From positions 1-38,196 of the forward strand of contig JAFDZL010000439.1 in NCBI GenBank assembly GCA_018266935.1: a stretch of DNA of 38,196 bases, read 5' to 3'. Numbering within the stretch: position 1 is the stretch's first letter; the number at the start of each line of letters is the position of its first letter. The stretch comes from Bacteroidota bacterium. Its GTDB lineage: Bacteria > Bacteroidota > Bacteroidia > Sphingobacteriales > Sphingobacteriaceae. The notes beneath the pieces were generated by a model, which did no database searches, was not told where the DNA came from, and saw nothing but the letters and a program-made list of their open reading frames with translations. Positions 1 through 38,196 of this stretch are shown piece by piece. A program made the translations under genes and the position numbers.

Positions 1-2
1 AT

Positions 3-347
3 AAACTGGTCGGGAACGGGAAGAGGTTTATGGCTTATACCATCGTCCGGCGGCTGGAACAAATGGGCAGGGATGACCTGCTTATCCAATTAAGTGCTGC
101 CTGTTCGGCCCGGGAGCGGGCCAAAGGGCAGAAGCATAAAATGTTTGAGCAATCGTTTGATGCGAAGCCTGTTTATAGCCTCGATTTTCTGAATCAGAAG
201 CTCGATTACATCCATCATAACCCGGTAAGCGGAAAGTGGAGCTTATGTGACGACTTTACGGACTACGAACACAGCAGCGCGGCGTTTTATGAATTGGAGC
301 GGCCGCATCCGTTTGTGCAGATCGCTGATTATCGCGTATATTGGTGA
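3..347 (+). CDS. RAYT-type (Y1/IS200-like) transposase, 3' part; 5' end outside window
   Basis: The reading frame is open from the first bases (K-L-V-G-N-G-K-R-F before the first Met at 30), so the window cuts the gene and only about 114 C-terminal residues are seen. The tail with LDYIHHNPVSGKW, a DDFTDYEHSSAAFY block and a terminal DYRVYW is typical of REP-associated tyrosine transposases of Bacteroidota. The HUH metal site would lie upstream and cannot be checked. The stop codon is followed after only 7 nt by a perfect 10-bp REP-like hairpin, the usual neighbour of a RAYT gene. A shortened copy of the same 3' end occurs at 868-1011. Known family role: single-strand transposase acting on REP hairpins. 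Whether this copy is active cannot be judged. Confidence 0.75.
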   Translation, partial: KLVGNGKRFMAYTIVRRLEQMGRDDLLIQLSAACSARERAKGQKHKMFEQSFDAKPVYSLDFLNQKLDYIHHNPVSGKWSLCDDFTDYEHSSAAFYELERPHPFVQIADYRVYW

Positions 348-354
348 TTGTGCG

Positions 355-384
355 CCGCAGGGTCCCCGTTGGGAGACCCTGCGG
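355..384. repeat. REP-like hairpin downstream of RAYT gene, copy 1
   Basis: Perfect inverted repeat CCGCAGGGTC / GACCCTGCGG (355-364 and 375-384). The 10-nt loop can itself pair CCC with GGG around GTT. It is followed by the tail AGACGGGG. An identical hairpin sits at the same distance from the stop of the second RAYT remnant (1019-1048). Confidence 0.8.
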
Positions 385-413
385 AGACGGGGAAAAACCC
401 CGGCTCAGCTGTA

Positions 414-734
414 TCATTTATATTTTACAGCATCCGCTCTTACAATAGCATCGGCCACATCTTCAGCAGACGAAGTTCCCAAAATAATGACCGCGTCTGC
501 GCCAATTTTCTTAGCGTAGGCGGCTAGTTTAGCTTTAACGTGTTCCTGGTCAACCTGCATTTCATTAACCAGGGTTAAATGCCCGATTATCGTGTAATCC
601 TTCTTAACATCATGGCCTGAATAATAAATGTCGACTGCGTTTGTCGGGGGAAGCCTGTCGCCAAAATAGGTAATTTCCGCGCACGATGATAGCAGCAGGC
701 ACAGGCACGCAAATAAAAAGCGATAATTTTTCAT
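414..734 (-). CDS. Small predicted lipoprotein, unknown function
   Basis: A 106-residue protein starting with a short basic stretch (MKNYR), a hydrophobic core and the lipobox LLSSC, so it is probably processed at Cys18 and lipidated. The mature part has a YTIIGHLTLVNE strand and a helix ending in KKIGADAVIILG. The latter resembles the 'GADAVI' pattern of small YbjQ/DUF4156-like surface proteins, but this resemblance is weak. It lies convergently against the RAYT gene and is flanked on both sides by REP-type elements. A TTG-19-TATAGTG promoter-like pair lies just upstream. The function is not recognised. Confidence 0.65.
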   Translation of the reverse strand: MKNYRFLFACLCLLLSSCAEITYFGDRLPPTNAVDIYYSGHDVKKDYTIIGHLTLVNEMQVDQEHVKAKLAAYAKKIGADAVIILGTSSAEDVADAIVRADAVKYK

Positions 735-751
735 GGCATAAGGTTCTTATT

Positions 752-780
752 CACTATAAAGGTGAGTATTTTTAAATCAA
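752..780 (-). promoter_or_regulatory. Putative promoter of the small lipoprotein gene
   Basis: On the minus strand TTG (780-778) is followed after 19 nt by TATAGTG (758-752), 18 nt before the ATG. Spacing and the -33 TTG fit the Bacteroidota primary sigma factor pattern, but the -7 box is only a partial match to TAnnTTTG. Confidence 0.35.
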
Positions 781-833
781 CGTTTAGTAATGATTCCGTT
801 ACATCCATGACGTATAAGTCAGTATCTTTCTAC

Positions 834-863
834 CCCCGTTGGGAGACTCAGCGGAGACGGAAA
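834..863. repeat. REP half-element at the 5' border of the RAYT remnant
   Basis: CCCCGTTGGGAGAC followed by GCGGAGACGG repeats the loop, right arm and tail of the REP hairpins at 355-393 and 1019-1055. The left arm is missing and the right arm is changed (ACTCAGCGG instead of ACCCTGCGG). It is joined directly to the RAYT fragment that follows. Confidence 0.6.
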
Positions 864-867
864 GCCC

Positions 868-1011
868 GATTACATCCATCATAATCCCGTCAGCGGAAAA
901 TGGAACTTATGTGACGACTTTACGGACTACGAACACAGCAGTGCCGCATTTTATGAATTGGAGCGGCCGCATCCATTTGTGCAGATCGTTGATTATCGCG
1001 TATATTGGTGA
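868..1011 (+). pseudogene. RAYT transposase remnant (last ~47 codons)
   Basis: The frame 868-1011 encodes DYIHHNPVSGKWNLCDDF and ends with DYRVYW plus stop. It is nearly identical to the tail of the RAYT at 204-347, with only a few silent or conservative differences. No start or N-terminal domain is present. A REP half-element abuts its 5' side and a full REP hairpin follows its stop, so it looks like an internally deleted REP-RAYT-REP unit. Confidence 0.8.
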
Positions 1012-1018
1012 TCGTGCG

Positions 1019-1048
1019 CCGCAGGGTCCCCGTTGGGAGACCCTGCGG
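1019..1048. repeat. REP-like hairpin, copy 2
   Basis: Same 10-bp arms (CCGCAGGGTC at 1019-1028, GACCCTGCGG at 1039-1048) and same loop as the element at 355-384, at the same distance from the RAYT stop codon. Between this element and the next gene (1049-1309) I see only the putative regulatory sites listed below. Confidence 0.8.
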
Positions 1049-1226
1049 AGACGGGAAATTCAAACCGCGTTGCAGATGAAAGTAAGATTTATCGACTATA
1101 TGATGGTTAGTTTGCGCGTCGTCTGCGAGGAAATGAGTCGAACCGAGTACGTTATTCCAAAATATTTATAGACTAAAATCCGCACAAAATCTTAGGACAA
1201 TTCAGACTTTTAAATCACTTCATTTA

Positions 1227-1249
1227 TGAACATAAAGCAATTTTGTTCA
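1227..1249. promoter_or_regulatory. Possible operator: TGAACA-N11-TGTTCA
   Basis: A perfect 6-bp inverted repeat with an 11-nt spacer, 61-83 nt upstream of the ATPase start. It lies upstream of the putative -7 element and could bind a dimeric regulator. No regulator gene is visible next to it, so this is only a suggestion from symmetry. Confidence 0.3.
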
Positions 1250-1291
1250 CATGAATTAACATTTAACACGTTTTTTATCATATTATCGTTT

Positions 1292-1299
1292 TAATATTG
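1292..1299 (+). promoter_or_regulatory. Putative -7 promoter element of the ATPase/protease operon
   Basis: TAATATTG differs from TAnnTTTG at one position and lies 10 nt before the ATG at 1310, so the 5' leader would be extremely short or absent. No good TTTG is found at the -33 distance. Confidence 0.3.
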
Positions 1300-1309
1300 C
1301 ACCTGAACT

Positions 1310-2290
1310 ATGGCAGCTGCAGAACAAATAAAAAGCCTGATCAAATCATTCGGTGAAGGGGACGATACCCGTTTTTATGCTACCGCTATGCAAATCGCAG
1401 CCTTGGAAGCGAAAAAAGGTCATGTTGCCCTTGCAGATGAACTGAAAAAGCTGATTGATAACGCCAAAGCGGGTAAAGGACGCGGAATTGGATTAGTGCG
1501 CAACATGCCTGTGAATGCTGCACAGAAGGAGCTAAGTGATTTACTCGAGCTAGTACACCCAGACATCAAATTGAAACAGATGGTGTTAGCTCCGACAATT
1601 GTTAAATCATTAAAACGGATTGTCCATGAGCAACATAAGCTGGATCTAATCAGAGAACATAATCTTCAGCCGCGCAAAAAGCTTTTGTTTACTGGCCCAC
1701 CGGGTTGTGGTAAGACAATGTCAGCAAAAGCATTGGCCAGCGAACTTCGTATCCCGTTATTTATTATTCGCTTAGATGGACTCATCAGCCGGTACATGGG
1801 GGAGTCAATTTCCAAACTTCGGTTGATCTTCGATGCCATGCATCAATTTCGTGCTGTCTATCTTTTCGATGAATTTGATAGTATTGGTACGACGCGTTCA
1901 AATGGAAATGAAGTGGGCGAGATAAAGCGTATCCTCAATACGTTTTTATTACAGATCGAAAAAGATGATTCAAACAGCCTGGTTATTGCTGCGACCAATT
2001 TGCCAGAACATTTAGACCATGCACTGTTTAGGCGGTTTGATGATATCATTGTATACAAATTACCGGAATTGCCGGAGATAAAGGAGCTTTATAAAAGTAG
2101 GTTGAGTGAACTTAATTTGAGCAAAAATTACAATATTGACAAAATCGCTCAGGAGTCTATCAACTTAAGTTACGCGGATATTTCAAGGATTTGCGAAGAA
2201 TTGGCCAAAGATGTTTTGGTATACGGGGAGGATGAAGTTTCTGAGGCAGTTTTTCTGGATAATATCCGCCTGCGAAAGAAACCTTTTTAA
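1310..2290 (+). CDS. ietA: AAA+ ATPase, IetA-like partner of a subtilisin-like protease
   Basis: A 326-residue protein with an N-terminal helical region (1-95) and one AAA+ module. Walker A is GPPGCGKT (129-136), Walker B is YLFDEFD with D187/E188, sensor 1 is ATN at about 228-230, and the arginine finger pair is R241-R242. The pore-loop-like segment RYMGES follows at about 161-166. The subtilisin-like protease gene starts 9 nt downstream on the same strand. A single AAA+ ATPase followed by an S8 protease is the arrangement of IetAS, described from a Ti plasmid as a toxin-antitoxin-like locus and later as antiphage defence in E. coli. The ATPase presumably controls or feeds the protease. The assignment rests on domain pairing and size, not on a database hit. 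The pair is more AT-rich than the redox genes that follow, suggesting acquisition. Confidence 0.75.
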   Translation: MAAAEQIKSLIKSFGEGDDTRFYATAMQIAALEAKKGHVALADELKKLIDNAKAGKGRGIGLVRNMPVNAAQKELSDLLELVHPDIKLKQMVLAPTIVKSLKRIVHEQHKLDLIREHNLQPRKKLLFTGPPGCGKTMSAKALASELRIPLFIIRLDGLISRYMGESISKLRLIFDAMHQFRAVYLFDEFDSIGTTRSNGNEVGEIKRILNTFLLQIEKDDSNSLVIAATNLPEHLDHALFRRFDDIIVYKLPELPEIKELYKSRLSELNLSKNYNIDKIAQESINLSYADISRICEELAKDVLVYGEDEVSEAVFLDNIRLRKKPF

Positions 2291-2299
2291 CTTTATCAT

Positions 2300-4756
2300 A
2301 TGCCTTTATTTTATCGTGATCATATTCTAGTAAATGAACACACCGAATCCCTTCCTTATACTTCAATAATTCAGGGCCGAAGCCCGGTATTTCCGAGGAC
2401 AAATTTAGACCGGATAGAGCATGGCATTACGATCCGGGAGGAATTTAATGCTGCCGTCGAAGCATTTATAGCCGATGCGCCTTCAGACGATTTTATTTAC
2501 ATTGTTTTCAAATCAGCGCCGGGGTTTCTGCTTGATCTGGAAAAAATGAATAATCGCAATTTTCGGTTAGCATCTTACCGTAAATTGAATGGCGATCCTA
2601 ATGATGAGGTTTATGAAGCAACTGTTTTGTTAAATCAAAAAGCGATTGCTCAGTTTCTCGTGAAAATTGAACAATTTATCAATGAGGATACAAAAAAAGG
2701 AAACCCTAAACACCAGACATTAATTGCTAATTTAGAGCAGATCAGGGCTGCGACTTTAGAAAGCTTTTGGTTAGAGCCAGAGCTCCCATTTCCCGATGCA
2801 GCCGAAGACTTATGGTGGGAAATTTGGTTGAGCAGGGATTTGGATTTACAACCGTCGGATCAGCTAAATCCGATATTTAACTTACTGACGAATGGCGGAA
2901 TGCAGGTTGGGATGACTCGCTGGTTGGCATTTCCCGATAATTTGGTTTTTCTGGTCCGCGGAAACTCTACGCAGCTTGGTGCAACCATCCTTTACACGGA
3001 CCGGCTTACCGAATTACGCAAGCCCAGGGAAACGGCAGAATATTTTACTTTTCTCGACAAACCGGAACAAGCTGCATGGATGCAGGATTTGCTGGATAGA
3101 TTGGACATGCAATTGGATGGTAGCAATATTGCCGTTTGTTTATTGGATACAGGCGTGAATAGAGAGCACCCGCTTTTAGCACCAATTATACCTGAGAATA
3201 ATCTCGATGCGATTGAACCTAATTGGAATCGCCGGGATACACATCATGCCGGACATGGTACGCCTATGGCTGGATTAGCAATTTATGGCGATCTATCCGA
3301 AGTTTTACCAGGCAATTTGCCTATTCAGATATTCCATCACTTAGCGAGCATCATGATCATTGCGGCAAGTCAACCAAATGATCCGTTATTATACGGGGCG
3401 ATTACGCAGGAGGCGATTGCCAGGGCGGAGATCATTCATCCAAATTTTAAAAGATTGGTTTCTATGGCAGTCACATCGACTGAAGTGATCCATAGGGGGC
3501 GGCCGTCTTCTTGGGCAGCCGCAATTGATCAGTCATTGTTCGGAGACGTCGATGAGCCTAATGAAAATACCTTGCTTTTTATTTCAGCAGGGAATTTACC
3601 GTTATTACAAAGGCAGGATTTTCCTGAAGCCAACCATATGGCTAGTATTGAAGACCCAGCACAAGCCTTTAACGCGATAACAGTTGGCGCTTATACAATC
3701 AAAGACCAGATCGATCTCCAGCTTTTTCCAGGGGCAACTTTGGTTGCTCAGCATGGACAAATGTCTCCGTCCAATACGACCTCCATGACTTGGTTTCGAG
3801 AATGGCCCAGGAAGCCAGATATTGTAATGGAAGGTGGTAACCACGGCATACATCAGGGAGGTCTAATCGATCCTGACTCTTTGCAACTATTATCTACGGG
3901 TAAGGGTGGCTTGGGAAGGCCTTGGTTTACCGCATTTGGTGATACGAGTGCCTCAACTGCTTTAGCTGCAAAATTTGCGGCTGAGCTTTATCATGCATAT
4001 CCGGATTATTGGCCGGAGACGATCCGTGGCTTGACGATCCATTCTGCAGATTGGACAAATGGAATGCTTGGCGGGCATACGATCAATGACCTAGATGCTA
4101 ACCAAAAGATAAGTTTAATTGCGACGGTGGGTTATGGTGTGCCACATTTTGGTCGAGCGAGATACAGTGCTAGCAACTCCCTTTCACTCGTTATTCAACG
4201 AACATTAAAACCGTATAAGTATGAAGATAACAGGATAAAAACGGAAGATTTTCATATGATCGAATTACCATGGCCATCCGAGGTACTATCGGAGATGTTG
4301 GCTACACAGGTCAGGCTAAAAGTTACTTTATCTTATTTTGTTGAACCTAATCCGGGGAATAAACAATATGATATGGCAGCGAGCTACCGTTCTCACGGTT
4401 TGAGGTTTAAAATGAAGGATACATATGAAGGGGATGATGTGTTTGCGGCAAGGATCAGTAAAGCGGCCCGGACAGAAGATGATTATATCGCGGAAGGTGG
4501 CGAGCATTGGATTCTAGGCAACCAAATTAGGGATAAAGGAAGTGTCCATAAGGATATCTGGCAAGGCACTGCGGCTGAACTCTCTACTCGCAATAAAATT
4601 GCAGTTTATCCGGTGGGTGGATGGTGGAAATTTCGCAAGATTTTGGGAAGATATAATTACTCTGTTCGCTATAGTCTGATTGTTACCGTTGAAACGCCTG
4701 ATAATGGGATAGACATTTATACCCCAGTTAGGGTTTTAGTACCGATTGAGATTTGA
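2300..4756 (+). CDS. ietS: Subtilisin-like (S8) serine protease, IetS-like
   Basis: An 818-residue protein without signal peptide, hence probably cytoplasmic. Residues 1-270 form an unassigned N-terminal region. The S8 domain follows with a complete catalytic set: Asp283 in LLDTG, His319 in GHGT, oxyanion Asn432 in SAGN, and Ser550 in GDTSAS. The last is a variant of the usual GTSMA motif. About 250 further residues form a beta-rich C-terminal part ending in a YSLIVTVETP strand region. It is co-transcribed with the AAA+ gene. In the known IetAS pair the protease is the toxic effector and the ATPase its controller; here that is inference. The intact triad argues for an active enzyme. Its length is close to that expected for IetS proteins. 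Confidence 0.8.
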   Translation: MPLFYRDHILVNEHTESLPYTSIIQGRSPVFPRTNLDRIEHGITIREEFNAAVEAFIADAPSDDFIYIVFKSAPGFLLDLEKMNNRNFRLASYRKLNGDPNDEVYEATVLLNQKAIAQFLVKIEQFINEDTKKGNPKHQTLIANLEQIRAATLESFWLEPELPFPDAAEDLWWEIWLSRDLDLQPSDQLNPIFNLLTNGGMQVGMTRWLAFPDNLVFLVRGNSTQLGATILYTDRLTELRKPRETAEYFTFLDKPEQAAWMQDLLDRLDMQLDGSNIAVCLLDTGVNREHPLLAPIIPENNLDAIEPNWNRRDTHHAGHGTPMAGLAIYGDLSEVLPGNLPIQIFHHLASIMIIAASQPNDPLLYGAITQEAIARAEIIHPNFKRLVSMAVTSTEVIHRGRPSSWAAAIDQSLFGDVDEPNENTLLFISAGNLPLLQRQDFPEANHMASIEDPAQAFNAITVGAYTIKDQIDLQLFPGATLVAQHGQMSPSNTTSMTWFREWPRKPDIVMEGGNHGIHQGGLIDPDSLQLLSTGKGGLGRPWFTAFGDTSASTALAAKFAAELYHAYPDYWPETIRGLTIHSADWTNGMLGGHTINDLDANQKISLIATVGYGVPHFGRARYSASNSLSLVIQRTLKPYKYEDNRIKTEDFHMIELPWPSEVLSEMLATQVRLKVTLSYFVEPNPGNKQYDMAASYRSHGLRFKMKDTYEGDDVFAARISKAARTEDDYIAEGGEHWILGNQIRDKGSVHKDIWQGTAAELSTRNKIAVYPVGGWWKFRKILGRYNYSVRYSLIVTVETPDNGIDIYTPVRVLVPIEI

Positions 4757-5020
4757 TGAAAGACGACCGCTAGTTAACCATGCCATGTCATTATGGGTTT
4801 ATGCCCATGCTACCGCAAGCAAGTTTCGCTGCCGCCAGCCTCCTGCCCGGTGACCCGCAAAGGCAGTCCGCTTGCCATGATAACGCGAACTTGATGCCGG
4901 AATGAGGGGGCCCGCCCCTATTTTACCCTGGGCACTTAAGTGACGAAAGTCATTTGCATTCATGATGTTCCGCACGGACTCGCTTGGAGAGGCTGGTTAC
5001 TTTTAACCATATTTTATGAT
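4757..5020. other. Non-coding spacer between the IetAS-like operon and the redox cassette
   Basis: 264 nt that are much more GC-rich than the preceding operon. ATGGG-tttatg-CCCAT (around 4793-4808) could form a small hairpin after the protease gene, but no T-run follows. I see no gene, repeat or clear promoter here. An in-frame GTG at 4940 would extend the next gene by 27 residues. Confidence 0.35.
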
Positions 5021-6634
5021 ATGGATGATATCACCTCTCCCCCCGATCTCAAAAGCCATAGCAAAGGAACCGGCCCTATAAGAAGACGACATCCCGTTTA
5101 CGTCGATCTGCTGCCTCCCTGCAGCAGGGCCTGTCCCGCCGGGCAAAATATCCGGGCCTGGCTCGGATTGGCGCAGTCGGGCAAGTTCGAAGCCGCATGG
5201 CGCGTATTAATGGAGGACAACCCGATGCCGGCGGTATGCGGAAGGGTATGCTACCACACCTGTGAGGACCAATGTAACCGGGCGCATATCGATAGCACCG
5301 TAAGCATCCACGCCGTTGAACGTTTCCTGGGCGATGAGGCCCTGAAAAACGGCTGGAAGATCAATACGGTCCCGTCAACGGGTAAACGGGTGCTCATTGT
5401 GGGCGCGGGTCCGAGCGGATTATCCGCGGCCTACCATCTCGCCCGTATGGGGCATTACGCCGAAATACGCGAGGCCGGACCGGTGGCGGGCGGTATGATG
5501 CATTTCGGGATACCCGCCTATCGCCTGCCAAGGCGCGAGTTGGAGCTGGAGGTTGACCGGATCACCCAAATGGGTGTCCGCATCATGTTTAATCATAAAG
5601 TAGCGGAGGTTTTAAAAGAAAAGAAAGAAGGCAATTTCGATGCGGTATTTATCGCAATCGGAACGCAGCTTTCTAAGAAAATAGATATTCCCGGTCGTGA
5701 TGCCGGAAAGATACTCGACGCCGTGACCTTTTTAAAGCAGGTGGAAGAAGGAAATACGCCTGTCCTGGGTCGCCGGGTAGCGATCTACGGCGGCGGCAAC
5801 ACGGCTATGGACGCTGCGCGAACGGTGCAGCGTTTGGGCGGCTCGGAAGCAATGATCATTTACCGCCGCGACCGCGAACACATGGCCGCGCACGATTTTG
5901 AAGCAAAGGAGGCCCTGGAAGAAGGGGTAAAGATCAACTGGCTGCGGACCATTAAGGAAATGGATGGCGGCAGCTTTACCGTCGAGGTAATGGAAATGGT
6001 GGACGGCAAACCCGTCCCGACAGGCAGGTTCGAAACATTGGAGGCGGATAACCTGATCCTGGCCCTGGGGCAGGATGCCGATACCGGCTTTTTAAAGAAC
6101 GTGCCCGGCATTCAATTTAAGCCCGATGGAACGGTGATCGTCGGCCCGGATATGATGACCGGCAAGGACGGCATATTTGCCGGAGGCGATATGGTTCCCG
6201 GCGAGCGCAGCGTAACCGTGGCGATTGGTCATGGGAAAAAGGCCGCCCGCAATATCAGCGCCTATTTACTGAACGGCAAGTATCAACCCACCGAAAAACA
6301 CCCGGTGGTAAACTACGAACGGCTGCATCGCTGGTACACCACGCACGCTCCTCAAAAGGAGCAGCCGGAACTGGCGACAGCACTGCGTGCCGGCAACTTT
6401 GACGAGGTTAAAGCCGGGCTAACGGAAGAGGAGGCGCTTTTTGAAGCGCAGCGCTGCATGTCATGCGGCAACTGCTTCGAATGTGACGGCTGCTTTGGGT
6501 CGTGCCCGGAGGGCGCCATCATCAAACTGGGAAGCGGTAAGCGTTATCAATTCAACTATGACCAGTGCACGGGTTGCGCGGTTTGCTACGAGCAATGCCC
6601 GTGTCACGCAATAGAAATGAAGCCGGGCGCATAA
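5021..6634 (+). CDS. GltD-like NAD(P)H-dependent oxidoreductase with C-terminal ferredoxin domain
   Basis: A flavoprotein of the glutamate-synthase small-subunit/PreT type. From the ATG at 5021 it has 537 residues. The N-terminal Cys-rich helical domain has C34, C38, C73, C77, C81 and C85. The FAD site is GAGPSG (128-133), the NAD(P)H site GGGNTA (257-262), and the second FAD-contacting segment is IFAGGDMV at about 385-392. The extra C-terminal domain carries two [4Fe-4S] motifs (C479, C482, C485, C488, C491, C495 and C516, C519, C522, C526). That tail suits electron exchange with ferredoxin or directly with the pyruvate oxidoreductase encoded 24 nt downstream. No large glutamate synthase subunit is nearby, so a NAD(P)H:ferredoxin oxidoreductase role is more likely than glutamate synthesis. 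The GTG at 4940 is an alternative start, but the added residues do not look family-like. Confidence 0.8.
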   Translation: MDDITSPPDLKSHSKGTGPIRRRHPVYVDLLPPCSRACPAGQNIRAWLGLAQSGKFEAAWRVLMEDNPMPAVCGRVCYHTCEDQCNRAHIDSTVSIHAVERFLGDEALKNGWKINTVPSTGKRVLIVGAGPSGLSAAYHLARMGHYAEIREAGPVAGGMMHFGIPAYRLPRRELELEVDRITQMGVRIMFNHKVAEVLKEKKEGNFDAVFIAIGTQLSKKIDIPGRDAGKILDAVTFLKQVEEGNTPVLGRRVAIYGGGNTAMDAARTVQRLGGSEAMIIYRRDREHMAAHDFEAKEALEEGVKINWLRTIKEMDGGSFTVEVMEMVDGKPVPTGRFETLEADNLILALGQDADTGFLKNVPGIQFKPDGTVIVGPDMMTGKDGIFAGGDMVPGERSVTVAIGHGKKAARNISAYLLNGKYQPTEKHPVVNYERLHRWYTTHAPQKEQPELATALRAGNFDEVKAGLTEEEALFEAQRCMSCGNCFECDGCFGSCPEGAIIKLGSGKRYQFNYDQCTGCAVCYEQCPCHAIEMKPGA

Positions 6635-6658
6635 GCCGGGCCTTAAGCATAAATTAAG

Positions 6659-9600
6659 ATGTCGGGAAAAATACCTGTTGCAGCCACACTTGACGGAAAC
6701 GAAGCCGTAGCCTACGTGGCCTACCGCACGAATGAAGTATGTGCGATCTATCCCATCACGCCTGCTTCCACTATGGCGGAGTTTGCTGATGAATGGAGTT
6801 CGGCCGGCAAGACGAATATATGGGGCAATGTGCCCGAGGTGATCGAAATGCAAAGCGAGGGCGGCGCGGCGGGCGTGGTTCACGGCTCGTTGCAAACCGG
6901 GGCGCTTACCACAACCTTTACCGCTTCGCAGGGCTTGCTGCTCATGCTGCCCAACATGTATAAGATAGCGGGCGAGCTCACCTCGACGGTTTTCCATGTG
7001 GCGGCCAGGTCGCTCGCCGCACAGGCCCTGTCCATCTTTGGCGACCACCAGGATGTGATGGCGGCCCGCACAACCGGCTTCGCAATGCTGTCTTCTGCGT
7101 CGGTGCAGGAGGCGCACGATATGGCATTGATCAGCCAGGCGGCCACGCTGAAGGCCAGGATACCTTTCATTCACTTTTTTGACGGCTTTCGTACCTCGCA
7201 CGAGATCAATAAGATCAAACTGCTTTCAGACGAGCAGATCGGCGCGATGATCGACAACGACCTGGTCTATGCGCACCGGGCACGCAGTTTGAACCCCGAT
7301 CGCCCTTTTATCAGGGGAACCGCGCAGAATCCTGACGTATATTTCCAGGCACGCGAAACCGTGAACCCCTACTATGAGGCCACACCGGCTATCGTACAGG
7401 ACGCCATGAATAAATTCGGCGATTTGACCGGTCGTTCATACAGGATATTTGATTACGCCGGTGACCCGGATGCGGAAAGATTGATCGTCGTAATGGGATC
7501 TGGCGCCGAAACCGTTAAGGAAACGGTAAAGGAATTGCAGGCTGCCGGTGAAAAGGTCGGCGTGATACACGTAAGGCTTTTCCGGCCGTTCTCGTTGGAA
7601 CATTTCCTTTCGGCCTTGCCAAAAACGGTTCATAAAATAGCGGTATTGGATCGCACCAAGGAAGCCGGAGCCGGCGGCGAACCGCTTTACCAGGATATCA
7701 TTACCGCTTTGTTTTCGGCCTTTAACGAAGGGCGTATTTCGGTCCTGCCAAAAATTGTTGGCGGCAGGTATGGATTGTCTTCCAAAGAATTTACACCCGC
7801 TATGGTCAAGGCGGTTTTTGATGAACTCAGATCGGAGACGCCAAAGAACAGGTTTACCATCGGCATCAATGACGACGTATCGAAGACCAGCTTGCCCTTC
7901 GACCCTGCATTCAATATTGAACCTGCCGACCGGGTTTGCGCGCTTTTCTTCGGATTGGGAGCTGATGGCACCGTCGGCGCAAATAAAAACAGTATCAAGA
8001 TCATTGGCGAAGGCACCGACCTGCACGCGCAGGGATATTTTGTCTATGATTCAAAAAAATCGGGCGCGCAGACGGTCTCTCACCTGCGTTTTGGCAAGGA
8101 CCCGATCCATGCGCCTTATTTGATCGAACAAGCAGATTTTATCGCCTGCCATAAATTTAATTTCGTCGACAAGATCGATATGCTGCGGTATGCAAAACCC
8201 GGCGCCACCTTTCTGCTCAATAGTCCTTATGACCGGGACGAAGTTTGGGATACGTTGCCCCGCGCGGTACAGGAGCAGATCATAGCAAAGAAACTTAAGG
8301 TGCACGTGATCGACGCTTCAAAAGTAGCCGAAGCCGCCGGACTGGGTTCGCGCATCAATACCGTCATGCAGACTTGCTTCTTCGCACTTTCAGGCGTATT
8401 GCCTTTTGAAGAAGCGATCAACCAGATCAAAAAAGCCATCCGCAAGTCCTACAAAGCCAAAGGCGAGGCTGTTGTCCTGAAAAATTTTAAAGTGGTTGAT
8501 GACAGCCTGGCGCATTTATATGAGATCAAAGTCCCAGCAAATGCAAGCGGCACGTCTTCAATTTCGGGCGCTCTGCCTGACGGTATGCCGGAATTTGTAA
8601 AAGACGTTACGTCTGTCCTTTTAGCCGGTTACGGCGATTCGCTGCCGGTGAGTAAGCTGCCGATCGACGGCACCTATCCGAGCGGGACCAGCAAATGGGA
8701 AAAAAGAAATATCTCGGATGATGTAGCCGTTTGGGAGGCCGATAGCTGCATACAATGCGGTAATTGCAGTTTTGTATGCCCTCACAGCGTCATTCGTTCA
8801 AAATTTTATCATAAGGACCACCTCGGTAACGCGCCGGTGCAATTTCGCTCCGCGCCGATCAATGCGCGCGGCTTTCCTGAAACGCGCTACACCTTGCAGG
8901 TGTATTTTGAGGACTGTACCGGGTGTAATCTGTGCGCGCAGGCCTGCCCGGTGATCATCCCCGGCGAAGGCAACAAGAAGGCTATCAACCTGCAGCCAAA
9001 ACCGGATGCCGCCACGGAGCGGGAAAATATCCGCTTTTTTGAGCAGCTTCCCGTAAATGACCGGTCGGCGGTCGACTTCTCATCCGTGAGGGGCGCGCAG
9101 TTCCTGGAACCTTTGTTTGAATTTTCGGGCGCATGTGCAGGTTGCGGCGAGACGCCGTACATCAAAGTGCTTACCCAATTGTTCGGCGACCGGCTGCTGG
9201 TGGCCAATGCGACAGGATGTTCGTCTATTTATGGGGGAAATTTACCTACCACACCCTGGACCGTAAACAAAGACAATAAAGGGCCAGCCTGGTCAAACTC
9301 GCTGTTCGAGGATAATGCCGAGTTCGGGTTAGGTATGCGGGTTTCCGCCGATAAACAATTATCAATAGCCAAAGCACTCGTCGAAGAGCTGAGGCCTTTA
9401 TTGGGCGCCGGTTTGACCGACGACCTCCTGCACGCGCCGCAGCAACTGGAGTCACAGATAGCACGGCAGCGCGGGCGCGTGGCTGAGTTAAAATCGAGGC
9501 TGGCACAAATGGATGAGCCCTTAGCGGCAAAATTATTGTCAGTGGCCGACCAACTGGTGGAAAGAAGCGTTTGGCTGATCGGGGGTGATGGCTGGGCCTA

Positions 9601-10231
9601 TGACATCGGCTCGTCGGGTCTCGATCACGTTTTATCCACCGGGCGCAATGTGAATGTATTGGTGCTGGATACCGAAGTCTATTCCAACACCGGCGGGCAA
9701 ATGTCCAAAGCCACCCCGACGGGGGCTACCGCTAAATTCGCGGCCTCAGGCAAAAGGGTAGGCAAAAAAGACCTGGCCCTGCAAGCCATATCGTACGGCA
9801 ATGTGTATGTCGCACAGGTAGCCATGGGAGCCAATCCGCAGCAAACCCTGCTGGCCATGCGCGAAGCCGCCGCTTACGACGGTCCGTCACTTGTTTTGGC
9901 TTACGCGCACTGCATAGCGCACGGCATCGACATGGAAAAAGGGCTGGATCAGCAGAAGCTAGCTACGGATAGCGGTTATTGGCCGCTGATCAGGTATAAC
10001 CCCGCTTTGCGCGAGGCCGGTAAAAATCCTTTTGTACTGGATTCGCCGCGGCCAACCGTCGCATTTGGTGATTATGCACGAAATGAACTGCGTTATACCG
10101 CCCTGGAGGCAAATCATCCGGAGGAGGCCGCTCATTTGCTCAAAGTAGCGCAGGAGCAGGTCAACCTTCGCTGGAAAACCTACGAGAATATGGCCGAATG
10201 GCGTGCAGAAGAATTTATGCCCGTAGGTTAG
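6659..10231 (+). CDS. nifJ: Pyruvate:ferredoxin (flavodoxin) oxidoreductase
   Basis: A 1190-residue single-chain PFOR of normal length that converts pyruvate and CoA to acetyl-CoA and CO2 with reduction of ferredoxin. The substrate segment YPITPAS is near residue 35. The two-cluster ferredoxin domain is C697-C700-C703-C707 and C753-C756-C759-C763. The TPP domain has the proximal cluster ligands C826, C829, C854 and C1085, and the TPP/Mg motif GD977GW with a downstream NTGGQMSKATP segment. All expected ligands are present, so it should be functional. It starts 24 nt after the GltD-like gene and is followed on the same strand by the transhydrogenase genes. PFOR is oxygen-sensitive in many organisms, so its presence in a presumed aerobe suggests use under low oxygen. 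Confidence 0.95.
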   Translation: MSGKIPVAATLDGNEAVAYVAYRTNEVCAIYPITPASTMAEFADEWSSAGKTNIWGNVPEVIEMQSEGGAAGVVHGSLQTGALTTTFTASQGLLLMLPNMYKIAGELTSTVFHVAARSLAAQALSIFGDHQDVMAARTTGFAMLSSASVQEAHDMALISQAATLKARIPFIHFFDGFRTSHEINKIKLLSDEQIGAMIDNDLVYAHRARSLNPDRPFIRGTAQNPDVYFQARETVNPYYEATPAIVQDAMNKFGDLTGRSYRIFDYAGDPDAERLIVVMGSGAETVKETVKELQAAGEKVGVIHVRLFRPFSLEHFLSALPKTVHKIAVLDRTKEAGAGGEPLYQDIITALFSAFNEGRISVLPKIVGGRYGLSSKEFTPAMVKAVFDELRSETPKNRFTIGINDDVSKTSLPFDPAFNIEPADRVCALFFGLGADGTVGANKNSIKIIGEGTDLHAQGYFVYDSKKSGAQTVSHLRFGKDPIHAPYLIEQADFIACHKFNFVDKIDMLRYAKPGATFLLNSPYDRDEVWDTLPRAVQEQIIAKKLKVHVIDASKVAEAAGLGSRINTVMQTCFFALSGVLPFEEAINQIKKAIRKSYKAKGEAVVLKNFKVVDDSLAHLYEIKVPANASGTSSISGALPDGMPEFVKDVTSVLLAGYGDSLPVSKLPIDGTYPSGTSKWEKRNISDDVAVWEADSCIQCGNCSFVCPHSVIRSKFYHKDHLGNAPVQFRSAPINARGFPETRYTLQVYFEDCTGCNLCAQACPVIIPGEGNKKAINLQPKPDAATERENIRFFEQLPVNDRSAVDFSSVRGAQFLEPLFEFSGACAGCGETPYIKVLTQLFGDRLLVANATGCSSIYGGNLPTTPWTVNKDNKGPAWSNSLFEDNAEFGLGMRVSADKQLSIAKALVEELRPLLGAGLTDDLLHAPQQLESQIARQRGRVAELKSRLAQMDEPLAAKLLSVADQLVERSVWLIGGDGWAYDIGSSGLDHVLSTGRNVNVLVLDTEVYSNTGGQMSKATPTGATAKFAASGKRVGKKDLALQAISYGNVYVAQVAMGANPQQTLLAMREAAAYDGPSLVLAYAHCIAHGIDMEKGLDQQKLATDSGYWPLIRYNPALREAGKNPFVLDSPRPTVAFGDYARNELRYTALEANHPEEAAHLLKVAQEQVNLRWKTYENMAEWRAEEFMPVG

Positions 10232-10310
10232 GCCATTGTAAAGAAACCGACACAATGAAAAAGACAACAAAAATTGGTATAACTTACGTAAACATTTAAA
10301 GAAGGAAAGT

Positions 10311-10367
10311 ATGAGAAATCGCCCGCCAGCTTTCCGTTTGACACGTCTAATCAGTTTACTATGGTAA
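10311..10367 (+). CDS. Possible 18-residue leader peptide overlapping the pntA start
   Basis: A short frame beginning with MRNRPPAFRL, preceded by GAAGGAAAGT, which is a better ribosome-binding site than most in this window. Its stop TAA (10365-10367) lies just inside the transhydrogenase gene that starts at 10361, so translation could be coupled. A 14-codon frame beginning MKKTTKIG (10255-10299) precedes it. No conservation can be checked here, and both may be chance frames. Confidence 0.2.
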   Translation: MRNRPPAFRLTRLISLLW

Positions 10368-11509
10368 TAGGTATTTTAAAAGAACCATCTTTTGAGTCGA
10401 GGGTCTCCATGCTCGCCGCCGAGGTCGCGGCTTTAACGAAATCGGGGCAGGTTGTTTGGGTAGAAAAAGATGCCGGGCTTAGGGCCTTTTGCGTTGATGA
10501 AGACTACCGGGCAAGCGGCGCGGAGATCAGGTCGCGGAATGAAATTTTAAAGGAAGCCGACATCCTGTTGGGTATCCACGGCGATTGCCTCAGCGCCGCA
10601 AAAAACAAGACATTTATTGGCGTTTATTCGCCCCTGTACCATCTTGAAGAGATAGATGGCTGGGCGCAGCAGGGCAACACGGTATTCAGCCTCGACTTGC
10701 TGCCGCGCACCACCCGGGCGCAAAGCATGGATGTGCTGAGCTCGCAGGCCAGCATTGCCGGATATAAAGCCGCGCTGATGGCCGCTTGTACTTATGCCCG
10801 TTATTTCCCGATGATGATGACCGCCGCAGGCAGTATTGCGCCGGCCAAGGTATTGATCATCGGCGCCGGCGTGGCGGGTCTGCAGGCCGTTGCTACATGC
10901 CGCAAGCTTGGGTCGGTGGTGGAGGTGTTTGACACCCGCCCGGCAGCCAAAGAAGAGGTGCTGAGCCTGGGCGCGAAATTCGTAGAAGTGGAGGGCGCAG
11001 CCGATGCATCTAAAGCAGGCGGTTATGCCGTCGATCAAAGCGCAGAGTTCAAGGAACGGCAAAAACAAAGGATCGCCGAAAGCATCAAAAAGGCGGATAT
11101 CGTGATCACCACGGCGCAGATATTCGGCAAAAAGGCCCCGGTCGTTATCACCAAAGAAATGATCACTACCATGCGCGCCGGATCGCTCATCATCGACCTG
11201 GCTGCGGCGACAGGCGGGAATACCGAAGTGACCAAAGACAATGCCGAGGTGGTTGCGGGCAATGTCACCATCATCGGAAATTCAAACCTCGCCGCTGCGA
11301 TGCCGTCCGACGCCAGCAAGCTGTACGGCCGCAACGTGCTGAACTTCCTCAAGCTGCTGATCAGTAAGGATGGCAGTCTTGAACTCAATCTTGCGGATGA
11401 CATCATCAGCAGCGCTTGTGTAATCAAAGGGGAGGAAGTTATTTCACCAATAGTCAAAAAGAACATGGTCCATGGAAACGTTACTCAACTTCATCCAGAG
11501 CAATATTGA
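10361..11509 (+). CDS. pntAA: NAD(P) transhydrogenase, alpha-1 subunit (NAD-binding domain I)
   Basis: A 382-residue soluble NAD(H)-binding subunit of the proton-translocating transhydrogenase, in the split-alpha form. It has an N-terminal alanine-dehydrogenase-like half, the TRAQSMDVLSSQA segment at about 118-130, and the Rossmann motif GAGVAG at 168-173 followed by VFDTRP. The C-terminal part contains ITTAQIFGKKAP and the LAAATGGN loop, both family hallmarks. It is followed by the short membrane subunit, overlapping by 38 nt, and by the beta subunit, making a complete three-gene transhydrogenase. A 129-nt gap with two mini-frames separates it from nifJ, so it may have its own promoter. Confidence 0.93.
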   Translation: MVIGILKEPSFESRVSMLAAEVAALTKSGQVVWVEKDAGLRAFCVDEDYRASGAEIRSRNEILKEADILLGIHGDCLSAAKNKTFIGVYSPLYHLEEIDGWAQQGNTVFSLDLLPRTTRAQSMDVLSSQASIAGYKAALMAACTYARYFPMMMTAAGSIAPAKVLIIGAGVAGLQAVATCRKLGSVVEVFDTRPAAKEEVLSLGAKFVEVEGAADASKAGGYAVDQSAEFKERQKQRIAESIKKADIVITTAQIFGKKAPVVITKEMITTMRAGSLIIDLAAATGGNTEVTKDNAEVVAGNVTIIGNSNLAAAMPSDASKLYGRNVLNFLKLLISKDGSLELNLADDIISSACVIKGEEVISPIVKKNMVHGNVTQLHPEQY

Positions 11510-11810
11510 ACTGCTGTACGTCGTCATTCTTTCTTTTTTCTTAGGGATTGAAGTGATCTCGAGGGTGCCCTCGGTGCTGCATACGCCGTTAATGAGCGGC
11601 GCCAACGCTATTCACGGCGTCATCATCATCGGTTCCATCATCGTCATGGCCGAGACCTCGTCGGACAATTACCTGGTGCTTACGCTGGGTTTTATCGCCG
11701 TCATCGTCGGTACCATCAATGTCGTCGGCGGTTTTGTGGTGACGGACCGTATGCTGGAGATGTTTAAGACAGATAAAGACGCTGCACAGAAACGAACAAA
11801 GAACAACTGA
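11472..11810 (+). CDS. pntAB: NAD(P) transhydrogenase, alpha-2 subunit (membrane part)
   Basis: A 112-residue membrane protein with about three hydrophobic helices (near residues 13-28, 48-62 and 68-90). It supplies the alpha part of the membrane domain of transhydrogenase. The segment VPSVLHTPLMSGANAIHG at about 33-50 is the conserved loop of this subunit. The chosen ATG lies inside the end of pntAA (38-nt overlap), and no later Met gives a full first helix. pntB starts right after its stop. Confidence 0.9.
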   Translation: METLLNFIQSNIELLYVVILSFFLGIEVISRVPSVLHTPLMSGANAIHGVIIIGSIIVMAETSSDNYLVLTLGFIAVIVGTINVVGGFVVTDRMLEMFKTDKDAAQKRTKNN

Positions 11811-11811
11811 T

Positions 11812-13206
11812 ATGCAATCCAATATCCTCGCCGTCTGCTACCTTATCGGCTCCGTATCATTCATCATCGGGCTTAAGCTATTATCGCACCCTGCAACGGC
11901 CCGCCGGGGAAACATGGTATCCGCGGCCGGAATGGGCATCGCTATTCTCGGCACCCTTTTTCTGTATAAACCGGAGGGAGGCTCTTTTCATAATTACGGA
12001 TGGATAGCCGGCGCCATAGTTATCGGAACGGTTATCGGTTCGCTGTCTGCACGCAGGGTAAAAATGACGGCGATGCCCGAAATGGTCAGCCTGTTCAACG
12101 GTATGGGCGGCTTATGCGCGGCGCTGATTTCCATCGTCGAGTTCGGCCATATCGCGCAGGATCATTCGGATATGCACGTACTGTCCATCATCGCCGGCAT
12201 GGTTATCGGTTCTGTTTCCTTCGCGGGCAGCATGATCGCCTATGGCAAACTCAGCGGCAAAATAAAGGACCGCACCTTCCGGGGGCAGCATATTTTTAAC
12301 CTGGTCATCTTATTCACCATACTGGTTTTGGGCGCGGTGGTTGTGGGCAGCGGCGGCGCGTCGCCGGTGGTTATTTTCTACGGCATCCTGGGCCTGTCCG
12401 CCTGTTATGGCGTTATGTTCGTGATGCCTATCGGCGGAGCGGATATGCCGGTAGTTATATCGTTACTAAACTCCTTTACCGGTATCGCAACGGCCTGCGC
12501 CGGTTTCCTGTACAACAACCAGGTGATGCTCACCGGCGGTATCCTGGTAGGCTCGGCCGGCGCTATCCTCACCATCCTCATGTGCAAAGCCATGAACCGT
12601 TCGCTGAAAAATGTGCTCATAGGCTCATTCGGCGGTACGGTTGCTTCTGCCGAACACGCCGCGGGCGAGCAGGGCGCCTATAAAGAGATCAGCGTAAACG
12701 ACACGGCCATGGTTATGAACTACGCGCACAAGGTCATCATCGTACCCGGCTATGGTCTTGCCGTAGCCCAGGCGCAGCATAGCTGTCACGAGCTCGAAAA
12801 ATTGTTACGTAGTAACGGCGTCGAGGTAAAATACGCGATACACCCGGTGGCGGGGCGTATGCCGGGCCACATGAATGTGTTATTGGCCGAAGCCGACGTA
12901 TCCTACGAAGACTTACTTGAACTTGAACCTGCCAACGAGGAATTTGGCACCGCCGACGCGGTACTGATCCTCGGGGCGAACGACGTGGTGAACCCGGCTG
13001 CGGAAGACGACCCGGCCAGCCCCATCTACGGCATGCCCGTGCTGGAGGTGTGGAAGTCGAAGCTCGTGATCGTGAACAAGCGCAGCATGCGCCCGGGATA
13101 CGCAGGCATCGACAACGAACTCTTTTTCCGCCCCAACACCTCCATGTTGTTCGGCGACGCCAAAGGCGTTTTACAGCACTTAGCGGGTGAGATCAAGGAG
13201 TTGTAA
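11812..13206 (+). CDS. pntB: NAD(P) transhydrogenase, beta subunit
   Basis: 464 residues with about nine hydrophobic segments in the first 270 residues, followed by the soluble NADP(H)-binding domain III. The latter shows KVIIVPGYGLAVAQAQH near 305-321, the GRMPGHMNVLLAEA loop at about 344-357 and the GANDVVNPAAEDDP segment near 383-396. It uses the proton gradient to drive hydride transfer between NADH and NADP. Next to the PFOR and GltD-like genes it would balance the NADH and NADPH pools produced from pyruvate oxidation. No clear terminator is seen after it. Confidence 0.95.
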   Translation: MQSNILAVCYLIGSVSFIIGLKLLSHPATARRGNMVSAAGMGIAILGTLFLYKPEGGSFHNYGWIAGAIVIGTVIGSLSARRVKMTAMPEMVSLFNGMGGLCAALISIVEFGHIAQDHSDMHVLSIIAGMVIGSVSFAGSMIAYGKLSGKIKDRTFRGQHIFNLVILFTILVLGAVVVGSGGASPVVIFYGILGLSACYGVMFVMPIGGADMPVVISLLNSFTGIATACAGFLYNNQVMLTGGILVGSAGAILTILMCKAMNRSLKNVLIGSFGGTVASAEHAAGEQGAYKEISVNDTAMVMNYAHKVIIVPGYGLAVAQAQHSCHELEKLLRSNGVEVKYAIHPVAGRMPGHMNVLLAEADVSYEDLLELEPANEEFGTADAVLILGANDVVNPAAEDDPASPIYGMPVLEVWKSKLVIVNKRSMRPGYAGIDNELFFRPNTSMLFGDAKGVLQHLAGEIKEL

Positions 13207-13284
13207 GGGCGCTTATTTCAACACTTCATCACGGTTGGTTTTGCAAATGCCCGTAGAGTGCTATTATTATAATTGAATTATTAG

Positions 13285-13292
13285 TAAATTTG
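13285..13292 (+). promoter_or_regulatory. TAnnTTTG promoter element before the antitoxin-like gene
   Basis: TAAATTTG is a perfect match to the Bacteroidota -7 box and lies only 5 nt before the ATG at 13298, so the transcript would be essentially leaderless. The -33 region is AT-rich without a clear TTTG. Confidence 0.45.
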
Positions 13293-13297
13293 AGCTA

Positions 13298-13534
13298 ATG
13301 ATACGTACTATCTTAAAATCCGAAAAGAATAGCCTAACGCTTAAATTGCCCGATGATCTGGTTGGAAAGCTGATCGAGGTGATCGCTTTCCCTATTGAAG
13401 ATGCAAAGGATAATTTAATGGACGTGTCCACAAAAGAAGAGCGCGTTGCCTTCTTAAAAGACAAGCTGAAAAATTTCACTTTCAACAGCGGAGGGTATAG
13501 GTTCGACCGCGACGAAGCGAACGACTATGAATAA
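13298..13534 (+). CDS. Antitoxin-like protein of a VapBC-type (PIN) pair
   Basis: A 78-residue protein. Its N-terminal half (LTLKLPDDLVGKLIEVIAF) resembles a swapped-hairpin DNA-binding domain. A charged linker follows, and the C-terminus GGYRFDRDEANDYE resembles the toxin-binding tail of antitoxins that precede PIN-domain toxins in Bacteroidota. The start of the expected PIN toxin overlaps its stop by 8 nt, which is the normal arrangement, but that toxin gene is reduced to 19 codons. The gene is therefore probably an orphan antitoxin. Assignment is by tail pattern and context, without a search. Confidence 0.55.
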   Translation: MIRTILKSEKNSLTLKLPDDLVGKLIEVIAFPIEDAKDNLMDVSTKEERVAFLKDKLKNFTFNSGGYRFDRDEANDYE

Positions 13535-13586
13535 AATAGCCGTCGATACCAAGCAACTTAAAATCGTGAATCCTTTTAGTGCTTAG
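13527..13586 (+). pseudogene. PIN-domain toxin remnant (first and last codons only)
   Basis: Translation MNKIAVDTKQLKIVNPFSA, then stop. The first eight residues are the usual start of a PIN toxin (…DTN in active enzymes), in the expected overlap with the antitoxin. The rest, QLKIVNPF, looks like the usual C-terminal strand of the same family. The simplest reading is an in-frame internal deletion of roughly 110 codons that removed the acidic active site. Confidence 0.5.
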
Positions 13587-13616
13587 GCAGCGACATCCCT
13601 GCCAACTGCCCACTTA

Positions 13617-13635
13617 TCCCGATGGCTAATCGGGA
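13617..13635. terminator. Hairpin between the toxin remnant and dinD
   Basis: TCCCGAT-ggcta-ATCGGGA, a perfect 7-bp stem with a 5-nt loop between convergent genes. A T-rich stretch follows on the plus strand (from 13649, overlapping the end of dinD). It may work as a terminator for either direction, but no run is immediately adjacent. Confidence 0.4.
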
Positions 13636-13646
13636 CACATACCCGT

Positions 13647-14489
13647 CTATTTTTTCTTTTTCCCCTTAGTTTCCTTTAGGATTTGTTTATCTCCGCTTTC
13701 GAATTTTCGCTGGACTTTTTTCAGGTCTTCGCCCGCGGGCAGATTTTCGGGCCTGATGCCTCTTTGCAAAAGCATTTCGCGTACCGCGGCGCTGTTATCA
13801 ATGTGTTCCTTTTCGATAGGGTTATGACCTTTCAAGTCTTTACTTTGCACATTCAATCCCGTCATCTCCGCGGCCAGATCCTTAGCCTTTATGCTGATGG
13901 TAGGCAAAAAATCAGCAAGCGGTCGGTTATCGGGCATACCCATTTTCCTTTTCAGTTGCTGTGTGGATAATCTGAATAAAGCCTGATCGCCTTTTGAACG
14001 GATTATGGCAAAACCCTGGTTATCCACGCCCCGTTCATACAAAATACCTGAAAGTTGTCTTTCGGTTTGGCTTAATTTTTCACGCGCTTTCACCCGTTCA
14101 TAGTCCAGCAGCCGTTGCTCAATTATTTCAGCACGGCGCGTCTGCACCGCAAAGTAGTTTTGCGCGAAGGCTATTTGTGGCTTGCGGCTGTCGCCATTTT
14201 GAGCAACCAGGTAGCAGGCATAACGGGTTAAGGCAATGTCATCAATCGACCTTTCTGTTTTGGAGCCTATTTCAACCATTTTCCTGACGTCAGGAAAATG
14301 GTCTCCAATTTCTTCACCTGCATTTTTGCACGACTCTTTCGCTTTTTGGATCACTTTCTCAAAGTTTTCCCATTTGCTGTAGCCCAACAGTATTTGCAGG
14401 TCGCGCGCGCTCCAGCATTCAACCCCTTCAATTTCGGCAGCGGCCGATTCAAATAATGCAAACAGTTCTAAAATTTCTTCCTTCTTCAT
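13647..14489 (-). CDS. dinD: DinD-like DNA damage-inducible protein
   Basis: A 280-residue protein. The N-terminal BRO-N-like region contains [19 protein letters not shown], and the family's [20 protein letters not shown] segment lies near 81-100. The C-terminal half has the [21 protein letters not shown] motif and a very basic end (KGKKKK). E. coli DinD is SOS-induced and modulates RecA filaments. No obvious LexA-type box is seen upstream, so SOS control is not shown. DinD genes often travel on accessory regions, and here it lies between a toxin-antitoxin remnant and a restriction-type operon. Confidence 0.85.
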
Positions 14490-14644
14490 ACCTATCCTGT
14501 ATTTTTAGTTGCCGATAGCCGCGCACAGCTAGCCTGGCCAGGTTTGGGAATGGGAATCTACGAGATTTATTTGTAAAAACTGAGGCTGGAAGCAATAGCC
14601 CGGAACCACGACCCATGATAAAAGATACCAGCTCTTATATACTG

Positions 14645-14698
14645 CAACCACTTCAACCTCTACAACCATTACAACCACTTCAACCTATCCAACGGCTA
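14645..14698. repeat. Six degenerate copies of a 9-nt word (CAACCnnTn)
   Basis: Units CAACCACTT, CAACCTCTA, CAACCATTA, CAACCACTT, CAACCTATC, CAACGGCTA in exact 9-nt register. It lies between dinD and the GIY-YIG gene. No long unique spacers occur, so it is not a CRISPR. The rest of the 14490-14754 spacer shows no gene. Confidence 0.75.
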
Positions 14699-14754
14699 CC
14701 TTGCATGCGAACCACAGGCCGGAAGGCTTGCAGGAGCGGGGCTGTTATCATAAT

Positions 14755-15954
14755 TTATTTAAATATTATTTTCTGATCATTAGTGTCATATCTATAATTA
14801 ACAATTTCACCCGATATTAATAACTCTATTGCTTCATTAATAACTTCCAATGGCACGATAAACCATTCTCTCGGTGTTATTCGGCGATTCTCTGTGTCAT
14901 ATATATCGATGTCTAAACAGGTTGCTCCAAAAAACCGGTGAATAAGATTTTCAAAACCGTGAGTATTAAGATTATAACAACGGTAGGTTGCAATTAATTC
15001 CACATCCGAAAAAAGATAGGTCGCTTCTTTTGATGCATTCTTAATACGTTCGCCGATGTTTGATATGGAAAAACCAATTTTATATAAATCTTTGAGCTGC
15101 GCGATCTGATAATTGGTCGATTTAGATTTTAGTATATAGACCCAGCCACTCTGAATGTCTTCTTCAGCAAGAAAATTTGAATTTTCAGAAAATTCAGTAA
15201 GATAGCTATCGGTTGGCTTGGTAATCAATCGGCCATCCTTTTGGAGGGCTTTGCCTAATGAGCGAAATAGTAAATTGGACTTTGTGCCATTTTCAAATAT
15301 CGTAACAGTACGTCCGTCAAGTTGCACGCGACCTCCAGTATTTACGCCCCTTAATTCTTGTTGAACCTCCGCCGACTCTAAATAAAGTAATAACCCATCT
15401 AAAAGATAAAAATTATCTGGTTGAAGGTTATTTTCAAGTTTATCGAATTTTTTGGTCCTCCTTTTACCATTTTTTAAATCTCGATGAACCTGCTGGAACA
15501 TTAAATCGTATTTTATGAAATCCTTTTCGGGAATCGGCTGTCTTTGTGCTATAAAATCAGTTTCGGCACGTTTATCTGGTCTCGGAGTATGTTTGAATTC
15601 AAATATTGATATATCACCATTGGTATTTAGAAGGCCTTCCTCATCATCGTTTAAGATATCACTAAAAGTCTTTTTCTCGATTTCTACATGGCCTAACAGG
15701 TTAAATCGGTCAAAGGGTTTTAGTAATTTCTTTTTTTCTTCATCGGCCCGAAAACCTTTCAATTTTGCCATCAAGTTATATTCTGACATGCTATCTTTTT
15801 CTGGTTCTCTACTATTTCTCTCAAAAAAAGAATTTATTTCTTCAAACGAATCAATTAAACGATCTTCATCCGTTTTGGTATTTGATGCTTTTTCATGCGG
15901 TTTTAATAAACCAAACTCGTCATCATTAAAAATATCATCGAGTGTTTTAGCCAT
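14755..15954 (-). CDS. GIY-YIG nuclease of a three-gene restriction-type operon
   Basis: 399 residues. The C-terminal third is a T5orf172-type GIY-YIG domain: VYI (272-274), YKIG (291-294), Arg303, Glu335 in FENLIHRFF, then REWF, so the catalytic residues are present. The N-terminal half is acidic and contains two copies of one motif, LDDIFNDDEFGLL (5-17) and FSDILNDDEEGLL (97-109), joined by a helical stretch. This could be a docking or dimerisation module. The middle region (about 180-245) is unassigned. Its start overlaps the helicase stop by 8 nt, so the two are translated together. It is the last gene of the operon and probably supplies the DNA cleavage activity, given the degenerate nuclease motif in the methyltransferase. 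Confidence 0.8.
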   Translation of the reverse strand: MAKTLDDIFNDDEFGLLKPHEKASNTKTDEDRLIDSFEEINSFFERNSREPEKDSMSEYNLMAKLKGFRADEEKKKLLKPFDRFNLLGHVEIEKKTFSDILNDDEEGLLNTNGDISIFEFKHTPRPDKRAETDFIAQRQPIPEKDFIKYDLMFQQVHRDLKNGKRRTKKFDKLENNLQPDNFYLLDGLLLYLESAEVQQELRGVNTGGRVQLDGRTVTIFENGTKSNLLFRSLGKALQKDGRLITKPTDSYLTEFSENSNFLAEEDIQSGWVYILKSKSTNYQIAQLKDLYKIGFSISNIGERIKNASKEATYLFSDVELIATYRCYNLNTHGFENLIHRFFGATCLDIDIYDTENRRITPREWFIVPLEVINEAIELLISGEIVNYRYDTNDQKIIFK

Positions 15955-17944
15955 TTTGCATACGTTTTCTTTTTTCTTCCCGTAAAAATATTAACGCCTG
16001 CGCCATTCTTTGCTCCTTAGGATCAAATGACTGTATGCTTGGCTGTTCCCCGGTTTTAGCTACCCATTCCTTGATTTTAGGCCACAACAAAATTGCTTCT
16101 TCTTCTGTCATGTCTATTTTAGACACTGCTATTGTATCTTGTATAGCTCTCAGCACTGAAGTCGTGACAGACTTGGACAATATTTCGAATGCTTTCTGAA
16201 ATGGATTTATGGTATCAATAAGATCGATGTGTATGTCGTCTATATTCACAAAGCTTCCAGCCATTCGTATGAATTTTTTATTCCCCTGCTCTTCTATAGT
16301 GCTATTTTTTATAACTGAATCAACTACAACATATTGCCTTATAGCTTCGACGTCGTCTTCACTCAAATCAGGATACACTTCCCGGATAATTTTGGGAATT
16401 AATACTGTGTTTATTATTTCTGGCTCTAAATTGCCTGGCATCGCCTTCAACATAGTGTCATCCTGAAGAATTTTGGCCTTAAGATCATTGAGATCGCTCT
16501 CTATAATGTCTTTTGCCCGTTGCGATGTTGGGAGCTTAAATCCTTTTATATGAATTGTATTTTCAACATCATTATCGTCATCATTGTCTGGAAACTTCGG
16601 CTTGAATTTGAAATTAGGCGCTAAAACTTGTTCCATAAGTAAAGATGCTGTAATGGCTTTAAGCATATTGTTTACGGCCAATTTAACATCATCATCTACA
16701 GCATCAGGTTGTGCAATCAGATTGGTAAACTGCGCATGCGTTTTATTTTCACTGTCACGTGTCGCCCGGCCTATAATTTGGATAATTTCCGTTAACGATC
16801 CTCTATAACCGATTGTTAAAGCATGTTCGCAGAAAGGCCAATCAAAGCCCTCCTTTGCCATGCCAAGGGCAATAATCATGTCAATATCATCAGGACTGCT
16901 TATCCCTCTTAAATAAGCCACAACTTTGTCTCGGTCCCGTGGAATATCATTAACTAAATCTGCAATTTTTAAGATCCGCCCACTCCTTTTGCTTTTTACA
17001 TATAATATACCGGTTTCATTGTCTTGATATTCAAGTTCACCAATACAATCGATAACATGGCTTACTTCTTCATATTTTTGCTTTGAAGATTCGGCAGAAT
17101 TTACGCTTGGTATGTGAATTATTGTTTTTAAATTTTCATCTAAAATTTCTTCTAACGCGGACACGTCTCGATCAGGTTGCTTCTTATAATATCGACCTTG
17201 ATAAAAATGATAACCTATGCCTAACGATTTTAAATGTTCATAGCCATTCAATTGATCGTAGTAGTTGTAAGTTACTTTAGAGAATTTAGCTTCATCGTCA
17301 GGTAATAGCACAGGAATATTATCGCCCCGAAAATATGAACCGGTCATCGCGATTATATGAGCATTTGATTTTTGCATCACATTTCTAATAACCTCCCCTA
17401 AACGATTGTCTTCTTCGGCAGAAACATGATGGAATTCGTCAATAGCTAATAAACAACCATTTAAATCTTTTTCATCTAATCCTTCAAACGCGAAACGAAG
17501 GGTAGCATGCGTGCATATAAGGATTTGCTCATTGCTAATAAGAAAATTTAAGAACGCTTGAACTTTACTTTTATCACTTCCTGGAGTGCACAGATTATAC
17601 TTTTGATTTGGTTCCCAATTAAAAAAGAAGCCATATTTCACCAATTCTGTCGGGCTAAATGAATTACCAATCGAGCGCTCCGGTACTGCGACGATGACCT
17701 TTTTTATGTATTGATTTGCTAACTTGTCTAACGCTATAAACATTAAAGCGCGAGACTTTCCCGAAGCAGGCGGAGCTTTTAATAAAAGATATTGCGCAGT
17801 ACGAGCTTCAAATGCCTTAGCCTGCATCTCACGCATTCCTAAGTTATTTGTTTTCTTACTGTCGCCAGTTTGGGCGTAATGAACCTCGACCAAATTGATC
17901 GGTTTGGCGTATTTTGATAAGTTGTTTATGTCTGTTTTATTCAC
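15947..17944 (-). CDS. SF2 (DEAD/DEAH-type) helicase of the restriction-type operon
   Basis: 665 residues with a full helicase core: motif I APPASGKS (57-64), motif II DEFH (169-172), motif III TGS (201-203), and motif VI QIIGRATRD (389-397) in the second RecA-like domain after EGFDWP. About 250 C-terminal residues are unassigned. The start is a GTG at 17944 that overlaps the methyltransferase stop as GTGA, a translational coupling signal. It resembles the translocase parts of type I/III restriction enzymes and probably moves along DNA between recognition and cleavage. The start could lie further in, but the coupling and the N-terminal residues favour the GTG. Confidence 0.85.
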   Translation of the reverse strand: MNKTDINNLSKYAKPINLVEVHYAQTGDSKKTNNLGMREMQAKAFEARTAQYLLLKAPPASGKSRALMFIALDKLANQYIKKVIVAVPERSIGNSFSPTELVKYGFFFNWEPNQKYNLCTPGSDKSKVQAFLNFLISNEQILICTHATLRFAFEGLDEKDLNGCLLAIDEFHHVSAEEDNRLGEVIRNVMQKSNAHIIAMTGSYFRGDNIPVLLPDDEAKFSKVTYNYYDQLNGYEHLKSLGIGYHFYQGRYYKKQPDRDVSALEEILDENLKTIIHIPSVNSAESSKQKYEEVSHVIDCIGELEYQDNETGILYVKSKRSGRILKIADLVNDIPRDRDKVVAYLRGISSPDDIDMIIALGMAKEGFDWPFCEHALTIGYRGSLTEIIQIIGRATRDSENKTHAQFTNLIAQPDAVDDDVKLAVNNMLKAITASLLMEQVLAPNFKFKPKFPDNDDDNDVENTIHIKGFKLPTSQRAKDIIESDLNDLKAKILQDDTMLKAMPGNLEPEIINTVLIPKIIREVYPDLSEDDVEAIRQYVVVDSVIKNSTIEEQGNKKFIRMAGSFVNIDDIHIDLIDTINPFQKAFEILSKSVTTSVLRAIQDTIAVSKIDMTEEEAILLWPKIKEWVAKTGEQPSIQSFDPKEQRMAQALIFLREEKRKRMQNG

Positions 17945-20652
17945 GCAGTTTTATTTCTAGCCTTTTGAATCTTTTGTTTGGCAAAAAGGGTATTTTTTTT
18001 GGTCATTTCTTCATACAATTTAAAGAGATATTCCAACCGTTCTACGTCATTCTGAAACGGGCTAAGCCGATATAGTCGATCCACGGCTTCATCTAGTTCG
18101 CGGTGGGCTTGTCTTAATCCCAATGGCATTGTTTCCGGATTATATAACCAAGCCATAGTTTTTTCCGGGTATTTCGCTCGCTCATCCAACACTTGGAACA
18201 CGTATTGACTAACAGTTTCTTTCTGTTTATTGCTTATGTCTGGAAGTGGGAAAGTGTTGTAACATAATTTTGCCGAATAACGGTAATCTGTTTTTAATTT
18301 CCCACCAACAGTATCAACCCAAACCATATGCATTTTGGAATGAAGAATTCCAAACAACCAGGACTGAGCATCATAGACAACCAATGCTGAATTGCTTACA
18401 ATCGTATTTGAATCTAGAAAACCCATTGGAATATATTCTCTTCGCTGAGACGACACCCCCGGGACAATCAACTGATTTTCAATCGCCGTATTTCTATCTC
18501 TGAATTGATGAGAGCGACTTGCTAATTGCTTTGTCCCAGCGTCTTTGCTTTTCAATCTGTGATTTGTAACAATGTCAATGCGCGATTTAATAAGCGAAAT
18601 TTGTTTAGCATCATCCAAATCAACGTCTTCTATCCAAAGGCAATATCTCTTATTGCCGTTAAGAAACTCATGTGAACCGAGCAGTCTTCGTAAATATCGG
18701 CCTGCAGATACGTTGTTTCTTAACAAATCGTCTTTTTCGCTTTCAGAGAGTATTAGTCCGCCGCCGTCGTTTGGCATGTTTCCAAAATTCATTCTAGGAA
18801 ATTTAGAAATCGACTTCCCCGATTCGTATATATAAATATCGCTGCTATCAATTAAGTAGGCGTTGATGTTTTTAACTTCCTTCCTTATTCTGGCATCATA
18901 CAAGTACTTTGGTAAATTGCAACTGTTTCTCAACCCGATAATAACAACTGAAACTCCAGCATTCCCTTTAGCATTATTTGTCCATTTGAAAGAATCATAA
19001 GCAAAATCAATCTCCACTTTTCCCGAAAGAATATTTGGCCATAATAAGCTAACCTGTTGTCCTTGGGTTATAGAATTTGTAGATACAAATGCGCATTTTA
19101 TATTAAAACCTTCTAGATATTGTTTGGCCTTATAAAACCAACAGGAAATATAGTCTAGGTCACGATATTTTTGCAGGTGGCCGAATATAGCATCCATATC
19201 TTTTTTTTGATCTTCAGCTTGAACTCTCGCGCCTAAATATGGAGGATTACCTATGACATATATTTCATCGGTTTTAGATTTTGAACATACCGATGACCAA
19301 TTAACATTTAATGAGTTTTCACAGATAATATGTCCAGCTTCCTTCAGTGGAAGGATTGGTTTTGATTGTCCATAACCTTCCAGCATTTCTTCGAAGATTT
19401 TATTCATTTGATGTTCGGCAAGCCAGAGTGAAAGTAAAGCCATTTCGTGGGCAAAATCTTTTATCTCAATGCCATAGAATTGTGATAATTGAACACTTGT
19501 AAAATATAATAGCTTTTTACCTTGTTCCGCATCTAAATCAACAAGCCGTTGAATAATCTTAATTTCCAATAAGCGGATTTCCTTATATGTGATGATTAAA
19601 AAATTTCCGCTGCCGCAAGCCGGGTCAAAAAACTTAATTTTTGATATCCGATTGATTAATTTTTTCAGACCAGTTATACTATTCTGGTTTCTATTAAACT
19701 CATTGTATAGATCATTTAGAAATAATGGTTCGATAAGCTTCTTTATGTTTGGAACGGAAGTGTAATGCATTCCTAAATCGCTTCGCTCTTCAGGATCAGC
19801 CACTGCCTGTATCATTGAACCAAAAATATCTGGGTTGATTTCGCTCCATTGCAGATTGCCACATTCAAGCAAAATGTCTCTAGATTTTCTAGAAAATCTT
19901 GGACTTCTAATGTCATCTCTAAAGAGCCCTCCATTTACATAAGGGAATGCATTTAAATAAGATGGGAAATTACCATGTTCGGAATTTAGTTTTTGAAAAA
20001 GGCTATGTAAGAATTCATGTAAATCAGATCCATTTTCAGAGGTATTGTTCGCTAGGGTTTCTGTAAAAATACTTTCTTTTTCAAATATGCCAGTGTCCTC
20101 CGCGAAGAAACAGAATAACAAGCGTGATAAAAACAAATTAAGCTGATGTGTGCCTTCTAAAAGAATGTCAGGATCATCGGTTACAAGAATATCATATAAT
20201 TTGGCCAGTTGATAGGCTGCATCTCTGTCCGCTTTGTTGTCATTTGAGGCCTTGTAAATTTCGGCTCCTGTTAATGGTAAAAAGAAATCGAAATATTTAG
20301 GTAACTCAATTAAGTTTATATCTCTATTTATGCCAGTCTTTAGGTCTTTTGCAACTAACGTTTTAAAATCTGTAACTATAATAAACCTCGGGCGGTGCTT
20401 TATAATCTCATCGGTTTTAGAATATTCTTCAGTTTTGATCAGCAATTGATCGTGTGATGCGACATTGAAAAAAACTTTATTTTTATATAAAACTGCTCCA
20501 GAAACTTTCGAAAGATTAAAATCTCCTTTTTTTAACCTCGTAATTGAAGTTTTCGAAATGCCATACGATAGCAAGAAATCATAAATGAAATCATCTGGAC
20601 CTAAATCGTTAACTAATTTGATAAGATTATCTTCTATTTCTTTTGACGTCAT
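17941..20652 (-). CDS. MmeI-like N6-adenine DNA methyltransferase, nuclease motif degenerate
   Basis: 903 residues. The order is that of MmeI-like (type IIL) enzymes: N-terminal nuclease-like region (1-125), helical spacer (about 140-300), methyltransferase with motif I DPACGSGNF (343-351) and catalytic NPPY (469-472), then a target-recognition region and C-terminal helices (about 640-903). Where MmeI-like nucleases carry ExK on the strand after the acidic residue, this protein reads FFNVAS (N63, A65), so the two catalytic residues appear lost and the domain is probably structural. It is the first gene of the operon with the helicase and the GIY-YIG protein. It probably provides both self-protection and recognition. 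The operon is clearly AT-richer than its surroundings. Confidence 0.85.
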   Translation of the reverse strand: MTSKEIEDNLIKLVNDLGPDDFIYDFLLSYGISKTSITRLKKGDFNLSKVSGAVLYKNKVFFNVASHDQLLIKTEEYSKTDEIIKHRPRFIIVTDFKTLVAKDLKTGINRDINLIELPKYFDFFLPLTGAEIYKASNDNKADRDAAYQLAKLYDILVTDDPDILLEGTHQLNLFLSRLLFCFFAEDTGIFEKESIFTETLANNTSENGSDLHEFLHSLFQKLNSEHGNFPSYLNAFPYVNGGLFRDDIRSPRFSRKSRDILLECGNLQWSEINPDIFGSMIQAVADPEERSDLGMHYTSVPNIKKLIEPLFLNDLYNEFNRNQNSITGLKKLINRISKIKFFDPACGSGNFLIITYKEIRLLEIKIIQRLVDLDAEQGKKLLYFTSVQLSQFYGIEIKDFAHEMALLSLWLAEHQMNKIFEEMLEGYGQSKPILPLKEAGHIICENSLNVNWSSVCSKSKTDEIYVIGNPPYLGARVQAEDQKKDMDAIFGHLQKYRDLDYISCWFYKAKQYLEGFNIKCAFVSTNSITQGQQVSLLWPNILSGKVEIDFAYDSFKWTNNAKGNAGVSVVIIGLRNSCNLPKYLYDARIRKEVKNINAYLIDSSDIYIYESGKSISKFPRMNFGNMPNDGGGLILSESEKDDLLRNNVSAGRYLRRLLGSHEFLNGNKRYCLWIEDVDLDDAKQISLIKSRIDIVTNHRLKSKDAGTKQLASRSHQFRDRNTAIENQLIVPGVSSQRREYIPMGFLDSNTIVSNSALVVYDAQSWLFGILHSKMHMVWVDTVGGKLKTDYRYSAKLCYNTFPLPDISNKQKETVSQYVFQVLDERAKYPEKTMAWLYNPETMPLGLRQAHRELDEAVDRLYRLSPFQNDVERLEYLFKLYEEMTKKNTLFAKQKIQKARNKTA

Positions 20653-20680
20653 CTGCTACCCTAATGTATCGAATAAATAC

Positions 20681-20688
20681 CAAAGTTA
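20681..20688 (-). promoter_or_regulatory. TAnnTTTG promoter element of the restriction-type operon
   Basis: TAACTTTG on the minus strand, a perfect -7 box, 28 nt upstream of the methyltransferase ATG. A TATG sequence about 20 nt further upstream may serve as -33 element. Confidence 0.5.
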
Positions 20689-20767
20689 ATAGTTCAATAC
20701 TTCATTGACATAAATAATTTATTTGTTCAAATCTCGCCACTTGTGACCTTAAATCGGTAGCCAGCTA

Positions 20768-20855
20768 ATGCCCGCGTGAGGGATTGAAGCGTTTACCGGC
20801 TTTGTGGCTAATGCCTGTGTAGTATAAGCGGAAAGCCCGGCCCGGCTTCGCCGGG
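20768..20855. repeat. Dispersed-repeat-like element with terminal hairpin
   Basis: GCCCGCGTGAGGGATTGAAG (from about 20770) and GCGGAAAGCCCGGCC (20828-20842) form the two ends of an element type I recall from Bacteroidota intergenic regions. The right end runs into CCCGGC-ttc-GCCGGG (20841-20855). No coding potential is seen. Copy number in this genome is unknown. Confidence 0.4.
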
Positions 20856-20924
20856 GCACGCCCATAATACAGTTAGCAGTTTTAAGTTGGCAGAAGGCAA
20901 ATTCACTAGTCACCCCTTTTAGAA

Positions 20925-20951
20925 CCAAGAGTCAAGAGCCAAGAATCAAGA
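20925..20951. repeat. Four 7-nt words (YCAAGAR) in tandem
   Basis: CCAAGAG, TCAAGAG, CCAAGAA, TCAAGA. Just upstream, AGTTAGCAG and AAGTTGGCAG (20871-20893) form a second small word pair. Part of the gene-free stretch 20653-21362. Confidence 0.6.
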
Positions 20952-21064
20952 TTTAATAGTGCTTAATACGATGCTTTCGGTATTAACGAGGAGTTTGCTT
21001 CGCTGCGCAGTCGGCCCGCGTGCCGCTTGCAATGAAAAGTTTATTGGTTTCTAAAGACCGCACC

Positions 21065-21275
21065 TACACTAAGCCCGGTTTAGGCGGTGGAAACCAGGCA
21101 AAGCCGGCTGAAAATGGTAAAAAGTGGTTGAAAGTGGTCAAAACGTGGAAATCGGCCCAAAATTCCGGGTTTTTCCTGTAGATGCATTTGGGTATTAAGG
21201 CATTTATTTTCAGCGGCTTGCCGTTTTCGTGTTCACGAAATGGCCGGAGTTTGTGCAATTCCGGGGCTTAGTGTA
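21065..21275. mobile_element. MITE-like palindromic element, 211 bp
   Basis: The ends are inverted copies of TACACTAAGCCC(C)GG (left 21065-21078, right 21261-21275, one base indel). A second pair of inner inverted arms lies at 21097-21115 (GGCAAAGCCGGCTGAAAAT) and 21206-21222 (ATTTTCAGCGGCTTGCC). It encodes no transposase. If the outer TA is a target duplication, the element would fit movement by an IS630/Tc1-type transposase, but that enzyme is not in the window. Confidence 0.5.
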
Positions 21276-21362
21276 AATGCCAAAAATGGTCAGATCAGGT
21301 AGTTATATGGTCAACTATGGCCGAAAGGCGCGTGAGCGTGAACATTGGTGGTTAAAAAGGGC

Positions 21363-22967
21363 TTATTTCCCTTCGCCCGCCATTTTCGCGGCATTTTCCA
21401 GCGCCCGGTACGCATTTACTATGCCGCCGGTCTTACAAAGCGCGCTGAAGGTAACCAGCTCCTTAGTGCCCGGCTTATAGACCTTTACGGTGTCAATAGG
21501 TTCGGCCGATTGCAGGATGGCCTGTTTCACCTGCTTGGCGCTCAGCGAAGGAAAATATTCCCTGATGAGGGCCGCAATGCCGGTAACTATCGGCGAAGAA
21601 AAGCTGGTGCCGTCGTCGGTCGAGGTTTCCACATCCATACCCGTTGAAGTGATCTTTACCCCCGGCGCGAAGATATCCACGTCGTTCTTGCCGTAATTGC
21701 TAAAATCGGCCGCCAGGCTGGTATCCGGCTTCATCCCCGATGCGCCCACGTCGATCACGTTATCGGCATCTTTGGTACCGTCGAGAAACTGATCGTTGGG
21801 GAACTCGGGCTTGGCATCCATATCCTGGCTTTCGTTGCCTGCTGCCTGCACCAAAAGTACATCGTGCGCGGCGGCGTATTTGAATGCCTCGTCAACCCAG
21901 GCCTTATGCGGCGATATCTTTTTGCCAAAGCTCATATTGATGATCCTCGCGCCGTGATCCACCGCGAAATGGATAGCATTGGCCACGTCCTTGTCGTATT
22001 CATCGCCGTTAGGCACGGCCTTGATAGGCATGATGCGCACATTATCCGCTACCCCGTCGATCCCATAATTATTCCCCCGCACCGCCCCGATGAGGCCGGC
22101 CACCTGCGTGCCGTGCGCAGCGTCCTCAAATTTCAGGATGCCGTTGCCATAGGGTTTATCGTGCAGAATATCCGGGTCGTCGCCTACGATGCGTTTGCGG
22201 GCGTCCAGGTCGGGGTTTACCTCGTTGTTCAGTTTGTCCAAATATTCGCTCATGCCTTTCAGCGCCTTCACATTGGTGGCGGTGGATACATCCTCGCTGA
22301 AGGCGATCAGCCACAACTCTTTGATCTGCGCGACGGTATCATTTTTTGGCTCGATATGCTCAACATCGGCACGGGTGAAGGTTTGATCGTCCTTCAGGTT
22401 CAGCATGTGACGGATATAGCCGCTGGTCTCCACCAGTGCGTTCATGATGGGCGTCAGTTGCTGCAGTTCGGTATGCGCCTTAGTGGTGGTGGAGTCATAC
22501 TGTGCCTTTACCTGCAGCCAGAAAGCGTATTCCTTTTTATTGGGAGCGGTAGCTTCGGTCAGGCCGGAATATTTATCCTTGAGCTTAAAATACTGGCGTA
22601 CCTCTTCCTCGGTCTCGTTGAAATCGCATTTGCGGCCGGGTCCGCCCAGGAAATCCCAGCCGTGCACATCGCCGGGGAAATCCTTATCCTTTTTTGGGTT
22701 CACCCAAAGCACGCTTTGCAGGTCCTGCTGCAGGGTATCGCAGCCGCTGTCGATGGTGGCTACAACCACGGGCTTACTCTTTTTGCCCTGTAAAAATTTA
22801 TAAGCCTGGTCGAGGCTGATGCCGTAGTAGCCATCCGTTTTCAGGTCCATAGCGAACCAATTTTTCGGCGGATCAGGTTGAAAGGCGGGCAGTTGCGCAA
22901 ATACCGCCTGGTTCGCAAGCAGCGCCAGTACGATGCAGCTTATAAAGATTTTAAGGTTCCTGAACAT
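21363..22967 (-). CDS. Secreted subtilisin-like (S8) serine protease
   Basis: 534 residues with an N-terminal signal peptide (basic start, hydrophobic core, cleavage likely after AVFA at about 24). The catalytic set is complete: Asp73 in TIDSGCD, His285 in AHGTQVAG, Asn378 in AAGNES and Ser455 in DGTSFSSP. About 210 residues, largely helical and charged, are inserted between the Asp and His motifs, a feature I recall from a Bacteroidota S8 subfamily. It probably works in the periplasm or outside the cell. It differs from the IetS-like protease of this window in signal peptide and domain layout. It starts 20 nt after the dehydrogenase gene and may be co-transcribed with it. Its C-terminus has no T9SS-type sorting domain that I can see. 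Confidence 0.85.
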   Translation of the reverse strand: MFRNLKIFISCIVLALLANQAVFAQLPAFQPDPPKNWFAMDLKTDGYYGISLDQAYKFLQGKKSKPVVVATIDSGCDTLQQDLQSVLWVNPKKDKDFPGDVHGWDFLGGPGRKCDFNETEEEVRQYFKLKDKYSGLTEATAPNKKEYAFWLQVKAQYDSTTTKAHTELQQLTPIMNALVETSGYIRHMLNLKDDQTFTRADVEHIEPKNDTVAQIKELWLIAFSEDVSTATNVKALKGMSEYLDKLNNEVNPDLDARKRIVGDDPDILHDKPYGNGILKFEDAAHGTQVAGLIGAVRGNNYGIDGVADNVRIMPIKAVPNGDEYDKDVANAIHFAVDHGARIINMSFGKKISPHKAWVDEAFKYAAAHDVLLVQAAGNESQDMDAKPEFPNDQFLDGTKDADNVIDVGASGMKPDTSLAADFSNYGKNDVDIFAPGVKITSTGMDVETSTDDGTSFSSPIVTGIAALIREYFPSLSAKQVKQAILQSAEPIDTVKVYKPGTKELVTFSALCKTGGIVNAYRALENAAKMAGEGK

Positions 22968-22987
22968 GGGATAACTAGATTTATAAG

Positions 22988-24529
22988 CTACAGATCGAAC
23001 TTGATGCCTTGAGCCAATGGTAATTTTGTTGAATAATTAATGGTATTGGTTTGACGCCTCATGTAAATTTTCCAGGCATCCGAGCCCGATTCGCGGCCGC
23101 CGCCGGTTTCCTTCTCACCGCCGAAAGCGCCGCCGATCTCCGCACCCGAGGTGCCTATGTTTACGTTGGCTATACCGCAATCAGAACCCGCATAGGACAG
23201 GAATTGTTCTGCTTCGCGCAGATTATTGGTCATGATGGATGATGAAAGTCCTTGCGGAACACCGTTTTGCAAAGCGATGGCCTCGTCGATCGTCTTGTAT
23301 TTAATAAGATATAATATAGGGGCGAAGGTCTCGTGCTGAACGATCTTATAGTGATTCTCAACTTCAGCAATGCAGGGTTTTACATAGCAGCCGGAGGCAT
23401 ACTGCTCGCCTTCCAGTTTACCGCCTTCAACGACAAATTGGCCGCCTTCGGCTTTGCATTTTTCAATGGCATCGAGGTACAATTGCACCGCGTCTTTATC
23501 AATCAGCGGGCCCATGTGGTTATGCTCGTCCAGCGGGTTGCCGATGCGCACCTGGCCGTAGGCTTTGATCAATTTTTGTTTGAACTGCTCGTAAATGCTT
23601 TCGTGGATGATGAGTCTGCGCGTTGTCGTACAGCGCTGGCCGGCGGTTCCAACCGCACCGAATACTGCGCCTATCAAAACAGTATCAAGGTCGGCATACT
23701 GGCTGACGATGATGGCATTGTTGCCGCCCAATTCCAGCAAACTGCGTCCCAGGCGTGCGCCAACAGCAGCACCCACCGCTTTGCCCATCCGGGTTGAACC
23801 TGTGGCGGATATTAACGGAACGCGGGTGTCGTTGGCCATCAGTTCGCCGATGATACGGTCGCCGATAACCAGGCACGACACGCCTTCCGGCACGTCATTT
23901 CTTTCAAAAACTTCCTGCACGATATGCTGGCAGGCAATAGCTGTTAAAGGGGTCTTTTCTGAAGGTTTCCAAACACAAACGTCGCCGCAAACCCAGGCCA
24001 GGGCGGCGTTCCAGCTCCAAACCGCTACCGGGAAGTTGAAAGCCGATATAATGCCCACAATGCCCAGCGGATGGTATTGCTCATACATGCGGTGGTCGGG
24101 TCGTTCGGAATGCATCGTCAACCCAAATAGCTGGCGGCTCTGGCCCACAGCCAGGTCGCAGATGTCGATCATTTCCTGTACCTCGCCGTAGCCTTCCTGC
24201 AGGCTTTTACCCATTTCATAGGATACCAGGGCGCCCAATTCCTGCTTCTTTTCACGCAGCGCTTCCCCTACCTGGCGTACGATCTCGCCGCGTTTCGGAG
24301 CAGGCACGGCGCGCCATTTTTTAAAGGCTTCAGTCGCTTTTTCGATTACCGTATTATAGTCCGCCTCGGTCGCCATGTGTACGGAGGCTATCTTTTTGCC
24401 GTCAACGGGCGAATAAATGGTCTTGCTATTGTCACCTTTGGCGGCGCCCCAAACCCTACCGGTACTAAACGCGCCATTGGTGTCGTTTATATGTAAATGA
24501 TTGAGAATTTCAGCAATATTCAGGCTCAT
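22988..24529 (-). CDS. ALDH7-type aldehyde dehydrogenase (probable L-piperidine-6-carboxylate dehydrogenase)
   Basis: 513 residues from the ATG at 24529; an upstream frame would add 33 residues (ATG at 24628) that do not look family-like. The NAD-binding and catalytic features are present: SAFNFPVAVWSWN near 150, the KPSEKTP segment, LELGGNNAI around the catalytic Glu, and GQRCTTTRR with the nucleophilic Cys. The sequence fits the ALDH7/antiquitin group, which oxidises alpha-aminoadipate semialdehyde/piperideine-6-carboxylate in lysine breakdown. The substrate is inferred from family resemblance only. No other lysine-degradation gene is next to it. Confidence 0.8.
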   Translation of the reverse strand: MSLNIAEILNHLHINDTNGAFSTGRVWGAAKGDNSKTIYSPVDGKKIASVHMATEADYNTVIEKATEAFKKWRAVPAPKRGEIVRQVGEALREKKQELGALVSYEMGKSLQEGYGEVQEMIDICDLAVGQSRQLFGLTMHSERPDHRMYEQYHPLGIVGIISAFNFPVAVWSWNAALAWVCGDVCVWKPSEKTPLTAIACQHIVQEVFERNDVPEGVSCLVIGDRIIGELMANDTRVPLISATGSTRMGKAVGAAVGARLGRSLLELGGNNAIIVSQYADLDTVLIGAVFGAVGTAGQRCTTTRRLIIHESIYEQFKQKLIKAYGQVRIGNPLDEHNHMGPLIDKDAVQLYLDAIEKCKAEGGQFVVEGGKLEGEQYASGCYVKPCIAEVENHYKIVQHETFAPILYLIKYKTIDEAIALQNGVPQGLSSSIMTNNLREAEQFLSYAGSDCGIANVNIGTSGAEIGGAFGGEKETGGGRESGSDAWKIYMRRQTNTINYSTKLPLAQGIKFDL

Positions 24530-24793
24530 AAATGGTATTTTTGCCAAAGGTAAAAATCTTTGAGGCAAATCATCAATCCGCTCGCCGCCTGTAAAACACG
24601 TAAATGGTTTTAATTTATTATCAGGCACTTGGAAAAATCCTTGTTAGGGAATGTTTGGATGTTGAAAACTTAATTGGCAAGCGGGAAGCTGAAGTTGTAA
24701 TTTGATCTCAGGAAAGGCAAACAAACCCTAAACAATCCCCGTATTAAAAACGGGAGGGAACGATGGCCGCTCGCGTTCTGAAAAATATTTTGA

Positions 24794-26197
24794 ATGGAAG
24801 AAGACTTTGAATTTGGATTCACCGAAGACCCCAAGTTTTCGGTGGAACGTTACGAAGAAATGATTCGTAATCACGACCAGTATTTTTTTGATGCGCAGGC
24901 GTTTGAGAACATTATCGACTACTACATTGAGAAGAATGACCCGGCTAAGGCACTCCAGGTAGTTGACTATGCGTGCAACCAGCACCCCTTCGCAGCTGTA
25001 TTTTTAATCAAGCAAGCCCAGTTATTAGTCGTCACCAACCGCGTCAGCGACGCCTTCATCGCGCTGGAAAAGGCCGCTTTGCTCGAGGCTTCGGATGCCG
25101 ACATTTATATTATCCGCGGCAACCTGTATGAGAACATGGAGCGGTACACTGAGGCATTAGAAAACTACGAGAAGGCACTCGACCTGGCCGACGAGACCGA
25201 CGAGATCCTGCTGCACATTTCCTATGTCTATCAAAACATGGGTGATTACGACACCGCTATCACGTACCTGAAATTGTGCCTGCAGCAGAACATGGAAAAC
25301 CAGGACGCTTTGTATGAACTGGCTTTCTGTTACGACGTAATGGACAATCAGGAGGAAAGCGTTCAATTTTACATGCAGTATATCGACAGCGAGCCGTATA
25401 GCTACGCTGCGTGGTATAACCTGGGGAACGCTTATACCAAGCTTGGCCTGTTTGAGAAAGCGATTGATGCGTACGATTATGCCATCCTGATCAAGGATAG
25501 CTTTGCATCCGCTTATTTTAACAAGGGTAACGCTTTGGTAAACCTGGAAAAATACGCTGAAGCAATTGAGGTTTACAAACAAACCTTTGAGTATGAACAG
25601 CCCAACGCAGATACCTATTGCGCTATTGGCGAATGCTACGAAAAACTGGAGCAGATGGACGAGGCGCGCGCCTTCTACAAAAAGGCTGTGAAAATGGACC
25701 CCAAGCTGGCCGACGGCTGGTTCGGTATTGGTGTAACGCTGGATTTCGAGGAACGCTATTTCGAGGCGCTGCACTTCTACAAAAAGGCGCTCGACCTGGA
25801 TATTGCCAATGCCGATTACTGGTTTGCTATCGCGGATGCTGAATATAAGCTGGGCCACCTGGCCGAGGCTGAACAGGCTTATGAAAAGGTTGTGGAGTTG
25901 AATCCGATCGACGTAGATGCCTGGCTTGACTATTCGTCTATCCTGTATGAACAGGGCCGTTTGGCGGACGCGGTGGAAGTGATGGCACAAGCTATCAAGA
26001 ACAATCCTGACTCGGCCGAGATATACTACCGCATGGTGGCTTACCTGTTCGCGGCGGGGGATTATAAAGAAGCGCTAAGCCATTTAGAAATGGCATTGGC
26101 CGCCGACCCGGAAAAACATTACATCCTGTTCGATTACCTGCCCCAGTTGCAGAAGAATAAGGTGATACTGGATATTATAAATCGGTACGCTAAGTGA
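24794..26197 (+). CDS. TPR repeat protein
   Basis: 467 residues made of about ten tetratricopeptide repeats, with typical pairs such as YNLGNAYTKLGLFEKAIDAYDYA and YFNKGNALVNLEKYAEAIEVY. The N-terminus MEEDFEFGF is acidic and there is no signal peptide, so it is a cytoplasmic scaffold. This protein is widespread in Bacteroidota as a core gene, but I know no defined function. The gene runs divergently from the aldehyde dehydrogenase gene with a 264-nt gap. It is followed by a very good intrinsic terminator at 26219-26258. Confidence 0.85.
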   Translation: MEEDFEFGFTEDPKFSVERYEEMIRNHDQYFFDAQAFENIIDYYIEKNDPAKALQVVDYACNQHPFAAVFLIKQAQLLVVTNRVSDAFIALEKAALLEASDADIYIIRGNLYENMERYTEALENYEKALDLADETDEILLHISYVYQNMGDYDTAITYLKLCLQQNMENQDALYELAFCYDVMDNQEESVQFYMQYIDSEPYSYAAWYNLGNAYTKLGLFEKAIDAYDYAILIKDSFASAYFNKGNALVNLEKYAEAIEVYKQTFEYEQPNADTYCAIGECYEKLEQMDEARAFYKKAVKMDPKLADGWFGIGVTLDFEERYFEALHFYKKALDLDIANADYWFAIADAEYKLGHLAEAEQAYEKVVELNPIDVDAWLDYSSILYEQGRLADAVEVMAQAIKNNPDSAEIYYRMVAYLFAAGDYKEALSHLEMALAADPEKHYILFDYLPQLQKNKVILDIINRYAK

Positions 26198-26205
26198 TGT
26201 GCGAA

Positions 26206-26302
26206 TGTGCAGATATGCAAATGTGCAGATGATTTGATATCTGCACATTTTTTTGTTTTTGAATACTTTCATTTGCACATCTGAAATCTGCACATAAAAT
26301 CT
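26206..26302. repeat. Word cluster ATGTGCAGAT / ATCTGCACAT after the TPR gene
   Basis: The words GAATGTGCAGAT, AAATGTGCAGAT, ATCTGCACATTT, ATTTGCACATCT and AATCTGCACAT repeat in both orientations over about 95 nt. The second and third form the terminator listed separately. Confidence 0.7.
26219..26258 (+). terminator. Intrinsic terminator of the TPR gene
   Basis: A perfect 12-bp stem AAATGTGCAGAT (26219-26230) / ATCTGCACATTT (26239-26250), loop GATTTGAT, followed by TTTTGTTTTT. It lies 22 nt after the stop codon and is built from the repeat words of this junction. Confidence 0.8.
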
Positions 26303-26342
26303 GACCATTTAGTATTTGTACTTCTGCACAATTTTACCGTCC

Positions 26343-26372
26343 TTTGTTACGTTAAAACTTTTAGTTATAGTC
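26343..26372 (+). promoter_or_regulatory. Putative promoter of the phosphosulfolactate synthase-like gene
   Basis: TTTG (26343-26346), 19 nt, then TATAGTC (26366-26372), 20 nt before the ATG at 26393. It resembles the box pair at 752-780, but the -7 part is an incomplete TAnnTTTG. Confidence 0.35.
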
Positions 26373-26392
26373 TATAACAAAATGTTACACCT

Positions 26393-27193
26393 ATGAATTT
26401 TAATATAGCTAACGAAGTGATCGCGACACCTATGAACTACCCCCTGAACAATATTCCCGAGCGTACTGCCAAGCCCCGGAACAGGGGAATCACCATGGTC
26501 ATGGACAAGGGGTTGAGCCTGCGCCAGGTCGAAGATTTTATCGAGGTTGCCGGGCCGTACGCCGACCTGGTGAAGCTGGGCTGGGCCACTTCGTTCGTAA
26601 CACCAAATTTGGACGAAAAACTACGGTTGTACCGCGAAGCAGGAATCCCGGTTTATTTTGGGGGGACGCTGTTCGAGGCTTTCGTAGTGCGTAAGCAGTT
26701 TGATGATTACCGCCGCATTTTGGATAAATACCAGATGGAGTATGCCGAGGTTTCGGACGGGTCGATCGAGATCGGTCACGAAGAAAAATGCGACTATATC
26801 CGTGCCTTGAGCGACCAGGTGACCGTGATCTCGGAAGTCGGCTCGAAAGATATTACCAAAATATTCGCTCCCTACAAATGGATACAGCTGATGAGCGCCG
26901 AAATTGAGGCAGGCGCCTGGAAGGTGATCGCCGAATCGCGCGAAGCCGGCAACGTGGGCATCTACCGCGACTCGGGTGAAGTACGCCAGGGTTTGATAGA
27001 CGAAATACTAACCCAGATACCCGAAGACAGGATAATTTTTGAGGCCCCGCAAAAAGCGCAGCAGGTTTGGTTCATCAAACTCATCGGTGCGAATGTAAAC
27101 CTTGGCAACATCGCCCCGGCCGAGATCATCCCCCTGGAAACTCTGCGCCTTGGCATCCGTAGCGATACTTTCGATCATTTTTTGAATCAGTAG
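26393..27193 (+). CDS. Phosphosulfolactate synthase-like protein (ComA family)
   Basis: 266 residues forming a TIM-barrel of the ComA type, which adds sulfite to phosphoenolpyruvate in coenzyme M synthesis in archaea. Recognisable pieces are GITMVMDKGLS, VKLGWATSFV, GIPVYFGGTLFE, ISEVGSKD and the C-terminal GANVNLGNIAP. In Bacteroidota the product might feed sulfonate or sulfonolipid metabolism, but no partner genes are near and the true substrate is unknown. An in-frame ATG at 26432 (MNYPLNNIPERTAKP) could be the real start, as the first 13 residues look dispensable. A promoter-like pair lies upstream. Confidence 0.8.
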   Translation: MNFNIANEVIATPMNYPLNNIPERTAKPRNRGITMVMDKGLSLRQVEDFIEVAGPYADLVKLGWATSFVTPNLDEKLRLYREAGIPVYFGGTLFEAFVVRKQFDDYRRILDKYQMEYAEVSDGSIEIGHEEKCDYIRALSDQVTVISEVGSKDITKIFAPYKWIQLMSAEIEAGAWKVIAESREAGNVGIYRDSGEVRQGLIDEILTQIPEDRIIFEAPQKAQQVWFIKLIGANVNLGNIAPAEIIPLETLRLGIRSDTFDHFLNQ

Positions 27194-27203
27194 TCCACTT
27201 ATA

Positions 27204-27290
27204 ACTCTCTGCGAGCTTTGTGCCTTCTTTGCGTTCTCCGCGGTAAAAATTAACCACAGAGCGCACGAAGTTTTTACACAGAGCACGCCA
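27204..27290. repeat. Inverted word cluster (CTCTGCG… / …ACAGAG)
   Basis: CTTTGCGTTCTCCGCGGT (27228-27244 area) and its imperfect inverse ACCACAGAGCGCACGAAG (27253-27270) surround an A-rich loop. Further words CTCTGCGAG and ACACAGAGCACGC lie outside. Related 'CTCTGCG' words are familiar from intergenic DNA of many bacteria. It ends about 30 nt before the next start codon. Confidence 0.65.
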
Positions 27291-27319
27291 AGGATGTTCG
27301 CATTGATTATCTTCGGCAA

Positions 27320-28141
27320 ATGGTCATGCCAAAACTCATCAACCCTGATATCGATTCCTTCTACACTGCCACTTCCGAAGAAGGCCGCCTGCAATTGGGT
27401 TTAGGGCCGCTGGAGTTTGAGCGTAACAAGGACCTGATCAGCCGCTTTCTGCCCAAAAAAGGCATCATAGCGGACATCGGCGGAGGTCCCGGCATTTATG
27501 CCGAATGGCTGGCGGCAATAGGTCATGAAGTGCACTTGATCGACCCGGTAGAGAAACACATCAAACAAGCGAATAAAAGATCGAAACAGGGCAAAAAGCC
27601 TTTCAGAGCTATTTTGGGCGAGGCGCAAAAGCTCGAACTGCCGGATAATTTCGCGGATATGGTCATCATGCATGGGCCATTGTACCACCTTCAGAAAAAA
27701 TCGGAAAGACTTGGGGCGCTGGCCGAAGCTCAACGGATATTGAAGCCGGGTGGCGTATTATTGGGCTTTGCCATTAATCATTCTGCCTCGACAATTGTAT
27801 CTTTTGTAAACGGCGCCATCCATATGCCCGAAATTATGCAAATGTGCTGTGAAGAACTGACCACCGGGATACACCATCCGCCCAAAAACATACCGGGCAT
27901 TTTAACCACTTCATTCTTTCACCGGCCAAAGCAACTGCGCGCAGAACTGGAAGAAGGGGGGTTCACCTACCTCAATACGTTCGCAGTTGAAGGTATGATC
28001 TGGCTTGATAACAAGTATTTTGAAACCCGCTCGGATGAGCAAAAAAAAGCGGCGGTGATGGAACTGCTGAAGCTCACCGAAAGCGATCCTGAGTTACTGA
28101 CACTAAGCCCGCATATGATGATTGCGGGAAGGAAAAATTAA
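27320..28141 (+). CDS. Class I SAM-dependent methyltransferase, substrate unknown
   Basis: 273 residues with a Rossmann methyltransferase core: motif I ADIGGGPG (51-58), the acidic ribose contact D76 in HLIDP, and motif IV around MVIMHGPLYHLQ, where a small-molecule substrate is likely. No DNA- or RNA-recognition domain is seen. The start could be 27320 or the Met two codons later. It follows a word-repeat junction and is followed after 11 nt by a small AT-rich gene of unknown function. Confidence 0.8.
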   Translation: MVMPKLINPDIDSFYTATSEEGRLQLGLGPLEFERNKDLISRFLPKKGIIADIGGGPGIYAEWLAAIGHEVHLIDPVEKHIKQANKRSKQGKKPFRAILGEAQKLELPDNFADMVIMHGPLYHLQKKSERLGALAEAQRILKPGGVLLGFAINHSASTIVSFVNGAIHMPEIMQMCCEELTTGIHHPPKNIPGILTTSFFHRPKQLRAELEEGGFTYLNTFAVEGMIWLDNKYFETRSDEQKKAAVMELLKLTESDPELLTLSPHMMIAGRKN

Positions 28142-28152
28142 TTAGGCGGTCT

Positions 28153-28566
28153 ATGGAAGTTGAATATACGATGGATATGGCTTTTGGTTTTGAAGGGCCG
28201 AACTTATGTTTCTTAGGAACAGAAGATGACTTTAAAAAACTCGCAGTTATAACTTTGGATTTAACTAATACTCTGGCTGAAATTGAAATAAATCTGTCCC
28301 AATTTGATTTCCTAAAACATAGTACTTTGAAAAAAGAAGTCATTCTTTCTTCAAAAACGGGTGGTAATTCTTTAGCGAAACTTAAACGCGACCAAATATT
28401 ATTTGAACTGGATCATAGATATTGGGAAAGATTATTTAAATATTTTGTTTTGATGTCTTGGGATCAGAAAACGTACTATTTAAATTCCTATGAGAATTGT
28501 TTAGACGATTTTGACCTCGACCAAGACTGCAATTTCATTTGTAGCTCAGAATTCCCGAAATTTTAA
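28153..28566 (+). CDS. Hypothetical protein, AT-rich gene
   Basis: 137 residues with no signal peptide or membrane segment and no motif that I recognise. It is rich in Phe, Leu and Asp (for example the C-terminal DDFDLDQDCNF). The base composition is visibly more AT-rich than the genes on both sides, which suggests recent arrival or relaxed selection. It lies 11 nt after the methyltransferase gene and just before a palindromic repeat element. The clean frame of this length supports a real gene, but no function can be proposed. Confidence 0.55.
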   Translation: MEVEYTMDMAFGFEGPNLCFLGTEDDFKKLAVITLDLTNTLAEIEINLSQFDFLKHSTLKKEVILSSKTGGNSLAKLKRDQILFELDHRYWERLFKYFVLMSWDQKTYYLNSYENCLDDFDLDQDCNFICSSEFPKF

Positions 28567-28580
28567 GCACTATTACCACC

Positions 28581-28693
28581 AAACGTTCCGATGGAACGCA
28601 ACTTCTCGCGCCAAAATTTCTACCTACGAATCGTCCCGAAGGGACGAATGGTTGGTAGATAACCGGACAAAAATTTTACGTTCCATAGGAACG
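28581..28693. repeat. Composite palindromic element with three hairpins
   Basis: CGTTCC-gat-GGAACG (28584-28598), TCTACC…CGTCCC-gaa-GGGACG…GGTAGA (28619-28659) and CGTTCC-ata-GGAACG (28679-28693). The two outer hairpins share the same stem, and CCAAAATTT / AAATTTT flank the middle one. No coding potential. This fits a dispersed intergenic repeat. Confidence 0.7.
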
Positions 28694-28786
28694 TTTCGTG
28701 ACCGGAAGACATTTCCGATTCCGTTATCAAATCCCACCCATTCTTATTAATATTACAGCATTAAATCGGAAGCGTTGACGGAATGT

Positions 28787-28814
28787 CTCATATCTCAAAT
28801 CTCATATCTCAAAT
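28787..28814. repeat. Perfect 14-nt tandem repeat upstream of aroE
   Basis: CTCATATCTCAAAT occurs twice head to tail (28787-28800, 28801-28814). Its end is 9 nt before the aroE ATG. No inverted arm is seen for this junction. Confidence 0.75.
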
Positions 28815-28823
28815 CTGACAAAA

Positions 28824-29624
28824 ATGAAACGCTACGGGCTCATCGGCTTCCCGCTTTCACATTCGTTCTCCAAAAAATACTTCACCGAAAAGTTTGAGAG
28901 AGAACATATCACCGATTGCACCTATGAGCTTTACCCTATCGAACATATCAGCGAACTGATCCCGCTGTTGCATAAGCATCCGGATCTCTGCGGTATAAAT
29001 GTGACTGTGCCGCATAAGATCAGCGTGCTAAAATATCTTGACTGGATAGAACATGACGCCCGCAACGCCGGCGCGGTTAACTGTATCTGTATCACGCCAG
29101 AAAGTCCGGTAGTGGCTGCTTTTACGGGCGAGGTTGGCATAAAGGGACATGATTTCAGGCTGGAAGGCTACAACACCGATATTTACGGTTTCGAAACTTC
29201 CTTGAAACCTTTACTTAAAAACCGGCATGACCAGGCGCTGGTATTAGGAGACGGCGGCGCTGCAAGGGCGGTAAAATGTGTACTCGATAACCTGGGTATC
29301 ACTTACAAATGCGTCACAAGGAGGTCGGCGCCGGGAAATATCTTATTCAGCGAACTTACGCCCAGGCATATTAAGGATCATTTGCTGATCATTAATACCA
29401 CCCCGGTTGGCATGTCGCCCAATGTGAACGAGTGCCCGCCAATACCTTACGGGGCGGTCACCGGCGACCATTTGCTGTACGACCTGATCTATAATCCCGA
29501 AGAAACGCTATTTTTGAAAAAAGGCACCGAAGCAGGCGCCGTTACCAAAAACGGTTACGAAATGTTAGTATTGCAGGCGGAAAAGTCGTGGGAAATATGG
29601 AACTCAAAAGAAAAGTATCCGTGA
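28824..29624 (+). CDS. aroE: Shikimate dehydrogenase
   Basis: 266 residues; reduces 3-dehydroshikimate to shikimate with NADPH in aromatic amino acid synthesis. The substrate-binding start YGLIGFPLSHSFSKKYF, the catalytic Lys65 in NVTVPHK, AGAVNCI, GYNTD and the nucleotide-binding GDGGAARAV are all present. Between AGAVNCI and GYNTD there is a slightly longer loop than in E. coli AroE. The gene overlaps the GldD gene that follows, so they are probably one transcript. A tandem word repeat ends just upstream of the start. Confidence 0.93.
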   Translation: MKRYGLIGFPLSHSFSKKYFTEKFEREHITDCTYELYPIEHISELIPLLHKHPDLCGINVTVPHKISVLKYLDWIEHDARNAGAVNCICITPESPVVAAFTGEVGIKGHDFRLEGYNTDIYGFETSLKPLLKNRHDQALVLGDGGAARAVKCVLDNLGITYKCVTRRSAPGNILFSELTPRHIKDHLLIINTTPVGMSPNVNECPPIPYGAVTGDHLLYDLIYNPEETLFLKKGTEAGAVTKNGYEMLVLQAEKSWEIWNSKEKYP

Positions 29625-30223
29625 AGAGAGCAATTATTCTATTAACCGCCGTTGCATTCCTGGCCGCGTGCCATAGTAATTCTGATTATTCGCCAAAGCC
29701 GAGGGGCTATTCGAGGCTTTATTTTCCGCAAAGGGCCTACCGGACGTTTGACACTATTTACCCATTCACCTTTGTTTATCCAAAATATGCCTACATCGAA
29801 AAAGACCTGCACCCACAGCCATCGGATAAGTTACTTAATATGAAATACCTGCTCAACATGCAGTTTCCTGATTTTAACGGCACGCTGCATTTGAGCTATG
29901 AGACTATTACGTCAAAAAAAGTATTCAATGAGCTGACGGAGGATGCCCGTACATTCGCCTTTAAGCACACAGTGAAGGCCACGTCCATCGACCAGGGCCT
30001 GATACGGAACCCTGTTCATAAAATATATGGCATTTACTACACGATAAACGGACATGCGGCCTCATCCGTACAGTTTTTCGTGACCGACAGCACCAAAAAC
30101 TACCTGCGCGGTGCTTTATACTTCAACACACAGCCACGCCTGGATTCCATTCAACCCGTCCTCGATTTTGTGAAGAAAGATGTGGATACACTGATCAAAA
30201 CGCTAAGGTGGAAAGGGGAGTGA
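29597..30223 (+). CDS. gldD: Gliding-motility lipoprotein GldD
   Basis: About 208 residues from the ATG at 29597. Signal peptide with lipobox LAAC, then the typical YSPKPRGYSRLYFP start of GldD and PYTFVYPKYA-like segment (here YPFTFVYPKYA). GldD is an outer-membrane-system lipoprotein needed for gliding and type IX secretion in Flavobacterium; other gld genes are not in the window. Three starts are possible: GTG 29588, ATG 29597, or GTG 29621, which overlaps the aroE stop as GTGA and would give an equally good signal peptide. The overlap with aroE means translational coupling in every case. Confidence 0.85.
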   Translation: MELKRKVSVKRAIILLTAVAFLAACHSNSDYSPKPRGYSRLYFPQRAYRTFDTIYPFTFVYPKYAYIEKDLHPQPSDKLLNMKYLLNMQFPDFNGTLHLSYETITSKKVFNELTEDARTFAFKHTVKATSIDQGLIRNPVHKIYGIYYTINGHAASSVQFFVTDSTKNYLRGALYFNTQPRLDSIQPVLDFVKKDVDTLIKTLRWKGE

Positions 30224-30229
30224 CGAAAG

Positions 30230-30318
30230 ATGTCGAATTTCGAATGTTCAATTTCGAATTTATTTGATCCGTCTGTTTAAAGCAATTCGAAATTGTAAAT
30301 TCGACATTCGAAATTAAA
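30230..30318. repeat. Inverted word cluster (TTTCGAAT…) upstream of the metallo-hydrolase gene
   Basis: CAATTTCGAATT (30249-30260) and AATTCGAAATTG (30284-30295) form a perfect 12-bp stem with a 23-nt loop. Further copies GTCGAATTTCGAAT and TTCGACATTCGAAATT lie outside. The cluster ends 6 nt before the ATG at 30321. A 19-mer of it (30238-30256) recurs exactly at 37345-37363. Confidence 0.8.
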
Positions 30319-30320
30319 AC

Positions 30321-30959
30321 ATGTCTCAGCTTCGTTCTTTCGTCAATAATCCTTACCAGGAAAATACTTACATCCTCTTCGACGAAACAAGGGAATGCGC
30401 CATCATCGACCCGGGCATGTACACCGGGACCGAGCAGAACGCAGTGGTTAATTTCATCCGGGATAATCAGTTAAAACCGGTTTTACTTTTGAATACCCAT
30501 TGCCACATCGATCATATCCTGGGCAACAAACTGGTGTTCGACCTGTACGGACTGAAACCACGCTTTCATAACGGCGAACTGCCTGTGCTGATGTCCGCAC
30601 CAGCCTATGCGCCGCAGATGGGTATGCAATATGAACCATCGCCGCTGCCGGATCATTATTTGTCCGAAACTGGGACGGTTTCCTTCGGAAATACTGAACT
30701 ACAGCTGATCTTCGCGCCCGGACATTCGCCGGCGCACCTTTGTTTCTATGACGAGGCTGATAATTTCGTCATTGGCGGTGATGTACTATTCAGGGGCAGC
30801 ATAGGCCGCTGGGATTTTCCTGGTGGAAACTTCGAGCAACTGACCACCAATATCAGGGAAAAGTTGTTCACCCTGCCGGATGATTGTACCGTTTATCCTG
30901 GTCACGGGCCGGAAACCACGATAGGTTACGAGAAGAAGCATAATCCTTTTTTTACCTGA
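30321..30959 (+). CDS. MBL-fold metallo-hydrolase (glyoxalase II-like)
   Basis: 212 residues. The metal ligands are all present: THCHIDH (H60, H62, D64, H65), the His of GHSPAHLCF, the Asp of IGGDVLF and the His of PGHGPETTIG near the C-terminus. The length and layout match the short 'YcbL/glyoxalase II-like' hydrolases found widely in Bacteroidota; the substrate is not known (a glutathione- or bacillithiol-type thioester is one option). It stands between two word-repeat junctions. No signal peptide, so cytoplasmic. Confidence 0.85.
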   Translation: MSQLRSFVNNPYQENTYILFDETRECAIIDPGMYTGTEQNAVVNFIRDNQLKPVLLLNTHCHIDHILGNKLVFDLYGLKPRFHNGELPVLMSAPAYAPQMGMQYEPSPLPDHYLSETGTVSFGNTELQLIFAPGHSPAHLCFYDEADNFVIGGDVLFRGSIGRWDFPGGNFEQLTTNIREKLFTLPDDCTVYPGHGPETTIGYEKKHNPFFT

Positions 30960-30972
30960 CGCTTTAACAGGG

Positions 30973-31078
30973 GTACGTTGGACGTTTTACGTTATACGTT
31001 GCCAAAAAAGGCCAACAAATTTGTAGTTTTAGCAAAATCAAAAAAACGTACAACGTAACACGTATAACGTACAACGTA
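30973..31078. repeat. Inverted word cluster (ACGTTATACGT / ACGTATAACGT) around a promoter-like box
   Basis: ACGTTATACGT (30989-30999) and ACGTATAACGT (31060-31070) are perfect 11-nt inverse copies 60 nt apart. More words (TACGTTGGACGT; ACGTACAACGTAAC) surround them. Between the arms lies TAGTTTTAG (31024-31032), similar to a -7 box. The right arm ends directly at the start codon of the permease gene. Confidence 0.75.
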
Positions 31079-31079
31079 A

Positions 31080-32306
31080 TTGAACACTTCCATCTACATA
31101 GCAAAGCGTTACCTGTTTTCGCGAAAAAAGATGCATGCTATCAACATCATCTCGGGTATCTCTATGCTTGGCGTGTTTATTGGCAGCGCGGCGCTGGTTA
31201 TTGTGCTGTCGGTGTTCAACGGTCTCGAGAAGGTGATCGTGTCGCTGTATAGTAATTTCACGCCTGAGATCAAGATCGAACCCCGCCAGGGTAAAACGTT
31301 CGACCCTAATACGCCTTTTTTCAACGCGCTGCGGCGTGATCCGAAGGTATTGTCCTTCACCGAAGTTTTAGAGGAAAAAGCCTTGATCCGTTATGGCACC
31401 ACCGGCCAGTTCATCGGAACAGTGCGCGGCGTGAGCAGCGATTTCCTGAAGAATCCGCAATTGGACAGCACTATAGAAAAAGGCTCGTTCACCCTGCATG
31501 ACAAGGGACAGGACTATGCCGTTATAGGCGCAATGGTGCAGGGCAAATTGTCGGTCAATATACACGACCAGCTTTCGCCCCTGCAGGTTTATACCCCCAA
31601 TAAAAGAGCGTCAGGTGGTGACCCCTTAGGCGAGTTCAGCGTGAAATATATTTATCCATCAGGCATATTCAACATCCAGCAGGACTTTAACAGTATGATC
31701 ATCACGCCCATCGGTTTTATGCGCGAACTGCTGGGTGAGCCGGATAATGTCTCGGCGATAGACCTTAACTATAAGAAAGGTACCGACCTGGACGCGGTGC
31801 AAGGCGATCTGCACGATAAGCTTGGCACGATGTTTACCGTCAAGAACCGTTTTGAACAAAATGCCGACCTGTACAAAACTTTAAACTACGAACATTGGTT
31901 TACATTTATGATCCTGACGTTTGTGCTTATCATCGCCATATTCAATATCATCGGCTCGTTGACGATGCTGGTGATTGACAAGCAAAAGGATATTGCCATA
32001 CTCACCAGCCTGGGCGCAGGCAAGCGGATGATACAGGGCATATTCTTTTTCGAGGGCATGATGATCTCGTTCTTTGGCTGTATAACGGGAATGGGCGTTG
32101 GACTGATCTTCTGCATTTTGCAGCAGCAGTTCGGCTTTATTAAGTTCGGCGATGCGCTTACCGCCATCGACGCCTACCCCATTGCGCTGAAGGCCTGGGA
32201 TTTTGTACTGGTGTTCCTGACGGTTGGCAGCATATCGACGATCGCGTCGGCCATCAGCGCAAGATTAAGCGTCAAAAGGTTAGGAGAGATCAAGGAAGAA
32301 TTGTAA
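31080..32306 (+). CDS. ABC transporter permease, LolC/LolE (FtsX-like) family
   Basis: 408 residues. The N-terminus NTSIYIAKRYLFSRKKMHAI and the first membrane helix GVFIGSAALVIVLSVFNGLE are family hallmarks. A long periplasmic (MacB-like) domain of about 220 residues follows, and three more membrane helices form the C-terminal FtsX part. In Proteobacteria such proteins release lipoproteins from the inner membrane for transport to the outer membrane. The start codon is TTG at 31080, chosen because homologues begin at MNTS and no ATG or GTG fits; the first ATG is 17 codons or more inside. The ATPase partner is not in the window. Confidence 0.85.
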   Translation: MNTSIYIAKRYLFSRKKMHAINIISGISMLGVFIGSAALVIVLSVFNGLEKVIVSLYSNFTPEIKIEPRQGKTFDPNTPFFNALRRDPKVLSFTEVLEEKALIRYGTTGQFIGTVRGVSSDFLKNPQLDSTIEKGSFTLHDKGQDYAVIGAMVQGKLSVNIHDQLSPLQVYTPNKRASGGDPLGEFSVKYIYPSGIFNIQQDFNSMIITPIGFMRELLGEPDNVSAIDLNYKKGTDLDAVQGDLHDKLGTMFTVKNRFEQNADLYKTLNYEHWFTFMILTFVLIIAIFNIIGSLTMLVIDKQKDIAILTSLGAGKRMIQGIFFFEGMMISFFGCITGMGVGLIFCILQQQFGFIKFGDALTAIDAYPIALKAWDFVLVFLTVGSISTIASAISARLSVKRLGEIKEEL

Positions 32307-32310
32307 ATTT

Positions 32311-32421
32311 GAAAGGAAGCTTAAAGCAGAAAGACCAAAGCTTAAAGCCTTTTTCAGGAGTCGAATAAATATAACATTACCACTAAATAGCTTTTTGCTT
32401 TTAGCATTTAGCTTTCAGCTC
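32311..32421. repeat. Inverted word cluster (AGCTTAAAGC / GCTTTTAGC) upstream of rbfA
   Basis: AAGCTTAAAGC occurs twice in the left half (around 32318 and 32339), and inverse forms GCTTTTTGC, GCTTTTAGC, TTTAGCTTTCAGC fill the right half (32390-32420). The two halves could form a long imperfect hairpin. The cluster stops 7 nt before the rbfA ATG. Confidence 0.7.
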
Positions 32422-32428
32422 AAAAACC

Positions 32429-32800
32429 ATGGAATCTAAACGTCAGCAAAAATTTGCAGGAGTAATACAGGAAGATCTCGCCGCGATATTTCAGCGCGAC
32501 CTGGCGAACCTGCTACCCAATACGCTCGTCACCATTACTAAAGTGCGCGTTACGCCCGACCTGGCGCTGGCGCGTATTTTCTTGAGCTTTTTTAACAGTA
32601 ACAATAAGCAGCTGGCCCTGAACACCATCAAATCGCATGCATCCGAAATACGCTACAAGCTTGGCGCCCGTATAAAAAACCAGGTACGTATTATCCCGCA
32701 ACTGGAATTTTTCGTGGACGATACCGGCGACTACGTTGAACGCATGGATAAGCTTTTTGACAAGATCAGTCGCGAGGAACGGCAGCCGGACGGGGAGTAG
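32429..32800 (+). CDS. rbfA: Ribosome-binding factor A
   Basis: 123 residues with the single KH-like fold of RbfA, which helps in late 30S maturation. The N-terminal helix (RQQKFAGVIQEDLAAIFQRDL), the VTITKVRVTPDLALARIFLSF strands and the final LEFFVDDTGDYVERMDKLFDKI helix are characteristic. Its position next to the permease gene is one I recall from other Bacteroidota. It starts just after a word-repeat cluster, and the M23 peptidase gene follows after 3 nt. Confidence 0.9.
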   Translation: MESKRQQKFAGVIQEDLAAIFQRDLANLLPNTLVTITKVRVTPDLALARIFLSFFNSNNKQLALNTIKSHASEIRYKLGARIKNQVRIIPQLEFFVDDTGDYVERMDKLFDKISREERQPDGE

Positions 32801-32803
32801 GCC

Positions 32804-33499
32804 ATGGATAAGCATGCCCTGCTTAAAAAGTACATCCAAAAACATCCGGGGGACATTGGCAACGTTGTTGATTTTGACGCCGAAACCGATAAGCTTTTCC
32901 CTTTCGATTTCACCGCCGCCAACAAAGAATTAAGCCCGAAAATTTTTGAGGACACCGCCAGGTTTTGCAATTGGGTGAACCGCAAGCTGAAAGAAACCGG
33001 CAGCAGGTACGGTGTCGGTGGTTACATGGAACACCGCACCATTTATTCCCGGAGTGAACACTTCAGTACAGCGGATGAGCCAAGGCGATTGCATCTGGGT
33101 ATCGATATTTGGGCCGAAGCCGGCACACCGGTTTATGCGCCTATAGTAGGGGCAATCCACAGTTTCAGAGATAATAATAATCACGGCGACTACGGCCCGA
33201 CAATCATCCTGCAGCACAATTTAGATGGGCTGGTGCTTTATACGCTTTATGGTCATTTGAGTCGCACGGACCTGGCGGGTTTGCGTATTGGCGATCCCAT
33301 CCAAAAAGGTCAAAAGATTGGCGCATTCGGCAGCCAGGAAGAGAATGGCCATTGGCCGCCGCACTTGCACTTCCAGCTGATGTTCGATATGGAAGGCATG
33401 ACCGGCGACTACCCCGGTGTTGCCAAATTCTCTGAAAAAGCAAAGTGGATGGCTAATGTTCCTGATCCAAACCTGATCCTGCAATTTCCGGGTTTGTAA
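32804..33499 (+). CDS. M23 family metallopeptidase (LytM-like)
   Basis: 231 residues with the LytM zinc site: H97xxxD101 in HLGID, the loop His151 in YGHLS, and H187-L-H189 in HLHF. This domain usually cuts peptidoglycan cross-links. No signal peptide or membrane helix is seen in the N-terminal 60 residues, which is unusual for a cell wall enzyme; either the start is further upstream or the protein acts inside the cell. It begins 3 nt after rbfA, suggesting one transcript with rbfA. Confidence 0.85.
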   Translation: MDKHALLKKYIQKHPGDIGNVVDFDAETDKLFPFDFTAANKELSPKIFEDTARFCNWVNRKLKETGSRYGVGGYMEHRTIYSRSEHFSTADEPRRLHLGIDIWAEAGTPVYAPIVGAIHSFRDNNNHGDYGPTIILQHNLDGLVLYTLYGHLSRTDLAGLRIGDPIQKGQKIGAFGSQEENGHWPPHLHFQLMFDMEGMTGDYPGVAKFSEKAKWMANVPDPNLILQFPGL

Positions 33500-33535
33500 T
33501 AAAGGTTATATCTTTAGTAATCAATCCAAACCTTT

Positions 33536-34093
33536 ATGACACCAAGAACACTGCTTGCACTTATCATAAAAACCGTTGGCATATATCTTATCACAAGTGC
33601 CCTGATCTTTTTACCGCAGGCATTTGGCGTTGTCCTTGAAACTCTTTCAATGGGAAACGGCAGCTTCAGTTTCAACAATGCAATGGAGTTCATATGCTTT
33701 TTTGTACTAACGATTTGGGCTTATATCTTAATTTTCAAATATTGTTTGGTAAGAACGGACTGGGTGATTGACAAATTGCATCTTGACCGGGGCTTTGCAG
33801 AAGAAAAAATAGAAATTAACATTCATCGGTCAACCGTTTTAAGGATAGCAGTAATCGTAATTGGCATGGTTGTGATGATTGATAGTCTTCCGCTGTTTAT
33901 AAAGCAGGTTATCGCTTATATGCAGATGGATAATCACAGTGGGGCTTTCGGTACCCGGAGCCTGTCGGCGGGATGGTTGACCTACTATTTTATAAAATTC
34001 GTTTTCGGGTTCTTCCTGGTGACCAGCAGCCGTCTTGTGGTCAATTTCATAGAATTGAAGCGCAAAAAACCTATAGAAGAAACTGAAGAATAG
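33536..34093 (+). CDS. Hypothetical membrane protein with about four helices
   Basis: 185 residues with hydrophobic segments near 7-30, 50-68, 103-125 and 148-170 and a basic C-terminal tail (ELKRKK). No known domain is recognised. It follows the M23 peptidase gene after 36 nt on the same strand and may be the last gene of that transcript. A bidirectional terminator follows. Confidence 0.65.
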   Translation: MTPRTLLALIIKTVGIYLITSALIFLPQAFGVVLETLSMGNGSFSFNNAMEFICFFVLTIWAYILIFKYCLVRTDWVIDKLHLDRGFAEEKIEINIHRSTVLRIAVIVIGMVVMIDSLPLFIKQVIAYMQMDNHSGAFGTRSLSAGWLTYYFIKFVFGFFLVTSSRLVVNFIELKRKKPIEETEE

Positions 34094-34112
34094 TTATACT
34101 TGTAAATACGAA

Positions 34113-34140
34113 CCCTCTCCTTTGGAGATGGCAGGGTGAG
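34113..34140. repeat. Short dispersed repeat (CCCTCTCCTTTGGAGA…AGGGTGAG)
   Basis: CCTCTCC-ttt-GGAGATGG can form a small imperfect hairpin and is followed by CAGGGTGAG. The string is one I recall as common in intergenic DNA of Bacteroidota. No coding role. Confidence 0.4.
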
Positions 34141-34146
34141 GCCAAC

Positions 34147-34194
34147 AAAAAAAGGGATGAATTGCTCCATCCCTCTTCTATTTTAAAATTTTTT
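34147..34194. terminator. Bidirectional terminator between convergent genes
   Basis: AGGGATG (34153-34159), 8-nt loop, CATCCCT (34168-34174). An A-run (34147-34153) serves as the T-run for the minus-strand gene. On the plus strand the stem is followed by CTTCTATTTTAAAATTTTTT. Confidence 0.65.
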
Positions 34195-34196
34195 GA

Positions 34197-35303
34197 TTAT
34201 TGCTGATTGTCGTCGCCAGGCTCGTCCGATGGCGTGCCTACGATCTTGTAAGCCTTGTTGCCATTGGCATCCTTAGTTTCCTGGAAATAGTAACCGTCAG
34301 GCGAAACCCAATATTTTTCGCCGTTAATGTTGATCTTGCGGCACTGATCGGGTAGTGCGCTCACGATATCACCTACCTGCGGTAGTTGCTGCTGCTGTTG
34401 CACGTCGCCGTTATCGCCGTTGGTGTTCAGTTCGCCGTCTTTACCGGCAACCTGGTACGAAACGGTGCCATCGTCTTTGGTGATCGGCTCGTAATACACG
34501 CCGTCCGCCTCATAGTATTGCTGACCGTTGATCACGATCGACTGTGCATTCGAAGGCAATTCGTTCACTTCGGCGCCAATTGGCGGCTCAACCACGGTGT
34601 ATTCGCTGTTATCATAAGAATAGAACAAACCGTCGCTGTAGAAATACGGGAAATCATCGTAATAGAACGAATAATAACCATAAGGCAACACCCCGATCCT
34701 GAAGCCAAGGCGCGGCGTATAGTATGTGTTGTAATAGCCGTGATAATAATGGTAATAGTGGTTCCTGTTCCAGTATGGTGAATAAAAGCCACGACCGCCA
34801 ACGCCCACCGATTCGCGCCCGCCCTGGCCCACATAACCGCGCGTGCCAACCACATTCCCTGTGCCCGGCGCAACATAGCCACGATTTGCTTCTATTACGG
34901 CGCCACGGGGAGCGTAACCAATACGGTTTACCGGAGGCCTGATGCCCTGGCTGTTTATACGCGGTGGCGCAACACCTACACGTTCGGCCCCGGCGCGATA
35001 ATTGCCGCCGGTATAGGATGGCCTGGAAGCATTGGGTGCGGGCCTGTAGCTGCTAACGCTCGAGGCCGGCCGGTAACTGCTGCCGGTTGACGAAGGCCTG
35101 TAGCTGCTATTATTGCTGCTGCCGCTGCTTGAAGGATGGTAGCCACCGCCACCCCCTCCACCGCCGCCCGATGACGTGTGCGAGCTGCTGCCGCTGCTGT
35201 TGTTATTGCTGCCGCCCCGCTGCGCCGCAGCAGGAAGTGCGAAGAACAGGCACAATAAGCCGCTTAACGCAATGGCCGGCAAATATTTATAATTCCTTTT
35301 CAT
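34197..35303 (-). CDS. Secreted Gly/Ser-rich protein, DUF6515-like
   Basis: 368 residues with a signal peptide (cleavage likely after PAAA at about 27). A low-complexity Gly/Ser/Tyr region follows (29-100, with runs such as SGGGGGGGGGY), then a Tyr-rich segment (YGYYSFYYDDFPYFYSDGLF) and two copies of a YY(E/F)…DG-containing module of DUF6515 type: INGQQYYEADGVYYEPI and INGEKYWVSPDGYYFQE. It is probably an exported surface or periplasmic protein of unknown role. The gene is monocistronic, with a 237-nt spacer upstream where I see no clear promoter. Confidence 0.75.
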   Translation of the reverse strand: MKRNYKYLPAIALSGLLCLFFALPAAAQRGGSNNNSSGSSSHTSSGGGGGGGGGYHPSSSGSSNNSSYRPSSTGSSYRPASSVSSYRPAPNASRPSYTGGNYRAGAERVGVAPPRINSQGIRPPVNRIGYAPRGAVIEANRGYVAPGTGNVVGTRGYVGQGGRESVGVGGRGFYSPYWNRNHYYHYYHGYYNTYYTPRLGFRIGVLPYGYYSFYYDDFPYFYSDGLFYSYDNSEYTVVEPPIGAEVNELPSNAQSIVINGQQYYEADGVYYEPITKDDGTVSYQVAGKDGELNTNGDNGDVQQQQQLPQVGDIVSALPDQCRKININGEKYWVSPDGYYFQETKDANGNKAYKIVGTPSDEPGDDNQQ

Positions 35304-35540
35304 GACGATATTTTTGAGTACGCAGTATGAACCAAAATGTTGTACTGACTTTAAAATATTAGACTTTAAATTGTTCTACGGTTTAAGATCGGTCAGTTAA
35401 TGGCTTTGCGCTGACAAATGGGCGCCGCGTAACAAGTAAAGATAAGAAAATAAACGCCATAATGCCTAATTCCTTAGGTTCAAAACAGCGGCATTTGATC
35501 AAATCCTGACGAATAGCGCTGGATTTTAACACTTTAAACC

Positions 35541-36110
35541 TCAAATGTCTTCGGCCACAAACAATGAAGGCTGATCGAATTTCAGGCTGAAGAAGCCATC
35601 ATGGGTGGTTTTGAAACGGTGATTGCCCAAGGGTTCCAGGCCGCTGCAATGCAATTCGTGCGGGTGCGTCAGTATTTCTATCATTTCGCCGGCGGGTTTC
35701 CACTTGCTGAAGCCGGTGGTTATCGGGTATATTTTCCGGTTCTCATAAAAGATCACCAGGTTGATCTTGTCGGTAAAGAACAGGTAATCCTTCAGCTGCA
35801 GACTGTCGGTAACGATATTTACAGCCGGGTAGCCGTTTGTGACCAGGTATTTTAGCGCCGCTGCGGCAGGGGTGTCGCTGCCCAACGGCATCACTTTAAC
35901 ATCCCGCTGCGCGGGCTTGTATTTACCCGAAGCAATAACCCAGTCGATCTTGATGCCGTTTTCATGCAGTAACGGCGCCGTTTCACGCGTGGTGATCACC
36001 GTCGGATTCCATTCTAATAATTGCCCCAGCAATTCGGCCGGGAAATTGTTCAGCCCCAGCACCAGCAGTGCGGGCTCCTGTTTTTCGCGGACGACATGGT
36101 GGGAGGACAT
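35541..36110 (-). CDS. Thiamine pyrophosphokinase-like protein
   Basis: 189 residues beginning MSSHHVVREKQEPALLVL, an N-terminus I associate with Bacteroidota proteins named thiamine pyrophosphokinase. A Rossmann-like first half follows with GSDTPAAAALKYL (the segment that binds the nucleotide in TPK), and the C-terminal part has the KWKPAGEMIEILT strand. Not all catalytic residues of characterised TPKs are evident, so the activity is not certain. The nearby ThiE-like gene (36715-37338) supports a thiamine role, although two word-repeat junctions and a lipoprotein gene separate them. Confidence 0.5.
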   Translation of the reverse strand: MSSHHVVREKQEPALLVLGLNNFPAELLGQLLEWNPTVITTRETAPLLHENGIKIDWVIASGKYKPAQRDVKVMPLGSDTPAAAALKYLVTNGYPAVNIVTDSLQLKDYLFFTDKINLVIFYENRKIYPITTGFSKWKPAGEMIEILTHPHELHCSGLEPLGNHRFKTTHDGFFSLKFDQPSLFVAEDI

Positions 36111-36113
36111 GAG

Positions 36114-36158
36114 TGTTAGTGACTAGAGATTAGTTAATTAGAGATTAGCAATAATTTG
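36114..36158. repeat. Word cluster TAGAGATTAG before the TPK-like start
   Basis: TAGAGATTAG occurs at 36124-36133 and 36139-36148, with partial copies GTTAGTGACTAG on the left. Read on the minus strand the cluster ends 4 nt before the ATG at 36110. Confidence 0.65.
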
Positions 36159-36185
36159 ATTGAAAATTAAGCAAATACTTCGGTA

Positions 36186-36599
36186 TTAGTTCATCTGATC
36201 TTTAATGGGATCGGTCATGAGCCCCTTATCAAATCTTCCAACCTCTTCGGGATGATAATGTTGCAGCCACTCCCTGTAGGTAGCATTCTCGGGCTTGATG
36301 ATATAGCCGTGATCTTTCCCTTTTTGGGTATAAGCAAAATGCTCCTGCATCTGGAAAACCCGGATCACGACGGTATCCTTTCTGAAATAGACATCCGTTA
36401 TCAGGCGCCCGTCGCAGCTCAGCAGCGTGTCTTCCTTGCCGTTGACTTCCGCCCCAACAAAGCCGACAATCTTACCCGCCGAAATTTTCCTGTACCAGGT
36501 TATTGTCAGGTCACCGTTTTTAATGGTTTTATATACTTGCCGGTTATCTGTGCAGGCGACAGCAAGTAAGCAGAAAACGATGATGATAACGCGATACAC
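36186..36599 (-). CDS. Predicted lipoprotein, unknown function
   Basis: 137 residues with a hydrophobic signal and the lipobox LAVAC (Cys16). The mature part is rich in beta-forming stretches (GDLTITWYRKI, DTVVIRVFQ) and has no motif that I recognise. It lies between the TPK-like and ThiE-like genes on the same strand, but the spacing (75 nt and 115 nt, each with word repeats) suggests it is not tightly coupled to them. Confidence 0.65.
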   Translation of the reverse strand: MYRVIIIVFCLLAVACTDNRQVYKTIKNGDLTITWYRKISAGKIVGFVGAEVNGKEDTLLSCDGRLITDVYFRKDTVVIRVFQMQEHFAYTQKGKDHGYIIKPENATYREWLQHYHPEEVGRFDKGLMTDPIKDQMN

Positions 36600-36647
36600 A
36601 AATCAATCTTTGGGTTAATCGCAATAATAACTAAAAACCGGGCCAAT

Positions 36648-36704
36648 GGTTTGGGGTTGGTTATCAGTTAACCGGTTATTAGTTAATTGGTGTCTAGTTA
36701 CCAG
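36648..36704. repeat. Word cluster GGTTATnAGTTA between ThiE-like and lipoprotein genes
   Basis: GGTTATCAGTTA, GGTTATTAGTTA and GGTGTCTAGTTA follow each other with 2-3 nt spacers. Several are self-complementary (GTTAACCGGTTA). Here the cluster ends about 50 nt before the next start, not directly at it. Confidence 0.65.
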
Positions 36705-36714
36705 CGGGCTAATG

Positions 36715-37338
36715 TCAATATATCTTCTTGTAAAACTCCCGCAGCGCAGTCGCGGGATTTGGCGCAAGGTTGACTGCCGCCGAAACAGCGATGCCGTATA
36801 TGCCGGTTTGCAGCAGGGGTTCCACATCAGCCAGTTGGACACCGCCGACAGCGATAACCGGTATTTCGATAGCTTGGCCTTGCAAAGCCCGGTAACCCTC
36901 CAGGCCCAGTAAAGGCTTGTTGTTGGGTTTGGTATTGGTATGCGCGAAAGGTCCGTAGCCGCAATAATCCACGGCGCCGCTGGCTTGTACCCGCCGCAGG
37001 CTTTCGATGTTGGTGGCCGACGCACCCATTGTCTTATCTTCGCCTATTATTTCGCGGATAGCGTTAAAGTCGGCTTCGAAATCTTCTATATGCACGCCCT
37101 GGGCGTCCACCTTGTCCAAAAGGTGATAATGATTAGTAATAATAAGCGTCGCACCCCAATCGTCGCAGATAGCGGCGATCTCGCCGATCTCTTTGATCAA
37201 CTCTTCATCCGTTTTGGTGAGGCAGCGGTACTGTATCCAGTTAGCCCCCGCGCCGCAGGCAATATGCGCCTGGTCAATGTGACTTCGGTTGGGCAGGTCC
37301 TGTGTCAGGTAGTGGAATTTGGAAATGTATTTCTTCAT
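36715..37338 (-). CDS. ThiE/TenI-like thiamine phosphate synthase family protein
   Basis: 207 residues with the TIM-barrel pattern of ThiE: QYR at 36-38, GVHIED near 81, GASATN near 105, DYCGYGP (124-130), a THTK-like segment TNTKP, and IPVIAVGGV. Known metal and substrate residues of ThiE are altered: the INDR-type motif reads ITNHY (His in place of the Asp), and GxSxH reads GASATN. It may therefore be a divergent ThiE or a TenI-like protein (thiazole tautomerase). The word cluster at 37342-37372 ends directly before its ATG. No other thi genes follow in the window. Confidence 0.7.
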   Translation of the reverse strand: MKKYISKFHYLTQDLPNRSHIDQAHIACGAGANWIQYRCLTKTDEELIKEIGEIAAICDDWGATLIITNHYHLLDKVDAQGVHIEDFEADFNAIREIIGEDKTMGASATNIESLRRVQASGAVDYCGYGPFAHTNTKPNNKPLLGLEGYRALQGQAIEIPVIAVGGVQLADVEPLLQTGIYGIAVSAAVNLAPNPATALREFYKKIY

Positions 37339-37341
37339 TTC

Positions 37342-37372
37342 GGCTTTCGAATGTTCAATTTCGGATTTACAA
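37342..37372. repeat. Word cluster (TTTCGAATGTTCAATTTCG) before the ThiE-like start
   Basis: Contains the exact 19-mer found at 30238-30256, in the same strand orientation. Read on the minus strand, its inverse lies directly upstream of the ATG at 37338, just as the inverse arm does before the metallo-hydrolase gene at 30321. Confidence 0.75.
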
Positions 37373-37379
37373 AGGGCGA

Positions 37380-38196
37380 CTATTTAAGCGCTTCCGGTAT
37401 TGGCTTGCCTATGCAACCATTTGGCGCCTGGATATGCAGCAGCGCGGCAACGGTCGGCGCGATATCGGTCATGTGCGTTTCGCGGTTCAAATGTCCGCGC
37501 TGTACGCCCCATCCCATAAATACCAATGGGATATGCGTATCGTAAGGATTCCAGGTGCCGTGCGTAGTGCCGGTCGGACCACTGTCACCAGAGCCATGCC
37601 CCGTAAACCAGCCCGGGAATAGTAATATCTGTATCGCGCCGCTGTGCTCTGGATTGTAGCCGTTCACTACGCGCATCCGCACTTCTTCGGGAATGCTGGC
37701 CGTTTCGGCCTTTTGCATATCGATAGCATAAGCCACTCCCGGCACTCCCTTCAGGAAATCAATGCAATCCTTTTTAAGTGCGTCAAAATCCACGTGCGCG
37801 TATTTGATCGCGATATTGTTGAAGTTCACCTGGTAATTGCCCAGGCTGAGCACTAAGTGAGCTATCTTGTATTTGTCCAGCAAAAATTTGTTCAGGCTGT
37901 CGGCAGTGGCGCCGTCATCCCAGGTACGGGCCGGAATGCCATGATCGTTCAGGAATGCGGTATTATGTGCGGCGCCGTGATCCGCAGTCAGGAAAACTGT
38001 ATAGTTTCCTTTACCAAGTTTGGCATCCAGGAAGGTGAAGAATGACGCAAAATCTTTATCAAGGCGTAGATACGTGTCCTCGATTTCTACCGAATTCGGT
38101 CCGAACTGGTGCCCGATATAATCCGGTGTCGAAAAGCTGACTGCAAGGAAATCGGTCACCTCGTGCTGCCCCAGCTGCTCGCCATTGATAGCAGCT
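37380..38196 (-). CDS. PafA-like alkaline phosphatase superfamily protein, C-terminal part
   Basis: At least 272 C-terminal residues; the frame stays open to the window edge, so the start lies outside. The metal-binding segments SFSTPDYIGHQFG and TADHGAAHN, and the C-terminal GTTHGTWNPYDTHIPLVFMG with MTDIAPTVAALLHI, are those of the PafA/nucleotide pyrophosphatase group. PafA is a periplasmic phosphate-irrepressible phosphomonoesterase in Bacteroidota. The catalytic Thr and signal peptide are in the missing part. The ThiE-like gene follows after about 40 nt and a word cluster. Confidence 0.88.
   Translation of the reverse strand, partial: AAINGEQLGQHEVTDFLAVSFSTPDYIGHQFGPNSVEIEDTYLRLDKDFASFFTFLDAKLGKGNYTVFLTADHGAAHNTAFLNDHGIPARTWDDGATADSLNKFLLDKYKIAHLVLSLGNYQVNFNNIAIKYAHVDFDALKKDCIDFLKGVPGVAYAIDMQKAETASIPEEVRMRVVNGYNPEHSGAIQILLFPGWFTGHGSGDSGPTGTTHGTWNPYDTHIPLVFMGWGVQRGHLNRETHMTDIAPTVAALLHIQAPNGCIGKPIPEALK

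Follow-up and report, generated by a model that had tools for sequence, protein, structure and literature searches.

Homologues of the restriction enzyme MmeI that lack its nuclease, and are flanked by genes for a helicase and a T5orf172/GIY-YIG protein, have been described previously and were proposed to form a Type I-like system (Morgan 2009, as cited in PMC7261158); the cluster, DnmA-YeeB-YeeC, is also credited to Makarova et al. 2011 (via PMC7261158 and PMC9973331). DnmA of Bacillus subtilis is a characterised m6A methylase (PMC7261158), for which testing showed no endonuclease activity according to the report of Morgan 2009 in PMC7261158. The B. subtilis ΔdnmA mutant grows normally (PMC7261158), no restriction by the trio was seen in transformation or against three phages, and DnmA methylation affects gene expression (PMC7261158, PMC9973331). 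In Vibrio crassostreae, deletions of dnmA and yeeB reportedly raise sensitivity to some phages, in the account of PMC9973331, and stretches present in the proteins of this species are missing from YeeB and YeeC of B. subtilis (PMC9973331). In the literature we found no biochemical cleavage or ATPase data for any trio member.

The window analysed here, a stretch of 38,196 nucleotides from a Bacteroidota bacterium, carries on one strand an MmeI-family methylase gene without a nuclease motif, followed by an SF2 helicase gene and a T5orf172/GIY-YIG gene (Table 1). The trio is the already described DnmA-YeeB-YeeC cluster, with the content and order known from B. subtilis and V. crassostreae, and the window copy is a further example of a barely studied kind. 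It differs from the B. subtilis copy, to which it is likened by description, in that the latter has shown no restriction and has YeeB and YeeC reported as shortened, whereas in the window all three frames are open, the motifs are intact and the proteins are full-length compared with their relatives, offering an alternative to the B. subtilis trio, which is apparently inactive. The PF20466 and PF20473 profiles both match in the B. subtilis control genome, a likeness at the level of profiles rather than of pairwise protein comparison. The earlier note on this DNA, made from its letters alone, named no characterised example and treated the trio as a Bacteroidota matter; neither statement holds, since B. 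subtilis DnmA has been characterised, the V. crassostreae deletions are reported to change phage sensitivity (in the same account, PMC9973331), and the cluster occurs in many phyla and on plasmids. Both gene overlaps claimed there were confirmed in the DNA, and they recur in the family: a 4-nt overlap is the commonest methylase-helicase spacing (16/99 trio loci), and in 60 of 120 loci the overlap between the helicase and GIY-YIG genes is again exactly 8 nt long.

Table 1. Features of the trio locus, in window positions.
Feature	Position	Strand	Remark
Whole trio	14755..20652	-	ORF reading and Pfam
Methylase gene: MmeI-type gamma-class N6-adenine DNA methyltransferase, fused target recognition domain (TRD) (DnmA/YeeA type)	17941..20652	-	903 aa
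N-terminal domain, former PD-(D/E)xK nuclease, triad lost (residues 19-158)	20179..20598	-	MmeI_N 3e-25
Degenerate ExK position Asn63-Val64-Ala65	20458..20466	-	aligned stand-alone homologues read VEHKS/IEMKS
SAM-binding motif DPACGSGNF (343-351)	19600..19626	-	nearly all positions ≥90% conserved in alignment A3
Catalytic motif NPPY (469-472)	19237..19248	-	N469 invariant, P470 and P471 nearly invariant
TRD (residues 603-806)	18235..18846	-	PF20466
GTGA overlap (4 nt), methylase stop with helicase start	17941..17944	-	DNA read
Helicase gene: SF2 DEAD/ResIII-type (YeeB type)	15947..17944	-	665 aa, GTG start
Walker A PPASGKS (58-64)	17753..17773	-	invariant in 11 aligned relatives
Walker B / motif II DEFH (169-172)	17429..17440	-	invariant in aligned relatives
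Motif VI QIIGRATRD (389-397)	16754..16780	-	Q389, G392, R393, R396, D397 invariant
8-nt overlap, helicase end with GIY-YIG start	15947..15954	-	DNA read
Nuclease gene: T5orf172/MUG113 GIY-YIG protein (YeeC type)	14755..15954	-	399 aa
GIY-YIG domain (residues 270-378)	14821..15147	-	G270, Y273, K292, G294, R303, E335, H339 invariant in 82 relatives

All five MmeI Pfam domains are matched along the whole length of the methylase (MmeI_N, MmeI_hel, MmeI_Mtase at 1e-102, MmeI_TRD at 4e-81 and MmeI_C), which also matches the solved MmeI 5hr4 from residue 86 onward (phmmer 8e-190); its structure model aligns to 5hr4 with a Z of 42, over 727 residues at 40% identity. It shares methylase, TRD, spacer and C-terminal domains with MmeI, a Type IIL enzyme (PMC4833311), but MmeI has its own PD-(D/E)xK nuclease and needs no helicase, whereas the window methylase has no D-ExK site. 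The DPACGSGNF and NPPY motifs are retained, and NVA stands where stand-alone homologues have the nuclease ExK, both as the earlier note had read them. In the model the N-terminal domain, which has strands at 54-56 and 60-64, reaches a pLDDT of about 90. The D-E-K triad is found in 0/102 trio methylases, while it is kept by all stand-alone methylases whose N-terminus is intact; the triad was scored by aligned columns because a loose regular expression (D-x6-16-[DE]xK), since discarded, matched 65 of the 102 trio proteins by chance. Trio and stand-alone methylases are separated by a single bipartition (support 1.0) in a tree built without the nuclease domain.

Annotation libraries place the trio methylase among complete Type IIG enzymes, and PADLOC labels the window protein a Type IIG restriction enzyme-methyltransferase (1034 bits), as would suit a Type IIL enzyme that acts alone through a cryptic nuclease site and has two unrelated genes next to it. 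This is scarcely conceivable and already contradicted by the loss of the triad, by the fixed linkage of the methylase with the other two genes, and by the negative endonuclease result reported for DnmA. A cryptic PD-(D/E)xK site, named in advance as fatal to the trio reading, was rejected, as no conserved [DE]xK was found elsewhere in the N-terminal domain, either in an alignment of 56 relatives or in the structure model.

The helicase has Pfam matches to DEAD (2e-9), ResIII (7e-7) and Helicase_C only, and its relatives are 44-84% identical over their full length. The third protein matches MUG113 (8e-13) and T5orf172 (1.5e-9), and the catalytic Arg and Glu attributed to it are indeed present, as R303 and E335. 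Its GIY motif is GWVY and its YIG motif YKIG, so that an invariant lysine occupies the canonical YIG tyrosine position. The GIY-YIG domain is modelled with a pLDDT of about 90 (pTM of 0.41 for the whole protein), and Foldseek searching with the whole-protein model retrieved no GIY-YIG structure, the Foldseek and VIA lists being filled by the middle, SH3-like domain.

In the neighbourhoods of 80 genomic helicase relatives, a methylase gene precedes the helicase in 55/55 loci that allowed the test, and a GIY-YIG gene comes after it in 76/76. Because Pfam E-values reach 1e-102 and the gene order is the same in every testable genomic relative, the trio is far beyond chance; failure of the genes to co-occur, which the earlier note had offered as a refutation, is the opposite of what was found. 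Values of dN/dS across the family, where measurable, are 0.02-0.10 for the helicase and 0.03-0.16 for the nuclease, and by this measure both genes are under purifying selection. The TRD is the fastest-diverging part of the trio: in pairs with 83-98% identity between the helicases, TRD identity is 32-67%, a turnover of specificity domains on a conserved chassis. These observations bear on whether the trio is a relic, in which the methylase works as an orphan or regulatory enzyme while the helicase and nuclease are carried along as passengers after restriction itself has died out. That was the conclusion for B. subtilis, where the cluster gives no restriction phenotype and its methylation alters gene expression (PMC7261158, PMC9973331), but as a general explanation it is unlikely: dN/dS is well below 1 for both supposed passengers, neither of which is missing from any testable genomic relative, the window copy has three open frames with intact motifs, and it is in B. 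subtilis that YeeB and YeeC lack stretches found in V. crassostreae (PMC9973331).

The best explanation, to which we give a probability of roughly 0.7, appears to be methylase-guided, ATP-driven restriction with cleavage by a separate GIY-YIG subunit. From the MmeI and DnmA families it is predicted that the methylase would read a short asymmetric site via its fused TRD and mark one adenine as N6-methyl. At an unmarked site the same methylase would recruit or activate the helicase in a complex, the helicase would spend ATP to move or slide along the DNA, and the GIY-YIG subunit would then cut, probably where two complexes meet, so that two sites would be needed. The separate nuclease would thereby take over from the dead PD-(D/E)xK domain, which may be retained for structure or docking. 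This explanation is supported by the invariant linkage (55/55 and 76/76), the missing triad (0/102), the invariant catalytic residues, low dN/dS, TRD turnover, conserved overlaps, the inversions in Ligilactobacillus salivarius described below, the V. crassostreae phage phenotypes and the normal growth of B. subtilis ΔdnmA (PMC7261158); it is weakened by the lack of restriction in B. subtilis, the want of biochemical data in the literature, the lysine at the YIG tyrosine and the lack of a Foldseek GIY-YIG match. The unusual GIY-KIG motif and the same want of data would also suit a defence that does not cleave, in which the methylase and helicase, as a complex, would keep unmodified DNA from being replicated, with the GIY-YIG domain serving as an accessory for nicking or regulation rather than as the restriction nuclease. 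In its fold the methylase also resembles BrxX/PglX of BREX (9ewz, Z 19.4), a system described in PMC9122589 as having no nuclease. We consider such a defence quite improbable, given that in all 76 genomic loci the gene after the helicase is the GIY-YIG gene, and that the R, E and H of its product do not vary. Since the nuclease is lost exactly where the helicase and GIY-YIG genes are present, and the TRD turns over, ATP-dependent GIY-YIG restriction is directly testable.

The proposed nuclease outside the methylase, as in the three-gene restriction-type system of the earlier note, is supported by triad loss and fixed gene linkage, and the architecture differs, as claimed, from Types I, III and IIL, and also from ISP. 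Type ISP enzymes (LlaGI, LlaBIII) likewise have an asymmetric site, a gamma-methylase with a C-terminal TRD and an SF2 motor (window methylase against 4xqk, Z 17.9), but combine these in a single polypeptide whose nuclease is Mrr-like (PMC3874165), whereas the trio consists of three proteins and has a GIY-YIG domain instead. Type I systems (HsdR/M/S) share separate modification and restriction genes, an ATP motor and the proposed need of the methylase for restriction; however, the trio has no separate HsdS, its TRD being fused to the methylase, GIY-YIG replaces PD-(D/E)xK, and motor and nuclease, joined in one chain in HsdR, are separate ORFs. Type III systems have a Mod-type methylase and a Res with its own nuclease, whereas the window methylase is MmeI-type and the helicase has no nuclease-domain match. 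CglI (PMC5737866) also couples ATP-dependent restriction to a separate nuclease and a translocating helicase-like ATPase, but as a two-protein R2H2 complex, and is a precedent for mechanism rather than demonstrated kin. On balance we lean towards regarding the trio as a distinct ATP-dependent restriction type, with the nuclease-less methylase as obligatory specificity subunit and, in some hosts, switched by inversion.

Trios are common and mobile, found across many phyla and on plasmids, with no member found to have demonstrated cleavage, and the window copy is an intact, horizontally acquired trio. It is flanked by a DinD gene and a subtilase gene. DinD was rejected as a fourth component because no other trio locus has a DinD relative. 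Relatives show synteny around PNTB and around the subtilase gene, but in none of them do the two neighbourhoods adjoin, and no empty insertion site was found there. A phage origin of the trio was not upheld, as 50,697 phage records contain no full-length helicase relative; matches, possibly to prophages, do occur in viral_contigs. Plasmids of L. salivarius carry an invertible segment that interrupts the methylase gene, and so switches it off, in 14 of 18 records. In those of the 14 that were examined, both the helicase and the nuclease gene are undamaged, which implies that neither can be acting without the methylase and that the nuclease needs it.

The trio of the window is real, is well supported as an operon and belongs to a class that has already been described. 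GTGA at 17941-17944 is common to the methylase stop and the helicase start, and an 8-nt overlap (15947-15954) joins the helicase ORF to the GIY-YIG ORF. In profile searches MmeI_N, MmeI_hel, MmeI_Mtase, MmeI_TRD and MmeI_C together span the full length of the methylase, the helicase matches DEAD and ResIII, and MUG113 and T5orf172 are found in the third protein; in a sequence search, solved MmeI matches the methylase from residue 86 onward. The ExK position of the nuclease site aligns with N63-V64-A65, and the ORFs, overlaps, methylase motifs and NVA at ExK are all as the earlier note had described them. Despite the lost site, PADLOC labels the methylase a Type IIG restriction enzyme-methyltransferase (1034 bits), and annotation pipelines may for this reason overcount Type IIG enzymes. 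The trio has a GC content of 0.34-0.37 against 0.48-0.56 in neighbouring genes, so it was probably acquired. Directly downstream on the same strand lies a DinD (Bro-N) gene (GC 0.457), which PADLOC places under PDC-S13; no DinD relatives were seen at other trio loci in the neighbourhood survey.

Coordinates of features in the window and at related loci (handles beginning with L denote trio-type loci from other genomes, plasmids and viral sets)
Feature	Position	Strand	Basis or remark
Methylase ORF	20652-17941	minus	ORF reading
Helicase ORF	17944-15947	minus	ORF reading; GTG start
GIY-YIG ORF	15954-14755	minus	ORF reading
DPACGSGNF	methylase residues 343-351		direct reading
NPPY	methylase residues 469-472		direct reading
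DinD gene	13647-14489	minus	
L. salivarius segment	L056:3792-4075 (NZ_CP047413)		also L233, L234, L235 (inverted); L236, L238 (open)

As the class is described in PMC7261158 and PMC9973331, the window copy is a further member, of value as an intact, testable one accompanied by family-wide statistics rather than as a new kind. PMC7261158, drawing on Morgan 2009, presents DnmA as one of the MmeI homologues that lack the endonuclease motif and are flanked by yeeB- and yeeC-like genes, and carries the suggestion of a Type I-like system for such homologues. DnmA methylates GACGAG, and transformation shows no restriction by the B. subtilis trio (PMC7261158); three phages were unaffected by this copy, which was concluded to be a relic, and the trio is conserved across species (PMC9973331). 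As reported in PMC9973331, deletions of dnmA and yeeB in V. crassostreae lead to higher sensitivity to some phages, and Makarova 2011 is cited there for association of the trio with defence islands. The earlier claim that no characterised example exists therefore fails where the methylase or a genetic phenotype is concerned, and stands for the biochemistry of cleavage, of which we found none.

Methylase loci were located via PF20466 across 395 genomes from the phylum, and trio loci through searches that used either the helicase or the GIY-YIG protein; a broader survey anchored on the helicase contributed a further 43 viral and 80 genomic loci, the latter the best 80 of at least 560 relatives. 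All stand-alone methylases with a complete N-terminus, a set drawn from a single phylum, carry an intact D-ExK, in patterns of the kind IDLFWKGTLVVEHKS, which none of the trio methylases in the same comparison retains; the D-E-K triad is found in 0/102 full-length trio methylases. A tree built without the nuclease domain splits trio (102) from stand-alone (32) proteins exactly, with support of 1.0, so that the nuclease looks to have been lost once, and sequence counts such as 0/102 are therefore not counts of events. The genes co-occur elsewhere, as the earlier note had proposed to check: among the best 80 of at least 560 relatives, a same-strand MmeI-type methylase lies upstream in 55/55 loci with at least 6.5 kb of upstream sequence and a GIY-YIG gene downstream in 76/76 with at least 1.5 kb of downstream sequence (26/26 and 38/41, respectively, for viral loci at the same thresholds). 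One locus, L014 (G238:C3:407000-421000), has helicase and GIY-YIG genes with no MmeI methylase inside the fetched stretch, preceded by AlbA_2-like, HerA-like ATPase and SIR2-like genes (read by eye).

The methylase model (pLDDT 88, pTM 0.75) aligns with MmeI 5hr4 over 727 residues (Z 42); on the 5hr4 side the aligned part starts only at residue 160, and the N domain is therefore not superposed on an intact one. Structure prediction of this domain, also proposed earlier, gave a confident fold in which strands 54-56 and 60-64 lie around the lost site, and no conserved [DE]xK was seen elsewhere in it in the alignment. In the GIY-YIG protein model (whole-model pTM 0.41) the C-terminal domain is well predicted; the only hits in structure searches were weak ones between its middle domain (residues 161-247, window 15214-15474) and SH3-like/EF-P domain I folds (Z of 5.7 or less).

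Both partner proteins look active from their conservation. Among aligned relatives the helicase keeps Walker A, DEFH, TGSYFRGD and motif VI with little or no variation, and G270, Y273, K292, G294, R303, E335 and H339 are invariant across 82 GIY-YIG proteins, in agreement with the catalytic Arg and Glu reported earlier. The second GIY-YIG motif reads YKIG, a lysine standing in place of the canonical tyrosine; Hpy188I likewise uses a lysine near that position. In comparisons with measurable synonymous divergence, the helicase has a dN/dS of 0.02-0.10 and the nuclease one of 0.03-0.16. The helicase/GIY-YIG overlap is exactly 8 nt in 60/120 loci, and the methylase/helicase overlap 4 nt in 16/99. 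At five loci (L052:7933-9138, L019, L147, L162 and L187) the GIY-YIG protein occurs as two ORFs, an N-terminal part of ~90-130 aa and a GIY-YIG part, suggesting separable modules.

Across 11 pairs of trio loci, TRD identity is 32-67%, with 83-98% for the helicase and 68-97% for the GIY-YIG protein, and the TRD clearly ranks lowest in conservation, alone or in a tie, in all pairs but one (L117/L125). Specificity thus shifts over a retained motor and nuclease, the pattern to be expected of a methylase that serves a restriction complex as its recognition subunit. Independent evidence comes from Ligilactobacillus salivarius plasmids, on which a ~270 bp segment within the trio methylase gene is flanked by an 11-bp inverted repeat, AAAAGACAACG. 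It lies in the open-frame orientation in 4/18 records and is inverted, breaking the frame, in 14/18, nine of these 14 being near-identical and from a single source. Queries for the two junctions return mutually exclusive record sets, and one of the broken frames opens again when the segment is reversed in silico. This looks like phase variation of the methylase, and our literature search found no description of this intragenic inversion. Since those inverted records that were examined have intact genes for helicase and nuclease, the products of these genes evidently spare unmodified host DNA when the methylase is absent (polar effects on expression are possible), which agrees with the normal growth of B. 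subtilis delta-dnmA (PMC7261158).

Because of the TRD turnover and the inversion, we favour an order in which the methylase would recognise its site and methylate one strand of it; at an unmodified site the motor would be activated, the complex would move along DNA, and the GIY-YIG domain would cleave where complexes meet. Motor activation, movement and cleavage have precedents in Type I, Type ISP and CglI (PMC3874165, PMC5737866). A requirement for two opposed sites would also remove the difficulty posed by hemimodified daughter DNA, an argument made for MmeI in PMC3874165.

In the helicase-relative survey, trios were found in Bacteroidota, Pseudomonadota, Campylobacterota, Bacillota, Actinomycetota, Planctomycetes, Lentisphaerae, Chlamydiae, Cyanobacteria, Saccharibacteria and others. 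Some are plasmid-borne, e.g. on Klebsiella pMET-1, and with that copy as query (coverage of at least 80%) 3/5,426 complete E. coli genomes carry a trio. The methylase-helicase gap, without a cargo gene in the window, behaves like a cargo slot: it exceeds 150 bp in 31/71 genomic trio loci (from the best 80 of at least 560 relatives), mostly with extra genes (L012, L098, L101, L103, L105, L111, L129, L154, L207 and others). Over all sets, the genes in it include the RhuM family (12 loci), SLFN_AlbA_2 (11), Fic/Doc, DUF1016/YhcG nuclease and AAA proteins.
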